A DNA stretch of 64,000 nucleotides, taken from assembly GCA_019359375.1 (NCBI GenBank), contig JAHHHL010000014.1, positions 62,001-126,000 of the forward strand, in the 5' to 3' direction. The DNA is from Lyngbya sp. HA4199-MV5. Its GTDB lineage: Bacteria > Cyanobacteriota > Cyanobacteriia > Leptolyngbyales > Leptolyngbyaceae. A program made the translations under genes and the position numbers. This document shows positions 1 through 64,000 of this stretch, piece by piece. How positions within the stretch are numbered: the first letter of the stretch is position 1; the number at the start of each line of letters is the position of its first letter. The notes beneath the pieces are model-generated. The model was given only the letters and a program-made list of their open reading frames with translations. It ran no database searches and was not told where the DNA came from.

Positions 1-597
1 CTCTGGCGTTGCCTCAAACCGAATTTTTTCACCCGTGCGGAGAAAGAGCAAACTCAAATATTTCAAACTTTGCTGGTACGTTTGCTCTAATGCAAGGTAA
101 TATAGACCAATCTGCACATCTATTTCGGTGGCATCCGGTAGCTTCACCTCGCGGCTCGATTTGTAGTCAATGAGTTCTAACCCATCGGAGAGAAAATCGA
201 GGCGATCGTACCGTCCAGTAATCAAAAACTCCAAATTTTCGACCTGTAGAAACCCCTGGATTCGACCTTCCACCGCCAGCGGCTGTGTGAGGGCAACCTG
301 GCTGGCGATGAAGCGGTAGTAGTAGTTCTCTAAAATTTCAAACCCTTCTAAGACCTGATTGGCGCTCAACTCGGTCGAATGCTGTCGCCAACAGTGATGC
401 ACCCAGCGGAGATCTGGCAAGGGCTGCTCGTAATGCCAGTCTCGATGACATTGAGCTAGCGCCTGGTGGAGCGCAATCCCCAGCGAGGCAGACCCAAAAA
501 ACTCATTCGTCGTGAGCTTTCGTTCATAGCGAAGGTAGTAGGCATAGGGGCAGCGGTTATACGCCTGAAGCTTCGTCGCTGAAATTTGGTAAGCCAT
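1..597 (-). CDS. PD-(D/E)XK (RecB-family) nuclease, 3' part cut by window edge
   Basis: The frame is open from an ATG at 597-595 to base 1, giving 199 residues of an incomplete protein. The opening ISATKLQAYNRCPYAYYLRY is the typical start of RecB/AddB/Cas4-like nuclease domains, where the Cys and following aromatic residues precede the catalytic core. A conserved GIALHQAL histidine motif follows near residue 45, and the core appears as GRYDRLD then LELIDYKSS, supplying the Asp and Lys of the D...(D/E)xK metal site. Such stand-alone domains act on DNA ends, usually in repair. No helicase or cas gene is visible beside it. The C-terminal portion, and so the domain partners, lie outside the window. 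Family call is confident; biological role is not. Confidence 0.85.
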   Translation of the reverse strand, partial: MAYQISATKLQAYNRCPYAYYLRYERKLTTNEFFGSASLGIALHQALAQCHRDWHYEQPLPDLRWVHHCWRQHSTELSANQVLEGFEILENYYYRFIASQVALTQPLAVEGRIQGFLQVENLEFLITGRYDRLDFLSDGLELIDYKSSREVKLPDATEIDVQIGLYYLALEQTYQQSLKYLSLLFLRTGEKIRFEATPE

Positions 598-719
598 ACT
601 GTTCGGTTTGAATGAAAAGCGTTACGAAGAGATGTCATCCGTTATCTACGAGGGGCATTACTGGTTTGGGTTGTTAGAAAACTCCCCGACCCTACACCCC
701 AATCCCTGCACCCTATTCC

Positions 720-956
720 CTAGTTGTTCTGCCCGATCGGGCGCTTGAACAACGCATCCAGGTAAATCCGTGACGCTTGACGCTGGTTCTGTTTTTCGGG
801 AAAGGAATCAGCACTGCGGTTTTGCAGCAAGAACAAGGATAGGGCAGCGGCAAAGACCCGATCTTGATCCCAGTCGGGGCGAATTTCGAGATAGTGCCTT
901 AGCGAATCATGTAGAACTTCGGGAACTTCAACTAACAGGCTAACGGTGCTATTCAT
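720..956 (-). CDS. DUF2811 family small cyanobacterial protein
   Basis: A 78-residue protein if the ATG at 956 is used (MNSTVSLLVEVPEVLHDSL); an upstream ATG at 980 would add eight polar residues. The pattern VPExLHxSLxxYLE followed by RPDWDQDRVFAAALSLFLLQN and a C-terminal ARxYLDxLF-like segment matches what I know of DUF2811, a cyanobacterial family of unknown function with a predicted helical fold resembling ribbon-helix-helix-like small regulators. It has no catalytic motif, signal peptide or membrane segment. It ends 120 bases upstream of the nuclease gene on the same strand; no cotranscription can be proven. Start choice is by family resemblance only. Confidence 0.75.
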   Translation of the reverse strand: MNSTVSLLVEVPEVLHDSLRHYLEIRPDWDQDRVFAAALSLFLLQNRSADSFPEKQNQRQASRIYLDALFKRPIGQNN

Positions 957-980
957 AGAATTTTGGGTTCTCCCTTGCAT

Positions 981-1721
981 GGGCAGGGTGAATGGGTTTA
1001 CACCTGATCGGTCAGCATTTTTCAGTCGCTAAACTTTAAGCAGCTAAACGCAGCGCAAAGCTAGACCTTGCTGGTGCCAAACCCTCTCTCCAGTAGAGAC
1101 AGGATGGGCGTTTGCCAGCGATCGGTCAGCGCGCTTTCAAGCAGGTCGTCACATTGTGCAGTCGTCTTCCCCGTCTTGTCAATGCTGCGAAATATTACAG
1201 CTAGCTTTAGACGATCAAAAGATTCACGAGAGAATCGTAGTTTGAGTCGCTTTTTTGTTACATAACTTTATGAAGTTCGTTTGCTTCTAGCGTGTTGAAC
1301 CCGATCGTCCCCAGTTGGTCGATCGCGGCGGCAAAGCCCGATTCTTGCGTGAAGCTTGTGGAAAACAATCACAATCTTGTGGAAAACGTGTGGAGAAGGT
1401 GTGGAGAAGACGCAAAAAATTTGTGGAAACAGTGTGGATTTTGTGGGGAAAAGCGATCGCAATGATAAGAATTGCAAAAGTGTTAACCGTCATGATTTTT
1501 CAAGCTTAGCGGTCAACATTTTCTGTGATCCCCAATTTTTTGGATCATGGTGAGGAGGGAGGGGTGAGGAGAGAGGGGTCGGGAGTGGGGAGTCAAGGGA
1601 GTTGTTAGTTGTTAGAAGGAGAGAGGGGTCGGGAGTCAGGAGTCAGCCTTCATCCTTCTGCCTCCCTTCCCCTTTACCCCTTACCCTTTACCCTGCCCCC
1701 TGTCCCCTACCCCTCCACTTC
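981..1721. other. Long spacer with DnaA-box cluster and GA-rich repeat tract
   Basis: No credible gene is visible. The middle holds the TGTGG site cluster. From about 1550 to 1715 the sequence becomes a GA-rich/CT-rich tract of GGGAGTC and GAGGAGT-like heptamers with a GTTGTTAGTTGTTAG motif at 1601-1615, belonging to the dispersed repeat family seen at several other spacers in this window. Confidence 0.6.
1357..1450 (+). other. Cluster of seven DnaA-box-like TGTGG sites; candidate replication origin
   Basis: Within 94 bases there are seven same-orientation sites: TGTGGAAAA at 1357-1365 and 1378-1386, TGTGGAGAA at 1389-1397 and 1400-1408, TGTGGAAAC at 1422-1430, TGTGGATTT at 1433-1441 and TGTGGGGAA at 1442-1450. 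TGTGGAAAA is the complement of TTTTCCACA, the DnaA box reported for cyanobacterial origins. AT-rich DNA follows (1465-1545). The cluster lies in a non-coding spacer of about 740 bases. dnaA or dnaN are not adjacent, so origin function is an inference from site density and orientation. Confidence 0.5.
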
Positions 1722-3491
1722 TCACCGCTTCGGATGCGTTTTAAAGTACGTCTTGTAGATTTCCTTCGCGATCGGCACGGCTGAGACAGCGCCAAAGCCG
1801 CCGTTTTCGACTACGACAGCTACAGCAATGCGCGGGTTGCTTGCGGGACCAAAGCCAACATACAAAGCATTGTCAGGCTGTCCTGGGACTTCTGCTGTAC
1901 CTGTCTTGCCACCTGTGAGGGGGATGGAACCGTCGTTCAACTGGCTGGCAGTCCCCTGTTGCACCACAGCGATGAGTCCTGCTTTGATAATGGCGATCGT
2001 GCCGGGGTCTAAGCCCGTTGTCACAGGTAGCATTTGGGGCGTATTGGTTTCTGACATTAGGAGGTGAGGCTTGACGCGCTTCCCGCCATTGACGATCGAC
2101 GACACCATCACCGCCATTTCTAGAGGCGTAACCTGCACCAACCCTTGCCCGATCGACATACTGACGGTATCGCCCCCATACCAGGGTTCCTTATAAAGCT
2201 GCTCCTTTTCCGCCGGAGTCGGTACTGTCCCACGACTCCCACCTTCAAGCCCCATGTTATCGGTCGTGCCGATCCCCAACCGTTTCGCCCACTTGGCGAT
2301 CGCCTCTGGTCCTGCTGCCAAACCGACCTGATAAAAGAACGTGTTGCTACTGTACGCAAACGCATCCCGAAAGCCAATCACCCCATAGCCACTGCCATGC
2401 TCGTGAAACAGGTGTCCGCCTAAGTTGAGTGCCGCAAAGGTTGCTAGGGTTGAATCGGGCGAAAACTTGCCAGACTGGATGCCCGCCGCTGCCGTGACGA
2501 TCTTAAAGGTGCTTCCCGGTGGATACCCTTGTAGGGCGCGATTTAAGAACGGCTGGTTGCGGCTTTGGAGTTGTTTCCAGTCGGTTGGTGAAATGCGACG
2601 AGTAAACAAGTTGGGATCAAAGGTTGGTCCGCTGGCGAGGGCTAGCACTTCGCCTGTCTTCACATCCAGCACGACAACGGCTCCACGGCGCTTCGCCAGC
2701 GCTTTCTCAGCCGTCTTTTGCAACGCTAAATCAAGCGTCAACTGCATAGAGGTGCCTGACCTGGCTGGCTTCATCCCTAGCGATTTGACCACCTGACCAG
2801 CCGCATCAACTTCCAGCAATTGCCCACCCCATTTCCCTTGCAAGGTGGTATTCGCAATGCGCTCAATGCCCATTTGCCCCACGATCATGCCCATTGGGTA
2901 GTCAGGGTTTTTCTTTAGATCGTCCGCTGTTGCCTCACGGATGTAACCGAGAACGTGCGCTGCCAGGTCGGCATTGGGATAGTAACGGTTGGACTCGCCG
3001 CGAATTTCTAACCCTGGAAATTGATTGTGTTTTTCTGCCAGAGCCACAAAAGCAGGAAGCGTTAAATCGCGGCTAATGCGTACAGGCATGGGGGCACGAT
3101 ACCCAACCTGCTCTAGCTTGGCGAGGATTTCTTCACGCGGCACATTGAGAATACGCCCCAGCGCGGTTGCTGTTTGTGCCCACTGATCTCTGGATTCTTC
3201 TCTGGGGGAAAGGTAGACCGATCGCGCCAGACGATTGGCTGCCAGTAGTTTGCCATGGCGATCGAGAACGTTGCCTCGATCGGACGGAGACGGCACCAGT
3301 GAAATGCGGTTTTTGTCTACAAGGTGTCGATTATATTGCCCTTGAACAAGTTGAAGCTGGATCAGCCGCAACAGGCAACCGCTGATCAACCCGGTGAAGA
3401 TCAGCAGAAAAACAACCGATCGCTGGGATCGCTGGGTCAGCGCTACATGAAGGCGACGGCTTTTTGAATTCAGCGAAAGTCCACTAGCCAT
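1722..3491 (-). CDS. mrdA: Penicillin-binding protein 2 (transpeptidase, MrdA/FtsI class B)
   Basis: A class B penicillin-binding protein of 589 residues that crosslinks peptidoglycan in the periplasm. Residues about 25-50 form the single membrane anchor. The N-terminal dimerisation domain shows DRGNVLDRHGKLLAANR, characteristic of class B enzymes. All three active-site motifs are present: Ser327 in PGSTFK, Ser381-Ser-Asn383 and Lys529-Thr-Gly531 in GGKTGTAE. Domain layout and length suit PBP2 of cell elongation (mrdA/pbpA) better than FtsI, which is usually encoded in a division cluster; rodA is not adjacent. The ATG at 3491 is chosen over a GTG one codon upstream; neither has a clear ribosome site. 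The stop lies at the edge of the GA-rich repeat tract. Assignment to PBP2 rather than PBP3 is likely but not certain. Confidence 0.88.
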   Translation of the reverse strand: MASGLSLNSKSRRLHVALTQRSQRSVVFLLIFTGLISGCLLRLIQLQLVQGQYNRHLVDKNRISLVPSPSDRGNVLDRHGKLLAANRLARSVYLSPREESRDQWAQTATALGRILNVPREEILAKLEQVGYRAPMPVRISRDLTLPAFVALAEKHNQFPGLEIRGESNRYYPNADLAAHVLGYIREATADDLKKNPDYPMGMIVGQMGIERIANTTLQGKWGGQLLEVDAAGQVVKSLGMKPARSGTSMQLTLDLALQKTAEKALAKRRGAVVVLDVKTGEVLALASGPTFDPNLFTRRISPTDWKQLQSRNQPFLNRALQGYPPGSTFKIVTAAAGIQSGKFSPDSTLATFAALNLGGHLFHEHGSGYGVIGFRDAFAYSSNTFFYQVGLAAGPEAIAKWAKRLGIGTTDNMGLEGGSRGTVPTPAEKEQLYKEPWYGGDTVSMSIGQGLVQVTPLEMAVMVSSIVNGGKRVKPHLLMSETNTPQMLPVTTGLDPGTIAIIKAGLIAVVQQGTASQLNDGSIPLTGGKTGTAEVPGQPDNALYVGFGPASNPRIAVAVVVENGGFGAVSAVPIAKEIYKTYFKTHPKR

Positions 3492-3494
3492 CAC

Positions 3495-4034
3495 TAAAAA
3501 CGCTCAACGATAGAAGCATACTGATTATGCCCTTAAGGCTATTAAAGAAACAGAAGACTCAATCAATCTGTCATCAGTGGTACCAAGCAATTGTTTGCTC
3601 GCATACCCTTGCTTGATTCGCTTACTGACTCCACATACCCGCCACCTTTGTATAAAATTTTTATGAGTTTTTGCGATCGCGTTCGCATCTGGTTGCTTTG
3701 GTGAAGAACCGATGCGTTGAGGAGCTGTAAGCGCAATGTCACTTACCCTTTGCTGCGTTGGAACGCTTGTACGGGCACGAATCATCACTGCCCAACAACC
3801 TGAACAAACGAGGGTGGCGGCAAAAAGCCGTTTCCATAAAACCCTCTATAAAACCGTTGTCTAATGCCAGCGAACGTTCCCGTTGGTTGAAGGGATCAAT
3901 ACGGTCTCCGTCAGGCTAAACCGCTGGAAGTCGAGTGACTGAGTAACCTGAGCTACTGTTTGGCATTGTGCTCGCCGTTACAATACGGCAGCGGAAAGGA
4001 ATGTGGTGGAAGTTTGGGAGGCGATCGCAGCACT
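3495..4034. other. Spacer upstream of permease, no supported gene
   Basis: Between divergent mrdA and the permease. A short reading frame on the minus strand (3525-3788) has no recognisable motif. A small GGCGGC/GCCG stem occurs near 3812-3830. I see no riboswitch consensus I can name, although the position upstream of a purine-type permease would be a reasonable place to look for one. Confidence 0.4.
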
Positions 4035-5492
4035 ATGACACAGCGCGAAGAGAGTGGCGTATTTCAAGAAGCTGAATTACCGGAAGCTCAAGGGTTTCCA
4101 GACTTAGCAGCGGGTTCAGAACTGATTTATAGACTGTACGACAGACCGCCACTGGTTGAATCGATTTTTGTTGCTGTGCAGCACGTTTTAGCTGCTTTTG
4201 TCGGTATCGTGACACCACCGCTTATTATCAGCACCAGCCTGGGACTTGATCCCGCTAACACCAGTTTCATTATCAGCATGTCGCTGTTTGCGTCTGGCAT
4301 TTGCACCTTTATTCAGTGCAAAACTTTTGGTCCAGTGGGATCAGGTTTGCTGAGCTTGCAGGGCACTAGCTTTGCCTTTCTGGGTGCTATCTTGGGCGTG
4401 GCAGGCACCGCCATTCAAGCCGGAAGAACGCCAGAACAAGCACTATCACTAATTTTTGGTGTTTGCTTTTTTGGTGCCTTTGCGAATGTACTCTTGAGTC
4501 GGTTTTTGCATCTGCTCAGTAAAATCGTCACACCGATCGTGTCGGGAACCCTGGTGATGCTGATTGGGCTGAGTTTGCTCAAAACTGGCATCACCAGTAT
4601 GGCAGGTGGGACGGCAGCATTGAAGAACAATACCTTCGCCAATCCTCAGAACATAGCGCTGGGCTTTGGGGTGTTTTTGATCGTAATCATTCTGACGCTT
4701 GCTAAAAATCAATACATTCGGATGGGCGCGATCGCCATTGGCTTGTTTGTTGGCTATGTCGCTTCCACCTTTATGGGCATGGTCGATTTTAGTATTTTCA
4801 GCAAATTGCCCTTTGTTAGTCTGCCTGTTCCGTTTCGCTATGGCATGAGCTTTGATTTCAGCGCCCTGATTCCCTTTCTCATTCTTTATCCACTGACGGC
4901 TATTGAATCGGTCGGTGATATGACCGCTACATCCGTCGTTTCCAGAGAACCCATTGCTGGTCCGGTTTACATCCGCCGTATTAAAGCTGGAGTGCTGGCA
5001 GACGGGCTAAACTCTTCTTTAGCGGCACTGCTGAATACGTTTCCCATCACGACATTTAGCCAAAACACAGGGGTCATTCAAATGACAGGTGTGGGTAGCC
5101 GCTATGTAGGCTTCTTTGTCGCAGGCATTTTGGCACTGTTGGGACTGTTACCCATCGTCAGTGGTCTCTTCCAGTCCATTCCCCAACCCGTGTTGGGCGG
5201 CGCAACGACGGTCATGTTTGGGTCGATCGCGGTTGCTGGAGTCAAAATTATTGCTTCTGAAAATTTGGATCGCCGCTCCACGATTATCATCGCCTGTTCC
5301 TTAGCGTTGGGCTTAGGCGTGGTGTTTGTACCAGAGTTATTCAACAATCAGCCTGCGATTATCAAAAATATGTTTGCCTCTGCGACTTCAACGGGTGGTT
5401 TAACAGCTATCTTGCTCAGTTGGCTCTTACCCCAGGTGCCAAATCCTGCTGATACCGCATTGCCAATCGATGCTGAGATTGCAGATGTTTAG
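4035..5492 (+). CDS. NCS2-family nucleobase permease (xanthine/uracil type)
   Basis: A 485-residue inner-membrane proton symporter for nucleobases. The amino end has the conserved PPLVESIFVAVQHVLAAFVG, with the functionally important QH in the first membrane helix, and the protein is hydrophobic along its length with about 14 helices expected for the family. The NCS2 signature QNTGVIQMTGVGSRYVG begins at Gln343 and is of the XanQ/XanP/UapA type rather than the UraA type, so xanthine or uric acid is the likelier substrate. The ATG at 4035 follows GGGAGGCGATCG; a longer frame from 3960 adds only low-complexity residues unlike the family. No purine catabolism genes lie nearby. Confidence 0.88.
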   Translation: MTQREESGVFQEAELPEAQGFPDLAAGSELIYRLYDRPPLVESIFVAVQHVLAAFVGIVTPPLIISTSLGLDPANTSFIISMSLFASGICTFIQCKTFGPVGSGLLSLQGTSFAFLGAILGVAGTAIQAGRTPEQALSLIFGVCFFGAFANVLLSRFLHLLSKIVTPIVSGTLVMLIGLSLLKTGITSMAGGTAALKNNTFANPQNIALGFGVFLIVIILTLAKNQYIRMGAIAIGLFVGYVASTFMGMVDFSIFSKLPFVSLPVPFRYGMSFDFSALIPFLILYPLTAIESVGDMTATSVVSREPIAGPVYIRRIKAGVLADGLNSSLAALLNTFPITTFSQNTGVIQMTGVGSRYVGFFVAGILALLGLLPIVSGLFQSIPQPVLGGATTVMFGSIAVAGVKIIASENLDRRSTIIIACSLALGLGVVFVPELFNNQPAIIKNMFASATSTGGLTAILLSWLLPQVPNPADTALPIDAEIADV

Positions 5493-5566
5493 AAAGATTA
5501 TGTGTAAGTCTGCGGGCATTTTCCTGTAAAGGCAGGCTCGAATGAGCGCACTAAGTTTTGTTTAAG

Positions 5567-5595
5567 TACAGGGGCAACCCTTCCGTAGCCCTGTA
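5567..5595. terminator. Inverted repeat downstream of the permease
   Basis: TACAGGG (5567-5573) pairs perfectly with CCCTGTA (5589-5595) across a 15-base loop, 75 bases after the permease stop. There is no clear T-run after it, so it may be a weak terminator or a mRNA 3' stabiliser. Confidence 0.35.
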
Positions 5596-5662
5596 TATTA
5601 CTCTTGCTCACTCGTCAAACGTTCAGTTTGATTGAGTTCTTTCGCTATCGAGGTCGGTCTCT

Positions 5663-7936
5663 ATGGGCATAACGTTTGTTTTAGACGTTGCGATCGGGTT
5701 GATTTTCATCTATTTGATTCTGAGCTTGCTGGCATCGGAGCTACAAGAGTTACTGACAACGCTTTTTCAGTGGCGAGCAAAACATTTAAGAGACTCGATC
5801 GAAGTCTTTTTGGCAGGGGGTAGCAGCACCCCAGAAGCAGATAAAGTGAGGGATTTAGTCAGCAATCTTTACGACGATCCGCTGCTTAAAAATGTGAATC
5901 AAGAGTCAAAAAGCTTGATCGCAAAGGGTGCTAGAGAAGTTACTCGTTGGCTCATTCCAGGTAACCGAAAAGGAGCCTTTGGTTCTAATCAGTCAACCGG
6001 ACCTTCTTACATTGCATCAGAAACATTTTCAACGTCGTTACTTGAACGGTTGGGAATGGCGACTTTAGCTAAAAAGCTGATTGAAGTCAGGTTAGAAAAG
6101 TTTGCGACTAGAATTGTCGGCAGCTATAAGCTACAAACAGATGCTATACCCGTGAGCGATTGGGAAAAAGGCAGAATTAGAATGATTGCCGAGAAAGCCA
6201 ATAAAGATCTGAGCAGTGATTCTAACTTCGTGACGCTGGTAGAAGAATATGAGGAAATTCTCAATGATTTTAAGGCTGAAGAAACAACGTTAGCCACCAG
6301 CGTTGAGCGGATGGGAGAAAGCCTTGATGCTTACATTACAAACTATCCGCTACCAAATGTGTCAACGCCTGCATCAACGGCACCTCAAATGGTATCAACT
6401 CCACCCCAAACGGAGGGTTCTATAGGATTGCAATCTGAGGGTTTTGCAATCGAAAGCTCTGCAACTGAAGGTTATACAACTGAAGGCTTGTCGGTTGAAG
6501 CGCCTCAAACTGAAGGCTACCAAACCGAAGTACCAATTGCAGGAGCACCGATTGCTGCCAATGGTGAAGACTCCCTCTACTTCTCGAGGCGGTTGAGAGC
6601 TTTGAAACTGAGTCTTTTTGGTGAAGATAATGAGAGAGCTATTGTCTCTGGAGGCTTACGTCCAAGTCTGGCTGAAATTGCTCAATTAGTTGATGAAAGC
6701 ACGACAACGTATCAGGAGGTAGCACAGTCATATGAATCGCTGCTTGCCAAAGCGCAACCACTAGAAGCGTTGATTAATCCGGAGCTTGAGCAACAGCTTC
6801 TAGAAGCATATCCAGAAGCGATCGAGAAAGAAATTGTGCAGACGTATCCAGAGACGGTCGAGGAGCAGATTTTGGCGATCGTGCCAGAAACATTTAAATC
6901 TGTTGAGAAGCAGTTAACCGATCGCAGGCGCAAAATTTATCGCGCTAAATTGAACTCACAAGTCAATTTACTGAAGCAACAACGGCGCACCATTCATATG
7001 GCTTTAGGGCAACTGGGTATCGAGCAACGGCAGCAAATTTTAAGCGCTGTACTCGATCAATTTGGAGGGGATGAACGGACGCTTATCATCAATCGAAGTT
7101 TGGAAGAACTGAGCAATGAACAGCGTTACGCTGTGATCAATCTTGTCTTTGTTAAGTTGGGACTCACAAACGCCGATCGCTCTGTTTATGACAATTACCA
7201 AACCTACAAAGTGATTCGGCAAGCGTTAGAAAAATTGCCCAGTTCCATCAAAGAAAGTTTTGCCATCCTTGCCAGACGAGCACAGTCTAAAATACAGCAG
7301 ACTAGCCATGATGTGAATCAGTTTCGTGTAGAGGTTGGAGCCTGGTTCGATCGCTCAATGGAACGTGCGTCCGGTGTTTACAAACGCAATGCTAAAGGGG
7401 TCGCCATTTTAATTGGATTGCTCCTGGCAAGTGCGACAAACTCAGACGCGTTTTACATCGTCAATCGCCTTTCCAATGACGATAATCTACGCAAAGTTAT
7501 TACTGATAAAGCAGCAGAAGTAACCCCAGCACGCGATCCATCAGCGCTTAATAGTTTAGACCTTGATGCCGTCAAGCGACAAACAGACGCAGCACTGAAA
7601 GATCTGTCACTTCCTGTGGGATGGAAACCCGAAAACTTTATCCGACAGTTTGAGTGTCAGCCAGAAGCAAAAACCGCATCCAATGTCGAACCCGTCAGTG
7701 ACCCTTCGTGTAGAGCTTTATCTGGTGAACCAGACGCTTTGAACCCGTCTACCGTTACTCAATTAATTCTGGCGAAACCGATCGATTTTATCAAGATGTT
7801 AGTTGGCTGGATTGTCAGCGGTCTCGCCATTGCAATGGGTGCGCCGTTTTGGTTTGATTTGCTTGGCAAAATCATGAATGTCCGCAATTCGGGTAGCAAG
7901 CCGCCCTCAGCCGAAACGAAAGAAACGGCGAAGTAG
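5663..7936 (+). CDS. Large uncharacterised membrane protein with TEG repeats
   Basis: A 757-residue protein I recognise only as a widespread uncharacterised type. Residues 5-30 form a membrane helix followed by LASELQELLTTLFQWRAKHL, and residues about 705-730 (MLVGWIVSGLAIAMGAPFWF) form a second helix ending in a GAPFWFDLLGKIMNVRN tail; a weaker hydrophobic stretch lies near 578-595. The intervening region is mostly helical and charged. Residues about 245-295 are a low-complexity insert with repeats of TEG/SEG (for example SATEGYTTEGLSVEAPQTEG). Residues about 370-410 hold a degenerate repeat around YPExxExxI. The two conserved ends suggest a hairpin membrane topology with a large cytoplasmic body. 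The start follows TCGAGGTCGG. It stands alone after the permease; no function is claimed. Confidence 0.8.
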   Translation: MGITFVLDVAIGLIFIYLILSLLASELQELLTTLFQWRAKHLRDSIEVFLAGGSSTPEADKVRDLVSNLYDDPLLKNVNQESKSLIAKGAREVTRWLIPGNRKGAFGSNQSTGPSYIASETFSTSLLERLGMATLAKKLIEVRLEKFATRIVGSYKLQTDAIPVSDWEKGRIRMIAEKANKDLSSDSNFVTLVEEYEEILNDFKAEETTLATSVERMGESLDAYITNYPLPNVSTPASTAPQMVSTPPQTEGSIGLQSEGFAIESSATEGYTTEGLSVEAPQTEGYQTEVPIAGAPIAANGEDSLYFSRRLRALKLSLFGEDNERAIVSGGLRPSLAEIAQLVDESTTTYQEVAQSYESLLAKAQPLEALINPELEQQLLEAYPEAIEKEIVQTYPETVEEQILAIVPETFKSVEKQLTDRRRKIYRAKLNSQVNLLKQQRRTIHMALGQLGIEQRQQILSAVLDQFGGDERTLIINRSLEELSNEQRYAVINLVFVKLGLTNADRSVYDNYQTYKVIRQALEKLPSSIKESFAILARRAQSKIQQTSHDVNQFRVEVGAWFDRSMERASGVYKRNAKGVAILIGLLLASATNSDAFYIVNRLSNDDNLRKVITDKAAEVTPARDPSALNSLDLDAVKRQTDAALKDLSLPVGWKPENFIRQFECQPEAKTASNVEPVSDPSCRALSGEPDALNPSTVTQLILAKPIDFIKMLVGWIVSGLAIAMGAPFWFDLLGKIMNVRNSGSKPPSAETKETAK

Positions 7937-7959
7937 GGAGGAGAGAGAGGAGTGAGGAG

Positions 7960-8102
7960 TGAGGGGTGAGGAGTGAGGAGTGAAAGTTAAGAGGTTTGAG
8001 TTGAACCAGTTGTTGGTTGTTAGAAAGAGGGGGGAGTAGGGAGTAGAGCTAAAGGATGAAGCTTTGAGAACTGGTTGCCCGCTAACTTTTGACTCCTTCT
8101 AA
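7960..8102 (+). repeat. Repeat copy A of an inverted pair flanking the acyltransferase
   Basis: GAGGAGT-type heptamers are followed by a GTTGTTGGTTGTTAG motif and a unique core at 8049-8084. The complement of 9780-9815 matches that core at 35 of 36 bases, and the flanking GAGTTGAACCAGTTGTTGG (from 7999) is also present, inverted, in copy B. Several CTAACAACTAACAAC units follow up to about 8127. Confidence 0.8.
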
Positions 8103-8144
8103 CAACTAACAACTAACAACTAACAACTTTTTATCCTTCTGCCT

Positions 8145-9563
8145 TCATTCTCTCACTGCCATTTTCTCCAATGCAGTTTGCAGGTCTTGTGTCAACGTTT
8201 CAACAGCACGTTTCGCACTGCGTCGGTTGCCTTCATAATCTTGCCAGCGATCGGATACTGAGAGCGGTTGCCCAATGGTTAACACAGCCTTTTGCTTGCC
8301 GAGCTTGGGTCGATCGAAGGGGCTTTGACCTTTAATGCGGGCAACCGTATCCCACATGAGGAGGGTTGTTTCGGCAAAGCGCTCGACGGTGGGTTTTTCG
8401 AGTACATACTTGCCCGTAACGGCGACGAAGCTTTCGACAATCCGCATATGCCAGAGACGTAAATCAGCTTCTTCGGCGATCCGGTCAGCCAATCCCTGTT
8501 CTAGGAGTGACACTTGCTCGATCGACTTCAGGTCTTCCCGATAGATGTAGTCCCATCCAGCCTGTTCTAACCGCCGACAGCGATCGATCACGCTACCCTT
8601 TGGCTGCAAGTTGAAGTATTGCTCTGCAACCTGTAAAGCGGCATCCATCAACGCGTTCAGGCGCGTCGCAAACGCTTCGTGAGAAATGGGCGCATTCAGA
8701 TCGGATGGTGGTGCCGTGCTGCCGTCTTTTACAGTCGCTAAGGGCTGATGGTAGAACCGACTGTAGAACTGTTCCATCACCGAAAGCAAGTGTTCACCCA
8801 GGCGGTAAAGCCGCTTGTAGAGTATCGGCTCTATACCAGTCTCAGCGCTATGGATCGGACCAACCGCCAAGCCCATATCCGCTTCCAGAGTTGTCAAAAG
8901 TTGGTCGATCGCGTTCCAGGGAGGCGTAATGTAGCGATATTGGATGCCGATCGGCACTACTAGCACGGTTTCGGAGCAATTGGCTTTTTGCAGATCCTCA
9001 ACGCACCAGAAAGCGAGTTGGCTCAGTCCAGGTTCCAGTGGGCTGACAATTTCAGTATGTCCATTCGTCGCGCCTTCAGGAGCTGCCGCGATCGGTAACG
9101 AACCATTGACAAACAGATCGCGGGCGGAGCGCAAACCCACGCGATCGACCTTGCCCCGATGGATGGGTGTCCCTCCTAACCGTGAATAGAGCCAACCCAT
9201 CAGCGAACCAGCCCATAGCGGAATGCCGCGATCGTAAATAAAATGGGCGTGCAGTGGACGTTTGAGCGCAACCTTTTGCTGACGCGCAACTTTGGGCACA
9301 AGGCGAGCCAGTAGATACGCCAGCACAAAGGGATCAGTCGCGCTCGGATGCCGAAACGCCATCAAAAAGCGCACATTACCCGCCTGAAATTGACGGTAGA
9401 GATCCACCAACACCTCGACGTTTTCGGCTTCCACTCGCCGAATTGCCGTGCGCGATCGCATAATCAGCGGCAACAGCCACTGCAACACTCGAACAACGGT
9501 CATGTTGAGTTGAGGCGGAATGAACTCCAGCGGCGGCTGGGCTTGACGAATAGAGCGAGGCAA
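8145..9563 (-). CDS. PlsC-like acyltransferase (glycerol-3-phosphate/lysophosphatidate type)
   Basis: A 472-residue acyltransferase likely to act in membrane lipid synthesis. The HX4D motif is His72-Pro-Ser-Ala-Thr-Asp77 and the second phosphate-binding motif is PEGATNG about 65 residues later, both diagnostic of the PlsC/LPLAT fold; a C-terminal half of about 250 residues is helical and unassigned. A long frame reaches an ATG at 9647, but its first 28 residues are encoded by the GTTGTTAG repeat. I choose TTG at 9563 because AGGAG lies 7 bases upstream and the following RSIRQAQPPLEFIPP looks conserved; ATG 9503 is an alternative. The gene lies between two inverted repeat copies. Substrate cannot be told from the sequence. 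Confidence 0.8.
   Translation of the reverse strand: MPRSIRQAQPPLEFIPPQLNMTVVRVLQWLLPLIMRSRTAIRRVEAENVEVLVDLYRQFQAGNVRFLMAFRHPSATDPFVLAYLLARLVPKVARQQKVALKRPLHAHFIYDRGIPLWAGSLMGWLYSRLGGTPIHRGKVDRVGLRSARDLFVNGSLPIAAAPEGATNGHTEIVSPLEPGLSQLAFWCVEDLQKANCSETVLVVPIGIQYRYITPPWNAIDQLLTTLEADMGLAVGPIHSAETGIEPILYKRLYRLGEHLLSVMEQFYSRFYHQPLATVKDGSTAPPSDLNAPISHEAFATRLNALMDAALQVAEQYFNLQPKGSVIDRCRRLEQAGWDYIYREDLKSIEQVSLLEQGLADRIAEEADLRLWHMRIVESFVAVTGKYVLEKPTVERFAETTLLMWDTVARIKGQSPFDRPKLGKQKAVLTIGQPLSVSDRWQDYEGNRRSAKRAVETLTQDLQTALEKMAVRE
8945..8950. other. HIP1-rich composition (GCGATCGC sites across window)
   Basis: The palindrome GCGATCGC and its core CGATCG recur very frequently in nearly all genes and spacers, as is typical of many cyanobacteria, but are absent from 16050-17800. 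This entry marks a window-wide property at an arbitrary site; the exact counts were not computed. Confidence 0.5.
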
Positions 9564-9754
9564 GGGAGGACTCCTGGTTGTTGTTAGTTGTTGGTTGTTG
9601 GTTGTTAGAAGGAGGATGAGGGATGAGGGATGTAGCTTGCTTCCCATTGGCGAAGCTTGCCGAAGGCATAGGGTAGGTTGGAGGTAAGGGAGTTATTAGT
9701 TGTATAGCCCTAAAGCCTTTCGGCATATCAGAAATGGGCATTCAAGAACAGTTT

Positions 9755-9930
9755 TTAGAAGGAGTCAGAAGTCAGGAGCTAGCGGGCAATCAGTTCTCAA
9801 AGCTTCATCCTTTAGCCCTACTCCTTACTCCCCCTCTTTCTAACAACTAACAACCAACAACCAACAACTGGTTCAACTCAAAACTCTCAACTTTCTACCC
9901 CTCACTCCTCACTCCTCACTCCTCACTCCT
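9755..9930 (-). repeat. Repeat copy B of the inverted pair, plus heptamer array
   Basis: Inverted relative to 7960-8102. The core 9780-9815 is the complement of 8049-8084 with one mismatch, followed by CTAACAACTAACAACC units, GGTTCAACTC, and an ACTCCTC array of at least six units running to 9947, just inside the end of the recombinase gene. Another GTTGTTAGTTGTTGG unit lies at about 9572-9610. Confidence 0.8.
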
Positions 9931-9946
9931 CACTCCTCACTCCTCT

Positions 9947-11305
9947 CTAAAACATAAACATCAACTTCAGTTTCCACGTTTCCGCTTGGCGGATCAGTTC
10001 AATTTGGCGGATAAATTCGCGGAAGTAAAAGCGGCGTTCGGGTTCAGAGAGGTCGAGCCAAAATTGAGGAATAGAAACAGTCTGGGCGATCGCCTGTAAA
10101 TTCACGGGTGGTAATTGTGCCAGTTTGCCCTCCAGAACAGCTATTTCAGTGCGAAGTTTGTAGGCACGGAGGTCGGCAGTTTCTTGATCAAGTACGCCAC
10201 TGGTCATTAAGGGAGGCAGTTGGGACAAGACAGCTTGCTTGGCAGCGATCGCACCGTTGATCCCCTGTTTTATAGTGCCCACATCGGGTAGGTCAACATC
10301 GGCAACGGCGCGAGGCAGGTCTTCACAAATGCGCTCAATGGTTTGTTGCAGGATGGCTTCGTAGGCGATCGCCCCACATTTGGGTGTTTGGGTACAGCCA
10401 GTAGGTCGTAGATACAGATACTCACGATCGCGGCGAGGGGCTGAGACACGCGTTACGGTCATGGGCGATCGACATTCGCTGCACACAACTAAACCTGCCA
10501 GAGAACGCGGTGCGCTGGCAGTGCGGGATGGCATCTGGCGGTTGCGTCGCAGCAGACGATCGACCTGCGCGGCTTCTTCACGGGAAAGGATCGGCGCATG
10601 GGTATCGCTGATCAGATCACCGTTTTGATAGGCTGTATCGCCGCGATAGACGGGATTCGTCAGCCAGCGGTGCCCGGTCGATCGCGCGATTTTTTTACTG
10701 TACTTTTTGGCTAAATAACGCACTGCGTCACTCAGGGAACCGTAGAGCAAAAACTGGTCAAAAAAGTCTTTCACGACGGGAGCCGTACTGCGATCGACCA
10801 CATACCGGGTTTTGCTGCGCCGATAGCCAAAGGGCGCTTTTCCGGGTGGTGGCAACGCATTGACGCGATTTTGGGCGTGTCCCTGACGAATGCGACGGCT
10901 CCGTTGTGCTTGCTGTACGTGCTGTAACAGCTTCAACAAATCTGCCTGTAGATCTGCGCCTTTGAGGATGGGTTGCTCAGCCAGGACAGGATCGAGTGTG
11001 CCAGTTGCTTGCTCTGTCACAATGAGTCGAACGCCCAACGCTTCCAGTGCCGCAAGGCGATCGCCAACAGTTTGAACTGACTCACCCAATTCTTCAACGC
11101 GCCGAATGAGTAAATAAGCGGTGGGTTCTGCCTGACAGTCTTCTAGAAGCTGTTGCCACTGCTGACGTGCGATCGTGGTGCCTTTTTTAGACACGGCTGC
11201 GGTGGCAAGATCTTGATAAACCTGGTCAATGTCCCAACCCCAAAGCGCTTGATCGGGCGTTGGCTCTAACAGTGGATCGCTATAGAGGTAAGCAATAATT
11301 CGCAT
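9947..11305 (-). CDS. XisF-like serine recombinase family protein
   Basis: A 452-residue member of the large serine recombinases, with an N-terminal resolvase domain (1-130), a Recombinase domain beginning APFGYRR about residue 155, a zinc-ribbon-like segment CSECRSPM with later Cys residues (CTQTPKC), and a coiled C-terminal tail. The usual YxRxS start of the catalytic domain is altered: the protein reads IIAYLYSDPLLEP, with a Ser but no preceding Arg at the usual spacing; LIRRVEELGES resembles the second conserved Arg motif. In cyanobacteria such proteins excise elements during heterocyst development or persist as stable chromosomal genes. No attachment sites or element boundaries are visible here. 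ATG at 11305 is preferred over 11323 by family start. Its last codons run into the ACTCCTC heptamer array. Confidence 0.78.
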   Translation of the reverse strand: MRIIAYLYSDPLLEPTPDQALWGWDIDQVYQDLATAAVSKKGTTIARQQWQQLLEDCQAEPTAYLLIRRVEELGESVQTVGDRLAALEALGVRLIVTEQATGTLDPVLAEQPILKGADLQADLLKLLQHVQQAQRSRRIRQGHAQNRVNALPPPGKAPFGYRRSKTRYVVDRSTAPVVKDFFDQFLLYGSLSDAVRYLAKKYSKKIARSTGHRWLTNPVYRGDTAYQNGDLISDTHAPILSREEAAQVDRLLRRNRQMPSRTASAPRSLAGLVVCSECRSPMTVTRVSAPRRDREYLYLRPTGCTQTPKCGAIAYEAILQQTIERICEDLPRAVADVDLPDVGTIKQGINGAIAAKQAVLSQLPPLMTSGVLDQETADLRAYKLRTEIAVLEGKLAQLPPVNLQAIAQTVSIPQFWLDLSEPERRFYFREFIRQIELIRQAETWKLKLMFMF

Positions 11306-11437
11306 TGAGCATGGTGCCATCAAGCGGGCAAGATGGTCTCTGACCTTCTCTATTCTTCCCTAAATGAGGCGATTTTCGAGTGCTCGACTGGTGCGATCGA
11401 GCTATACCAATTCTCTAAATTCCGTTTACAAATCCTC

Positions 11438-11465
11438 GTAGGAGCATACAGCCGTATGCCCCTAC
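11438..11465. repeat. Dispersed hairpin repeat (GTAGG...CCTAC)
   Basis: GTAGGAGCATAC and GTATGCCCCTAC form a 12-base stem with one A-C mismatch and loop AGCC. This type of GTAGGGGC palindrome is a common dispersed repeat in cyanobacterial spacers. It lies between the recombinase and the divergent end of the next gene. Confidence 0.6.
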
Positions 11466-11552
11466 TGGTATTGCGGGATAGATGTACCCGTTTTCGGTTC
11501 CCCAGATGCTTGAAAAACACCGGGGAACGACATGGCTTTGTTTGCGATCAAT

Positions 11553-12776
11553 CTACAGAAACACGTTGGTAATGTAGTCCACAACAACGTAATTCACCTG
11601 ATCAACCAGCACGATATTGGAACCGACGACAAACAGATCGTAAGTGGTCGGCAAATTGATGTAGCTGTTCACCTGCTTTGGCAAGGGCACGAGTTTCTTG
11701 GCAATGCCGGGGGGGAGACCTTTACCCCGGAGCAGTTGCTTTTGAATACCTGGTGGTAGAGACCGCGATTGGCTGATGATTTGAGTCCGAGTAGCGCTGG
11801 TCAAAACATTGCCACAGCTACAGTCACCCTGTAGCATTTCTATGAGCGTTGAGCGTTGGGATGTTGTAAAGCTTGTCGTTGTAAAGCTTGTCGTTGTAGA
11901 GCTTGTCGTCTGAGACACAAACACGTCAGAGATGTAATCTACGACAACGGTATTCACCCGATCAACCAGCAAGACGTTCGATCCGATAACAAATAAATCG
12001 TAATTAGTCGGTAGGTTAATGTAGCTGTTTACTTGCTTCGGTAGGGGCACAAGTTTCTTCGCAATACCGGGAGGCAGCCCCTTACCCCGCAGCAACCGCT
12101 TTTGAATACCTGGTGGCAGAGACTGTGATTGGCTGATGATTTGAGTGCGTGTAGCGTTGGTCAAAAGACTGTTACAGCTACAGTTGCCTTGTAGCAACTC
12201 TGTAAGCACGGTGCGTTGGGTCGTTGTAAAGCTTGTAATTTGAGTTTGTTGCACTGTACGAATGGGACCGTTATACGCAACCACAATCCGACTGCTGTTC
12301 TTGTAGACGGTCACAACGCTTTGGAGCGTCCTGGTATATGACCCGACCCGATCACCCAGGAATGTAAACGTCCATGAATCGCCGTTGTCAACATAAGGGC
12401 AAGCCGAAGCAGGTCCGTGCATGGAGTCTTCGGCACGATAATATTGAATGCCACCATTTGCAGCTTCTGCGGCTTGGCGAGCAAGATTTTTCGCCCGATT
12501 CAGATCAATTCGTACCTCGCGATCGTCATCATCCCGATCGCGTCCGCGCCCGCGATCGTCATCCCGATCTTTCTTACCGTTCTTACCATCTTTCTTATCG
12601 GCGACGAGCCACTGAGATCCCTGAGCCGTCTGGCTAAGAGTGGTGCCATCTAGAGAAGTGGGTTGAGCGGTTGGGTGAAAAGCACTGGCTGTCGCAGGAA
12701 AGGCTGTGAGCATTGCTAGCCCGGTTGCTGTTAACAGCCGCTTGCTAAACGATTTAGCCAAAAGTGAACGTGACAT
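11553..12776 (-). CDS. Secreted protein with two CigR/RcnB-like repeats
   Basis: A 407-residue exported protein. Residues 1-33 are a Sec signal peptide ending ATASA. A low-complexity basic/acidic stretch (KKDGKNGKKDRDDDRGRGRD) follows. The C-terminal 210 residues are two tandem copies of about 105 residues, each with TTTQRxxLxExLQGxCSC, then ATRTQIISQSxSLPPGIQK, LLRGKGLPPGIAKKL and PLPKQVNSYINLP. The LPPGI(A/Q)K...LPPGIAKKL segments resemble the CigR / RcnB-type periplasmic domain. The paired CSC cysteines in each copy may bind metal or form disulfides. ATG at 12776 is chosen because AAGGACGG precedes it; a frame from 12815 exists. Function unknown; periplasmic or surface location is inferred. 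Confidence 0.75.
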   Translation of the reverse strand: MSRSLLAKSFSKRLLTATGLAMLTAFPATASAFHPTAQPTSLDGTTLSQTAQGSQWLVADKKDGKNGKKDRDDDRGRGRDRDDDDREVRIDLNRAKNLARQAAEAANGGIQYYRAEDSMHGPASACPYVDNGDSWTFTFLGDRVGSYTRTLQSVVTVYKNSSRIVVAYNGPIRTVQQTQITSFTTTQRTVLTELLQGNCSCNSLLTNATRTQIISQSQSLPPGIQKRLLRGKGLPPGIAKKLVPLPKQVNSYINLPTNYDLFVIGSNVLLVDRVNTVVVDYISDVFVSQTTSSTTTSFTTTSFTTSQRSTLIEMLQGDCSCGNVLTSATRTQIISQSRSLPPGIQKQLLRGKGLPPGIAKKLVPLPKQVNSYINLPTTYDLFVVGSNIVLVDQVNYVVVDYITNVFL

Positions 12777-13013
12777 TAAGTTGCCGTCCTTCTGTGTAAA
12801 GTTAACGAAGTTCAAAGCTTCAGGAGGTAAACTATGTCCTTACACTTGCTCCGTAGCCACAGTGTTCCCTTTGGGCAATCTACTTGACCTTTCCTTTACA
12901 AAGCAGACCGTTTGGGTTGCTTAAGTCTGTCAATACTTCATGTCAACGCTTAGCGTTAAGACCGCCAGCAGGTATAAAAAATCTGTAAAATGCTTGCTAC
13001 ACGTCGGTTGCAG

Positions 13014-13499
13014 CTAAAAATCAGTTGTGTGCGAAAAATAGCTGTTGGCGTTGAAGCTCGTGGTGTCTTCGATCTGCTTCAGGGTCGATCGGGTAATCAG
13101 TTTGCCCGCTTCTACCAGCACTTTCCCGGTTAAGGGGTGCAGTAAATCTTGATCAGCACGGCGACCAATTAGATCTTCAATATCTTTAATCGAGTTGATG
13201 TACATCCCCGGTGGCAGTTCCACTACCACACCATTCTGCAAAACTCTAGATTGGCAAGCAAGACGCGAGTTTGGCTTACAGGTGGTGATCACCTCCAACG
13301 TGCGCTGCTCTCGACGACTGATGGGGGAAAGGGACTCCATGCCTTTTTGCACATAAATATGGCAGGTAGCACACATCCCTCGACCACCACACTCTTTTAA
13401 GACATCCAGATCTTTGTTAAGCAGGACGGAGAGCAGGTTGCCATTGGTTTCAACAGAGGTTTCCTGGGCGATCGGTTCGAGTCTGACGGTTTTAGCCAT
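13014..13499 (-). CDS. 2Fe-2S ferredoxin-like protein with C-terminal extension
   Basis: A 161-residue protein whose first 100 residues form a plant/adrenodoxin-type [2Fe-2S] domain. The cluster ligands are visible as Cys37, Cys43, Cys46 (CGGRGMCATC) and Cys82 (RLACQ), a CX5CX2C...C pattern. Residues 105-161 are an extension (HPLTGKVLVEAGKLITRSTL) not found in PetF, so this is a distinct electron carrier or a sensor rather than the main photosynthetic ferredoxin. The start ATG at 13499 is unambiguous by family. It stands alone with a repeat-filled spacer upstream. Redox partner unknown. Confidence 0.85.
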   Translation of the reverse strand: MAKTVRLEPIAQETSVETNGNLLSVLLNKDLDVLKECGGRGMCATCHIYVQKGMESLSPISRREQRTLEVITTCKPNSRLACQSRVLQNGVVVELPPGMYINSIKDIEDLIGRRADQDLLHPLTGKVLVEAGKLITRSTLKQIEDTTSFNANSYFSHTTDF

Positions 13500-13504
13500 T
13501 GGTT

Positions 13505-13700
13505 TTAGGGAGGTAGAGGGGAAGGGGGAAGGGGGATGAGGGATGAAAGCAGAGGCAGGAGGCAGAGGGCAGAAGGGGGAGGGAGCTGTTGGTTTTTAGT
13601 TTTTAGTTTTTAGAAGAAATCAGGAATAGCTCATGCGCTAACAACCAACAACTAACAACTAACAACTGGGTTAACTCCTCACTCCTCACTCCTCACCAGC
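13505..13700. repeat. Heptamer and GTTTTTAG/CTAACAAC palindromic repeat
   Basis: A GGGGGA/GGCAGAGG tract is followed by a left arm GTTGGTTTTTAGTTTTTAG, a short unique core and a right arm CTAACAACCAACAACTAAC, then three ACTCCTC heptamers. The last heptamers encode the C-terminal VRSEE and stop codon of the neighbouring gene. The core resembles that at 43845-43960 (both contain GCGCTAACAACCAACAAC). Confidence 0.7.
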
Positions 13701-14557
13701 AATGCGGCTTGCTGTTCATTGAGTCCTTTTTGCTTGACGATTGTGGGGAAGTCGCGGATGACTTGGGTGCAGCGTTTGATGAAGGCAGCAACCCAGGTTT
13801 GAAGCCATTCTTGCTGTTGAGGGGTGAGGGAGGCGGACATCTCTTGAAGTGATGCTCCAGCAAAGGAAAATTGGGCGGCACGATCGATCTGCAAATTGGC
13901 TAACCAGTCGAGTGGAGGGCGTGTGGCTTTCCAGTAGTTGGCAATCACATGGGTTCCCAGGTATTGGGTTGTAAAGTGGCTGAGGTGGTTGAGCGCGGCG
14001 ATCGCATCTTTCAAGGTCGCTGGTTTAGCAGGTAACGCTTGACTGGATGGTTCAGGCGGGGGTGGGACGGTAGCAAGAGGTTCTGGTCTCGCTGCCTCGG
14101 CAACCGCAGGCGTTGGGTAAGCGTCCAGGTTTTCGGTTGATGCTGGATTAGCGCTGTGCTTGCGGTAGTGCAACCCGGTGAGGGTAATGTTGCCAGCCAT
14201 CAACCGAAAGGTAGCGATCGCGTTTGGCATATCTTCTTGCAAGACGCTTTGGAGCTGCTGGATCATGCTCTGGTAATCTGCATCAACGAGACTGTGGCAG
14301 GTTAAGACCAGCAGAATCATGCCGCGATCAAGCCGATAGAGATGCGCTTGATATTCGGTAAATTGAAACTCAAAGAGATTGAAGCCACTCGGTATGGTTT
14401 CAACGACCTGTAAGATGCCCTGGGCAAGGGCTTCTTTTTGTTGAAAGTTCAGGGTCTGATCAATACCACAAAAATAAGGTCGAGAGCGCCCATCCATTAG
14501 GGCAACGCCTGCAATTCCTGGTAAATTCAGAAAGTCCTGAATAACCTCCCGTTTCAT
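13679..14557 (-). CDS. Cyanobacterial protein of unknown function, possible roadblock-like N-terminus
   Basis: A 292-residue protein. Residues 1-125 start FLNLPGIAGVALMDGRSRPYF and have the alternating strand/helix pattern of a roadblock/LC7 or profilin-like small domain; I infer this fold but cannot confirm it. Residues 140-190 are a Pro/Ala-rich linker. Residues 190-285 are helical with several Trp. No signal, membrane segment or catalytic motif is seen. The final residues and stop are encoded by the ACTCCTC heptamer array, so the native C-terminus may have been replaced by repeat expansion. It diverges from rbcR, with which it shares a 130-base spacer. Confidence 0.65.
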   Translation of the reverse strand: MKREVIQDFLNLPGIAGVALMDGRSRPYFCGIDQTLNFQQKEALAQGILQVVETIPSGFNLFEFQFTEYQAHLYRLDRGMILLVLTCHSLVDADYQSMIQQLQSVLQEDMPNAIATFRLMAGNITLTGLHYRKHSANPASTENLDAYPTPAVAEAARPEPLATVPPPPEPSSQALPAKPATLKDAIAALNHLSHFTTQYLGTHVIANYWKATRPPLDWLANLQIDRAAQFSFAGASLQEMSASLTPQQQEWLQTWVAAFIKRCTQVIRDFPTIVKQKGLNEQQAALLVRSEE

Positions 14558-14732
14558 AGTTCTTAAATTTACGTTTCAATACGATACATGGCACACGTAA
14601 CTGTTAGGGATTATTCGGATGACTGTGTTAGGGTTTCTGGTTTAGAAGCGGATCGATCGTCGGATCAATTGATCGCTCCTGTACCAGCAGGTGATTACAC
14701 TCCGGCTCCTCCAAAATCTCAGGTTAAGCAGT

Positions 14733-15752
14733 ATGTCTGACCTTCCATTTACTCTGGATCAGTTACGCATTCTCAAAGCGATCGCCGCTGAGGGAAGTTT
14801 TAAGCGCGCTGCCGATAGTCTCTACGTCTCTCAGCCTGCCGTTAGCTTGCAAGTCCAAAACCTGGAACGCCAGTTGGATGTTCCTTTATTTGACCGGGGC
14901 GGTAGACGCGCACAGTTGACCGAAGCGGGGCATCTCCTTCTAAGCTATGGAGAAAAAATTCTCACGCTTTGTCAGGAAACGTGTCGAGCGATCGAAGATT
15001 TGCAAAATCTTCAGGGTGGCACGTTGATTATTGGAGCCAGCCAAACCACAGGAACCTATTTGCTGCCACGGATGATTGGGGTCTTTCGACAGCAATATCC
15101 TGATGTCGCTGTGCAGTTACATGTGCATTCAACGCGTCGCACCTCCTGGAGTGTGGCGAATGGACAGATCGACCTTGCCATTATTGGCGGTGAAATATCG
15201 CCCGAATTGCAAGACTCTCTAGAAATTATTCCCTATGCTGAGGACGAACTAGCACTCATTCTGCCTGTCTTTCATCCGTTAGCAAAAGCTGAGACGATTC
15301 AAAAAGACGATTTGTATAAGCTTCAGTTCATCGCGCTCGATTCGCAGTCAACCATTCGGAAGGTGATTGACCAGGTGTTGACCCGCTGTGGCATTGAAAC
15401 GCGCCGCCTCAAGATCGAGATGGAGCTAAACTCGATCGAAGCCATTAAAAACGCCGTTCAATCCGGGTTGGGAGCCGCTTTTGTGTCGATTTCAGCGATC
15501 GAAAAAGAGCTGCAAATGGGAGTGCTGCATCGCGCGCGGATGGATGACGTGGTGGTGAAACGGATGCTATCGGTCATCATCAACCCCAACCGCTATCGAT
15601 CGAAAGCCGCTGAAGCCTTCTGCCGCGATATTTTGCCCAAGTTTGCAGGCTATGCCAACCTACAGCCCTACGAGTCTGAGCCCATGGAACCGTTAAAGCC
15701 GCTTGCCTCCAGTACAGGTATGAAGCGTCTAGTTGTACCAGAAATCGATTAA
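14733..15752 (+). CDS. rbcR: LysR-family regulator RbcR
   Basis: A 339-residue LysR-type transcription factor. The HTH occupies residues 5-64 ([40 protein letters not shown]), and the effector-binding domain covers 95-300. The [19 protein letters not shown] and [20 protein letters not shown] are the near-invariant sequence of cyanobacterial and plastid RbcR (ycf30), the activator of Rubisco and carbon-concentration genes. Its DNA-binding output responds to carbon metabolites in relatives. The ATG at 14733 matches the family start [11 protein letters not shown]; a GTG frame from 14691 adds 14 residues. Rubisco genes are not in the window. High confidence in subfamily. Confidence 0.93.
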
Positions 15753-16158
15753 CTCGAAGCTAGCAGCATGCTGGAGACGGTCTCCTCTTCACTCTAGAGT
15801 TCTAAGTTCCGACACTTCCTGCCGATTGCCCCGTAATGGTGGATAGTCTGGTAAGAGTCACAGCGCCGCTGAGGTCATCTGCCAGCTAATCACTCTGATT
15901 TTCCAGAAAGGGCGACTAGACCGTTCATATATAAAGTGGTGTGCAAATATTTCATAACGGAGTTGTTATGCGAAAAAAGTCTTGGCAATGCATAGGAGCA
16001 TATGCCTGCCTTGGGTAAGATTCTTGTAAAAGTCAAATTTAATCATTATCCAGAAAAAATTATATAATCAAGTTGCTAGCCCTCCAAGTTATTGGGAAAG
16101 AGGGTCGTTTGAAGTTGCTGTTGGACGAATTGTTCTCACAGGGTTATTGGAGGAAGAT
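15753..16158. other. Spacer at the left edge of the AT-rich island
   Basis: Composition falls from balanced to AT-rich after about 15920. A 16-codon frame at 15968-16018 (MRKKSWQCIGAYACLG) has GGAG six bases before its ATG and could be a tiny peptide or chance. A TATAAT hexamer lies at 16063-16068. No other structure is supported. Confidence 0.4.
16063..16068 (+). promoter_or_regulatory. Possible -10 element (TATAAT) of the island genes
   Basis: A perfect TATAAT lies 91 bases before the first gene of the AT-rich pair. No good -35 hexamer is found 16-18 bases upstream (TTTAAT at 16038 is 19 away), so this is tentative. Confidence 0.3.
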
Positions 16159-16542
16159 ATGGATCTTTTAACTGCTGCGCTTGGAATTGCATCTACTGAA
16201 CTTGTCAAAGCTGGATCTGGTGAATTGGGAAAATCCTCAGTAAGCGGACTGTTTAAGCTTGCTCAAAAGCTGTTTAGTTTAATCAAAGAAAAGCTCAAGG
16301 GCAATGTTCGTGCAGAAGTTTTTGTTCAAGAGTTAGAGACCCAAGGTAATGAGCCTCTTCTACTGGAAAAGGTTACTAAGATTTTGGATGATGAGATGAG
16401 CAATGATGAAGCCTTTGCTGCTGATGTAAAGCAGGTCGCTCAACAAATTGTGAATTTCACAGGACAGAAGAATACAAATGTCAACTATGGTCGTGATCAA
16501 AATATCAACTATGGAGGCGATCAAAACATTATTAATCATTGA
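16159..16542 (+). CDS. Small helical protein ending in NYGxDQ repeats; candidate amyloid-signalling effector
   Basis: A 127-residue protein with GGAGG five bases before its ATG. Residues 1-100 are predicted mostly helical and amphipathic (GLFKLAQKLFSLIKEKLKG; TAALGIASTELVKAG), with a small-residue-rich start. Residues 107-127 are an eight-residue repeat, NVNYGRDQ-NINYGGDQ-NIINH, rich in Asn, Gln, Gly and Tyr. A helical domain of about 100 residues followed by a short Asn/Gln/Gly repeat is the layout of bacterial Bell-domain effectors whose C-terminal amyloid motif matches one at the N-terminus of an adjacent gene. The next gene indeed begins with the same repeat. Domain identity is inferred from layout, not from a profile match. 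The gene is AT-rich and lacks HIP1 sites, unlike its neighbours, suggesting transfer. Confidence 0.65.
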   Translation: MDLLTAALGIASTELVKAGSGELGKSSVSGLFKLAQKLFSLIKEKLKGNVRAEVFVQELETQGNEPLLLEKVTKILDDEMSNDEAFAADVKQVAQQIVNFTGQKNTNVNYGRDQNINYGGDQNIINH

Positions 16543-16581
16543 TTCGAATGAATAATAATTCCAAACAAAGAATTTGCAGAC

Positions 16582-17817
16582 ATGAATCATGAGAGTTCTC
16601 CCTTCTCACGCGATCAAAATATTAACTATGGTAACGATCAATATATTGTTTATGTTATTAGCTCTCTACCTAAGATTCGACTTCTAAAATCTAGGCGATT
16701 CATTCAATATATTCTAGTCGTTCTATATTTGCTGATTATTTTAGTTATTTGGATTTTCCTAGGTTTCTTTACAGTATATGAGTACCCTATCAGCTACGTT
16801 CTCAAATTGACAGTTGCTTGCTTGCAAGGTTCAGAATCTGTCATAGAGACTTTGAAAAGTGATTTGACAAATGAATTTTCTCAAGTTCAAGAGAATGATT
16901 TAAAGGCAAAAAACTCAAGTAGAACAGAGTACGAAAGATTAAGCAGAGAGAGAGCACGCCTTGAGATTAATGAGAAAGTCCTCAGAGGTATTTACGGAGG
17001 ATACAGAAGTAGAGATCAATCAGTTTCTACAGTTCTTGATGCCGTAGAGCAACGTGAGCAAATCGTTGATACAGATCTAGAACCTTTAAAAAGAAGATAC
17101 GATCCGAGCTTATATAAGTTGGAGGAACTTGTTCAATCTCTCCTAGGTGAAAAAGACTCTACTGACAAAGATATTGAACGCATCAAAGGTAAGCTAGACG
17201 AGCTGATAGGAAAATACGAAGTTAGAACGAGAGAAGCCTCTAAAGATTCCATAAGAGGTCTAATTGTAGAGTTGGATAATTTTGTTAGGGCTAATCCAGA
17301 CAAGATTTCTAACTCCCGATTAAAAGTTTTAGGTAAGACATTAGACTTACTGAATTGGGCATATTCTCTAAACGCTGATCGCGTTTATTATAAATCTGTT
17401 AGTAAACCTAATAACACATTGCTAGAGTTTTTGGGTATCTTATTCATCTTTATATCTTCCATTACAGGCTTCTTCCTGTTGAGTGGAGAATTGATAAACT
17501 CGGATATTTTGCAAAATTTATTATCTCTGAATCCATCACCTCAACCAACCATAAAGACCATTTCTCCATCACAGGAGCAACTATACTGGGATCAATTGCA
17601 TAGGGCTGTTTCCGTTTGGGATATTCAAACAGCCCAAGAGAGCCTTACCGTTCTTAAACAAAGTCAAAACCTTTGTATTTCTGAATTCGCAATAGAGTTG
17701 AGTACATTATTGAATAGCAGCGGGGCAAATGGCTTTAAGAGAGTTAATTACCTAAAGGAAAAATTGAATGAGAAATATAACTGTAACTTTGAAATTCCTA
17801 TTTCAGGTTACTGGTAG
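16582..17817 (+). CDS. Membrane coiled-coil protein with N-terminal NYGxDQ repeat
   Basis: A 411-residue protein, 39 bases after and in the same frame as the upstream gene. Residues 10-20 are RDQNINYGNDQ, repeating the tail of the upstream protein; at DNA level 16495-16514 and 16613-16632 agree at 19 of 20 bases. Residues 40-66 are a membrane helix (YILVVLYLLIILVIWIFLGF). Residues about 90-240 are highly charged and heptad-like, likely a coiled coil (ERLSRERARLEINEKVLRG). Residues 276-302 form a second membrane helix (FLGILFIFISSITGFFLL). A 110-residue soluble tail follows. I recognise no enzyme domain. With the shared repeat, the likely role is a membrane partner, receptor or scaffold for the small protein; this is inference. 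AT-rich, no HIP1. Confidence 0.7.
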   Translation: MNHESSPFSRDQNINYGNDQYIVYVISSLPKIRLLKSRRFIQYILVVLYLLIILVIWIFLGFFTVYEYPISYVLKLTVACLQGSESVIETLKSDLTNEFSQVQENDLKAKNSSRTEYERLSRERARLEINEKVLRGIYGGYRSRDQSVSTVLDAVEQREQIVDTDLEPLKRRYDPSLYKLEELVQSLLGEKDSTDKDIERIKGKLDELIGKYEVRTREASKDSIRGLIVELDNFVRANPDKISNSRLKVLGKTLDLLNWAYSLNADRVYYKSVSKPNNTLLEFLGILFIFISSITGFFLLSGELINSDILQNLLSLNPSPQPTIKTISPSQEQLYWDQLHRAVSVWDIQTAQESLTVLKQSQNLCISEFAIELSTLLNSSGANGFKRVNYLKEKLNEKYNCNFEIPISGYW

Positions 17818-18027
17818 TCCTTAATCTGTGAAAGTTAATTTTCTAAATAGGCTTCTCAGAGAGCATTGGGATGCTTTCATCTAGTGATCGCTACCTTTGC
17901 TGCTGGAGCGATCACGCGCCTGTGCTAATCACTTTCACCCCAAGTGATCATCTTTGTAATTGACGAGCATTATGCAACGTCGATCGCCTATGGTCGTAGC
18001 AGGGATATAACCAAAGGAGATCGAGAC

Positions 18028-18843
18028 GTGAGTAGTTCGCAAACTCAAACCTGGCAGACAACCGTATTACTGACCATCGTTGGTCTGGTGGCACTGCTAG
18101 GGCTGAATGCCTTTGTCATCATCAATCCCGGTGAGGCTGGAGTCATTAGCATTTTGGGGAAAGCGCGGGACGGAGAATTGCTGGAAGGCATTCATGTCAA
18201 ACCGCCCTTTGTTTCAAGGGTTGATATTTACGATTTGACGGTACAGAAATTTGAAGTGCCTGCCCAAAGCTCCACCAAAGACTTGCAGGATTTAACCGCC
18301 AGCTTTGCCATCAACTTTCGCTTAGATCCCACTCAAGTTGTGAACATTCGGCGGACGCAGGGAAGTTTGCAAAATATTGTGTCTAAGATTATCGCCCCGC
18401 AAACCCAGGAGTCGTTTAAGATTGCGGCAGCACGGCGCACGATCGAAGAAGCCATTACCAAACGGGATGAGTTGAAACAAGACTTTGATATGGCGCTGGG
18501 TACACGGTTGGATAAGTACGGCATCATCATTCTCGATACCAGCGTGGTTGATTTGAAGTTCTCGCCCGAATTTTCCCACGCGGTAGAAGAGAAGCAAATC
18601 GCGGAACAGCGGGCACAACGAGCCGTGTATGTGGCTCAGGAAGCTGAGCAAGAAGCCGAGGCAACGGTGAATCGCTCTAAGGGGCAGGCAGAAGCTCAAC
18701 GCCTACTGCGTGAAACCCTGACACCAGAACTGCTCCAAAAACAGGCGATCGAAAAGTGGGACGGCAAGTTTCCGCAGGTGATGGGCGGCAATGGTGCGCT
18801 ACCCTTCATCAATCTGGATGCCTCGAAACTGCCCGCAAAGTAA
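18028..18843 (+). CDS. Prohibitin/SPFH-domain membrane protein
   Basis: A 271-residue band-7 family protein. Residues 13-35 are a signal anchor (VLLTIVGLVALLGLNAFVII), followed by the SPFH domain beginning NPGEAGVISILGKARDGELLEGIHVKPPF and typical EVPAQSSTKDLQDLTASFAINFRLDP, then a coiled-coil segment rich in Ala/Glu (AEQRAQRAVYVAQEAEQEAE). Such proteins form large rings in the cytoplasmic or thylakoid membrane that stabilise complexes and regulate FtsH proteases. GTG at 18028 is chosen since AAGGAG lies 8 bases upstream; the frame from 17944 adds 28 residues without family support. It follows the AT-rich island but has normal HIP1-bearing composition. Confidence 0.9.
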   Translation: MSSSQTQTWQTTVLLTIVGLVALLGLNAFVIINPGEAGVISILGKARDGELLEGIHVKPPFVSRVDIYDLTVQKFEVPAQSSTKDLQDLTASFAINFRLDPTQVVNIRRTQGSLQNIVSKIIAPQTQESFKIAAARRTIEEAITKRDELKQDFDMALGTRLDKYGIIILDTSVVDLKFSPEFSHAVEEKQIAEQRAQRAVYVAQEAEQEAEATVNRSKGQAEAQRLLRETLTPELLQKQAIEKWDGKFPQVMGGNGALPFINLDASKLPAK

Positions 18844-19033
18844 GGGTTTGTCTGGTCTTGAGTGAGCGGGCGCTCGCGGTGTCACAGCGGTTACTGATTG
18901 GTTAAGCCACAGTTCTGTGAATACGGGTGTGGGGTGTGGGGTGTAGGGTATAGGGTGTGGGGAAGGCAAATGAAAACGGCTGTAATCTGGACACCATGCC
19001 GTTGTTCTCTCAGATACATACCGCGATCCCATC

Positions 19034-19771
19034 ATGCGAGTTCTGATTTTAGGCGGCACAGGTGATGCTGCCACGTTAGCCACCCAGGTTTCGCTGCTTC
19101 CCGGTGTGACCGTCATTAACTCATTGGCAGGACGCACCCTACAGCCATCTGCACCTGTAGGAATGGTGCGCGTCGGCGGCTTTGGAGGGGCTGATGGACT
19201 GGTCGCCTATTTGCAAGAACAGCGTATTGATCTCCTGATCGATGCCACCCATCCGTTTGCCGCACAGATTTCCTGGAATGCCGCAGCCGCAGCCACTACG
19301 ATCAACGTACCCCATCTCCTGCTGGTACGACCAGAATGGCAGAAGGTACCGGGCGATCGCTGGCTTGAGATTGACACGGTAGAAGCCGCTGCCCAGGCGA
19401 TTCCAACCACTGCCCAACGCATCTTTCTCACAATCGGACGGCAGCAGCTTGCACCTTTCGCACCGCTCACCGATCGCTGGTTTCTGATGCGATCGATTGA
19501 TCCACCCGCGCCCGATCTAACGTTGCCGCCTGGAACACTGCTGCTCGATCGCGGTCCCTTTACCCTGGAAGGCGAAGGAGCGCTGCTGAAAAAGTATGGC
19601 ATTGACACGATCGTGAGCAAAAATAGTGGGGGCGATGCCACTTACGCCAAGGTTGTGGCGGCGAGAGAACTAGGGTTGCCGATTGTGATGGTGCAACGTC
19701 CCGCAATGCCTCAGTGCGATCGCGTCACAAACGTTGCAAGCGCCGTAGCCTGGGTGAAACAGCGCCTCTAA
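19034..19771 (+). CDS. cobK: Precorrin-6A reductase (CobK/CbiJ)
   Basis: A 245-residue NAD(P)H-dependent enzyme of cobalamin synthesis that reduces the corrin ring of (cobalt-)precorrin-6A. Visible family features are the nucleotide-binding start RVLILGGTGDAATLA, the conserved DATHPFA motif near residue 72, the ESLLIRP-like LLLVRPEW, and the C-terminal SKNSGG near residue 195 followed by LPIVMVQRP. Length fits. The start ATG follows a spacer with a GGTGTGG repeat; no cobalamin riboswitch was recognised. Other cob genes are not adjacent, as is usual for cyanobacteria. The cyanobacterial pathway probably uses the cobalt-containing substrate (CbiJ activity). Confidence 0.92.
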   Translation: MRVLILGGTGDAATLATQVSLLPGVTVINSLAGRTLQPSAPVGMVRVGGFGGADGLVAYLQEQRIDLLIDATHPFAAQISWNAAAAATTINVPHLLLVRPEWQKVPGDRWLEIDTVEAAAQAIPTTAQRIFLTIGRQQLAPFAPLTDRWFLMRSIDPPAPDLTLPPGTLLLDRGPFTLEGEGALLKKYGIDTIVSKNSGGDATYAKVVAARELGLPIVMVQRPAMPQCDRVTNVASAVAWVKQRL

Positions 19772-19829
19772 GCATCTCGTTCTCCTTTCCGTCTGGGCGA
19801 TTTCATTAAAGACCGCACCAGCGATGGGG

Positions 19830-20480
19830 TTATCGATCGTCGGATCGGTGGACTAAGGTAGAGCCTGTATGCCCCGTCGTCAACCATAGAATGGCTCTCG
19901 CTCCATCTCGCACCGCTTTGACCAGCGGCTCGGTAGCCTGATCAGACGGCATGGGCACTGGTTTTAGATCAATCCCTCGACTGCCAAAGACAAGTTCCCC
20001 AATCACGCAGGCGCGCCGCATGTGGTAGTCAGACGTGATCAAATAAACGCTACTGATCCCTCTGGCTCGAAGCTGGTCTACGAGGGTAGTAAAGTTGGTG
20101 ACTGTATCAACCGCGTTGCGATCGATATGAAGACGCGTTGGATTTACGCCCGCATCCACAAAAACCCCCTCTGTATACTCCCGTGGGCTACCACCCGATA
20201 CCCATATCGGCATCTCTGGATGCCTCAGCGCAAATTCAGCCGCAAACTCTTCTCGTTTTGGAGTGCCACCGAGGACAAGAATAGCCTGCGGTTGTACAAG
20301 GTAATGTCTGATTTCGCGGTAGCCAAACCAGAGTGAAGGTGCCAAAACCAGGAGCCATAACCACGACCGCACCCTCACCCGTCTGGGCTTGCGAACTTTG
20401 GCGCGCGTATGATTCAAGTAGAGCAGTCCTCTCAGTCCCATGATGAATGCATCAAACACTGTCTGGGGGCAAGCTATCAC
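19830..20480 (-). CDS. YdcF/DUF218 family membrane protein
   Basis: A 216-residue protein with a basic N-terminus, one membrane helix near residues 40-58 (WLWLLVLAPSLWFGY) and a DUF218 domain from about 66 (AILVLGG, IWVSGG, VDTVTNF, SSVYLITSDYHMRRA). Relatives include SanA and ElyC, which affect the envelope barrier or lipid-linked cell wall precursors. The His in SDYHMRRA and the Asn in TNF are the conserved polar residues of the family. The ATG at 20480 starts a longer cytoplasmic tail; ATG 20441 (MGLRGLLY) is possible. Convergent with cobK, 58 bases apart. Confidence 0.85.
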   Translation of the reverse strand: MIACPQTVFDAFIMGLRGLLYLNHTRAKVRKPRRVRVRSWLWLLVLAPSLWFGYREIRHYLVQPQAILVLGGTPKREEFAAEFALRHPEMPIWVSGGSPREYTEGVFVDAGVNPTRLHIDRNAVDTVTNFTTLVDQLRARGISSVYLITSDYHMRRACVIGELVFGSRGIDLKPVPMPSDQATEPLVKAVRDGARAILWLTTGHTGSTLVHRSDDR

Positions 20481-20564
20481 ACTTTTGCTCGTACCCCTGT
20501 CAAAAATAACGTCATTTTTTAGAATGCAGGCAAGTCTTGGCTCAAGCGACCCAGAGTGTTGCCC

Positions 20565-21449
20565 CTACTGTGGTGGCGATGGTCGTTTAGGGGTAGACCC
20601 CTGTGCTTGAGCGATCGTGGCTCGGATGCGAGGAGTTTCCAGAAATTTCTTGGTATCTGCCAGCAAGCGGTTGCCCCAAAGGTTTTCCTTCAAAAACTTT
20701 AAATCGCTATAGCGGCTATCGATTTGAATCGCCGCTTCGCCCAATGCCAACCCCTGTTCACGATCGCCCTTGGCATAGAGCGCGACTGCCATTGCTAATT
20801 GGGGTTCTGCTGCTTTGGCATCGATCGTCACCGCCGATCGCCAGCGTCGAATGGCTTCATCTACATCACCGCTTTCGTACTTAATCAACCCAATATTATT
20901 GATGGCAGGCCAGAAGGCTTTGTCTTGAGCCACTGCTTTTTCGTATTGAGCCAGTGCATCGGGAAACTGGCGCAGCATGAGATACGCATTGCCCAGGTCA
21001 AACAAGGCTCCTGGAACGTTTGGCTTAATCTTTAAGCCTGATTTCAGGTAGTCGATCGCGGTCGTGTAATTATTTTTTTGAAAATAAGCCGAACCCAACG
21101 CAAAAAGTACGGCTGGATTTTTTTGGTCTAGCGTCTGCGCGGTTTTGAGAGCCGTAATGCCGCCATCCAGATCATTGGTTTGCAGATACAAACCACCTAA
21201 GAGTGACCAAATTTCTGGACTCTTCGGCGCAAGCTGTGTTGCCAAACGCGCTCTTGGCAGTGCCAGTTCATACTGCTGGAACTGAGCCAACTGTGCTGCT
21301 TCCTGTGCTAAGCTCAAGCCCTGTCGCTCTAACTTTGTGGAGTCCAACTGCACTGTATGGGGCACCAAAGACTGTGCCGAAGCAGGCTGGGCAGCCCCCC
21401 ATAAGCCAAGAAGACAGACGAACGTCAGGAAAGAATTACGATTGGGCAC
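20565..21449 (-). CDS. Exported TPR-repeat protein
   Basis: A 294-residue protein starting at GTG 21449 with a signal peptide (FVCLLGLWGAAQPASAQ). Residues 60-230 hold about five tetratricopeptide repeats (PEIWSLLGGLYLQTNDLDGG, PAVLFALGSAYFQKNNYTTA, PGALFDLGNAYLMLRQFPDA, WPAINNIGLIKYESGDVDEA). TPRs make protein-binding superhelices; the partner is unknown. AAAGG lies 8 bases before the start. The region is likely periplasmic or lumenal. A similar exported TPR protein is encoded at 56818-57918. Confidence 0.85.
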   Translation of the reverse strand: MPNRNSFLTFVCLLGLWGAAQPASAQSLVPHTVQLDSTKLERQGLSLAQEAAQLAQFQQYELALPRARLATQLAPKSPEIWSLLGGLYLQTNDLDGGITALKTAQTLDQKNPAVLFALGSAYFQKNNYTTAIDYLKSGLKIKPNVPGALFDLGNAYLMLRQFPDALAQYEKAVAQDKAFWPAINNIGLIKYESGDVDEAIRRWRSAVTIDAKAAEPQLAMAVALYAKGDREQGLALGEAAIQIDSRYSDLKFLKENLWGNRLLADTKKFLETPRIRATIAQAQGSTPKRPSPPQ

Positions 21450-21625
21450 GGGTCAGCCTTTGAAACGTTGTGATGGATAGACAGATGGCTTCATTCATCT
21501 GCTGTCTATAGTGGCACAAAACCATAAAAATGCTCGGAAAAAGTCTTCCTACCCCGATCTCCAGAAGGGGTAAGGCGTGGCGCTAGTCGTCTTTAGTAAA
21601 GAACGCAAAAAGCTTGCCCCATGCT

Positions 21626-22270
21626 TTATCGATGATTCGATTCCTCGGAACGGGATTTAGACCCTCTATCAACGTCCATCAGAGCCTGCTGAAATTCTTG
21701 CGCCCACACGTCTGTCTCAGTTTGCACCAGAGTATTGACACTTTGGAGAAATTTTTTGCACATAGAAATACCGTCTTGGGTGATTTTGAGGTTCGCTTCT
21801 TCATTGATCTGGGCATGTCGATCGTGTCGATGTACTTGCCAGTCATGGAGAAAGTCCCCTTGCAGAGCCGTCATGACTTGCGCCGTCCTCACATAGCGCA
21901 CCCATCCACTGGTATAGCCGCCAAAGCGATCGAGAGAAATCAGTAGAGCTGCTATAGCCAGAGAAACGGTTGCCCATGCCGGGGATATACACGGCACTTT
22001 ATCCTTGCCACATAAGATGCCGATAATGGGTATCAGTCCTGCGGCAGCTACCGCCACAATTGCCCCTAGTCGAAGCCAGTAGCCAAAGATGGCTTTAGCC
22101 TTCTTCTTCTCGTAGTACCAATGAATCGCATCCTCGCACTCCATATTCACAAAGTCGAAGAGACGATCGAGCGAGTCGAATCGTTTGGCGGCGCTCCAGT
22201 CAAGATCGGCAGGGAATCTTTGCGGTCTTAGATTAGCGCTGGGTTTACGCTCGTTTTTTCCGGTATCCAT
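21626..22270 (-). CDS. SLATT-domain two-helix membrane protein
   Basis: A 214-residue protein. Residues 20-65 are a charged helix (WSAAKRFDSLDRLFDFVNME), residues 64-90 and 100-118 form two membrane helices (WLRLGAIVAVAAAGLIPIIG; WATVSLAIAALLISLDRFGG) joined by a short loop with two Cys, and residues 120-200 are a second long helix. This is the layout of SLATT domains, which act as predicted pore-forming effectors in nucleotide-signalled defence (SMODS/SLOG systems). Here no cyclase or sensor gene is adjacent, so its role may be independent. The Phe-Gly-Gly after the second helix is a family feature. Subfamily assignment is from memory. Confidence 0.75.
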   Translation of the reverse strand: MDTGKNERKPSANLRPQRFPADLDWSAAKRFDSLDRLFDFVNMECEDAIHWYYEKKKAKAIFGYWLRLGAIVAVAAAGLIPIIGILCGKDKVPCISPAWATVSLAIAALLISLDRFGGYTSGWVRYVRTAQVMTALQGDFLHDWQVHRHDRHAQINEEANLKITQDGISMCKKFLQSVNTLVQTETDVWAQEFQQALMDVDRGSKSRSEESNHR

Positions 22271-22347
22271 AGACTTTTAAGAGTATATAAAGCTCAAAGC
22301 CGTTGCCATTCGTTTCATAAATTTTTCACTACTGAAAGAATAGCCTG

Positions 22348-22998
22348 ATGAGCAGTTTTCACCAAATCTCCGCTGTCACGTTATCAATGATCGTCGTGGC
22401 TTCACCTGCCACACCCTTGGTCAACACAACCACTGCGACCGTCGCTACGACAACTTATGTAGGTGAGGCGATCGCACCCACACCGATTGCAGGCGCAATG
22501 CCCACAACCCAACCAACGGTCTTCACGGGTTTGCTGGCACAAGCAACCAGGAATTTGCTTTCTCCAGTGCAAAAAGCTCAACTCACTCAGCTCCCCATTC
22601 CGGTCGTTGCACCCACTTACCTTCCGGCTGGCTTTCGGTTGGTACGGGCTGACGGTGAGGCAGGCAGTTACGCCAATGGTGACGATGATTCTGGTTATGC
22701 GATCGACTATCAAGGAAACCAGAATACGTGCCTTAGTATCCGAACCTCTAAAGACGGACCGCGTGGATTAGCTAAGGTCAAACAGGTGCAGACACGCTTT
22801 GGGCAGGTGACAGTGTACACAGAAAAACTGCGTGATAGCCAGAGCTTCGTGAGCTATTTGGGCATCAAAGGAAACCCCGTACTGATTTCCGGTGGCATGC
22901 AGCCAGATAGTAAAGCGGCTGGTGGCTGGAAGCCCTGTCGCGCTGTGAGTTTAGACACTTACACGCAGGTTTTGCGATCGCTGGCGATCGTGAAGTAA
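22348..22998 (+). CDS. Exported protein of unknown function
   Basis: A 216-residue protein with a hydrophobic amino end (ISAVTLSMIVVASPATPLV) that is either a signal peptide or anchor. Residues 25-75 are Ala/Thr-rich. The folded part begins near residue 80: PIPVVAPTYLPAGFRLVRAD, then YANGDDDSGYAIDYQG, then CLSIRTS and a C-terminal Cys in WKPCRAVS; the two Cys may form a disulfide. YLPAGFRL is reminiscent of cyanobacterial secreted proteins related to DUF4367, but I would not assign that. It is divergent from the SLATT gene with a 77-base spacer that contains AGTATATAAAG. Confidence 0.7.
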   Translation: MSSFHQISAVTLSMIVVASPATPLVNTTTATVATTTYVGEAIAPTPIAGAMPTTQPTVFTGLLAQATRNLLSPVQKAQLTQLPIPVVAPTYLPAGFRLVRADGEAGSYANGDDDSGYAIDYQGNQNTCLSIRTSKDGPRGLAKVKQVQTRFGQVTVYTEKLRDSQSFVSYLGIKGNPVLISGGMQPDSKAAGGWKPCRAVSLDTYTQVLRSLAIVK

Positions 22999-23106
22999 GG
23001 CGTGACACGACGGTGGCGCTTTGGAGCATTAAGAAATTCCAATCAAATCCTTATTCGCGACCAAACCCCGTATTCTAGATACCTTAAAGTTCTAGTGCTC
23101 CCCGTT

Positions 23107-23829
23107 ATGGATCGTTTTACCGTTGCGGTTATTACCCAAACGCCCAATCCTCAGCAAGCGATCTATGCGGCGATGCATCAGGACTACGCCGAAGCCTTTG
23201 TCTGGGACGATCGCGCCAACTGGCCCGACGAAGCCAAATGTGGCGAAATCGTCGTGAAGAACCTGCTCGCGGGCAATCGAGGGCACTATGGTCCTTTAGA
23301 ACATCCCCAAATTATTCTCAACTGCGGCTGGTTTCCCCACAGCACCATGCAGCAAATTCGGACGCATCGGGTGGGCGTAAGCTTTGATGTGCAGTCCTTT
23401 CGCTATACGGGGCAGCGCATTCTGGATGTTGCCGCCGGAAAGCAAGACGTTGAAGCCGTGTTTTACCTGCGTCCCCTGGGTGCGTATACCGATCGCCAGG
23501 GCAAGCGCTATGATTACACGCTGGAGCAACGGCAGCAGGATGTGGACTGGTGTTTGACCGCCTGCCAGCGCTATGCCGATCGCATCCAGCAAGGCTTTTC
23601 AGAAGAGCACGCGAGAGGGTTGATTCCCTTTGATGTACGGCAACACTGGGTTATGTCAGCCAACGTGCGATCGCTCATGCACCTGCTTGATCTGCGCTGG
23701 AAACTGGATGCTCAGCTAGAAGCCCAAAAGCTGTGCGAATTCATCTGGCCTCATTTTCAAGCCTGGGTGCCTGCGATCGCCGACTGGTACGAAGCCAATC
23801 GCCTCAGAAAGGCACGGTTATCGCCTTAG
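23107..23829 (+). CDS. thyX: FAD-dependent thymidylate synthase ThyX
   Basis: A 240-residue flavoenzyme that methylates dUMP to dTMP using methylenetetrahydrofolate and NADPH. The ThyX signature appears as RTHRVGVSFDVQSFRY near residues 80-95, in the cyanobacterial variant of RHRX7S. The dUMP/FAD-binding C-terminal region has SLMHLLDLRWKLDAQLE, with the Arg/His pattern (NVRSLMHLLDLR) of the family. ATG at 23107 matches the family start; an upstream frame from 23002 is unlikely. Implies this organism may lack ThyA; dihydrofolate reductase is not seen. Confidence 0.92.
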   Translation: MDRFTVAVITQTPNPQQAIYAAMHQDYAEAFVWDDRANWPDEAKCGEIVVKNLLAGNRGHYGPLEHPQIILNCGWFPHSTMQQIRTHRVGVSFDVQSFRYTGQRILDVAAGKQDVEAVFYLRPLGAYTDRQGKRYDYTLEQRQQDVDWCLTACQRYADRIQQGFSEEHARGLIPFDVRQHWVMSANVRSLMHLLDLRWKLDAQLEAQKLCEFIWPHFQAWVPAIADWYEANRLRKARLSP

Positions 23830-23836
23830 GAGCGCA

Positions 23837-23968
23837 GATTAAATAACTTGTGTAGGTTGGGTTTCGCAAAGCTCAACCCAACGCCCCGGAGCTGTTGAGT
23901 TACCCTGCGGGAAGCAAGCTACGAGCCTCAACCCAACCTACCAAAAGTAGATATTACTTATTTAATTC
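23837..23968. repeat. Palindromic MITE-like element
   Basis: Outer arms AGATTAAATAACTT (about 23837-23850) and its near-complement at 23954-23968, and inner arms GTAGGTTGGGTT (23852-23863) and AACCCAACCTAC (23930-23941) form a long imperfect palindrome around a 66-base middle; TTGGGTT and AACCCAA form a smaller hairpin at 23857-23881. GTAGGTTGGGTT palindromes are common dispersed elements in cyanobacteria. It carries no reading frame. Confidence 0.65.
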
Positions 23969-24017
23969 TCGCCCTGAGAGCAGTCGTCCATTCGACTGGT
24001 GCAACCAAATTCAAGTG

Positions 24018-24533
24018 TCAGCGCTGCTCGGCTTTTTCGACCGTGCGATCGCCCAGTCCCAGCGTCAGCGCTAGCGAAGCTCCAACCCCCTTTGCCTTCA
24101 CAGCCTCGCGGTAGACATCGTAGTGAGTCGGCAACATCACCATTGCACCCTCGCGTTGAAAGCGCAGGCGATAGTCTACCTGCTTGATCAACTGGGGGGT
24201 ATCCGGTTGCTCCAATGCCTGCTGCCGCTGCTCGATCGCCTCCATTGTTGGGCGCGGTGGGAGAGCAGCCCACCATAAGCCACGCTCGTCTGGACCAGTC
24301 ACTGCCTCGACAGGCTTTTGTCCGTTCTGGTTCAGCAATGTCGTTGAAGCAAAGGCTTCAAAGCGCTGTCCTCGTGTATGCGTTGGGTCGGTACTGTATG
24401 ACACTTGCCAGGTATAGCGGGTCAGTGCAGTGGCTTCGTACTGATCAGTTGCCAGCGTGGTACAGCCCGCAAAACTCGCTGCTAACGCTAAACCCATAAC
24501 AAGATAAAAAGGCTTTTGAGTCATCACAGACAT
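24018..24533 (-). CDS. Lipoprotein of unknown function
   Basis: A 171-residue protein (ATG 24533, or 24551 with six more residues). The amino end is a lipoprotein signal: MTQKPFYLVMGLALAASFAGC, with FAGC as lipobox, so the mature protein is anchored by a lipidated Cys to the periplasmic or outer-membrane leaflet. The body is Arg/Gln-rich with WQVSYSTDPTHTRGQRF and LWWAALPPRPTMEAIEQ. The C-terminus is GASLALTLGLGDRTVEKAEQR. No known domain recognised. Confidence 0.7.
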   Translation of the reverse strand: MSVMTQKPFYLVMGLALAASFAGCTTLATDQYEATALTRYTWQVSYSTDPTHTRGQRFEAFASTTLLNQNGQKPVEAVTGPDERGLWWAALPPRPTMEAIEQRQQALEQPDTPQLIKQVDYRLRFQREGAMVMLPTHYDVYREAVKAKGVGASLALTLGLGDRTVEKAEQR

Positions 24534-25166
24534 TATTCTTAATCTATTCAAGTATGCGTTGTAGAAAGATTGGCTTCAATACCCAGCGATCGCACCTCAA
24601 AATCATTACACCCTGCTGCAAAAACCAATCGAAAATTGGAATTAATTCTAAAGATTGTCGTTTAAAGCGATGTGCGATCGGGCAAAGAATCCTGTACTTT
24701 CAGGCAGCAATCTCTATGTTGCAGAAGCACTAGAAAGAATTTAGAAACAGATGCTCTCAAGCCGTGCTTAACGTCAGGAAACGCGGATGGTTGAAGAAAG
24801 ACAGCTCTTTAAGAACGTTATTTGAAACACAAATTTATCAGCATCTACAGCGCTTTCCAATTTGCCGAGGTACACTTTACTCCCTTGACTCTTTCTCTCT
24901 GCATGGATCTGTACTTCACTTGATTGAAAATTGCTGTATTCTAAGAAATGTTTCAAAGTCTTTGTGAAGAGGAAGGTAAAGGCTAAGAAAAACGGAAGCA
25001 CTTCAAACACGTTAAACAGCCTCAAAAGGAATTAGCCAAAAGATTTCAGCGATTTTGTTCATCAAATTAACCTTTTTGCGAGCGGTATATTGAATTTCAG
25101 CTTCCAGTCCATTCTTTGGACACCGTTCCTTTCCGGACATAGGCGCACAGCCTACGGCTTTGCATT
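24534..25166. other. AT-rich spacer without supported genes
   Basis: Short frames on both strands (for example 24764-24967 and 24774-25025) overlap each other and show no motifs or ribosome sites. I see nothing else that can be named. Confidence 0.4.
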
Positions 25167-25562
25167 ATGCAATCACTATCAAGCGATATTCTTTTACTGG
25201 CTAAGCAGCCCCGTGAGGTGCATGTGCTGGCATCGTTGTTGCGTTGCTCCAGCTACTCCGTTACGAGTGCAGGTACAGAAGAGGAAGCGATCGCCCACCT
25301 CACTCGGCAACCGCCTTTTCTGATTATTTTGGCGGGTGATCATCAAAACTGGTCTCACACTTTACTCCAGGACTTACGAACGTATGCCAGCACTCATCGC
25401 ACGACATTTGTTGCGTTGACTGATTTTCACGCACCTCGCTGGATGCATCAAGAGGAAAACCCTGGTTTTGATGGGTTCCTGGTGTACCCGTTAAGCAGCG
25501 AAGTATTGACATCGTTAGTCCAGTCTGCACAGACTCGTCAAGCGTTTTGTCTGGCGGTGTAA
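25167..25562 (+). CDS. Degenerate response-regulator receiver domain
   Basis: A 131-residue stand-alone domain with the alternating alpha/beta pattern of CheY: DILLLAKQPREVHVLASLL, then LTRQPPFLIILAGDHQNWSH for strand 3, TTFVALTDF for strand 4 and GFDGFLVYPLSSEVL for strand 5. The position of the phospho-acceptor Asp is Ala or shifted by two (LAGD), and the switch Lys before the conserved Pro is Tyr (VYP). It is therefore likely a pseudo-receiver that does not take part in normal phosphotransfer, if the fold call is right. It ends 22 bases before the deacetylase gene and may be cotranscribed with it. Confidence 0.6.
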   Translation: MQSLSSDILLLAKQPREVHVLASLLRCSSYSVTSAGTEEEAIAHLTRQPPFLIILAGDHQNWSHTLLQDLRTYASTHRTTFVALTDFHAPRWMHQEENPGFDGFLVYPLSSEVLTSLVQSAQTRQAFCLAV

Positions 25563-25584
25563 AGTGACGTGTTGAGAGAGTAAC

Positions 25585-26301
25585 GTGGTATCCTTCGCAC
25601 CTGCCTATCCTCTGCTGTACCAGGCGCTCAAGCCACTGTTCCCAACCTGTTTGTGGTCTGGTGACGAAGCGCGTCCTGCGATCGCCCTTACCTTTGATGA
25701 TGGTCCCCATCCACGCTACACCCCGCAACTCCTGGAAGTTCTAGAACGCTACAGCGTCACGGCTAGTTTCTTCTGGTTGGGAGCCTGTGTACAACGATCG
25801 CCCACGATCGCCCGTGCAGTCTACGAACAGGGTCACTGGATTGGGCTGCATGGCTACGACCATCAATCCTTTCCTCTACTTTCAGAGTCTGCACTCAGGC
25901 AAACCCTGGTTGCTACTCAGGCTGAAATTACACTCGCCTGCGGTCTGTCGCCAACGACTATGCGCGATGTGCGCCCTCCCAACGGACTCTTCACGCCACA
26001 CACTCTCACGCTGCTTCAGCAATGGCAGTACCGCGCTGTGATGTGGAGCGTCGTCCCAGAGGATTGGGTGAGACCCGGCGTGACCACGGTGGTGCAACGG
26101 ATCTTACGACAGGTAAAAAATGGCTCCATTATCGTGCTGCATGATGGCGTTCATGGTGGAGACAATGTTGCCGAAACGGTCAAGCAATTGCTGCCTCTCT
26201 TGCTAGCACAGGGCTATCGCTTCGTTACGATCGATCAGCTCTGGCAAGAACGACTGAACAGCATCCCTAGTCAGCGATCGCACTCTGATGTCACGCCGTA
26301 G
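25585..26301 (+). CDS. Polysaccharide deacetylase (NodB homology domain)
   Basis: A 238-residue carbohydrate esterase family 4 enzyme. Motif 1 is TFDDGPH near residue 35 (catalytic base Asp and metal Asp), motif 2 is HGYDHQS (metal His pair) near residue 93, motif 3 is RPPNG near 131, and motif 5 is LHDG near 192. It should remove N-acetyl groups from peptidoglycan or an exopolysaccharide. There is no clear signal peptide, and the N-terminal YPLLYQALKPLFPTCLW may act as a weak anchor. GTG start at 25585 with GAGAG seven bases upstream. Follows the receiver-like gene. Confidence 0.9.
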   Translation: MVSFAPAYPLLYQALKPLFPTCLWSGDEARPAIALTFDDGPHPRYTPQLLEVLERYSVTASFFWLGACVQRSPTIARAVYEQGHWIGLHGYDHQSFPLLSESALRQTLVATQAEITLACGLSPTTMRDVRPPNGLFTPHTLTLLQQWQYRAVMWSVVPEDWVRPGVTTVVQRILRQVKNGSIIVLHDGVHGGDNVAETVKQLLPLLLAQGYRFVTIDQLWQERLNSIPSQRSHSDVTP

Positions 26302-26420
26302 CACCGCTTGTTTGTCGTTACTTTTTTGTCACTATTTCTTGAGGGAGTGTTTGGTTCCCAATCCCTTCAACCCATACTGAGAAGCAGTCCATGTGACGAA
26401 GTAGCCGTTTGTGGTAGGTC

Positions 26421-26768
26421 ATGCTTGTGTTACCTCTAGTAATTAGCGAGGATCAGATCTTTACGTTTAATTTCTGGTTCAATGGCAGTGTCCGTTGTGG
26501 CATGTATCACCACAGTGAACTGTATTGCCGTTTAGAGTCATTTGCGATCCAGAAACGTCCTCAGGTCTATCAGCTTGGCTGCAAACTGGTTCAGCAGTAC
26601 ACAACCATTGTTCTTAGCAGTTCTGCAACTAGCTGTAGCCTTTGGATTAGCCTGCGTCATCCTTCCACGGGGCGCATTTTGCTAACGGCTGATACGTCTA
26701 GCCTTTTAGAGACGATGCTGCATGCTTCAGTAGAAGCGCCTTCGAGCGATCGCCCAACCCATGAATAG
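26421..26768 (+). CDS. Small hypothetical protein
   Basis: A 115-residue frame, compact and with balanced composition (DQIFTFNFWFNGSVRCGMYH, then HSELYCRLESFAIQ, VYQLGCKLVQQY). Several Cys and aromatic residues suggest a folded globular protein. I recall similar cyanobacterial hypotheticals but cannot name a family. No signal peptide, no clear ribosome site (GGTAGGTC before the ATG). Confidence 0.5.
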   Translation: MLVLPLVISEDQIFTFNFWFNGSVRCGMYHHSELYCRLESFAIQKRPQVYQLGCKLVQQYTTIVLSSSATSCSLWISLRHPSTGRILLTADTSSLLETMLHASVEAPSSDRPTHE

Positions 26769-27693
26769 ATGTGCTGTTCAAGCGTTCGCTGTCGTCAAAC
26801 AAACCTCAGTCCTTGCTCAGCTAAGGTAACGCGATTCTAGTTACAAAATTTTACATTTATAGGGCGGTTAGACCTGTTCGCAACGTGAAGAGTTTAGGCA
26901 GAACTTAACTGATGCTGTAGGCAAGCAGCCGAACGAATCGGCTGCTATAGGCTGTAGCGATCGCGCTGATTTCCTTAGCAGCCCTTTTTTAGCCCCAGCG
27001 AGTTTTAAGAATTCGTTAGAATCGCTGAACTCTTTCAGCAAATTGTTTAGGATTGCACTCAGTGGTTTTTCAGTATCTTGGAGAGGTTCAGGTAACGACT
27101 CAGTTTATCCTGCCAACTTAGAGTATTTGAGTTAACGTAGCTATCAGAGGTTCATCTCCATCCGGAGCCTGAGGCACAAAGCAGTTTCAGAATCAGTCTG
27201 AAGCTGGCATTGTTGTTTTCTGCATGTGATCTCGACCATCTAGTACGTACATTCAATTGCAATTCCTGTTCAAGTAGTGTGACCACCCATAGCATCGAAT
27301 GTCTAGAACCCACAGCATTAAATGCCTGCTTGCAAAAAGCCGTTTTGAGAGGAGTGTTCTGGCTTTGTGATGAAATCTTGATGGTTTGACCAGTTAGCTC
27401 GATCACGGTGACGATGCACCCACCCATACTTTTGCACCAAAGCAGGGTAAAGATATGCACCTTTTTGTTAGAAAGGCTACAATCGGATGCATCTCACAGA
27501 GGTTCTGCTTACTGTATTCTGGAGTTTGGTATCTCTGCCTAAGGACAGGTTTCCGTAGAGAACCGTCTCTTTCAATAAGCTCATGAAAAACCTTGGTTGA
27601 ATCATCAGTCTTGATTGTTTCAACTCTGCGTTTTACATGTGGATTTCTCTGTTGACTGATTTTTTTCTAGTTAAGGAGCATGAGGAACGCGGC
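26769..27693. other. Long leader/spacer upstream of the principal sigma gene
   Basis: Over 900 bases without a supported gene. A perfect hairpin lies at 26924-26946 (AGCAGCCGA / TCGGCTGCT), about 30 bases before a T-run at 26978. A 102-codon frame on the minus strand (27152-27460) has no recognised motif. Principal sigma genes often have long 5' regions with several promoters, but I cannot define hexamers with confidence here. Confidence 0.4.
26924..26946. terminator. Perfect 9-base-stem hairpin after the small hypothetical gene
   Basis: AGCAGCCGA (26924-26932), loop ACGAA, TCGGCTGCT (26938-26946). The T-run at about 26978 is not adjacent, so termination is uncertain; a leader structure is an alternative. 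Confidence 0.35.
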
Positions 27694-28833
27694 ATGACCC
27701 AGGCCAACGACGTACTCGAAATTGAGCTTTTAAGTGATGCCTCTGGCGATTTGCCTGAGAGCGAATTAGGGTTCTTCATTGAAGATGAAGATCGGGATGA
27801 ACCTGTGGATACGGCTACGGATGAAGAAGACGGTAAGCCTGGTAAGGCTCGGTCTACTCGTCGCCGGACAGCCGTGAAGAAAAAGCATTACACCGAAGAC
27901 TCAATTCGCTTGTATTTGCAGGAGATCGGGCGCATTCGGCTACTGCGGGCAGATGAAGAGATTGAGCTTGCACGTAAGATTGCTGATTTGCTTGAGTTAG
28001 AGCGCATTCGAGAAGATTTGCTCCTACAGTTAGACCGCGATCCTCAAGATAAAGAATGGGCTAATGCAGTCAACATGCCGCTCTCGGCGTTTCGTCATCG
28101 GTTGCATTTAGGTCGCCGCGCTAAAGACAAGATGGTGCAGTCCAACTTGCGCCTGGTTGTATCGATCGCCAAGAAGTACATGAACCGTGGCTTGTCGTTT
28201 CAGGATTTGATTCAGGAAGGCAGTTTGGGTTTGATTCGTGCAGCAGAGAAATTTGACCACGAAAAAGGCTACAAGTTTTCTACCTACGCCACCTGGTGGA
28301 TTCGTCAGGCTATTACCCGTGCGATCGCCGATCAGTCACGCACCATCCGGCTCCCTGTTCACCTCTACGAGACCATTTCACGGATTAAGAAGACCACCAA
28401 GCTTCTGTCACAAGAAATGGGTCGCAAGCCGACGGAGGAAGAAATTGCCACTCGGATGGAAATGACCATCGAGAAACTGCGGTTTATTGCCAAGTCTGCT
28501 CAGCTACCGATTTCGTTGGAAACCCCGATCGGGAAAGAAGAAGATTCTCGGTTAGGCGACTTCATCGAATCGGATGGCGAAACGCCTGAAGATCAGGTAT
28601 CGAAGAATCTGCTGCGCGAAGATCTGGAAAGCGTTTTGGATACCCTTAGCCCTCGTGAGCGGGATGTTCTGCGCCTGCGTTATGGCTTGGATGATGGTCG
28701 CATGAAAACGTTGGAAGAAATCGGTCAGATTTTCAACGTCACCCGTGAGCGCATTCGTCAGATCGAAGCCAAGGCACTTCGCAAGCTTCGTCACCCCAAC
28801 CGCAATAGTGTGTTGAAAGAATACATCCGCTAG
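27694..28833 (+). CDS. sigA: Principal RNA polymerase sigma factor (RpoD/SigA)
   Basis: A 379-residue group 1 sigma-70 factor. An acidic amino end (region 1.1-like) is followed by region 1.2 ([16 protein letters not shown]), region 2 with the core-binding and -10 recognition helix ([37 protein letters not shown]), region 3 and region 4 with the -35 helix-turn-helix ([20 protein letters not shown]). The intact 1.1/1.2 and the perfect region 2.4 sequence make this the housekeeping factor, not a group 2 paralogue. ATG 27694 is preferred since GAGGAACG precedes it at good distance; the frame from 27637 has unrelated residues. Convergent with phosphoketolase. Confidence 0.93.
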
Positions 28834-28860
28834 GCGATGCGAGTTTGATTTCCTTTAGTT

Positions 28861-28902
28861 AAACAAACCTCCGACAGTGTATTCTGTTTGAGGTTTGTTT
28901 TT
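28861..28902 (+). terminator. Rho-independent terminator of sigA
   Basis: AAACAAACCTC (28861-28871) pairs with GAGGTTTGTTT (28890-28900), and an inner ACAG/CTGT extends the structure; it is followed by a T-run at 28898-28902. It lies 27 bases after the sigA stop. The A-run at the other end makes it usable in the opposite direction. Confidence 0.85.
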
Positions 28903-28909
28903 ATGCAAT

Positions 28910-28941
28910 CTGTAGGGACGTTACATGTAACGTCCCTACAG
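28910..28941. repeat. Perfect 32-base palindrome between convergent genes
   Basis: The segment 28910-28941 is exactly self-complementary, with arms CTGTAGGGACGTTACA. It sits just after the sigA terminator and 31 bases before the stop of phosphoketolase. Similar TGTAGGGACGTTAC palindromes are dispersed repeats in cyanobacteria; it may also work as a bidirectional transcription barrier. Confidence 0.7.
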
Positions 28942-28971
28942 AAATCGTGATCAGATGCCTTGCGCGATCGA

Positions 28972-31452
28972 TCAGGCACGCGAACTGGCAGTTCCTTCTC
29001 CTCCTTGTTGCGATGGCACACTGCCTCCTGTAGCTGTTGGTTCGGCTGAGCTTGCTTTAGCCGCCCCGCTGTAGGCTTGCCACGTCCAGTTCTCCACTTC
29101 AGGCATATCTTTGCCGTAAGTGGTGACGTAATGCTTGTGTTCAATCAGCTTGTTGCGAATGTGCTGTTTGACATAAGCGCCAATTTTGCTGAGTTTGGGC
29201 ACCCGATCGATCACATCCTGCGCGAGGTGAAAGCGATCGAGATCATTCAACACCACCATGTCAAACGGGGTCGTGGTCGTCCCTTCTTCTTTGTAGCCCC
29301 GTACATGCAGATTGTTGTGGTTGGTGCGCTTGTAGAGCAGACGATGGATTAACCAGGGATAACCATGAAACGCGAAAATTATGGGTTTATCAGTGGTAAA
29401 AATGGAGTCGAAATCCCAGTCAGAAATGCCGTGGGGATGTTCGCTGGGTGGCTGAAGCGTCATTAGATCAACCACGTTGACCACACGGATTTTAAGGTCG
29501 GGAAACTGCGATCGCAAAAAGTCAACCGCCGCCAGCGTTTCCAGTGTGGGCACATCGCCAGCACACGCCATGACGACATCCGGCTCACCGCCTTGATCGT
29601 TACTTGCCCACTCCCAAATGCCCAAACCAGCCGTGCAGTGTTTAACCGCCGCATCCATACCCAGCCACTGCAATTCGGGCTGTTTGCCCGCAACGATCAC
29701 GTTGACGTACTGACGGCTCCGCAGGCAATGATCTGCAACCGAAAGCAAGGTATTGGCATCGGGCGGCAGGTATACGCGCACCACCTTGGCTTTTTTGTTC
29801 GTCACAACATCAATAAACCCCGGATCTTGATGGCTGAATCCATTGTGGTCTTGCCGCCAGACGTGGGAGGTCAACAAATAATTGAGAGAGGCGATCGGTC
29901 TGCGCCAGGGAATATCCATGCAGCTTTCTAACCATTTGGCGTGCTGATTAAACATGGAATCCACAATATGAATAAACGCTTCGTAGCAGGAGAAAAACCC
30001 GTGCCGTCCCGTCAGCAGATACCCTTCGAGCCAGCCCTGACACATGTGCTCGCTTAACACTTCCATGACTCGCCCCGATGGATCGACATGATCATCGTTG
30101 GGTAAAATTTCGGCTGTAGAAACTCGATCGGTGACTTCCAGCACCGCATTGAGCCGATTGGAGTTGTTTTCGTCGGGACTCATCATCCGAAAGTTGCGGC
30201 TTTCCAGATTTGCCTGCATGACATCCCGCAGGAATTGACCCAGAATGCGGGTTGATTCTGCCATCTCGGTGCCAGGGTTTTTGACATCAAACGCATAGTT
30301 GCGGAAGGCAGGTAAATGGAGATCTCGGAGGAGTAGCCCACCGTTGGCGTGAGGATTGGCACCCATGCGTCGATCGCCACTGGGTACCAGCTCTGCGAGT
30401 TCAGGCATCAGCTTGCCTTGCTCGTCAAAGAGTTCCTCCGGTTTGTAGCTCTTCATCCAGGTTTCTAACAGTTGCACATGCTCTGGATGGCTTGCCATTT
30501 CGGCAAGGGGCACCTGATGCGATCGCCAGTAGCCTTCGGTTTGCTTCCCGTCTACTTCTTTGGGACCCGTCCAGCCTTTGGGCGATCGCAGGATGATCAT
30601 GGGGAAGGGCGATCGTTGCTGGAAGCCATGTACCCGCGCCTCTCGCTGGATGCTTTTAATTTCAGCAATGATGGTATCGAGCGTACCTGCCATCAACTGA
30701 TGCATCGCTTCGGGATCAGAACCCTCTACAAAATAGGGTTTGTAGCCATACCCCACAAACAAACTTTCTAACTCGTGCTGGGGTAGACGAGCCAGCACTG
30801 TAGGGTTCGCAATCTTGTATCCGTTGAGATGCAAGATGGGCAAAACAGCCCCATCACGGGCAGGATTGAGAAACTTATTGGAATGCCAACTGGTTGCCAG
30901 CGGACCTGTTTCGGCTTCGCCATCGCCAACCACGCACGCCACAATGAGATCAGGGTTATCGAACGCCGCTCCATAAGCATGTACCAGCGCGTATCCCAGC
31001 TCGCCGCCTTCATGAATAGAGCCAGGCGTTTCGGGAGCCGCATGGCTGGGAATACCTCCAGGAAAGGAAAATTGTTTGAAGAGACTCTTGATTCCCTCTG
31101 CATTTTGGGGAATGTTTGGATACAGTTCGCTGTATGTGCCTTCCAGATAGGTGTTTGCGACCACACCAGGACCGCCATGCCCTGGACCAGCAATATAAAT
31201 CACGTCTAAATCTTGGGCTTTAATGACCCGGTTGAGATGGGCGTAGATAAAATTCAGCCCTGGAGTCGTCCCCCAATGCCCTAACAATCTTGGTTTGACA
31301 TGCTCCAGCTTGAGCGGTTCGCGTAGGAGCGGATTATCAAGCAAATAGATTTGTCCGACTGAAAGATAGTTTGCAGCACGCCAATAGGCATGGATATTCT
31401 GGAGTTCGCTACTGCTGAGAGGTTGCGGCTGTACTGACGTTGCAACAGTCAT
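28972..31452 (-). CDS. Xylulose-5-phosphate/fructose-6-phosphate phosphoketolase
   Basis: An 826-residue thiamine diphosphate enzyme that splits xylulose-5-P or fructose-6-P to acetyl-phosphate and a triose or tetrose phosphate, a carbon-saving route used by cyanobacteria. The PP-type motif [20 protein letters not shown] lies near residue 165, the substrate His cluster appears as GPGHGGPG and [19 protein letters not shown], and the family-wide [13 protein letters not shown] is near 45. The ATG at 31452 (MTVATSVQ) has GGGAG nine bases upstream; the longer frame to 31557 lacks support. The Ser/Gly/Gln-rich last 25 residues are an extra tail. No acetate kinase or phosphotransacetylase is adjacent. 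Confidence 0.95.
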
Positions 31453-31769
31453 AAATTCCATCTCCCAAATGTTAAGGCTGGCAAATGCTAAGGCTGGAAT
31501 CGCTGCCGAAAACTGGTGTGTACCGGGCTTGATCATCAACAGATCTGGCTCAATCAATGCCTTCTGAGCTTGAGCGTGCAGGTAATACTGTCAACCTTCG
31601 CTCAGTCAATCAGAGCTATTCCTGTTTTGCTTCATCCAACAGAGGGAGATTTTGAAGATACGATCGCCTCTGTAAGATTCCGATCTCATCCTGCTCAGAT
31701 TAAAGAGTCGTCTTTGGGCGGCATCCAGAGAAGAGGGTTAGACACCTAACACTAAAAGTTGTTCAAAGC
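31453..31769. other. Spacer between phosphoketolase and META-domain genes
   Basis: Both flanking genes are on the minus strand, so this holds the phosphoketolase promoter. No hairpin, repeat or gene is evident. Confidence 0.4.
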
Positions 31770-32510
31770 TTAACGATCAATGTTCCCGTTGATGGTGAGC
31801 GTGGAACCGTTCCCTGCAATTGGCACAAAAACGACGATTTTAGCTTCGCCAGATAAATTAGTGTAGCGAATACCTTCGGGCGTTTGCTCGGTTTTAACGG
31901 GAGTTCCTTTGACCCACGTAAGGCGATCGCGCTTGTCGTAAACATTCATGCGCGTTTGTCCATTTTGGGTGAACACTCGCACGGCGTTGCGTCGCCCCTG
32001 AAGCGCCACTAACGTCGTCTCCATTGGCTTGGCTGCGGTCAAACGGGTAAAGCGCAACGGTGCCTCTATACCTCGGCTATAAACCAACAGAGAGGTACCA
32101 TTCAAGCTGACGCTGACTCGCTCAGCGGTTTGAAGCGCTTGAAAATATCGATTTTCCTGATCCATCACCGCAGGCGGGCACAGCTTTTTGGTGGAGGCGA
32201 TCGCGCCGACCGTAAAGCGATCGCCCATCAGTTGCGCTTGAGCCGTGTAGCGATTACAGCCTCCTTGTCCAGTTACGCGATCGCGCCCATTGAATCGGAA
32301 GGTTGTTTGCAGATTGTCTACTACTCCCGTCCCGTTTAAATCTTCCAGGAACCATTCGGTATCTGCAAATTGCGGTTGGGATGGTTTAATCATCGCTCTA
32401 CCAGCTTGAGCGATCGTGCCCGTCTGCATGGCGGCGATCGGAGAAATGGCAGCACTCAAATCAAGGATGCCAATACTGGCTCCCAGCAATAGTGCCAAAC
32501 GCGTTTTCAT
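31770..32510 (-). CDS. Exported META-domain (HslJ-like) protein
   Basis: A 246-residue protein with a signal peptide (TRLALLLGASIGILDLSAA...). The META domain covers about residues 45-155: TEWFLEDLNG, TTFRFNGRDRVTGQGGCNRY and ASTKKLCPPAVMDQENRYFQALQTAE, the GCNRY and MTxxxCP elements being diagnostic. A second half (155-246) has FTQNGQTRMNVYDKRDRLTWVKG and resembles a short beta domain. HslJ relatives are outer-membrane or periplasmic proteins linked to stress. ATG 32510 with GAGGAAG ahead is preferred over a GTG four codons upstream. Confidence 0.88.
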   Translation of the reverse strand: MKTRLALLLGASIGILDLSAAISPIAAMQTGTIAQAGRAMIKPSQPQFADTEWFLEDLNGTGVVDNLQTTFRFNGRDRVTGQGGCNRYTAQAQLMGDRFTVGAIASTKKLCPPAVMDQENRYFQALQTAERVSVSLNGTSLLVYSRGIEAPLRFTRLTAAKPMETTLVALQGRRNAVRVFTQNGQTRMNVYDKRDRLTWVKGTPVKTEQTPEGIRYTNLSGEAKIVVFVPIAGNGSTLTINGNIDR

Positions 32511-32691
32511 GGTCTTCCTCACACATGGATTGGTGCTGTCTGGTCGATCAAGCTGCGTATTTTAACGATTGCAGCCTGCTTCACAGAGAACAGCCTGTTT
32601 ACTTTTTCACGATACTGGCTGGCGATCGCATGGCGAAGCACGTTTCAAAAAATGATCTCCTGTTGCCTGTGCTCTCCAGGAGAGCAGACCT

Positions 32692-35574
32692 TTAAAGCCA
32701 ATTGCCCACTAGAATCAACGCCGCCCAGTAGCCAGGATGATGGCGATCGTCGGGGTGCTGCTGAAGCCAGGTTTTTTGAGCCGTTTGCAATGCTTTTGCC
32801 CGACTCATACCTTGTTTAAGTGCTTGATAGAAGTGAGTAATCAGTTGAGCAGTGGCGGCATCATCCACCTGCCAGAGCGAGGCAACAGCACTTCTTGCCC
32901 CAGCCTGAAGGGAAATCCCTGCAATACCCAGCGCATCACGATCGCTTCCCACAGCCGTCTCACAGGCTGTTAGAGTTAACAACTCCAGCGCCCTTTCCTG
33001 ACCGACCGATCGCAGCATCTGGTACAGCGCATTCATCGTCAGCTTTTCGTTATAAAGTGGCGTTGCTGCCGAAGGTTGACTAGCTTCCGTTTTTTCTTTC
33101 TCTTCTCTTAACTCCCCACTCCCCACTCCCCACTCCCCACTCCTCACCCCTCTCTCCTCACCCCTCTCTTTCTTTCCCGTCACCAAAAACGTATCGCGGG
33201 CATCAATGCCAAATCTGCCATGCGTAGCAAGATGCACGATCGGGTAAGTCTTTTGTGTGAGTTCCTGACGCACGCGATCGAGGGTAAAAGCCGAATCCAG
33301 TAGCCCTCTGCTGCCGGGAATCGCCGCCTCAATGCTGTCAATTTCTGCTTTAACGTAGCTGAGGGGTGCAAAAAAGGTTGAACCGTCCACGACAGCAGGT
33401 TGGGTTAAGCCAAACCCCAACACTCGAAGCGACGGGCGATCGAGCGGCAGGGGATCGATCAGCGTCAGGCTAAGGGTGCTGGCGATCGCGTATTGCTCGA
33501 CCAGAAACTGCTTGCCGTCATACAGCGCTGCCATCGGAATGCTCCGCAAAATGCCATCCTGGATGAAGACCAGCGTTTCGATGTGGGCAGATTGCAAGTC
33601 CTGAGCAAACGGGCGGATGAGCCAGTCGTACACCTGCTGCGATGGCTTCTCATAAGTATTGATCAGATCAGAGCGTTTTTCTAACCGACGACGCAAATCA
33701 TTGATGGTCGTTGTAACCGTTTGAGCATTGTCGGGCAACCACCGCACCACAGAGCGAAACTGCTGGTTTGGTGCCGGAAGGGTGAGCATAACTGCAACCC
33801 GATCGCCCAGTATGACAGAGCTAAGCACTGCCGTGTTGGGATCAATCACGGTGACGGGCTTGGCGATCGTATTCAGCGTACAGTCCTCACCCAGATAGTT
33901 TTGCAGTTCTGCCAGACGCAACTTGTCAATCGTTTCTAGCGCTAACTCAATGGGTGTCACCAATGCCTGCGCTGCGGTAGAGGCACCTTTGCTTTTACCA
34001 TCTGGTTCACCACCTTCGAGCGGACGCTGCGCATGCTTTTCACGGGTCGCTTGATCGAGGTAGAGAGCTGTGAGTTCTCGGTAGACGGGTTCGATAGTAT
34101 CGCGGAAGTCAAACTGAAAATCGCGGCTGGCGATCGCCAGGTCACCCCGAATCGTTTGCAGCGTCTTGACCGCAAGGTTGTAGGCAGCGATCGCCGCAGG
34201 AATTTTGTGTTGTGCCTGTAAAATGCGACCGGATTGCCATTCCCACAGGTAGCGGCTGTCGTAATTCGCGGCTACAAGCTGTGCCTGCTGAGTCAGGGTG
34301 AGGGCTTGCTCATACTCCTGACGGCATTCATACACATGCCCCAAACGCCCTAGTGCAAACGCTTCTGACTGGGGATCGCGAATTTGTTGCGCGATCGCAC
34401 CCGCCTGTTTCAACCAAGCGATCGCCTGCAATGGCACCGCTGTTTCAAGGCAGTGAGTGGCGAGATCAAGCACCGTCTGCCCACTCACCAGTTGTATTAA
34501 GGTTGCGATACGGATGGCTGCATACGCCTTTTCGCGGGAAGGGGCTACGCTGTCCCAAAGAGTTTGCGCCCGTTGAAGTGTGCTGATCGGTGTAAAGCTA
34601 GACGAGGATGGACTCAGGACATCAGAGCGTTGGCTGCGATCGCCGCGATCCTGTCCTTGATCCTCTATCGCCCACACTTGGAGGCGTTGTAGCGGCACAA
34701 CCAGGTTGAGTAGCGATCGCAATTCGTTTGGTGTATCGTTCTGAGCGCGGGCAACTTGAACACTTGCTTCAAAGTAGCGAATCGCGTTGCGACTGTGCTG
34801 CCCGACCCGTTGAGCTAGGGACTGTGCTTCTACTTCATCATCGGACTGTTCCGCCGATTGGCGACGACGATCGTCCCGTTGAGCAAGGCTGATGTAGGTA
34901 TTACCCAATCCATGCAAGGCAGCCAGCGTATAAGACGGGCGCTGCGTTTGCTCAGCCAGCTTTAGTGTGAACGTTAGATACTGGAGCGCCCGATCGTAAT
35001 CGCCACGCAACCGATAGGCATTGCCCAGACTCCCAAAGGCTGCCATCTCACCCGACGGATCGGCATGGGTGCGAGCGATCGTGATGGCGCTCTCTGCACC
35101 ACAGGGTTGATCAATTTCTCCGCACAGTAGGGCGATCGCTCGGCGCTGCTGCCCAAGACTGGTGTAGACCTGGGCTTGCTCGGTCATCATTCTGCCGACT
35201 TGCAAAGGGTTGCCTGTTTGACGGTAATAGGCAATGAGCTGCGTTAAATGGGCGATCGCGTCATCCATTGCCCCAATTTGCTGATCGGCTCGCACCAGAT
35301 GCTTCAAAACAGTCGCTTTCAGGTCGGAAGGGTGATCAGCCGTGAGGCTTAAAGCCATTTGCCAACGGGCGATCGCAGCCTGAACATCACCATTCTGGTA
35401 CAGCTCCCATCCTTGCTGAGTGAGCTGCTTTGCGTCAGTGACGGTGGCAGCGCTACCGATTGCCCCCTTACCATGCAACGAAGCCTGTCCCCACCAAAGG
35501 CAAACGAGTAGACTTCCCAGAAACAGAATGAGGCGCAACACTTTGAAGCGGCGTGTAAAATTCAAGCGGCGCAT
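32692..35574 (-). CDS. TPR-CHAT domain protease, with in-frame heptamer insertion
   Basis: A 960-residue exported or membrane-anchored protein (hydrophobic residues 10-30). About eight TPR units lie between residues 50 and 500, followed by a CHAT caspase-like domain from about 650 to the C-terminus. The catalytic dyad is His785 (HLATHGRF) and Cys871 (LTACETAVG); AGARSAVASLWQVDD and the LQTAQKTWL...PGYWAALILVGNW end are typical. Residues about 802-835 are encoded by heptamer repeats (33090-33172; ERGVRSGEWGVGSGELREEK) between the His and Cys motifs, an insertion that keeps frame. CHAT proteases of this type in cyanobacteria often neighbour filamentous-haemagglutinin genes, as here; the substrate is unknown. 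Confidence 0.9.
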   Translation of the reverse strand: MRRLNFTRRFKVLRLILFLGSLLVCLWWGQASLHGKGAIGSAATVTDAKQLTQQGWELYQNGDVQAAIARWQMALSLTADHPSDLKATVLKHLVRADQQIGAMDDAIAHLTQLIAYYRQTGNPLQVGRMMTEQAQVYTSLGQQRRAIALLCGEIDQPCGAESAITIARTHADPSGEMAAFGSLGNAYRLRGDYDRALQYLTFTLKLAEQTQRPSYTLAALHGLGNTYISLAQRDDRRRQSAEQSDDEVEAQSLAQRVGQHSRNAIRYFEASVQVARAQNDTPNELRSLLNLVVPLQRLQVWAIEDQGQDRGDRSQRSDVLSPSSSSFTPISTLQRAQTLWDSVAPSREKAYAAIRIATLIQLVSGQTVLDLATHCLETAVPLQAIAWLKQAGAIAQQIRDPQSEAFALGRLGHVYECRQEYEQALTLTQQAQLVAANYDSRYLWEWQSGRILQAQHKIPAAIAAYNLAVKTLQTIRGDLAIASRDFQFDFRDTIEPVYRELTALYLDQATREKHAQRPLEGGEPDGKSKGASTAAQALVTPIELALETIDKLRLAELQNYLGEDCTLNTIAKPVTVIDPNTAVLSSVILGDRVAVMLTLPAPNQQFRSVVRWLPDNAQTVTTTINDLRRRLEKRSDLINTYEKPSQQVYDWLIRPFAQDLQSAHIETLVFIQDGILRSIPMAALYDGKQFLVEQYAIASTLSLTLIDPLPLDRPSLRVLGFGLTQPAVVDGSTFFAPLSYVKAEIDSIEAAIPGSRGLLDSAFTLDRVRQELTQKTYPIVHLATHGRFGIDARDTFLVTGKKERGEERGVRSGEWGVGSGELREEKEKTEASQPSAATPLYNEKLTMNALYQMLRSVGQERALELLTLTACETAVGSDRDALGIAGISLQAGARSAVASLWQVDDAATAQLITHFYQALKQGMSRAKALQTAQKTWLQQHPDDRHHPGYWAALILVGNWL
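33090..33175. repeat. Heptamer array inside the CHAT gene
   Basis: About four CTCCCCA units, then CTCCTCA, CCCCTCT units, on the plus strand of the CHAT coding sequence. The same heptamers fill spacers elsewhere, so this is a case of array insertion within coding DNA. Confidence 0.85.
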
Positions 35575-36181
35575 AGGACGTAAAGTTCTAACAGCAGCAT
35601 AGACAAAACGCTAAATTATGCATGTGAGGCTACTACTCGTCAAACACAGCCTCTTATCGTGACTGCAATACACACAGTTTCCCAAAATCAGGCTACCAGG
35701 ATGTTTCACTACTGGTGTTGTCATTCTTGAAACCAGCAACGTTGAGACCAGCAACTCGCAACACACCTTTTGCATACCAATGACTTACTTTCTGAGCACA
35801 GAAACATACGGGTTCTGTGCCAGACTTTTGCGAGAGCACGTCTCTACAAGGAGTGGATAACACCTTCTGGACAAATTGGTCATGATGGAATTAGTTGCCT
35901 GATAGGGTGCCTTGACAGGGTTAACAATACCTCAAGCTTAAGCTCTCAATGTTTGCAACTCATCAAAATTAATGCGATCGCCCCGTAGCTGCATCCAATC
36001 AAGGGCTTTACTGGATAGATTTCTGAGCGTTTCTGCTGAAGCTGGCAGTTTCGGCGTGATGGTACGTATAGCATCTCTTGCTCACTCACATCTCCTGCCC
36101 ACTGAGAAGATGAGCAGCGATAAGAAAGGTTGAGCGTTGGAAGGTTGAGCGTTGGAAGGTTGGTGTTGAGAGGTAAGTGGA
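35575..36181. other. Divergent spacer between CHAT protease and exoprotein
   Basis: About 600 bases carrying promoters for both directions. A 15-base direct repeat GGTTGAGCGTTGGAA occurs twice at 36128-36157 with a partial third copy to about 36172, right before the exoprotein start. Nothing else is supported. Confidence 0.5.
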
Positions 36182-39100
36182 GTGATTGTTACACGATCGC
36201 GGCGGTTACAGGTATTGTGTCAGGTGCTTGGTTGGAGGCTGATATTGCTTGGCTTCGTGAGCATCGGCGATCGTGCTTTGGCTCAGGTTGTACCCGATGC
36301 GACCCTTCCAGCCGGAGAACGATCGCAGGTTTCTCCAGGTTCCCTCTTTCAAATTGATGGTGGGGCAGTTCGCGATCGCAATCTCTTTCACAGTTTTGAC
36401 CAGTTCTCTCTGACGCAAGGGCAAACCGCCTTTTTTAACAACAGCGCGAATATTACGAACATTATTAGTCGCGTGACGGGTGGACAGCGCTCCAGCATTG
36501 ACGGGATCATACGAGCAAACGGGACTGCCAACCTCTTTTTGATCAATCCCAGCGGTATTCTTTTTGGTCCTAATGCCACTCTTAATGTAGGTGGTACGTT
36601 TCTAGCGACAACTGCCAGCGCGATTCAGTTCGGTAACCAGGGTGTGTACAGTGCTACCAATCCCGAAGCGCCACCCCTGCTAACGGTCAATCCATCGGCG
36701 CTGCTCTTCAATCAGCTTGCCAACCAGTCGATCGTCAGTCAGGCAAAATTACAGGTGCCCACGGGTCAAAGTTTGGCGCTTGTCGGTGGAAACGTTTTGC
36801 TCAACCGGGGTGCGCTATTAGCTCAGGATGGACGCATTGAGTTGGGAGGGTTAGCCGGAAAAGGGACTGTTGCGTTAGATGGGAGTGGCAGCAAGCTGCA
36901 CTTGAGCTTTGGGGCGATCGAGCGATTGCTGGCAGAGGTCACGCTCGTCAACCAATCAGAAGTCAATGTCCGGTCAGGCGGTAGTATTGGCATCACCGCC
37001 CAAAACTTGAGCATGGCGAATGGCAGTATTCTCCGAGGTGGAATTGCGGCGGGTAGAGGATCCCCAGGAAGAAGAGCAGGGGATATTGACCTTCACGTTC
37101 CGGGTGCTGTCACCCTCACAGGAGGTAGCTTTATTGCCAACTCAACCCTGGGCACTGGTGATAGTGGCAATGTCAACATTACGGCTGGCTCCGTACTACT
37201 CAAAGACGGTTCGCAGGTAAACGCCAGCACATTTGGGAATGGCAACGGGGGCACCGTCACTATTCGATCGCAGGGTGCTGTCATTTTTGATGGCGAAGCG
37301 CCGAACAGACAGTACAGTGGCACTTTCAGCCGTGTAAATGAAAATGCCACAGGCAATAGCGGCGGTATTTTCATCATTGCAGATTCAGTTGCTGTTACCA
37401 ATGGAGCACTTCTGACTGCGAATACACTGGGCACAGGCAACGCAGGCAGTATCACGATCAAGGCGAATCGAGACGTGCGTTTTGTGGGTGTCAGCGCCGC
37501 TGACCAGTTTCCTAGTGGAGCCTATACCAATGTTCAAAGTAAGGCAGTTGGCAACAGCAGCGGGATCAACATCACGGCTGGGAGTTTGTTGCTAGCAGAG
37601 GGCGCTCAGCTAGATGCCAGCACCTATGGGAGGGGCGATGCTGGCAAGATTTCCATTCAAGTTCTCAATGACATTCAGCTCAAGGGTGCCCCCTCGCTCA
37701 AATTGGCTGATCCGGGTGGTATCTATAGCTTTATTGGTGATAGCGCGATCGGCAACAGCAGCGGCATCAGCCTTAGCGCTCGATCGCTCTCTCTAGAAAA
37801 TGGTGCAGCCCTGGTCGCCAGCACCTTTGGTCGGGGCAATGCTGGCGATATCAGTCTACAAATTGCTGGACCTGCAATGTTAGACGGGCAAACAGTTGTG
37901 CGCTACAAAAGTGGAAAGACAGACATCTTTTCCAGTGGTATTTTCAGCAGCGTAAGTTCCATTGGGCAGGGGAATAGTGGGCAAATCAAACTCGCCGCTG
38001 ACTCGCTCACCCTTACGAATGGTGCCGCGATCGCCTCCAGTACATTAGGCAAGGGAAAAGCTGCCAGCATTCTCATTAGTGCGGCTGGTGCAGTTTCGTT
38101 AGACAGTGTTGGCATTGACGGCTTTCCCAGCGGTATTTTTAGTCGTGTCGGGGAAGCCGCGTTAGGAACGAGTGATATCAACGTCACGGCGCAGTCCTTA
38201 ACCTTAACCAACGGAGCGCAATTTCAGGCGAATACCCTGGGTTCAGCGACAGCAGGCAGCATTCGGATCAGCACAACAGGGGATGTTCGCTTTGCAGGGA
38301 AAGATGCGACAACGGGACTCGCAAGCGGTCTTGTGAGTAAAACGACAGCCAGTGGGGATGGTGGCGACATTGGGGTGCAGGCACGATCGCTCTTCTTGCA
38401 AGATGGTGCCGTCATTTCTGCCCAAAGCCAGGGAATCGGCAAAGCGGGCAGCATTGCCATTCGTCTACGAAACTTTTTGCAAGCGCAGGATAGTCAAATC
38501 TTGACCACCTCGACTCAATCAGCCGGGGGCAACATTGCGATCGCGGCTCGCTTCATTGGGTTGCGGGGCGATAGTGACCTGACCACCAGCGTACTGAGTG
38601 GCACGGGTGGAGGTGGCAATATCACCCTCAGTGGACGGGCGATCGTGGCACTGGGCGACAGCGATATTCTGGCTTTTTCACGCGATGGCAGTGGCGGCAC
38701 AATCACCTTGAGAACGCCCGCCTTTTTTGGCTTCCGCTATCGACCGAATGCGACCAACAATACAGAAACGCTCGATGGCAACAGCCAGGTGGATGTCAAT
38801 GCCAGTGGCAGGTTGCGGGCTGGCACCATTACCTTACCAGAAGTCACCCTTCAGCCCAGCGTGACTCCCCTGCCAACAGAGGTCATTGATACGAGCCGGC
38901 TCATTGCCCAGAGCTGCATCGCACGCACGTCACGCCAGGGCAGTTTCATCGTCACAGGCGCAGGTGGATTGCTCAATCAGCCAGATGATTTAGCCACAGC
39001 ACCCTTTCCGACCTATACAACAACCCCAGATGCCGCAACGCCAGAAGTGGTCAGCGAGCCGAACGAAAACGCTCTGCAACGCACGAAAGAAACTCACTCA

Positions 39101-39202
39101 GCCACCCTCCCAACCTCAGAAGAAGCCATGACTGAAGTGGATGGCATCTATCGACTGGCAAGTGGGGCGCTGGTTTTAGGTCGATCGTGCCAGGGTTTGT
39201 GA
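36182..39202 (+). CDS. Filamentous haemagglutinin-type exoprotein (two-partner secretion TpsA)
   Basis: A 1006-residue surface protein. A basic amino end and signal peptide (VLGWRLILLGFVSIGDRALAQ) precede the haemagglutination activity/TPS domain at about 40-160, with FHSFDQFSLTQGQTAFF, the RVTGG motif and FLINPSGILFGPNATLNVG. Residues 270-850 are beta-helix repeats rich in NITAxSLxLxNGAxLxASTxGxGNAG. The C-terminal CIARTSRQGSFIVTGAGGLL is the conserved end of cyanobacterial TpsA proteins. It should be exported across the outer membrane by a TpsB partner, which is not in the window. GTG at 36182 follows GAGAGGTAAGTGG. Possible adhesin. Confidence 0.9.
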   Translation: MIVTRSRRLQVLCQVLGWRLILLGFVSIGDRALAQVVPDATLPAGERSQVSPGSLFQIDGGAVRDRNLFHSFDQFSLTQGQTAFFNNSANITNIISRVTGGQRSSIDGIIRANGTANLFLINPSGILFGPNATLNVGGTFLATTASAIQFGNQGVYSATNPEAPPLLTVNPSALLFNQLANQSIVSQAKLQVPTGQSLALVGGNVLLNRGALLAQDGRIELGGLAGKGTVALDGSGSKLHLSFGAIERLLAEVTLVNQSEVNVRSGGSIGITAQNLSMANGSILRGGIAAGRGSPGRRAGDIDLHVPGAVTLTGGSFIANSTLGTGDSGNVNITAGSVLLKDGSQVNASTFGNGNGGTVTIRSQGAVIFDGEAPNRQYSGTFSRVNENATGNSGGIFIIADSVAVTNGALLTANTLGTGNAGSITIKANRDVRFVGVSAADQFPSGAYTNVQSKAVGNSSGINITAGSLLLAEGAQLDASTYGRGDAGKISIQVLNDIQLKGAPSLKLADPGGIYSFIGDSAIGNSSGISLSARSLSLENGAALVASTFGRGNAGDISLQIAGPAMLDGQTVVRYKSGKTDIFSSGIFSSVSSIGQGNSGQIKLAADSLTLTNGAAIASSTLGKGKAASILISAAGAVSLDSVGIDGFPSGIFSRVGEAALGTSDINVTAQSLTLTNGAQFQANTLGSATAGSIRISTTGDVRFAGKDATTGLASGLVSKTTASGDGGDIGVQARSLFLQDGAVISAQSQGIGKAGSIAIRLRNFLQAQDSQILTTSTQSAGGNIAIAARFIGLRGDSDLTTSVLSGTGGGGNITLSGRAIVALGDSDILAFSRDGSGGTITLRTPAFFGFRYRPNATNNTETLDGNSQVDVNASGRLRAGTITLPEVTLQPSVTPLPTEVIDTSRLIAQSCIARTSRQGSFIVTGAGGLLNQPDDLATAPFPTYTTTPDAATPEVVSEPNENALQRTKETHSATLPTSEEAMTEVDGIYRLASGALVLGRSCQGL

Positions 39203-39532
39203 CCGTTACAGGGCAAACGGCACCGACTTTCCAAATGTGGAAAGTGATTTGCACAACACAGGAAGGTATTTCGCAAACAATCACTCTAAGCTACCATCAT
39301 GCCTGGAAATCAAGCCTCTTTGCCCCCGCTGTATGAACACTGTTTTTGGGTTAGACGATCGCCTTCCTCTGGTCTTACCTCGCGCAGATGGCGCTGTCCT
39401 CATTGGGTTGCGCCTTTGAACAAGACATCTTAAACGTATTGCTACACCGTACCAGTCTGATCGCTTTGTTAGAAGCGTTTGACAAGCATCTGCCTCACCT
39501 GAGCGACTGTACGACTTAGCTAACAGAGATTC

Positions 39533-39560
39533 GCCCCAGACCCATCCCTGGGGCTTTCTT
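39533..39560 (+). terminator. Terminator hairpin 1
   Basis: GCCCCAG (39533-39539) pairs with CTGGGGC (39548-39554), followed by TTTCTT. It probably ends transcription from the exoprotein or from a small frame at 39388-39519. Confidence 0.75.
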
Positions 39561-39649
39561 ATCTATGCCATTGATGTTTGAGTGCCTTAAAGTGCTCATA
39601 GACAAGCTTCTTCCTAGACATGCTGTCAAAACGACCTCGAAGAAGTACG

Positions 39650-39673
39650 CCCCAGCCTCGCGCTGGGGTTTTT
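39650..39673 (+). terminator. Terminator hairpin 2
   Basis: CCCCAGC (39650-39656), loop CTCGC, GCTGGGG (39662-39668), then TTTTT. Its stem is nearly the same as hairpin 1, 90 bases upstream. Confidence 0.8.
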
Positions 39674-39782
39674 ATTAGGAGCACAATCGTCTAAAGCGTC
39701 GATCGCCACGGTTGCCGCTAAGATTATGGTTGCCGCTAGGATTGTAATCATCGGCACGTTGCAATTCTTCTGTACGCTCCTC

Positions 39783-40157
39783 ATGGCTTCCAAACACCTT
39801 CCCTCTAAACCAGCGCGTCCAAATCCTTCTGACAAAGGACGGACTGTCTATTCCGAATTTGGCAACACTGACAACACAGAAGCCCTGGAGCGAGCAGTGC
39901 CAGATCTGCCGCCCAACCAGCAAAACCTGAGAGTCGAAGCGTCTCGTGCAGGACGAAAGGGCAAAACGGTGACGATCGTGCGTGGGTTTCAAGCCAGTGC
40001 AGAGACGCTAACCGAATTGCTTAAGAAACTCAAAGCTCATTGCGGTGCTGGCGGTACCCTGAAAGAGAACGAACTTGAGATCCAGGGGGATCATAAGCAA
40101 AAGGTCGTTGAGTTTTTGATCAAGCTTGGTTACAAGGCAAAGGGCAGTGGGGGCTAA
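39783..40157 (+). CDS. SUI1/eIF1-like translation factor (YciH family)
   Basis: A 124-residue protein. Residues 50-120 form the SUI1 domain: LRVEASRAGRKGKTVTIVRGF, then LTELLKKLKAHCGAGGTLKENELEIQGDHKQKVVEFLIKLGY, which is the complete bacterial YciH pattern including the GxGGTxK motif. Relatives influence start-codon selection fidelity. The amino end (KPARPNPSDKGRTVYSEFG) is typical. ATG 39783 is chosen by family; a frame from 39726 adds hydrophobic residues read through a spacer. Confidence 0.92.
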   Translation: MASKHLPSKPARPNPSDKGRTVYSEFGNTDNTEALERAVPDLPPNQQNLRVEASRAGRKGKTVTIVRGFQASAETLTELLKKLKAHCGAGGTLKENELEIQGDHKQKVVEFLIKLGYKAKGSGG

Positions 40158-40350
40158 TGAAGCAGGTTTTTCCAGGGGCTGAAATTGGGTTAGGAGGTAA
40201 GGAGGAGGCAGAGGGCAGAGGGCAGAAGGCAGGAGGCATTGCAAGTAAAGCAAGCGGCAATGACGTTAGAAGGGGTCAGTGGTAGCCTTGTTTGGAGGGC
40301 AAACAGCGACACATTTAACTGCTCTTTCTTGAAACTTTCTTGAGCGATCG

Positions 40351-41907
40351 CTAGCGTCGTCTGGTGCCAAGAATCCCTCCTAATACGCCGCGTACAATGC
40401 TTTTGCTCTTGGAGCCACCGATCGCCTGTGCTGCACTCCCAGCCATGTTGATGAGAAACTTCTCGCGTTCACGAGCAATCCGTGCGTCTTCCTTTGCTTG
40501 AGCGGCGGCGGCTTTCTCTGCCTGCTTCTGAGCCTGAATCGCCTCTTTCTCAGCAAGTTGCCGTTCCTTTGCGGCTAGCTTTGCTGCTTCAGCCACCGCG
40601 ATCGATTGAGCAGCGGCAACAGCTTTCTGTTTTAACAGTTCATAGGCGGATTCGCGGTCTTCTACAGCTTCGTAATGCCCATACAGCACTGAACTGCGGA
40701 TGATCTGGTCGCGTTGTTGAGGGTCGATCGCGCCGATATGACTCTGCGGCGGCAAAACGAATGCACGCTCAACCATCGTAGGCATTCCTTGCTCATCCAG
40801 AAAGGACACGAGCGCTTCGCCAACACCCAACGTGACGATCACCTGCTCAACGTTTACGGCGGGATTTGGACGAAAAGTCGTTGCGGCGGCTTTGACCGCT
40901 TTTTGATCCAGCGGCGTAAAGGCTCTCAGCGCGTGCTGCACCCGATTACTCAGTTGACCCAGCACTTTTGGCGGCACATCCATTGGGTTTTGTGTGCAAA
41001 AGTGAATGCCAACGCCTTTGGAGCGGATCAAGCGGACAACCTGTTCAAGCTTCTCCTGCAACGCGCTAGGGGCATCAGCAAACAAAAGATGCGCTTCATC
41101 AAAGAAGAAGACGAGTTTCGGTTTATCTAAATCACCCACTTCTGGCAGTTGCTCAAATAGTTCAGATAGCAGCCAGAGCAAGAATGTGGCGTAGAGTTTA
41201 GGAGACTGAACCAGTTTGTTTGCCGCCAAAAGATTGATGACACCGTGACCATTTGCGTCTGTCTGAAGCAAATCCATCCAATCAAGCGCTGGTTCGCCAA
41301 AAAAATGCGCTCCTCCCTGCTGCTCCAACGTCAGCAGCCCACGCTGGATCGCACCCACACTTGCTGCGGAAATGTTGCCATATTGGGTTTTGAAGTCTTT
41401 GGCGTTGTCGCCCACAAACTGCATGAGCGATCGCAAATCTTTGAGATCAAGCAACAGCAGCGCCATGTCATCCGCGATCGAGAACGCAAGGGTGAGAACT
41501 CCTGCTTGCGTTTCGTTGAGATTCAAAAGGCGTGCCAGCAACAGTGGTCCCATTTCGGAAATGGTGGTGCGTAACGGATGCCCCTGTTCGCCAAACACGT
41601 CCCAAAATTCGACCGGGTAGCGGGCAAACTGAACGTCTGCCAACCCCAATTGCTGAAGGCGATCGCGCAGTTTTGCTGTCTCACGTCCTGGCTGGCTCAA
41701 TCCCGACAAATCGCCCTTAATATCTGCCATGAAGACTGGCACTCCCATTTGGCTAAAGCGCTCAGCCATGACTTGCAGCGTGACCGTTTTGCCCGTGCCC
41801 GTCGCACCTGCAATCAACCCATGACGATTTGCCATTGCAGGTAAGAGGCTACAGAGGTGAGCGCAATCGGCAGCATTGACCTGGGCGATCGGTAACGAGT
41901 CGGGCAT
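40351..41907 (-). CDS. HerA-like ATPase (DUF853, YjgR family)
   Basis: A 518-residue P-loop ATPase. Walker A is GATGTGKT at residues 34-41, and Walker B is [12 protein letters not shown] near 270. [14 protein letters not shown] after Walker A and [20 protein letters not shown] are conserved features of DUF853 proteins related to HerA/FtsK hexameric translocases. Residues 425-485 are a long Ala/Glu/Lys coiled coil, and the last 30 residues are basic with [20 protein letters not shown]. Role uncertain; possibly DNA or envelope linked. A TTG three codons upstream of the ATG is possible. Confidence 0.88.
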
Positions 41908-42130
41908 GGTAGGCAATACTCTCAGCTAAGGAGTCACCTGAATTATACAGAGAGAAATCAGGCGTTGATTGGCAATCATCGTGATCACTCCAAGGCACCT
42001 TTTACCTGCAACATACGTCAGCTTCTACAGCATTCCCATGTCCGCATCTGCCTCGCTTTGACATCGATTCGCTTTGACCTAAAGTGAGTCAACGAAGTGA
42101 GTCAACGGTTTTGCAAATCTGGTAGAGCAT

Positions 42131-43825
42131 ATGCTTCAACTTGGGCGATGGCTTCGATGGCTTGGTACTGGTGTAACCCAACGTTGTCTGAGTGACTGTA
42201 AAAAGCGATTGTGGGGGCGATCGCCCCAGCTAAATCTCCCCGTCAATGCAGGCAGTCCTCGTCAATGGTCTGTTCGCTGGCGTTGGGTCAGCCTCTTTCT
42301 GGCTGCGACCTTCTTGAGTCTCTCGCTGCATCGACTCCCCTTTGCAGAAGCCGCAACCCTTCAGCTTCCCCTCTCGACTAAGGGTGCTCAAATCGTGGAT
42401 GCCAAAGGACAAGCCGTTTTGCTGCGAGGCGTGAACTGGTTTGGTATTGAAACCGAAACGCAAGTCCCGCATGGGCTGTGGGTACGCGACTATAAGGAAA
42501 TGCTGGCGCAGATTAAGGGCTTAGGCTATAACTTTATCCGCTTACCCTATGCCGTTCAGAGTGTCCGTGCAGCCGCGATCAGCGGGGTTGACTTTACGAT
42601 CGGCAGCAACCGCGATTTACAAGGGAAAACGCCCCTCGAAGCAATGGATGTGATCATTCAAGAGGCGCAGCGGCAAGGGCTGATGATCCTACTCGATAGC
42701 CATCGCCTGAACAATCAGCGGATTCCAGAACTCTGGTATGGCGATGGGTTTACCGAAGCCGATTGGATTGACACCTGGAAACTGCTAGCAACCCGTTATC
42801 AGAAGCAGCCCAACGTGATTGGAGCCGACCTTAAAAACGAACCACACGGTCGCGCCAGTTGGGGGACGAACGATCAGGCAACTGATTGGCGACTGGCAGC
42901 AGAACGAGCGGGGAATGCAGTTTTGGCGATCGCTCCTCATTGGCTCATCGTGGTTGAAGGCGTGGAAAAAAACGTGCCTGGGCAACAGCTCTCTGGTCAC
43001 TGGCAAGGCGGCAACCTGGAGGGTGCAGGGCGCTATCCAGTCCGCCTCAACAAGCCACGGCAGTTAGTCTACTCGCCGCATGAATATGGTCCCGGTGTGT
43101 TCAATCAACCCTGGTTTGCAGACGCGACCTTTCCCAAAAATTTGCTTGATCGCTGGGAGATTGGCTTCCACTACCTTGCCAAGCGAAATATTGCCCCCAT
43201 TCTGATTGGTGAATTTGGCGGACGGCAGGTGGATACCACGTCTAAAGAGGGCATCTGGCAGCGTCAGTTCGTCAACTTCATTCAGCAGCAAAAACTGAGC
43301 TTTGCTTACTGGAGCTGGAACCCTGACAGCAGCGATACAGGGGGCATTTTGCAGGCTGACTGGAAAACAGTCGAGCAAGCCAAGCAGCAATTGCTCAACC
43401 AACTCTTATCCACTCCGGGAATTGCGGCACGGGTGTCATCGGTCAGGTCGTCGAATCAACCTGCAATGTCGTCGATCGCCCTGCCATCGTCACCCGCGCC
43501 GATCGCCCCTTCGAGCGCAGACCAGCAACTACAGGTACAAGCAACTATTCAATCCGACTGGCAAACTGGCTTTTGCACCGCCATTCGAGTGACCAACAAC
43601 GGCAACAGTAGCCGTCGCAACTGGCGACTGAAGTTTCAAATGAACCAGGCAACGATTCGCAATAGCTGGAACGGTACCTTTACTCGGCAAGGATCCCGCT
43701 ACACCGTAGAGCCGCCCGAATGGGGACGAGTGCTTGAGCCAAATCAGTCCATAGATTTGGGCTTTTGTGCCGCCAAACGTGGAGCAGACTATCGGTTGAA
43801 GAAGCTAGCAGTTTCGAGTCCGTAG
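42131..43825 (+). CDS. Glycoside hydrolase family 5 cellulase with CBM2
   Basis: A 564-residue secreted endoglucanase-like enzyme. Residues 1-75 are a long basic leader with a hydrophobic signal (WVSLFLAATFLSLSLHRLPF). The GH5 (subfamily 2/A2-like) domain is about residues 80-430, with acid/base Glu237 (LKNEPHG) and nucleophile Glu361 (LIGEFGG); HEYGPGV is also typical. A Ser/Pro/Ala linker (RVSSVRSSNQPAMSSIALPS) joins a C-terminal family 2 carbohydrate-binding module (WQTGFCTAIRVTNNGNSSRR, NSWNGTF, VLEPNQSIDLGFCA) with a disulfide Cys pair. Suggests degradation or remodelling of beta-glucan, perhaps the organism's own cellulose sheath. Confidence 0.93.
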   Translation: MLQLGRWLRWLGTGVTQRCLSDCKKRLWGRSPQLNLPVNAGSPRQWSVRWRWVSLFLAATFLSLSLHRLPFAEAATLQLPLSTKGAQIVDAKGQAVLLRGVNWFGIETETQVPHGLWVRDYKEMLAQIKGLGYNFIRLPYAVQSVRAAAISGVDFTIGSNRDLQGKTPLEAMDVIIQEAQRQGLMILLDSHRLNNQRIPELWYGDGFTEADWIDTWKLLATRYQKQPNVIGADLKNEPHGRASWGTNDQATDWRLAAERAGNAVLAIAPHWLIVVEGVEKNVPGQQLSGHWQGGNLEGAGRYPVRLNKPRQLVYSPHEYGPGVFNQPWFADATFPKNLLDRWEIGFHYLAKRNIAPILIGEFGGRQVDTTSKEGIWQRQFVNFIQQQKLSFAYWSWNPDSSDTGGILQADWKTVEQAKQQLLNQLLSTPGIAARVSSVRSSNQPAMSSIALPSSPAPIAPSSADQQLQVQATIQSDWQTGFCTAIRVTNNGNSSRRNWRLKFQMNQATIRNSWNGTFTRQGSRYTVEPPEWGRVLEPNQSIDLGFCAAKRGADYRLKKLAVSSP

Positions 43826-44191
43826 GAGGGAAAGGATGAGGGCTAGAGGCAATGGAGTTTTTGGTTTTTGGTTGTTAGTTGTTAGAAAGAGTCAAAAGCC
43901 GCTTATGCGCTAACAACCAACAACCAACAACTAAAAACTCTCAAGCTGACTCCTGACTCCTCACGGCTCTCCGCTCGTCTCACAGATGCCGAGAGCTAAA
44001 CATTCGGATAAGCTGTGTACAGAGGAGCCATTTTGGGAATTCTACTTAAATAGGCTACAGTCTTGTCTGACAACTGATACGATCGCGCTGACGGTAGTGA
44101 CCTGATTTCAACCCTGTGATGGGTACTGGTTTATCTCTGCGGCTGATGCCCCACCCTGAGCCTCCCAACCGGGAATGAAGGAAATCCCACT
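43826..44191. other. Repeat-bearing spacer upstream of the phosphatase
   Basis: Bases 43845-43965 carry the palindromic repeat: arms TTTTTGGTTGTTAGTTGTTAG and CTAACAACCAACAACCAAC around a core resembling that at 13600-13650, followed by CTGACTCCTGACTCCTCAC. The rest shows no named element. Confidence 0.6.
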
Positions 44192-46312
44192 ATGCTTGTC
44201 TGTCCTCAATGCCAGTTTGAAAACCCCAACACGAATAAGTTTTGCCAGGAGTGCGGCACATCGCTCACTCAAAACACTTGCCAGGAGTGTGGCAACCTCG
44301 TCCCATTTGATGTGGTGCAATGTGAGGAATGTAGCGAAATTGCGGGCGTGATCTGGTGGGCGCTCATTGTTGGTGAACCACGAAGTGTGGCTGAGCCTCC
44401 AAATACCGTTGCAACGCCAAGCGTAACGGCAGGCGTTGATGACATCTCGGCGATCGCTGCCGAGCAACCGCAACCATTTCTCGATCGTCGGCAACGCTAT
44501 CGGGTGTTAGAGACGTTACCGTCGCCCGATGCAACCAGGCACGAAACACACCTTAGAGTTTTGGATTGTCAACCGTTTCAAATGTCACTGCTGGAAGCAT
44601 TGGCAAAACAGGGATCGGAGGATGCGTCGATCGGGCAACTCCAAACGGAAAGCCAAACAAATCCAGCAGGCGATGGTGAGCCTGTAGCACCCTCAACCAA
44701 TCGGATGCCGTCTGTGCAGGCAATGGCTGTACCTGCGATCGCCCAACCTTACCTGACGCTGGGCAGTAAATATCATCAAGCCTTGCCCGTCATTCACGAT
44801 GCGTGGCAGCAAGACGGGCAGCAAATCATTCTGCTCGAAGATCGTGCGACCTTACCACGGCTAATTGATTTGTGGCTGGACGACGAACTTTCCTTACCGC
44901 CGCTACAGCTTTTGCACTGGCTCTATGAGATGGTCGAGTTATGGAGCGCCCTGGAGGCTTGGCAAGCCTGCCGCAGCCTTTTAGAGATTGATAACCTGAG
45001 GGTGGATGAAGATCAAGCGATTTGCTTGCAGCGCCTGTACTCTGACCTGCCAGAGGTGCCTCTCACCTTGCGCGATCTGGGGCAATTGTGGCAAACTTTG
45101 TTCGCTCAATCACAGCGCACTCAAATTGGTGCCCTCTACGTCCTGCTAGCAGATTTGGAGGCTGGCAAGCTAGAAACCATTGCCGATTTGCGATCGCGCA
45201 TTGAGGAAATTGCCCACGAACTCCAGGCGAACCAACCTGAAACTGAGACTATGCCCGATTTTGAGAGCTTTGAACCGACTGATGCCTCTACCGTTGACCC
45301 CACGATCGCCCCAGAGACGGCATCCCCTTCAACCGCCGCCGATCTGGATCCCTCCACTGCCGCGACCCGCTTAGAAGTGCCCGTTCCTGAGCCAACCCTG
45401 CCACCCGAAGGCGAAAGCGAAGGCGATAATGATGACCTCCCTACAGTTGTGTTGCCCATGCAGTTGTTCAGCCTGGAAGATGCTGGGCGCACAGATATTG
45501 GTCGGCAGCGGGATCATAACGAAGATTACTTTGGCATTGAAACCCAAACCGCGAAGCTGGAAAGTCCATCGGGTAAAACTGTCCACGCCCGCAACCTCTA
45601 CATTTTGTGCGATGGCATGGGTGGGCACGCAGGTGGTGAAGTTGCTAGTGCCTTAGCCGTCGATACCCTGCGTCGCTATTTTCAAGAAAAGTGGCAGAGT
45701 ACACCTTTTTCGGATAGTACCGCCAACAAGCTGCCGGGACCTGATGTTTTAATTGATGCGGTGCAGCTTGCCAACAAAGCCATCTATGATGTCAACCAGC
45801 AAAACGCCCGCTCTGGCAGTGGACGTATGGGCACTACGCTGGTTGTTCTGCTGGTTCAAGATACCGAAGCAGCCGTCGCGCATGTGGGTGATAGTCGTCT
45901 ATACCGCTATACGCGCAAACGGGGACTGGAGCAGATTACGATCGATCACGAAGTGGGTCAGCGCGAAATTCAGCGTGGGGTTGATCCTGATATTGCCTAC
46001 GCTCGACCGGATGCATACCAGCTCACCCAAGCATTAGGTCCCCGCGACGAACATTTCATCAAGCCAGATATTCAATACGTTGAACTCAACGAAGACACCC
46101 TGTTACTGCTGTGTTCCGACGGGTTGACGGATAACGATTTGCTAGAAACGCACTGGCGTACTCACGTAGAGCCGTTGCTTAGTTCACAAGCCAATTTAGA
46201 GCAGGGGGTATCACAACTGATTGAGCTAGCGAACCAATTCAATGGGCACGACAACATCACCGCGATCGCCATTCGTGCGAAAGTGCGCCCAAATCTGGAT
46301 CACTTACGCTAG
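44192..46312 (+). CDS. PP2C-family Ser/Thr phosphatase with N-terminal zinc ribbons
   Basis: A 706-residue protein. Two tandem zinc ribbons start it: Cys4/Cys7/Cys18/Cys21 and Cys30/Cys33/Cys44/Cys47. Residues 60-420 are a regulatory or pseudo-kinase-like helical region (IILLEDRATLPRLIDLWLD, LLHWLYEMVELWSALEAWQA) followed by a Pro/Thr-rich linker. The PPM/PP2C catalytic domain spans about 430-700 with metal-binding Asp/Glu in GRQRDHNEDYF, ILCDGMGGHAGGE, VAHVGDSRLYRY, LCSDGLTDN and GHDNITAI. It removes phosphate from Ser/Thr, needing Mg or Mn. The following gene encodes an FHA-kinase, its likely counterpart. AAGGA precedes the ATG. Confidence 0.92.
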   Translation: MLVCPQCQFENPNTNKFCQECGTSLTQNTCQECGNLVPFDVVQCEECSEIAGVIWWALIVGEPRSVAEPPNTVATPSVTAGVDDISAIAAEQPQPFLDRRQRYRVLETLPSPDATRHETHLRVLDCQPFQMSLLEALAKQGSEDASIGQLQTESQTNPAGDGEPVAPSTNRMPSVQAMAVPAIAQPYLTLGSKYHQALPVIHDAWQQDGQQIILLEDRATLPRLIDLWLDDELSLPPLQLLHWLYEMVELWSALEAWQACRSLLEIDNLRVDEDQAICLQRLYSDLPEVPLTLRDLGQLWQTLFAQSQRTQIGALYVLLADLEAGKLETIADLRSRIEEIAHELQANQPETETMPDFESFEPTDASTVDPTIAPETASPSTAADLDPSTAATRLEVPVPEPTLPPEGESEGDNDDLPTVVLPMQLFSLEDAGRTDIGRQRDHNEDYFGIETQTAKLESPSGKTVHARNLYILCDGMGGHAGGEVASALAVDTLRRYFQEKWQSTPFSDSTANKLPGPDVLIDAVQLANKAIYDVNQQNARSGSGRMGTTLVVLLVQDTEAAVAHVGDSRLYRYTRKRGLEQITIDHEVGQREIQRGVDPDIAYARPDAYQLTQALGPRDEHFIKPDIQYVELNEDTLLLLCSDGLTDNDLLETHWRTHVEPLLSSQANLEQGVSQLIELANQFNGHDNITAIAIRAKVRPNLDHLR

Positions 46313-46669
46313 GGCGCGTCTTCAATTCAGCTCCGAAACCTTCAGTATCAGCATTGCCGTGCCCGTCCTAACACATCAGCTAGGGGCTGGAACCCTTGCT
46401 GCAATTAATGTGTATAGTAATTGATGAGAGCCCGTAGCAACTGGCACGGCTACTATCGTTGAGTTGATTCGTTAAGTCGATCGCACCTTGAATTTGAGAT
46501 AATTGGGCGATCGTCTGTCTTGAGCAGCATGAACCTTGGGCAAGTATCACGCTGGGCAACCAAAGTGAGGCATAAACCGAACGCACAAACAGTGAGCAAA
46601 CAGCCACTCAGCAGCAGCACCTAGACACTCTACAACCGTATGCTTAACGTCTAGAGCCGAACGTCCAAT
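46313..46669. other. Spacer between phosphatase and kinase genes
   Basis: About 350 bases, so the two signalling genes are probably not in a tight operon. No hairpin, repeat or gene is supported. Confidence 0.4.
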
Positions 46670-47986
46670 ATGGTCATTCTGACCCTCCTTCATCCTCAAT
46701 TCAAAACACCGCTCAAGCAGTGGTGCTTTCAGCATGAGTCGCTCATTCGGATTGGTCGCGCACCGGGCAATCACGTCATTCTGGATGATTTGCTGGTGTC
46801 TCGCCATCATCTAGATTTACGACAGGTTGACGTAGCGACGACAGGCACTACCGCAAGAGCAGCTTCTTGGCATCTCATCAACCACAGCTCTAATGGCACC
46901 TATGTCAACGGCACCGTGATGTCGCAAGGACTGATTACAGAGACAGCCTTGCTCCAACTTGCTCAGGGAGGACCGCTGCTCAAACTCCAAATCTTGGCAG
47001 CAACGGGGACAGGCAATACGTCTCAGCCTGCGATCGCCAAGGCACCTCAACTGCCAGCCATTCCGCAACTATCGCCGTTATCCAGGCAACCGCGTACACC
47101 CTGCAATCACAGCGGGAATCCTGCCGCCAATCTGTTCTGTATGCACTGCGGGCTACCTGTAACGGTCGAAAAAACGATTCGCCAGTATCAGGTGCTGCGT
47201 GTGCTGGGGAAGGGCGGCATGGGTACCACCTATCTAGTGTGGCATCCGGCTGCCATCGCCTCCTCTGGAGAACCGCAAAACGCGCTGCGTGTCCTCAAAG
47301 AAATGAACGCGGATATGGCAAAAATCCCCAAAGCACAGGAGCTATTTGAACGCGAGGCAAGTACGCTCAAGCAGCTTAGCCATCCGGGTATTCCCAGGTT
47401 CTACGATTTTTTTATCGAGGCAGGCAAAAAATATTTGGTGATGGCATTGCTGCACGGTCAAGATTTGGAAAAACGGCTGCGTCAGCATGGTCCCGTCTCT
47501 GCCCAACACGCGATCGCCTGGATGATGCAAACCTGTGATGTGCTGGATTATCTTCACACCTATCGCACGCCCATCATTCACCGCGACATCAAACCGGGCA
47601 ATCTATTAGTACAAGCCATCAGCAACCGCATTGCCGTGCTGGATTTTGGCGCGGTCAAGGCAGTGGGAAATCCCTCTGGTACTCGGATTGGCGCTGAAGG
47701 GTATGCTGCTCCCGAACAGGCACAGGGTCGCCCTGTCACTCAATCTGACCTGTATGCGATCGGTCCTAGCCTCATCTACTTAATCACAGGCGAAAACCCC
47801 AGTCGCCTCTACAAACGAACGGGTCAGGGCTACCGCTTTATGGTGGATGACTATCCTGATATCACGCCTCCACTACAGCAGGTGATCAATCGCGTCACGC
47901 AACCCCGGGCCTGCGATCGCTACCAGTCTGCAAAGGAGTTAAGCCAAGCCCTATCACACTGTTTGCAGGAAAAGGCTAAAGGATAA
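46670..47986 (+). CDS. Ser/Thr protein kinase with N-terminal FHA domain and zinc-ribbon
   Basis: A 438-residue cytoplasmic kinase. FHA domain at 1-110: RIGRAPGNHVILDDLLVSRHHLDLR and NHSSNGTYVNG bind phosphothreonine. A short degenerate zinc ribbon follows (CNHSGNPAANLFCMHCGLPV). The kinase domain begins near residue 170 with the glycine loop LGKGGMGTTYLVW, a Lys in RVLKEM, the catalytic loop HRDIKPGN (Asp306), DFG as LDFGAVK and APE as AAPEQ. No membrane helix, so it is soluble, unlike many PknB-type enzymes. Pairs functionally with the upstream phosphatase; an FHA domain would read phosphorylated Ser/Thr targets. The ATG is preceded by weak GTCC; start by FHA alignment. Confidence 0.92.
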   Translation: MVILTLLHPQFKTPLKQWCFQHESLIRIGRAPGNHVILDDLLVSRHHLDLRQVDVATTGTTARAASWHLINHSSNGTYVNGTVMSQGLITETALLQLAQGGPLLKLQILAATGTGNTSQPAIAKAPQLPAIPQLSPLSRQPRTPCNHSGNPAANLFCMHCGLPVTVEKTIRQYQVLRVLGKGGMGTTYLVWHPAAIASSGEPQNALRVLKEMNADMAKIPKAQELFEREASTLKQLSHPGIPRFYDFFIEAGKKYLVMALLHGQDLEKRLRQHGPVSAQHAIAWMMQTCDVLDYLHTYRTPIIHRDIKPGNLLVQAISNRIAVLDFGAVKAVGNPSGTRIGAEGYAAPEQAQGRPVTQSDLYAIGPSLIYLITGENPSRLYKRTGQGYRFMVDDYPDITPPLQQVINRVTQPRACDRYQSAKELSQALSHCLQEKAKG

Positions 47987-48151
47987 ATGATGAAGGATAA
48001 AAGACGTTAGCTTTTGACTGTATTGACGCATCAAACTAGCCTCAAAAGGCGGCGCGTGACGCTAAAGCTTTCCTTTGATGGCGAAGCCCATACGTCAAGT
48101 AAAAGTTTATGCTATCGCTTGTAGCCTTTAGCCTTTAGCCTTCATCCTTTC

Positions 48152-48388
48152 TTACTCCTCCTCTTCCCAGCTTTCCACCGCCAGCAAATCGCTCACGGGG
48201 TCTTGCATGGTAAATTCAAACGCGAGTAACTCTTGCTTCCAGTGAGACCAATCGTCTCCATACAGAAGCGCAATCTTCCAAATACTGTCTGTTGGTTTTA
48301 GCAGCTTGCCATCGACGAGCGATCGCACCTGACGCTGCAATTTAACCATTGGGTGGATAACCTGCTGGCTCATACCGATTTTGGTCAT
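48152..48388 (-). CDS. DUF4327 family small cyanobacterial protein
   Basis: A 78-residue protein. QQVIHPMVKLQRQVRSLVDG, then KPTDSIWKIALLYGDDWSHWKQELLAFEF and MQDPVSDLLAVESWEEE match DUF4327, a small acidic cyanobacterial family of unknown function, by memory of its conserved pattern. No signal or membrane segment. ATG 48388 or 48373 are both possible. Surrounded by short repeat tracts (AGCCTTTAGCCTTTAG on one side). Confidence 0.82.
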   Translation of the reverse strand: MTKIGMSQQVIHPMVKLQRQVRSLVDGKLLKPTDSIWKIALLYGDDWSHWKQELLAFEFTMQDPVSDLLAVESWEEEE

Positions 48389-48589
48389 GTGATTAAATTT
48401 TACAAAAATTCTGCTCGACGCTTCTCAACAATGCCTTAGCAACGCGTAGATGAATGCTGTGACGAAGAAGCAGCCTTTCCAGGCATTGATATTAGCATAC
48501 TCCAATGAGCTGGCAACCAATTCCTGAAAAAGGTGGATTTTAATGGGGAATTACCGAACCAAAACCGCCACAAAATGACTGTACATCCA

Positions 48590-48889
48590 TCAAACCGCTT
48601 CCGAATCAGGCGGATGAAAGCGTGGATGGAGGAGAGGAGTCACAGGGTGCCCGTGCTGAAGGTGCTGGGTGACGATCGTCTGTACATCCTGCGCCTTCAC
48701 GCGGCAATACCAGGTGTCGTCGGGCAGTACGCGCACGGTTGCGCCCATATTGCACTGCCCCTGACAGCCACAGCCGATGACCATTGTGCCAGGAGTCGCC
48801 CACGACTGAAACGCTGCCAGCACACTTGCTGACCCATTTCTCAAGCAGTTTGTGTACTGGCAAACAAGAATCTGACGACCGGAATCCAT
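48590..48889 (-). CDS. Thioredoxin-like [2Fe-2S] ferredoxin
   Basis: A 99-residue protein of the thioredoxin-like ferredoxin family. Cluster ligands: QILVCQYTNCLRNGS gives the first Cys pair, and GCGCQGQCNMGATVRV gives the others. The surrounding VLPDDTWYCRVKAQDVQTIV and the LHPRFHPP tail are typical of the cyanobacterial form. It likely transfers electrons for a metabolic enzyme in the cytoplasm. ATG 48889 is used; a frame starting further upstream at 48925 reads through ACTCAAA heptamers. Confidence 0.88.
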   Translation of the reverse strand: MDSGRQILVCQYTNCLRNGSASVLAAFQSWATPGTMVIGCGCQGQCNMGATVRVLPDDTWYCRVKAQDVQTIVTQHLQHGHPVTPLLHPRFHPPDSEAV

Positions 48890-48956
48890 GAGTAACGCTA
48901 ACCATAACAAGCTTTGAGTTCTCAATCAGGCTTAACTCAAAACTCAAAACTCAAAA

Positions 48957-50108
48957 CTACTTCCTGAACCCTTTGCCTCGGCTAGCAGAGGCGATCGTGA
49001 GGCAGTTCTCAATTTGCGATCGCAGGGTGTCGTGATCCAGGTTTTGACCAATCAACACCAACTGATTTTTGGGTGAGCCTTTCCAATCATCGTCATCCAG
49101 CGAAAAGCGTTTGCCGCTGAGATGGAAAATATGCCGTTTGGGGCTTTCGCTAAACCAGAGAATGCCTTTGGCGCGGAAAACATTGGCGGATAGCTGGTTA
49201 TCCAAAAAGAATTGAAACTTGCGGATGTCAAAAGGTTTATCGCTGGCAAACGAAACAGACGTAAAGCCATCATTCTCTAAGTGATGCGAATGATGGGCAT
49301 GGTCATGATCGTGTTCACAGTGCCCATGATCGTGATCGCAAGCAGAGTGATCGCGATGTTCATGTCCGGAATGGTCGTGTTCGTGATGCTCATGTTCAGC
49401 ATGAGCATGGTCGTGATGCTCGTGATCGTGCGCTTTTTCGTCTGAGTCAAAGTATTTATCGGATTCAAATAGACCCACGCTCAGCAGCATTCCTAACGGC
49501 ACCTGACCTTTCACCGTGCGAAGAATGCGTGCCCCTTCTTTGATGTCGCGAATACGGACTTCCAGGGCATCCAGGTTGGCTTCATCGACCAGATCGGCTT
49601 TGTTCAGCAGAATAATGTCGCCGTAGCTAATCTGGCTGTAGGCGGCTTCGCTATTGAATAAATCCAGGCTAAAGTTCTCGGCATCGACCAGCGTAATGAT
49701 GGAATCGAGGCGCGTCATGTCTCGCAGTTCGGTGCCCAGGAATGTGAGTGCGACGGGTAAGGGATCGGCGAGTCCCGTGGTTTCAACGACCAGATAATCG
49801 ATCGCATCCTGTCGTTCCAGCACTTTATAGACCGCTTCGACCAGATCGTTATTGATGGTGCAGCAGATGCAGCCGTTGCTCAGCTCCACCATGTCTTCGC
49901 CTGTGGTGATGATGAGTTCGTTGTCGATCCCAATTTCGCCGAATTCGTTCACCAGAACGGCTGTCTTGACCCCTTGCTGGTTGGTCAGGATATGGTTAAG
50001 GAGGGTGGTTTTGCCGCTACCCAAAAAACCTGTAATGATCGTGACGGGTAAGCCATGCTTGGGAGCATCGATCGCAGAGGATGAGGCAGGAGTAACCGCT
50101 GATTGCAT
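48957..50108 (-). CDS. CobW/COG0523 GTPase with His-rich loop (metallochaperone type)
   Basis: A 383-residue GTPase of the zinc/cobalt chaperone family. Walker A GFLGSGKTT is at residues 27-35, the metal-binding CXCC motif is Cys80-Ile-Cys-Cys83 (NGCICC), Walker B is in DYLVVETTGLADP and the base-specificity motif is NKAD. Residues about 227-282 are a His/Asp/Glu-rich loop (HDHEHHDHAHAEHEHHEHDH), followed by a C-terminal CobW_C domain. The long His loop indicates high zinc or nickel storage capacity. In other organisms members work under zinc limitation; no Zur box was confirmed here. ACTCAAA heptamer repeats precede the adjacent ferredoxin gene. Confidence 0.9.
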   Translation of the reverse strand: MQSAVTPASSSAIDAPKHGLPVTIITGFLGSGKTTLLNHILTNQQGVKTAVLVNEFGEIGIDNELIITTGEDMVELSNGCICCTINNDLVEAVYKVLERQDAIDYLVVETTGLADPLPVALTFLGTELRDMTRLDSIITLVDAENFSLDLFNSEAAYSQISYGDIILLNKADLVDEANLDALEVRIRDIKEGARILRTVKGQVPLGMLLSVGLFESDKYFDSDEKAHDHEHHDHAHAEHEHHEHDHSGHEHRDHSACDHDHGHCEHDHDHAHHSHHLENDGFTSVSFASDKPFDIRKFQFFLDNQLSANVFRAKGILWFSESPKRHIFHLSGKRFSLDDDDWKGSPKNQLVLIGQNLDHDTLRSQIENCLTIASASRGKGFRK

Positions 50109-50488
50109 AGCGCAAATGTCCGAGACGTTAGAGAATGCAGAGTGTAGAGTTCATAACCAGGCTGCTGTAGTCAACAACACACCTGACAAACGCCAGAAGA
50201 CTCAGGGGCGTTTTTGCTCACGTTCTCTTATTATTACCGATCTGAGCCAGGTTGTTCGATCGCCAACCAATCGATCGCGATCCCATACCCTTTAAAGGGC
50301 ATCTGAAAAGCGACAAACCAGTTGACAACAGGTTGAAAGCCGAAGGTCTCGGATCATCACATTTGGGCTTAAAGTTGTAAGCTATCCGTTTCATCCGCTC
50401 CTCATCCGTTGCTGATCACACGCCTCAGAGATCCTCTGATCTCAAAATCCTTTCTTTACCTGTTCGCCTATTTCTGTCTGTCCATACC
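50109..50488. other. Divergent spacer, cobW-like to cysS
   Basis: Divergent genes, so both promoters lie here. No convincing hexamers or repeats recognised. Confidence 0.4.
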
Positions 50489-51958
50489 ATGCCACTTACG
50501 CTTTACAACACGCTCACTCGTCGCAAAGAACCGTTTGACCCAATTGAACCGGGCAAGGTGCGAATGTATGTCTGTGGCATTACGGCGTACAACTACTTCC
50601 ATGTGGGCAATGCCAGAGCCTTTGTGATGTTTGACGTGGTGCGACGTTACCTGATGTGGCGTGGCTACACCGTGCGCTATGTGCAGAACTTTACCGACAT
50701 TGACGACAAGATTTTGAAACGGGCACTGGCAGAGCACACCACGATGGAAGCCATTGCCGAGAAATATATTGCCGCCTACTTTGAAGATGCCGATCGCCTG
50801 AATATTCTCCGTGCTGATGCCTATCCGCGAGCCACCCACACGATCGACGGCATTCAGCGCTTGATCCACGAGTTGGAAGATCGTCACTATGCCTATGCTG
50901 CCGATGGCGATGTCTATTACGCCGTGCGCCAGTTTGCAGACTATGGCAAGCTTTCGGGACGCAAGCTAGAAGAGATGCAAGCGGGTGCCAGCGGGCGGGT
51001 AGATGTGGAAGAAGACGCGGACAAGAAAAAAGATCCGGCTGACTTTGCACTGTGGAAAGCCGCCAAACCGGGGGAACCCTCCTGGAAATCTCCCTGGGGT
51101 GCAGGTAGACCGGGCTGGCACATTGAATGCTCGGCAATGGTGCGCGATGAACTGGGCGAGTCGATCGACATTCACGCAGGCGGCATGGATCTGACCTTTC
51201 CCCACCACGAAAACGAAATTGCCCAAAGCGAAGCCGTCACAGGAAAGCCACTGGCACGCTACTGGCTCCACAACGGCTTCATCAACATGGACGGCGAGAA
51301 AATGTCCAAATCGCTGGGCAATTTTCGACTCACGCGTGATTTGTTAACCACCTATGACCCGATGGCGTTTCGGCTGTTTGTCCTTCAGGCACAGTACCGC
51401 AAGCCGATCGATTTCACAGCAGATGCCCTGGATGCAGCAGCAAACGGCTGGAAAACCTTGAAAGAAGCGCTCCAGTTTGGCACTCAGTTTACGGCGTTGC
51501 CTAGATGGTCAACTGATACTGATGCACTGGATCAAGGAACAGTCGATCGCTTCAACGAGGCAATGGACGACGACATCAATACCCCGATCGCCCTCTCAGT
51601 CGTCTTTGAACTGGCGAAGTTACTCAGTCGAGAAGGCAATCAGCTCGTGCATCAGGGCAAGCCCGATTTGTCTGTCGATCAGTTGCAACCTCAATGGCAA
51701 ACCTTTACTAGCCTTCTAAACGTTTTGGGATTAGAGGCTAAGCCTGTAAGTCTGGTTGGTACTATTTCTCAAGAAACGGTATTGACTGGTGACTTAACAG
51801 TTAGTGATTCTGCGATCGAGGCACTGATTCAGCAACGGCAGGAGGCGCGACAGGCGAAGAATTGGGCAGAGAGCGATCGCATCCGCAACGAGCTTCAAGC
51901 ACAGGGTATTACATTGATTGACCAGAAGGATGGCGTGACGCGATGGCACCGCAACTAA
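50489..51958 (+). CDS. cysS: Cysteinyl-tRNA synthetase
   Basis: A 489-residue class I synthetase that charges tRNA(Cys). The zinc ligand Cys29 (YVCGITAYN) precedes the HIGH motif as HVGNAR (38-43). Further zinc ligands are in WHIECSAM and [13 protein letters not shown]. The KMSKS loop is intact ([11 protein letters not shown]). The anticodon-binding C-terminal domain has the [11 protein letters not shown]-like region and ends with [21 protein letters not shown], typical for CysRS. Length is standard. The start ATG follows a 380-base spacer. Confidence 0.95.
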
Positions 51959-52040
51959 AGTAATTAGTTGTTAGTTTTTAGTTGTTAGTGTGAATGTACG
52001 TCCGATCTAAAAACCAACAACCAACCACTAACAACTTCCC
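51959..52040. repeat. Short palindromic GTTGTTAG repeat
   Basis: Left arm AGTTGTTAGTTTTTAGTTG (about 51966-51987) and right arm CAACAACCAACCACTAACAAC (about 52016-52036) around a 25-base core, filling the whole gap between cysS and the permease gene. Shortest and cleanest copy of the dispersed family in this window. Confidence 0.75.
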
Positions 52041-52042
52041 CC

Positions 52043-53182
52043 ATGTCCGACCAGCGCATTACCATTTCGCTTTCGACCATCTTCAGCATTTTGCTCACCG
52101 TGCTGCTGCTGGTACTGCTGTGGCAGTTGCAGAGCTTGCTAATTGTGCTGATGATCGCGGTGATCTTGGCGGCAACCCTTAGCCCGATCGTGGATTGGGC
52201 AGAAGGGCGTAGAGTCCCGCGTTGGCTAGCCGTCATTAGTGTGTACCTGACGCTGGTTGGTGGCTTTGTGGGGGCGGGGGTGCTGATTGGTCCAACGGTG
52301 GTAGAACAGACCGATCGCCTGATTACACAGATCCCGGTGTATTCAGAAGCCCTGTTCAACTGGGTGCAGGGAATCGCCTTGAGACTGAACACGTCTCATC
52401 CTGAACTGGTGCCTCAGTTGGTTAATCCCCAGGCGTTAACCAATTGGGTCATTCGCTCCAGTCAGCAAGTGTTGCTGCGATCGTTTGGCTTAACGAAGAA
52501 TATTGTCGGCGCGTTGTTTAGCGTTATTCTCGTTCTGCTGATTTCGGGCTATATGGTGGCAGGCAGCAAAACACTCATTCAAGGCGTGGTGCAGTTGTTT
52601 CCCCATCCGTGGGATCGCCGTCTGGCTGCGCAGGTTAAACCTGTAAGCCGACGGATGGGTGGCTTTATTCAGGGCAGAGTCGTCGTTTCTGCCATTTTGG
52701 GCGTTGTCACCACTGTTGGGTTAAACGTGTTGGGCTTGTCGGAAGTATCCCTGGCGCTGGGCGCGATCGCAGGTGTCACCAATCTGATCCCCTTTGTGGG
52801 ACCATTTTTGGGAGCGATCCCGGCACTCATTGTGGCGCTTTCGATGGGTGGAGTCACCTGGCTATGGGTATTACTGCTGTTTGCGATCGTCCAAAACCTG
52901 GAAAGCTACATTCTCGATCCCCTGCTCGTCGGCTCGTCAGTTAATATCCATCCTCTTTATCAGCTTTTAGCCGTGTTTGGTGGCACTCAGGTGTTGGGTA
53001 TTCTCGGTGCCGTCATTGTGCCCCCGTGGGTCGCTGGAGCCGCTGTGCTGCTGGAGAATCTGTATCTTCGTCCCAAACGCATTGCCGAAGCCAGAGCGGT
53101 ACAGGCACGATCGGCTGGCGTGAAAGAAGGGGCGATCGCACGGGATCAGCCAGCCGTCACCAGTGAATTGATTCGCGGTTAG
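52043..53182 (+). CDS. AI-2E family (PerM/UPF0118) membrane protein
   Basis: A 379-residue polytopic membrane protein. About eight helices are visible: a first pair (FSILLTVLLLVLLWQLQSLLIV, VILAATLSPIVDW), a third near residue 65, a soluble segment 90-150, then four more from 160 (ALFSVILVLLISGYMVAG; VVTTVGLNVLGLSEVSLALGAIAGV), ending in PLLVGSSVNIHPLYQLLAVFGG and GAVIVPPWVAGAAVLLENLY. NLIPFVGPFLGAIPA is the most diagnostic element of the family. Transports unknown small substrates; AI-2 export is claimed only for some members. The C-terminal 45 residues are basic and polar. Confidence 0.9.
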   Translation: MSDQRITISLSTIFSILLTVLLLVLLWQLQSLLIVLMIAVILAATLSPIVDWAEGRRVPRWLAVISVYLTLVGGFVGAGVLIGPTVVEQTDRLITQIPVYSEALFNWVQGIALRLNTSHPELVPQLVNPQALTNWVIRSSQQVLLRSFGLTKNIVGALFSVILVLLISGYMVAGSKTLIQGVVQLFPHPWDRRLAAQVKPVSRRMGGFIQGRVVVSAILGVVTTVGLNVLGLSEVSLALGAIAGVTNLIPFVGPFLGAIPALIVALSMGGVTWLWVLLLFAIVQNLESYILDPLLVGSSVNIHPLYQLLAVFGGTQVLGILGAVIVPPWVAGAAVLLENLYLRPKRIAEARAVQARSAGVKEGAIARDQPAVTSELIRG

Positions 53183-53253
53183 AGCCGCACGTTCTATCCA
53201 AAGAGACTGAGCTACCCATATTTCCCATCCCAGCGCTGCGATTTCAGAGGAAA

Positions 53254-53760
53254 ATGGACGAGAATGCTGTCTTTCTGGATTTCACGGTAATGCTGACGAT
53301 CGCCCTCACCGCAGACTCGATTAACACGCTTGATCTATCACCGATTCAAACGATCGTAGACTCGCTTCTAAAGCAGGGCAGCCTCGCAACTCACGAACAG
53401 CAGCTTCAGTTTAAGATCGACTATCCTCAAGCGCCGGACGATCCACGCGAACTGCCAGAAATTCCTGAAGTGCGGCTCTGGTTCATTCGACTGGATGCGC
53501 TCTATCCCTGGCTACCATTCTTATTGGACTGGAAAGCAGGCGAGTTAACCCGTTATACAGCCATGCTCGTGCCCCATCAGTTTCATCCCAAAGATGGCAT
53601 TCAGTACAACCCCGAAGCGTTGGAAATCTTCGTGATGCACAAAATCTTTGTGCTGGCGACCTGGATGCAGCAACACGGCATGGACGGCAACGCTCGACTC
53701 AAAGCCATGACTCAAATGTTTGGCTATGAGATTGATAGTGCTTTTTTTGATTTGTTGTAG
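53254..53760 (+). CDS. CRR6-like protein (DUF1817), NDH-1 assembly factor
   Basis: A 168-residue protein; ATG 53290 (156 residues) is an equally plausible start. EQQLQFKIDYPQAPDDPREL, then EIPEVRLWFIRLDALYPWLPFLLDWKAGE and IQYNPEALEIFVMHKIFVL are the conserved core of the cyanobacterial/chloroplast CRR6 family, which in plants helps assemble the NDH-I subunit into the photosynthetic NDH-1 complex. In cyanobacteria the homologue plays the same role. No membrane segment, consistent with a cytoplasmic maturation factor. AGAGG is three bases before the upstream ATG, so the start is unsure. Confidence 0.88.
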   Translation: MDENAVFLDFTVMLTIALTADSINTLDLSPIQTIVDSLLKQGSLATHEQQLQFKIDYPQAPDDPRELPEIPEVRLWFIRLDALYPWLPFLLDWKAGELTRYTAMLVPHQFHPKDGIQYNPEALEIFVMHKIFVLATWMQQHGMDGNARLKAMTQMFGYEIDSAFFDLL

Positions 53761-53896
53761 AACAAACAACAGTCACGAGGACCTTACAGCGCGACCACCA
53801 CTCTAATTGTTTGAATGCTACCCGTCTAGTGCGACTTGTGACCAAATGCTGTGACTAAACGCGATGACCCAAACCCAAGCCAATTCCCTCGTTAGA

Positions 53897-53974
53897 CTAT
53901 TCAATGCGTTCAACAAACAAGGCACAAATCACGGCATAGACAGCAAAAAAAGCAATTCCAACTACGAGTGGCAT
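53897..53974 (-). CDS. 25-residue single-helix membrane peptide
   Basis: A short frame, ATG 53974 to TAG 53897, encodes MPLVVGIAFFAVYAV then ICALFVERIE. AGGAGGA lies seven bases upstream of the ATG (53982-53988), the strongest ribosome site noticed in this window. The peptide is a single hydrophobic helix with a charged C-terminal tail, the form of small photosynthetic, cytochrome-complex or NDH subunits. I cannot match it to a named subunit. It sits alone between the CRR6-like gene and gmhB, on the opposite strand to the former. Real gene status rests on the ribosome site and composition. Confidence 0.6.
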   Translation of the reverse strand: MPLVVGIAFFAVYAVICALFVERIE

Positions 53975-54185
53975 AGGACAATCCTCCTAATGTGCAATCA
54001 CGAAGCTTAAAGGTATATTTTGACCATAAACGAAAGGTCTGAGATTAGTATTCCCCTAGCGGGGGATTATCCTAAAGCTGTTGTGAAAGACATGCCTTTA
54101 CGCTTATTTCAGCACGCTTTAGAACATGTCTACTACCTTCTACTACTGTACTACTACAAGTTGATCAAGCAGCATTCCGGGCAGT

Positions 54186-54794
54186 TTAGATTGAGCCGCC
54201 AACCTGCTGCAAAATCCAATCTGCTGCCTGGGGAAGATCAGAGGCAATAAAGTTTGGCTTAGTGTGGTGCTGGTATGCGCCACTGAGGATGCGATCGCCG
54301 AATCCGGTCTGCACCAAAATACCCGTACAGCCTGCGTTATGAGCCATATCCACATCGGTTGCTTTATCGCCTACCATAAAGCTCGCTTGCAGGTCTAAGT
54401 CGTGATCCCAACAGGCGGCAACGAGCATCCCGGTGTTGGGCTTTCGCCAGGTACTCCAGCAGGTGTAGGCTGGCTCGGTGCCGCCTTCTAGTGCGCTGAG
54501 GTAGGGACAGTAATACAGCGCGTCGAGATAAGCTTCTGCTTCGGTTTGAAGCAAGTGGCAAAGGCGATCGTGCAGTGCGTCTACATGGCTGGCAGGATAA
54601 TATCCCCTGGCAGGTCCCGATTGATTTGAAACTAAGCAGCAGAATAATCCTGCCTCATTCAAGCACCTGACCGCTTGAGCCACACCGGGGATCAGATGGA
54701 GATCGGTTACCTGGCGGATATAGCCAACTTCCTGGTTGAGAACGCCATCACGATCGAGAAAAACGGCTCGTTTTGTCACCCCTAGCTGCTCCAC
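54186..54794 (-). CDS. gmhB: D-glycero-manno-heptose-1,7-bisphosphate 7-phosphatase (GmhB)
   Basis: A 202-residue HAD-IIIA phosphatase. Catalytic Asp14 and Asp16 lie in FLDRDGVLNQ, motif II Ser/Asn in SNQSGPARGYY, motif III Lys in RKPNTGM, and the final acidic residues in VGDKATDV. A zinc loop is suggested by CPYLSALEGG...CWSTW. It makes a heptose-1-phosphate for surface glycan precursors. The gene overlaps the 3' end of the upstream glycosyltransferase by 13 bases, so the two are translationally coupled. Confidence 0.9.
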   Translation of the reverse strand: MEQLGVTKRAVFLDRDGVLNQEVGYIRQVTDLHLIPGVAQAVRCLNEAGLFCCLVSNQSGPARGYYPASHVDALHDRLCHLLQTEAEAYLDALYYCPYLSALEGGTEPAYTCWSTWRKPNTGMLVAACWDHDLDLQASFMVGDKATDVDMAHNAGCTGILVQTGFGDRILSGAYQHHTKPNFIASDLPQAADWILQQVGGSI

Positions 54795-55744
54795 ACTTTT
54801 TCCAAGACCGTCTGCGGCGAGATGTCTGCCATTTTACCCGTCAGAGATTTGATGCCGATAAAACGGTTGCTTTCAGGCAGCAATTTTTTGGGATCAGTGG
54901 GACCAAACAGTGCCAGCGTATAGGTTTTCACGGCAACCGCCAGGTGCATCGGCGCGCTATCAGTACACAGCATCAGGCTGGCTCCAGCAATCATCGCGGC
55001 TAGTTTGCCGATATCCGCAGGTGTCGTCACTTTCAGCTTGGGACTGGTTTCCTGTAGGGCGGCAACAAAGGCTGCGTCTTCAGGACCCTGCACCAGCACA
55101 ATCGGAAGATCTGGCTGTCGGCGATCGAAGTCCTGAATAATGCCTTTCCAACTGGCAACGGGATAGATTTTGTCGATCCCCTTGCTTTTGGCGAGTTGGC
55201 TAGACCCACCGTGAATCAGCACATAACCACTACTTTGCAGCCCCAACCGCTTTCGCTCGCCATCTGCCCATTCCAGATCTTTTGCAGGAACGCTCAACGC
55301 CAGTTCAGGAGTTGGGGTATGAATGTCTAACCCTTGCAGGAGATCATGGTACATCTGCGCGGCGTACTGGTTTTGCTTCAACGGCACGGCGCTCGTCAAA
55401 AAAGTCTTACCCGCACTACCTGCGTACCCAACGCGGTTTGGAATCCCGGTCAACCACAGCAGCAGACCCACCGTCCAGCGTTGACCCAGCGACAGGGCAA
55501 TATCATACTCCCGCTCTCGAATGACACCCAGCAAGTTGCCGAGATCTGCCAAACTGTTGCGTTCCTTAAAGTCAAACACGATCGTGCTGTGAACCGCTTT
55601 AGAAACCCGATAAGCATCTTTTGCTCTGGGTTCAACCACCACATCGATGTGGGCATTGGGATAGGATCGCTTCAGATCATCCAGGGTGGGGAAGAATAGA
55701 ATTTGATCGCCAATTCCGCCAGGGACAAGGGCTACGATTCGCAT
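54782..55744 (-). CDS. Glycosyltransferase family 9 (heptosyltransferase-like)
   Basis: A 320-residue GT9 enzyme. MRIVALVPGGIGDQILFFPTL is the N-terminal signature, VLIHGGSSQLAKSKG begins the second Rossmann domain, and LCTDSAPMHLAVAVKTYTLALFGPTDP is the nucleotide-sugar/acceptor motif (typically DSGPMHLA.....LFGPT). It should transfer a heptose or related sugar to a lipid or polysaccharide. Followed by and overlapping gmhB, making a two-gene unit that supplies and uses the same sugar. Confidence 0.9.
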   Translation of the reverse strand: MRIVALVPGGIGDQILFFPTLDDLKRSYPNAHIDVVVEPRAKDAYRVSKAVHSTIVFDFKERNSLADLGNLLGVIREREYDIALSLGQRWTVGLLLWLTGIPNRVGYAGSAGKTFLTSAVPLKQNQYAAQMYHDLLQGLDIHTPTPELALSVPAKDLEWADGERKRLGLQSSGYVLIHGGSSQLAKSKGIDKIYPVASWKGIIQDFDRRQPDLPIVLVQGPEDAAFVAALQETSPKLKVTTPADIGKLAAMIAGASLMLCTDSAPMHLAVAVKTYTLALFGPTDPKKLLPESNRFIGIKSLTGKMADISPQTVLEKVWSS

Positions 55745-56120
55745 AATAATTCTTTACGCTAATTCGCTCTTAATTTTACGTGAAGATACGGGAAAGTTTT
55801 GCGTCTTGCACGTCACCATACGGTCATAATTTGAAACGCCGTGCAGTGGAAGGACCGTGTGGAAACCCAGTACTCAACCTCAGCAGCGAGAAAGCAGAAA
55901 GCAGACGTTAAAGGCGGATCTGATCGCTGTGGCTGCTGGGTGCGAAGGGCGTTGCATACGCTTTCAACGTGCGCTCTGGCTCCAATCCCCCTGTAAGGTT
56001 ACCATCGTTTACTCCTTTTCCTAAAAACCTTGGGGTTCTAAATGCCGCTGTTCCTGAAATGAGGTTGATGTCGCTTGTGATGAACCATCCTTGATGATCT
56101 ATAAACACTAGAGGACTGCC
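55745..56120. other. Divergent spacer upstream of ispD
   Basis: Carries promoters in both directions. No repeat, hairpin or gene supported; a 66-codon minus-strand frame (55908-56108) has no motif. Confidence 0.4.
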
Positions 56121-56813
56121 GTGTATCTCTTGATTCCTGCCGCTGGTTCGGGTCGCCGTATGGGTAGTAACCGCAACAAACTCTTGCTGCCTCTGTTAGA
56201 AAAGCCTCTCCTGACATGGACGCTGGCTGCGGTCAAAGCGTCTCGATCGATTCGGTGGGTCGGCATGATGGGTCAGCCCGACGATTTTCCTGATTTCAAA
56301 GAGATTGTGCAGAGTCTAGGGATGACGAAGCGCGTTCACTTTATTCCTGGTGGCGCAACCCGTCAGGAATCGGTTTACAGAGGCTTGCAGGCATTGCCAG
56401 CCGTCGCAGAACGCGTGTTAATCCACGATGGTGCCCGTTGTTTAGTGACACCTGACTTAATCGATCGCTGTGCTGCCGAAATCTTCCGCTGTCCAGGGCT
56501 GATCGCCGCCATCCCGGTGAAAGATACCATCAAGGTGGTTGATCCCACCACGCAACTCATTACCAGTACGCCCGATCGCCGTCAGCTATGGGCAGCCCAA
56601 ACGCCTCAAGGGTTCGCAGTTGAGTCACTTATGCGCTGTCACAACGAAGGTATTTCGCAAGGCTGGGAAGTGACGGATGATGCAGCACTCTTTGAACAAT
56701 GCGGGTTGTCCGTAAAAATTGTGCCCGGTGAGGAAAGTAACCTGAAAGTGACGACCCCGATGGATCTAGCGATCGCAGAGTTTATTTTGCGCCAGCGTGG
56801 TGCAGGCGTATAG
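56121..56813 (+). CDS. ispD: 2-C-methyl-D-erythritol 4-phosphate cytidylyltransferase
   Basis: A 230-residue enzyme of the MEP isoprenoid pathway, transferring CMP from CTP to MEP. The nucleotide-binding loop is PAAGSGRRMGSNRNK, with further motifs GGATRQESVYRGL, VLIHDGARCLVTP, IPVKDTIKVV, QTPQGF, DDAALFE and EESNLKVTTPMDL, all in the usual order. The start is GTG at 56121 with AGAGGA 6 bases upstream. Needed for carotenoid, phytol and quinone synthesis. Confidence 0.95.
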   Translation: MYLLIPAAGSGRRMGSNRNKLLLPLLEKPLLTWTLAAVKASRSIRWVGMMGQPDDFPDFKEIVQSLGMTKRVHFIPGGATRQESVYRGLQALPAVAERVLIHDGARCLVTPDLIDRCAAEIFRCPGLIAAIPVKDTIKVVDPTTQLITSTPDRRQLWAAQTPQGFAVESLMRCHNEGISQGWEVTDDAALFEQCGLSVKIVPGEESNLKVTTPMDLAIAEFILRQRGAGV

Positions 56814-56817
56814 GCGG

Positions 56818-57918
56818 CTATTTTCCTCGCTTCAAGTCCTGCAAGAGCGTGTTAACCTCTTTACTTGGTTTGCCCTGATCTTGATACAGGCGTTTCGCTT
56901 GTTCCAGCGCCGCGATCGCTTCGTCTTTACGATCGCGCTCTTGGAGTGCTTTGCCCAGCTTGTAATAAGCGTCAGGGTTTTGGGGCGCGGCAGATACAAA
57001 CTGACGATAGGCGATGATGGCAGACAGGTAATCTTGCTTTTCCATGTAAATGTCGCCGATCGCGCTCTGCACTTCAGCCGGATCAGCTTTCAAGAACTGT
57101 GCCCGTTGGTAAAATTTGAGAGCGTTGCTGTACTGTCCTTTCGCGTACAAAACTTTGCCCATTTGAAGCGGAATGGCTGGATTGCGCGGTTCAACCTGTC
57201 CGGCTCGTTGAAAGGCAGCTAACCCCCGTTCGAGATTTCCCTGATCCAGCAGCGCCGTACCTAAACTGACCTGGATGCTTCCTTGTTTAGGAGCAAGACG
57301 AGCCGCCTGAAGCAGTGGTTTAATGGCATCTTGAGGGCGTTCTTGCTTGAGCAACAAATTGCCCATCAGTTCGTAGGGTCGGTAGTTACGGGGTTCTAAG
57401 GCGATCGCCCGTTGACAAACGCGCAGCGCCTCGGCGTAGTTTTCTTCCCGTGCAAGCACCACACCGAGAGCAATCTGAGCATTCATGTGGCGCGGCTCAA
57501 GCAGGGTTGCCTGTCGATAGGCTGTGATCGCCGCATCATTGTTACCCAGGCTTGCCTCACTAAAACCCAGAGCATAGTAGAAGTCAGCATTTTTTGGATC
57601 AAGGGCGATCGCCTGCTGATAGGCTGCGATCGCTTCTCGAAACTTCCCCTGGTTCGCCTGCAAAAACCCAATGCCCGAAAAGATGCGTGGGTTTTGGCTA
57701 TCCAGCTCGGCGGCTTGCTGATAGAGAGCGATCGCATCTGGAAGTTTGCCCGCATCAACCAGTTTGCGACCTTCCTGAAGCAACTCCGTCACCTTGCTAT
57801 CGTCTGCCTTGTTGTGGGTGGGCTGCGCATGTACTAACTGCGGCGCGGTTACTCCGAGCAGCAGCACCAGGCTAAGAACCAGAGATTGTTGTGACCGCAC
57901 GATCGCTCGTTCAAACAT
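56818..57918 (-). CDS. Exported TPR-repeat protein
   Basis: A 366-residue protein with an N-terminal signal (SLVLSLVLLLGVTAPQLVHAQ) and at least eight TPR units from about residue 50 to 340 (PRIFSGIGFLQANQGKFREA, ADFYYALGFSEASLGNNDAA, RHMNAQIALGVVLAREENYAEA). Periplasmic or lumenal scaffold is likely. Convergent with ispD with four bases between stops. ATG 57918 is preferred over a GTG at 57933. Confidence 0.85.
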   Translation of the reverse strand: MFERAIVRSQQSLVLSLVLLLGVTAPQLVHAQPTHNKADDSKVTELLQEGRKLVDAGKLPDAIALYQQAAELDSQNPRIFSGIGFLQANQGKFREAIAAYQQAIALDPKNADFYYALGFSEASLGNNDAAITAYRQATLLEPRHMNAQIALGVVLAREENYAEALRVCQRAIALEPRNYRPYELMGNLLLKQERPQDAIKPLLQAARLAPKQGSIQVSLGTALLDQGNLERGLAAFQRAGQVEPRNPAIPLQMGKVLYAKGQYSNALKFYQRAQFLKADPAEVQSAIGDIYMEKQDYLSAIIAYRQFVSAAPQNPDAYYKLGKALQERDRKDEAIAALEQAKRLYQDQGKPSKEVNTLLQDLKRGK

Positions 57919-58087
57919 AGCTTTCAACCACACTTCCGTTATTTAATGCGGCAGACTGCTTCAATAACAGCTTGCCCAAATGACAGACAAATAAGATTAC
58001 AGGAAAGGTTTCTACTTGGGAACCCCCATACCCGATCGCAGGTTCTCTCTTATGGCGAGGCTGCGATCGCCGCTTTCATCCACCCAG

Positions 58088-58639
58088 CTAGGCACTTGTT
58101 CGCAGTTCATCTAGTTTTGCCAGCACCTCAGCACTGTGGATCGCTGGATTTACCCCTGTGAACGTTGCTCGCAAGACCCCATCTGGATCGACGATGTAGG
58201 TATGGCGCAGCGCCACAACGCCCATCCAGGAACCATAGCGCTTGCTCACCGCGCCATCGGTATCGGCTAGCAAGGGAAACTTGAGTCCTTCAGAATCGCA
58301 AAACTCGGCGTGAGACGACACTGAGTCCACACTGACACCCAAAATTTGCGCGTTGCGATCGGTGTACCTGGGCAAATCTTGCTGAAAGCGCCGTGCCTCC
58401 AGCGTGCAGCCAGAGGTGAAGTCTTTGGGATAAAAATAGACGACGACCCATTTGCCCCGATAGTCTGCCAGCGAGACCGTCCCATCGCCTGTGTTTGTGG
58501 GCAGCGTGAACGCAGGAGCCGCTTGATTTAACGGGAGTTGCACTCCGCCCAGAGCAAACGCTGCGATCGGCACACTAAACGCAGGCAGCAGAGCCAAAAA
58601 TACGGTAGCAACCAGCTTGAAGAAAACGCGACGGGTCAT
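58088..58639 (-). CDS. Exported peroxiredoxin, PrxQ/BCP type
   Basis: A 183-residue thiol peroxidase with an exported amino end (RRVFFKLVATVFLALLPAF). The catalytic Cys78 is in YPKDFTSGCTLEA; the +5 resolving Cys of classical PrxQ is absent and a Cys in HAEFCDSEGL may serve instead. RHTYIVDPDGVLRATFTGV and the KRYGSW segment are typical of the family. It should reduce peroxides in the lumen or periplasm, taking electrons from an unidentified thiol donor. ATG 58639 chosen by the signal; a 58669 start would add ten residues. Confidence 0.9.
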   Translation of the reverse strand: MTRRVFFKLVATVFLALLPAFSVPIAAFALGGVQLPLNQAAPAFTLPTNTGDGTVSLADYRGKWVVVYFYPKDFTSGCTLEARRFQQDLPRYTDRNAQILGVSVDSVSSHAEFCDSEGLKFPLLADTDGAVSKRYGSWMGVVALRHTYIVDPDGVLRATFTGVNPAIHSAEVLAKLDELRTSA

Positions 58640-58795
58640 GAAGATAGTGTCAGAACGACGACTTAACATAAGTTAGCATTGCCGATCGACTGCGCTTATG
58701 TCAAATTTCTGCTGAAGCACAAAACCATCCAGGGAATATTCCTGAATGGCTGCAATGTCCAAAGGGGCAGAATAGAGACTCAATGAGCGCTCAGA

Positions 58796-59584
58796 CTACT
58801 CAATGTTGATCGTGTTGGGTGATCCACCAGCCGGAGCACCCAGCAATGGTTTGCGGTAATCAGCGTAGAGGCGATCGCGCCAGCTAAAAAACGGCTCAAA
58901 AATGCCAACATCAGCAATGCCCGGTACACCTTTATCTTTGAGTGCCGCTGGAATGTCGAGATAGTCTCCACCCGGAAATTTCAAGTACATGCTCAAGCCA
59001 GCCACGGCAAAATCTGCCAGGGTAGGATGATCCGTCACTAAGTACGGTTGGTCATAGAGCAGGAAGCACAGCGATGCCAGATCACGTTTAATGGCTTCGG
59101 TCGCCGTTTTGATCGTGTCTGCACCGAACCCTACCCCCTGCCCCAACACACTTAGAAATTCGTTGGGAACAGCCCCAATCAGATTTCTGACGACATCAGG
59201 GACTGAACTCGGCAAAAACGCGGTGCGAAAACTCTGGCTCTGGTTCAAAGCACCAACGAGCGTCTTGCGAGCATTTAGACCGATCGATTCATCTGCCCAT
59301 TGCTCGATTAACAGCGTTAAGCCACGGAGCTTTGGATCGGTGGAAATCAAGGGACGATCGGGATATTGCCGCTCTAGATACTCGGCGATCGCGGTGGAAT
59401 CAGCAATCACCTGGCTACCATCTTTGAGTACGGGTACCTGTCGCTGCCCAGACATGCGGTATAGATCAATCTGACCTACACCCGGTGTCACTTCAAACTT
59501 GCGGTATGCCAGCCCTTTGTAATCGAGAATAAACCGCACTTTCTCAGAGTAATGGGACAACTCAAACTGATACAGCTCTAACAT
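58796..59584 (-). CDS. Glutathione S-transferase family protein
   Basis: A 262-residue two-domain protein. The thioredoxin-like N-terminus (ELYQFELSHYSEKVRFILDY) carries the conserved Ser/Tyr site, QRQVPVLKDGSQVIADSTAI is the glutathione-binding strand-turn and AEYLERQYPD leads to the helical C-domain with FAVAGLSMYLKF. The C-terminal tail after residue 240 (LGAPAGGSPNTINIE) is unusual. Substrate unknown; detoxification or protein repair is possible. Confidence 0.85.
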   Translation of the reverse strand: MLELYQFELSHYSEKVRFILDYKGLAYRKFEVTPGVGQIDLYRMSGQRQVPVLKDGSQVIADSTAIAEYLERQYPDRPLISTDPKLRGLTLLIEQWADESIGLNARKTLVGALNQSQSFRTAFLPSSVPDVVRNLIGAVPNEFLSVLGQGVGFGADTIKTATEAIKRDLASLCFLLYDQPYLVTDHPTLADFAVAGLSMYLKFPGGDYLDIPAALKDKGVPGIADVGIFEPFFSWRDRLYADYRKPLLGAPAGGSPNTINIE

Positions 59585-60006
59585 CGTGGATCTCCTGTGG
59601 GCGTTTGAGAAGCAGCACCGAACGGCTTCAGGCGTGACACAACTTCGTAAGACTAGCCCAATCCTCCCTTAAATGCAAAGACAATGCAATCTGCTCAAAG
59701 AAACATCTAACCAGGCTGGGGGCGCAAATTGTAGCCATGCGTTCACCGCCACAGCACGACTTGAAGAGAGCGTCTAATGGAACGTGAGGACAAAAAGTAG
59801 ATCCAACCCTAGACGGAGATAATGCGGCGCTCAGCTTTCTATGCTTCATCTGTATCAAGCGCATCAGAACAATTGCGTGTTTTAGGCGGTGAGTTTTAGG
59901 CAGTGAAATGTCCTCCTGCATAGTGACTTAATCAAGGGCACTGCAACGAAAGCTAACGCCTATACGCAATTTTCACGCTTGCACGCAGTAATCGAAGGAG
60001 ATCGTT
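59585..60006. other. Spacer upstream of the Ser/Gln-rich secreted protein
   Basis: Divergent promoters; GAAGGAG lies seven bases before the next ATG. No other element seen. Confidence 0.4.
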
Positions 60007-60855
60007 ATGACTATGCAAAAGAGACTTCTGGCACAAAAGACAACAGCACTGTTGAGCGCGATCGCCGCTAGCAGTCTTTTGGGCTTGCCAGCGTTGGCGG
60101 GTAATCCTGCTGGTGCAACCAATGCAGGCTCCAACCAGGCTCAAGCACCCTCAAATGTTGACCAACCGCAATGTGTACCGTCCAATCAAGCCAATCAGCC
60201 GTCCACGACAGCAACGCCAGATGCTTCGGCTCCAGCGGCAGCCCAACTGCCGAATCAGTCTGATCCGAGAGCAGGCATTTCTCCTTCTGACCAAACGGTC
60301 TCTCCTTCTAACCAGACTACCTCTCCTTCTAACCAAACAACTAGCGCTTCAGGTGTACAGCCAGTCGATACGGGTGATGCCAGTCGCCAAACCGCTTCCT
60401 ATAATCGAGGCGGTTCGTATGGTGATGTACTCTCACAAGGCGGCGCTACGGCTGGTGGGTTTGCCAGTCAGCAGGTGTCAGCGGCTAACAACCCCAGTGC
60501 TTATCAGTCGTCCAGTAGTCGGATCAGTTCTAACGAAAAGCGTCCTAACTACGGCAACAGCAGTGCTGGGATGGATGGGAATATGAGTTCAACCATGCGC
60601 TCTAACGATTCGATGCGATCGACAACAGGTAGCCAGCCTTATAACCAGTCGTCGCGTGCCACCGCAAGCACCACGATCGCTCTCTGTCCTAACGGAACGA
60701 CTCCTCAGTCAGCTACACCATCAACGCGTCAAGCGCCCAGCCAACCAACGCTTGACGCTCAGCCGTCGCCATCTCAGCAAACGTCACCGCAACAACCGTC
60801 TGGTAACGAAACCCGTCAATCTCCCGCAGATGATAACGGCGGCAGAACCCGGTAG
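60007..60855 (+). CDS. Secreted low-complexity Ser/Gln/Thr-rich protein
   Basis: A 282-residue protein with a signal peptide (TTALLSAIAASSLLGLPALAG). The mature part is disordered and rich in Ser, Gln, Asn, Pro and Thr. A 7-residue tandem repeat SPSDQTV-SPSNQTT-SPSNQTT lies near residues 95-115. Only two Cys residues are seen (QPQCVP and LCPNG). Likely extracellular or sheath associated; no domain recognised. Strong ribosome site GAAGGAG. It is followed by a strong terminator. Confidence 0.7.
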   Translation: MTMQKRLLAQKTTALLSAIAASSLLGLPALAGNPAGATNAGSNQAQAPSNVDQPQCVPSNQANQPSTTATPDASAPAAAQLPNQSDPRAGISPSDQTVSPSNQTTSPSNQTTSASGVQPVDTGDASRQTASYNRGGSYGDVLSQGGATAGGFASQQVSAANNPSAYQSSSSRISSNEKRPNYGNSSAGMDGNMSSTMRSNDSMRSTTGSQPYNQSSRATASTTIALCPNGTTPQSATPSTRQAPSQPTLDAQPSPSQQTSPQQPSGNETRQSPADDNGGRTR

Positions 60856-61200
60856 TCTTGTCACGATCGCCGCATAGAAGGAAGTCAGCCTTCCGCCACG
60901 ATCGCCTTAAAGCTTCAAAATACCGTCTAGATTCACTCTAGACGGTATTTTGTGTGAATTGAATGAATCGCGATCGGCTAAAGAAGCTTGGTAAAATAAG
61001 CTACGCACAAGCAGGTAGAAACGGTATATCTGCTACCTATCAACCTGCCTGCTCATCCACATGGGTGAAGCCATACATTCGTCTGGCACGCGACGCTAGA
61101 ACCATATACAGTCGGGATTGGAAAGGCGATCAGAGATGAAACCCAACCGTTTAGTCCGGGTGGGTCAGCAACTAGCTGTTCATGTAGGGAGCGTGATTTA
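60856..61200. other. Spacer with terminator before the histidine kinase
   Basis: Contains the terminator at 60917-60951 and the kinase promoter region; nothing else is supported. Confidence 0.5.
60917..60951 (+). terminator. Perfect 15-base-pair terminator hairpin
   Basis: AAAATACCGTCTAGA (60917-60931), loop TTCAC, TCTAGACGGTATTTT (60937-60951). The A- and T-rich ends allow use in both directions. It follows the secreted protein gene by 61 bases. Confidence 0.85.
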
Positions 61201-63537
61201 GTGCAACTGGGAGCATACTGGCTCAGGCTCGGCGCGATCGCGTTAGCTTGCTTCCTTTCGGGTAGGCTAACAATTTTTGTTACCCATTTGAACTTAGAAG
61301 CCTCACCCATCTGGTTTCCAGCTGGCATTGCGCTGGGTGTTTTGCTTCTGGGGCACCGTCAGGACTGGGTTGGCGTTAGTCTGGGAAGCTTTTTGCTGGC
61401 GTTATCAGTGGGGGCAACCTGGACTGTAGCGGCAGTGACAGCGTTTGGAGCCACGATTGGCGCGATCGCTGGCAAGGTCTTGCTTCTACGCGCTGGCTGC
61501 TCCCTGGTGCTGAATAGCCTACGAGATACACTGAGTTTTCTGGCACTAGCCGTTGTAGTATCGCCCATCGTGAATGCTACCATCAGCACGCTCAATGCCT
61601 GCGTCAATGGTCTTCAGCCCTGGCAAAGATTTGGTACTCATTGGTGGGCGATCGCGCTTGGTGACGGGATCGGCATTTTAGTCATGACCCCGCTCCTTTT
61701 AGTTTGGTTGAGTCAGCCATTAGCGAGTCACAATGGTTCGCTTTGGCAACGCTTGGTGGCAGCCGGGACGCAGCAATGGCAGTACAGCAAGTCCTTGCGG
61801 TGGCGCGTCTTTGAAGCATCGCTCTGGCTCTTATTGCTGATTAGCTTCAGTTGGCTTGTGTTTGCCGCACCTATGCAGGCAGACGTGCCGCGCTATCTAC
61901 TGGAATATTTACCCATTGCTTTGATGGTGTGGGCTGCTTTACGGTTTGGGCAGCGGGGCACGGTACTCAGCGGCTTCATCGTCTCTTGCTTTGCGTTTTG
62001 GGGGCTAGCGCAGCAGCGTGGTCCTCTGCTGATGGATGCCAATGGCGAGACGACGCAAGCCATTTTTCTGCTTCAAGCATTTGTTGGAGTCACCATGGGT
62101 ATTACACTCATGCTGACAGCCACGATCGCCGAACGGCAGCAGGCAGAAATTCAACTGCGGTTTGCCGCCGATCGCGAACGCTTACTGGCTGAAACTGCCC
62201 AGCGCATTCGGCAATCGCTGGATTTGGAAGAAATTCTCAATACCACCGTAGCGGAAGTCCGGCACCTCTTACAGGCCGATCGCGTGTTCATCATGCGTCT
62301 GGATACAGCAGATCATCGCCTTGCCGTAGCAGAGTCTGTCGCTTCTGAGTGGGCTTCCGTCCGAGGGTGGATTGCCGATCAACGAGTGGCACAAGCCATT
62401 GAGGCACTCTTCAAGCAAGAGTCGTTGGAGCAACCGTGCAGTATTAAACCCGTTCGCATCATCCATGACACGACTCAGGTTGAAACGCCCCCTCTACTAG
62501 CTGAGTACCATCGCTACTGCCAGGTCAAAGCAAGTATTGGCATTCCCATCATGGTGTGTAACTCTATGTTTGGCATTTTGCTGGTCAACCAATGCTCTAC
62601 ACCGCGTCAATGGCAACCGCTAGAAATTCATTTGCTGGAACAACTGGGCACTCAGGTTGAAATTGCGATTCAGCAGGGACAACTCTATCAGCACCTCCAA
62701 ACCCTCGCCGCTAGCTTAGAAGGGCAGGTACAAGAGCGCACGGCTGAATTGCAGGAGCGCATGCAGGAGCTACAAAGTCTTAATCAAGTGAAGGATCTGC
62801 TGCTTCATGCCGTTGCCCATGATTTACGCACACCTGTGCAGGGCATGTTGATGGTGCTAAAAAGTTTGAGAAGCAAAAGCAGCCATTGCGAAGTTATGCC
62901 CGTACCGTGTGGCAAGGTCGATCGCATGATTCAAAGCTGTGATCACCAGCTCAACCTGCTCAGCGCGCTCTTAGAAGGACACACAGATGATCAGCCCTTA
63001 ACGGTACTTCAAGCTCAGCCACTTCACTTACACCAGGTCATAGACAAGGCTCTAGGTAATCTCAGCCTGCTGTTAGAAGAGAATCAAGTCACTCTCAAGC
63101 AGCAACTAGCAACAGATTTACCCCCCATCAACGCCGATCCTTACTATCTTCAGCAGGTTTTGGAGCACTTGCTGCGGAATGCGGTTAAACACAATGCACC
63201 TGGTTTAACCGTTACCATCCATGCCGCGATCGCACCGTGCCCTGTATCCGCTACTCACATTCTGTATTGCACCATCAGTGACGATGGACAAGGCATGAGT
63301 CAGGACAAATGCGATCGCCTGTTTAACCTCTATATTCGCGGCATCGACAACCATCATCTCACGGGTATTGGGCTAGGGTTACACCAGTGTCGGCAAACCA
63401 TTGCAGCCCACGGTGGGCAAATTGGCGTGATGAGTCACCCTGGGAAAGGCTCTCGATTTTGGTTCACATTGCCTTTAACAAACCACACACTGGAGCTAAG
63501 TCACGCTGCGTCAGCTACGCCCCAACCGCCTCATTAA
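61201..63537 (+). CDS. MASE1-GAF sensor histidine kinase
   Basis: A 778-residue two-component sensor. Residues 1-310 are a MASE1-type integral membrane sensor with about eight helices (WLRLGAIALACFLSGRLTIF, WFPAGIALGVLLLG, WALGD-like GDGIGILVMTPLLLVWL). A coiled linker leads to a GAF domain at about 335-490 (LLQADRVFIMRLD, IPIMVCNSMFGILLV). A heptad helix (EGQVQERTAELQERMQELQS) precedes HisKA with phospho-acceptor His540 in VAHDLRTPVQG. HATPase_c follows, with N-box LLRNAVKHN, DDGQGM and GIGLGLHQCRQTIAAHGG. No response regulator is adjacent. GTG start at 61201 with AGGGAG upstream; overlaps the convergent gene by 23 bases. Confidence 0.92.
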   Translation: MQLGAYWLRLGAIALACFLSGRLTIFVTHLNLEASPIWFPAGIALGVLLLGHRQDWVGVSLGSFLLALSVGATWTVAAVTAFGATIGAIAGKVLLLRAGCSLVLNSLRDTLSFLALAVVVSPIVNATISTLNACVNGLQPWQRFGTHWWAIALGDGIGILVMTPLLLVWLSQPLASHNGSLWQRLVAAGTQQWQYSKSLRWRVFEASLWLLLLISFSWLVFAAPMQADVPRYLLEYLPIALMVWAALRFGQRGTVLSGFIVSCFAFWGLAQQRGPLLMDANGETTQAIFLLQAFVGVTMGITLMLTATIAERQQAEIQLRFAADRERLLAETAQRIRQSLDLEEILNTTVAEVRHLLQADRVFIMRLDTADHRLAVAESVASEWASVRGWIADQRVAQAIEALFKQESLEQPCSIKPVRIIHDTTQVETPPLLAEYHRYCQVKASIGIPIMVCNSMFGILLVNQCSTPRQWQPLEIHLLEQLGTQVEIAIQQGQLYQHLQTLAASLEGQVQERTAELQERMQELQSLNQVKDLLLHAVAHDLRTPVQGMLMVLKSLRSKSSHCEVMPVPCGKVDRMIQSCDHQLNLLSALLEGHTDDQPLTVLQAQPLHLHQVIDKALGNLSLLLEENQVTLKQQLATDLPPINADPYYLQQVLEHLLRNAVKHNAPGLTVTIHAAIAPCPVSATHILYCTISDDGQGMSQDKCDRLFNLYIRGIDNHHLTGIGLGLHQCRQTIAAHGGQIGVMSHPGKGSRFWFTLPLTNHTLELSHAASATPQPPH

Positions 63538-64000
63538 GTTGGTGTCCACAGTGAGCGCAAAAGCGATCGCCTGGTTTAATCTGTGTTCCACACTGGCAAC
63601 AAAATTTTTGCGGTCCATCTGCCGTACTGGATGCCTTGGATGCGACGGTGGTGGTTTGTGCCTGATCGTGTGACAGATCAGACTGCGATCGCCCGATCGG
63701 GTTCATGCTCAGCCGCATATTGCCCATCTGCATCGACATCGCACCCTGATCCATCTGCATATTCCCCATTGTCATCGGCTGCATTGGAGGCATCGGTGGC
63801 ATGGGCTGCATCGGTGGCATGGCAGAAGTGGGCTTCTGAGCCACCGACTCGACGGGTAAAGATTGAGCCTCTGCCCAGGATGGTGCTTCGTTTGACACGC
63901 TTAAACGAGTGCCTTGAATGGACACAAACCAATCCCCTCGATCGGTCTGAAGCTTTACGGTGAAACCGATCGGCGATCGAACCACTTCTGGTGGGGCTGT
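63515..64000 (-). CDS. Met-rich zinc-ribbon protein, 5' end beyond window
   Basis: The frame is open to base 64000 (162 residues); a GTG at 63985 is an internal start only if the true start is not upstream. The N-terminal visible part is a beta-like segment (GFTVKLQTDRGDWFVSIQGTRL). Residues about 55-95 are Met/Pro/Gln-rich, with repeats of PPMQPMPPMPPMQPM and MGNMQMDQGAMSMQMGNM. The end is a zinc ribbon with four Cys (FCCQCGTQIKPGDRFCAHCG). The Met-rich part is reminiscent of copper-binding or of structural linkers. It overlaps the kinase gene end by 23 bases. Function unknown. Confidence 0.65.
   Translation of the reverse strand, partial: TAPPEVVRSPIGFTVKLQTDRGDWFVSIQGTRLSVSNEAPSWAEAQSLPVESVAQKPTSAMPPMQPMPPMPPMQPMTMGNMQMDQGAMSMQMGNMRLSMNPIGRSQSDLSHDQAQTTTVASKASSTADGPQKFCCQCGTQIKPGDRFCAHCGHQLNEAVGA

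Follow-up and report, generated by a model that had tools for sequence, protein, structure and literature searches.

A stretch of DNA from Lyngbya sp. HA4199-MV5 (64,000 nt in its whole length, hereafter the window) carries on its minus strand a 25-codon open reading frame (ORF) which, judged from the comparison of related genes, is a real gene under purifying selection. Its product is apparently a conserved and translated membrane microprotein with a single helix. The corresponding family is scattered in filamentous cyanobacteria, where its distribution is patchy and not universal.

The short ORF and its ribosome site

The coding sequence lies at 53897..53974 (-), terminates with a TAG stop codon and encodes MPLVVGIAFFAVYAVICALFVERIE, a peptide of 25 residues with one helix; the annotation is based on ORF reading, relatives, codon selection and ribosome sites. 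The minus-strand reading agrees with the original prediction of a 25-residue ORF preceded by AGGAGGA at good spacing, as this Shine-Dalgarno (SD) sequence is located at 53982..53988 (-), 7 nt 5' of the ATG. Among the 387 window ORFs of 20-40 aa starting with ATG, a 6-base SD was present in two and a hydrophobic stretch (17 residues, mean hydropathy ≥2.0) in 11. The 25-aa ORF was the sole one to combine both, which is in line with the single hydrophobic helix initially proposed. Double-positive ORFs of this kind averaged 0.0 in first-order Markov surrogates (n = 30), or 0.1 when a 5-base SD was used.

A charged tail had been proposed as well. It is present in the window peptide, which ends in ERIE, but the family as a whole does not keep such a mixed charged tail, since 29 of the 30 members read in one of the families with relatives (f28, see below) have a single E at the C-terminal end and 22 of the 30 contain no Lys or Arg whatever. 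Regarding transcription signals, no match to the sigma-70 consensus was found within 53740-54200, and neither a promoter nor a terminator consensus was found in the window region of the peptide gene. A -10-like stretch, AAAATATACC, was tentatively assigned at 54012..54021 (-) on the basis of its position only, in comparison with TATATT/TATCTT stretches in relatives.

Distribution of the family

Conservation outside the source genome had been named beforehand as the check to be made, and it was found: relatives occur in the window's own family (f1) and in two further cyanobacterial families (f24 and f28), and 48 related loci were read (11 in f1, seven in f24 and 30 in f28). A single-sequence search of 58 genomes gave matches in 13 at E ≤ 10, of which nine, including the window's genome, were kept after reading of the frames, while L009, L012, L013 and L014 in the other four genomes were discarded as chance matches. 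Profile A1 comprised ten sequences, A2 and A3 being extended profiles, and the best profile match to relatives reached an E value of 2.9e-15. With A1, ten of the 42 f1 genomes, representing four genera, were matched at E ≤ 0.01; 18 genomes were matched at E ≤ 1, and the eight failing the 0.01 threshold were left out, as was L048. A class-wide draw of 388 genomes searched with the extended profiles gave matches in 24 at E ≤ 0.1, and 17 of these were kept (ten f1 and seven f24), the seven left out being L089, a partial match, and L092-L097. In f28, profile A3 matched 35 of 192 genomes at E ≤ 0.01, belonging to 13 of 56 genera; with the poorer A2, these 35 were recovered together with seven weaker genomes (42 in all), which missed an E value of 0.01 with A3. 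Finally, in a phylum-wide draw of 386, three genomes were matched with A1 and four with A3, only G000 (the window's genome) and G388 being clear, whereas L100 and L101 were left out on partial matches alone. Absence in the large phylum draw is less secure, because the first pass of large searches admits fewer candidates.

Concerning copy number, 33 of the 35 f28 genomes held a single match, G584 held three and G516 had a second, partial one. The three gene copies of G584 are located on contigs C52, C30 and C29 (L081, L151), and a tandem pair of peptide genes on one strand was observed at G030:C1:3177469-3177666 (L024, L041). No match was obtained in plasmid, phage and viral-contig collections or in PADLOC, where such short queries are insensitive. 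As for viral carriage, 20 pattern matches were obtained, none of which was confirmed.

Evidence for translation and selection

All 48 loci contain short ORFs of 23-33 aa, a size consistent with the earlier expectation that such genes would escape gene finders. The 30 f28 loci are the best scoring of the 35 genomes, with G574, G511, G478, G483 and G548 left out. Counted from the aligned ATG, there are 23 codons in all 30 f28 ORFs and 23-33 in the others, and the frames of certain relatives are open further 5' of the aligned ATG. An SD-like match of 4-6 bases, located 5-10 nt before the aligned start, was found in 47 of the 48 loci, the exception being L023. Uncorrected pN/pS was 0.457 among 29 distinct f28 genes, 0.341 among four genes of the same genus and from 0.24 to 0.36 across three f28 subgroups, these five groupings being partly nested. 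Furthermore, the third codon position was the most variable one in the peptide genes. Y13 and F20 were invariant across 37 aligned members, and a helical face among the conserved residues was not significant (permutation p 0.20).

Genomic neighbourhood

The peptide gene is convergent with crr6 (CRR6 family NdhI maturation factor) at 53254..53760 (+), which is regarded here as context outside the unit. The CRR6-like gene reported next to the ORF on the opposite strand was thus confirmed (Pfam PF08847, 2.2e-75; NCBIfam NF038024, 3e-74), but its adjacency to the peptide was limited to G000, G001 and G002. On the peptide side of the window, a glycosyltransferase family 9 (GT9) gene precedes the gene of a HAD-family hydrolase, which is on the same strand as the peptide and ends 211 nt before its ATG. 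The order glycosyltransferase, HAD and peptide with convergent crr6 is found in the same three genomes only, all of one genus. In G005 the glycosyltransferase, HAD and peptide genes are present, the contig stops at the peptide and the genome yielded no crr6. Crr6 is present in G003, G004 and G006, with no peptide in the expected-strand frames of the adjoining 431-602 nt; in G004 the peptide gene is located away from crr6. The adjacency to crr6 therefore looks like a local coincidence and, because it is not conserved, crr6 is not indicated as a functional partner by synteny. An operon with GT9 and HAD was likewise rejected, its arrangement being confined to the genus.

In f24 and f28, the neighbours of the peptide gene vary from genus to genus while the gene itself persists (neighbour clusters outside the window were read by eye, without profile naming). 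This persistence despite changing neighbours fits a trans-acting subunit.

Upstream elements

Conserved blocks near -165, -95 and -55, counted from the ATG, are common to the f28 loci. For the -95 block, the pattern ATANNCTTTTNAGYAGATG was run against 34 f28 genomes (30 with and four without the peptide) and gave 16 exact matches, 14 of which precede the peptide gene, the remaining two being at G522:C79 and G091:C19; it was the exact match at G584:C29 that exposed the previously unseen third peptide copy of this genome. With one mismatch allowed, specificity was lost, as 10 of 43 further matches were at a peptide gene. In total, 59 matches were obtained at ≤1 mismatch, 24 of them at peptide genes, versus 25 for a reversed control pattern. 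A regulon under the f28 element was rejected, since none emerged when the ≤1-mismatch matches in the 34 genomes were compared with the reversed control. Near -165, many f28 loci carry TAATTCTCTAGACATA, a possible promoter in either orientation.

The element of f1 and f24 is a CCC-loop-GGG dyad with GATGC or a similar sequence at its end. A pattern written post hoc located it ≤180 nt 5' of the gene in 10 of 16 loci; in 500 resampled sets, the same pattern matched 0.49 regions on average and never more than 3. The window version of this element, GGATAATCCCCCGCTAGGGGAATACT at 54047..54072 (-), is a near variant and not among the ten; close variants of it occur at L049, L029 and L031. Alignment of the dyad included 12 of the 16 loci (L025, L030, L090 and L091, with no clear element by eye, were omitted), and in these 12 sequences no pair had changed on both sides. 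In addition, RNAalifold predicted 0 pairs for 15 f28 leaders, one row of which (L072, a shorter locus) had been cut at wrong coordinates. Because neither a consensus fold nor covariation was found, the dyad and the blocks are taken as sequence elements rather than as demonstrated RNA structures. We read them as candidate promoters or operators, and the peptide gene would probably have a promoter of its own. A leader riboswitch was rejected, as Rfam gave none on 20 loci and the window region.

A PsrR1-like tail in part of f28

With a pattern written post hoc, a PsrR1-type terminator hairpin was found ≤150 nt 3' of the peptide in 13 of the 30 f28 loci; it was absent from the window, from all 18 f1 and f24 loci and from the other 17 f28 loci. 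Rfam PsrR1 (RF02701) was matched behind the peptide on the same strand in at least 12 of 31 peptide-bearing f28 genomes, in a scan with stricter filters. At least five of the 31 scored above the gathering score of 42 bits and at least seven more had 29.8-39.8 bits. The PsrR1 match begins 8-52 nt past the peptide profile match in 11 of those listed and 218 nt past it in one; L057 has no hairpin, but a weak Rfam PsrR1 match 218 nt on. In control genomes, sub-cut-off PsrR1 matches were seen in at least 4 of 14, with none above the cut-off among the matches listed. PsrR1-like RNAs are multi-copy in f28, with as many as at least 12 matches per genome at E ≤ 1.

At other loci, represented by the best PsrR1 match of each of 30 f28 genomes (L102-L131), the start of the PsrR1-like RNA coincides in 17 of 30 cases with a psb34-like stop codon, and the two psb34-like proteins tested were both Psb34 by NCBIfam (NF033486). 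As the RNA model begins at the psb34-like stop, PsrR1-like RNAs may be derived from the 3' end of psb34 messages. At L124, the psb34-like frame before the PsrR1-like RNA appears interrupted, its first 24 codons being open. The peptide and the photosystem II assembly gene psb34 thus seem to share a 3' cassette in part of f28, since both precede the PsrR1-like tail. Behind the peptide stop of L064 and L073 there is a GGCGTTAGCTAA-like stretch which elsewhere forms the psb34 end (VS followed by the stop), as if the 3' cassette of psb34 had moved behind the peptide.

Psb34 is reported to associate with CP47-containing photosystem II complexes and apparently competes with HliA/B (PMC9458560). PsrR1 is described as a high-light repressor of genes for phycobiliproteins and photosystem I (PMC12850537). 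In our literature search, PsrR1 paired with ssl1498 or with Psb34 was not found among the matches listed. The photosynthetic link through the PsrR1/psb34-type tail is suggestive and limited to one clade.

Comparison with known families

A resemblance to small subunits of the photosystems, cytochrome b6f or NDH had also been proposed. Kinship with them was not supported, given the absence of any Pfam, NCBIfam or PDB match to such cyanobacterial subunits and the patchy spread. When 37 members were searched against Pfam and NCBIfam with a maximum E of 10, in a search where HMMER filters drop most matches above E 0.1, no model for a cyanobacterial subunit of the photosystems, b6f, NDH, an oxidase or a transporter was matched. 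The PDB gave 0 sequences at E ≤ 10, both by profile and by single sequence. By name, the nearest subunit was mitochondrial NDUF_B12 (one member, E 0.15), a match taken as chance level. DUF7512 (PF24352) was weakly matched in 3 of the 37 members (best E 0.0015), PHROGs gave scattered weak matches (phrog_24434, one member, E 0.0024) and PADLOC gave none for the peptide members. The DUF7512, NDUF_B12 and phrog_24434 matches were set aside, because short hydrophobic sequences give such matches.

PetN, PetL, PsbT and PsaM are small one-helix subunits of a similar length class. The peptide resembles them in length class, single hydrophobic helix and small gene, but it has no profile match, is shorter (the f28 members read have 23 aa) and is patchy instead of near-universal. 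Accessory subunits of the CydX/KdpF type are expected to be encoded in one operon with their large partners. Homology to KdpF, CydX or similar accessory subunits of oxidases or transporters was rejected, as no curated-model match was found in the 37 members. Psb34 (Ssl1498), a photosystem II assembly protein, is similar to the peptide of part of f28 in having a PsrR1-like tail 3' of its gene, whereas it differs in its 56 aa, its longer N-terminal part and, by eye, its upstream region. Homology to the Psb34 helix was also rejected: when A3 was compared by hhalign with nine Psb34-like sequences, the probability was 1.1% over 8 columns.

The transcript ncl0160 is reported to encode a peptide of 23-25 aa and to be present in 83 of 89 genomes, including the 27 heterocystous strains (PMC4734099). 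Its peptide is like ours in length, ribosome site, small transcript and cyanobacterial host, and is set apart by distribution alone, since our peptide is found in 35 of 192 f28 genomes. Norf4 (31 aa) and HliR1 (37 aa) of Synechocystis are likewise one-helix microproteins, for which condition-dependent expression has been described; they differ from the peptide in length and reported distribution and are set apart by these published descriptions alone (PMC5126843). SliP4 (37 aa; PMC12850537) is probably HliR1, judging by length. The peptide family was not found in our literature search and, with ncl0160 distinguished by distribution and Norf4 and HliR1 by description, it is apparently undescribed so far.

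Possible role of the peptide

We lean towards the reading that the peptide is a single-pass microprotein which, within a larger membrane complex, would serve as an accessory or regulatory subunit and be dispensable. Its translation would be driven by the strong ribosome site, the helix would be inserted in either the thylakoid or the plasma membrane, where it would pack against the larger protein complex, and the subunit would tune the assembly, stability or activity of this complex under some condition. The conserved ORF with its ribosome sites and coding selection, the hydrophobic helix in which Y13 and F20 are invariant, the changing neighbours and the conserved upstream element are observed directly, whereas membrane insertion and binding to a partner are deduced from them. 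The absence of a fixed neighbour pointing to a partner and of a significant helical face speaks against this reading, as do the loss of specificity of the f28 element at one mismatch and the missing promoter and terminator consensus in the window region. More tentatively, and with less than even confidence, the condition may be light acclimation and the partner part of the photosynthetic apparatus, a narrower form which draws on the 3' tail of PsrR1/psb34 type that some f28 loci carry. Against the light link, the PsrR1-type hairpin was not found in the window, f1, f24 or 17 of the 30 f28 loci.

The main functional rival is that the peptide belongs to a type I toxin-antitoxin pair as its hydrophobic toxin; an overlapping antisense RNA would silence it, and the upstream blocks would be elements of a leader or of the antitoxin promoter. 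The size of the peptide, its single helix, intergenic site and patchy spread would suit such a toxin, as would the tandem copies of G030, the three copies of G584 and the several conserved upstream blocks in f28. However, 33 of the 35 f28 genomes have one match only, and the lone acidic residue at the C-terminal end of 29 of the 30 f28 members is at odds with the basic or aromatic tails of type I toxins. The f28 leader, moreover, showed no consensus RNA fold (15 rows, one faulty), and nothing was matched in plasmids, phages, viral contigs or PADLOC, a result weakened by the insensitivity of short queries. We thus consider a toxin quite unlikely. Even less credit is given to the view that an RNA, either an sRNA or a leader, is the conserved entity and the reading frame incidental. 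The conserved non-coding upstream blocks and the PsrR1-like 3' tail in part of f28 could be explained in this way, but the excess of third-position changes, the pN/pS values (none of the five groupings reaching 0.5), the conserved start and SD, the amino-acid profile that carries the homology across families and the lack of a consensus fold make it highly improbable.

A further alternative is a constitutive structural role within a known complex, be it photosystem I or II, cytochrome b6f, NDH-1, an oxidase or a transporter. The peptide resembles PetN, PsbT and CydX in length and one-helix form, and crr6 adjoins its gene in three genomes. Core photosynthetic subunits are near universal in oxygenic cyanobacteria, and the same would be expected here, whereas the peptide was found in 35 of 192 f28 genomes and gave one clear match beyond the window's genome in the phylum draw of 386. 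The 37 members have no profile match to such cyanobacterial families and no PDB match, and the adjacency to crr6 is not conserved. The core-subunit version is therefore disfavoured, and a constitutive structural role in general appears unlikely, if somewhat less so than a toxin. A looser photosynthetic link nevertheless survives through the PsrR1/psb34-type tail in part of f28.

Whatever its role, the peptide represents an apparently undescribed family of one-helix microproteins, the shortest of 23 residues, in a size range to which standard annotation is blind. The patchy spread provides strains with natural presence or absence of the gene for comparison, and the 3' tail common to psb34 and the peptide in part of f28 is a concrete lead to light acclimation. 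SgrS/SgrT is a dual-function RNA. As a rather speculative extension, to which we assign a low probability, a single short transcript in some f28 members might yield both a peptide acting on a photosynthetic membrane complex and a PsrR1-type 3' RNA, of the kind found at the end of psb34 messages, repressing antenna or photosystem messages. If true, such a dual-job transcript would be a cyanobacterial counterpart of dual-function RNAs like SgrS/SgrT.
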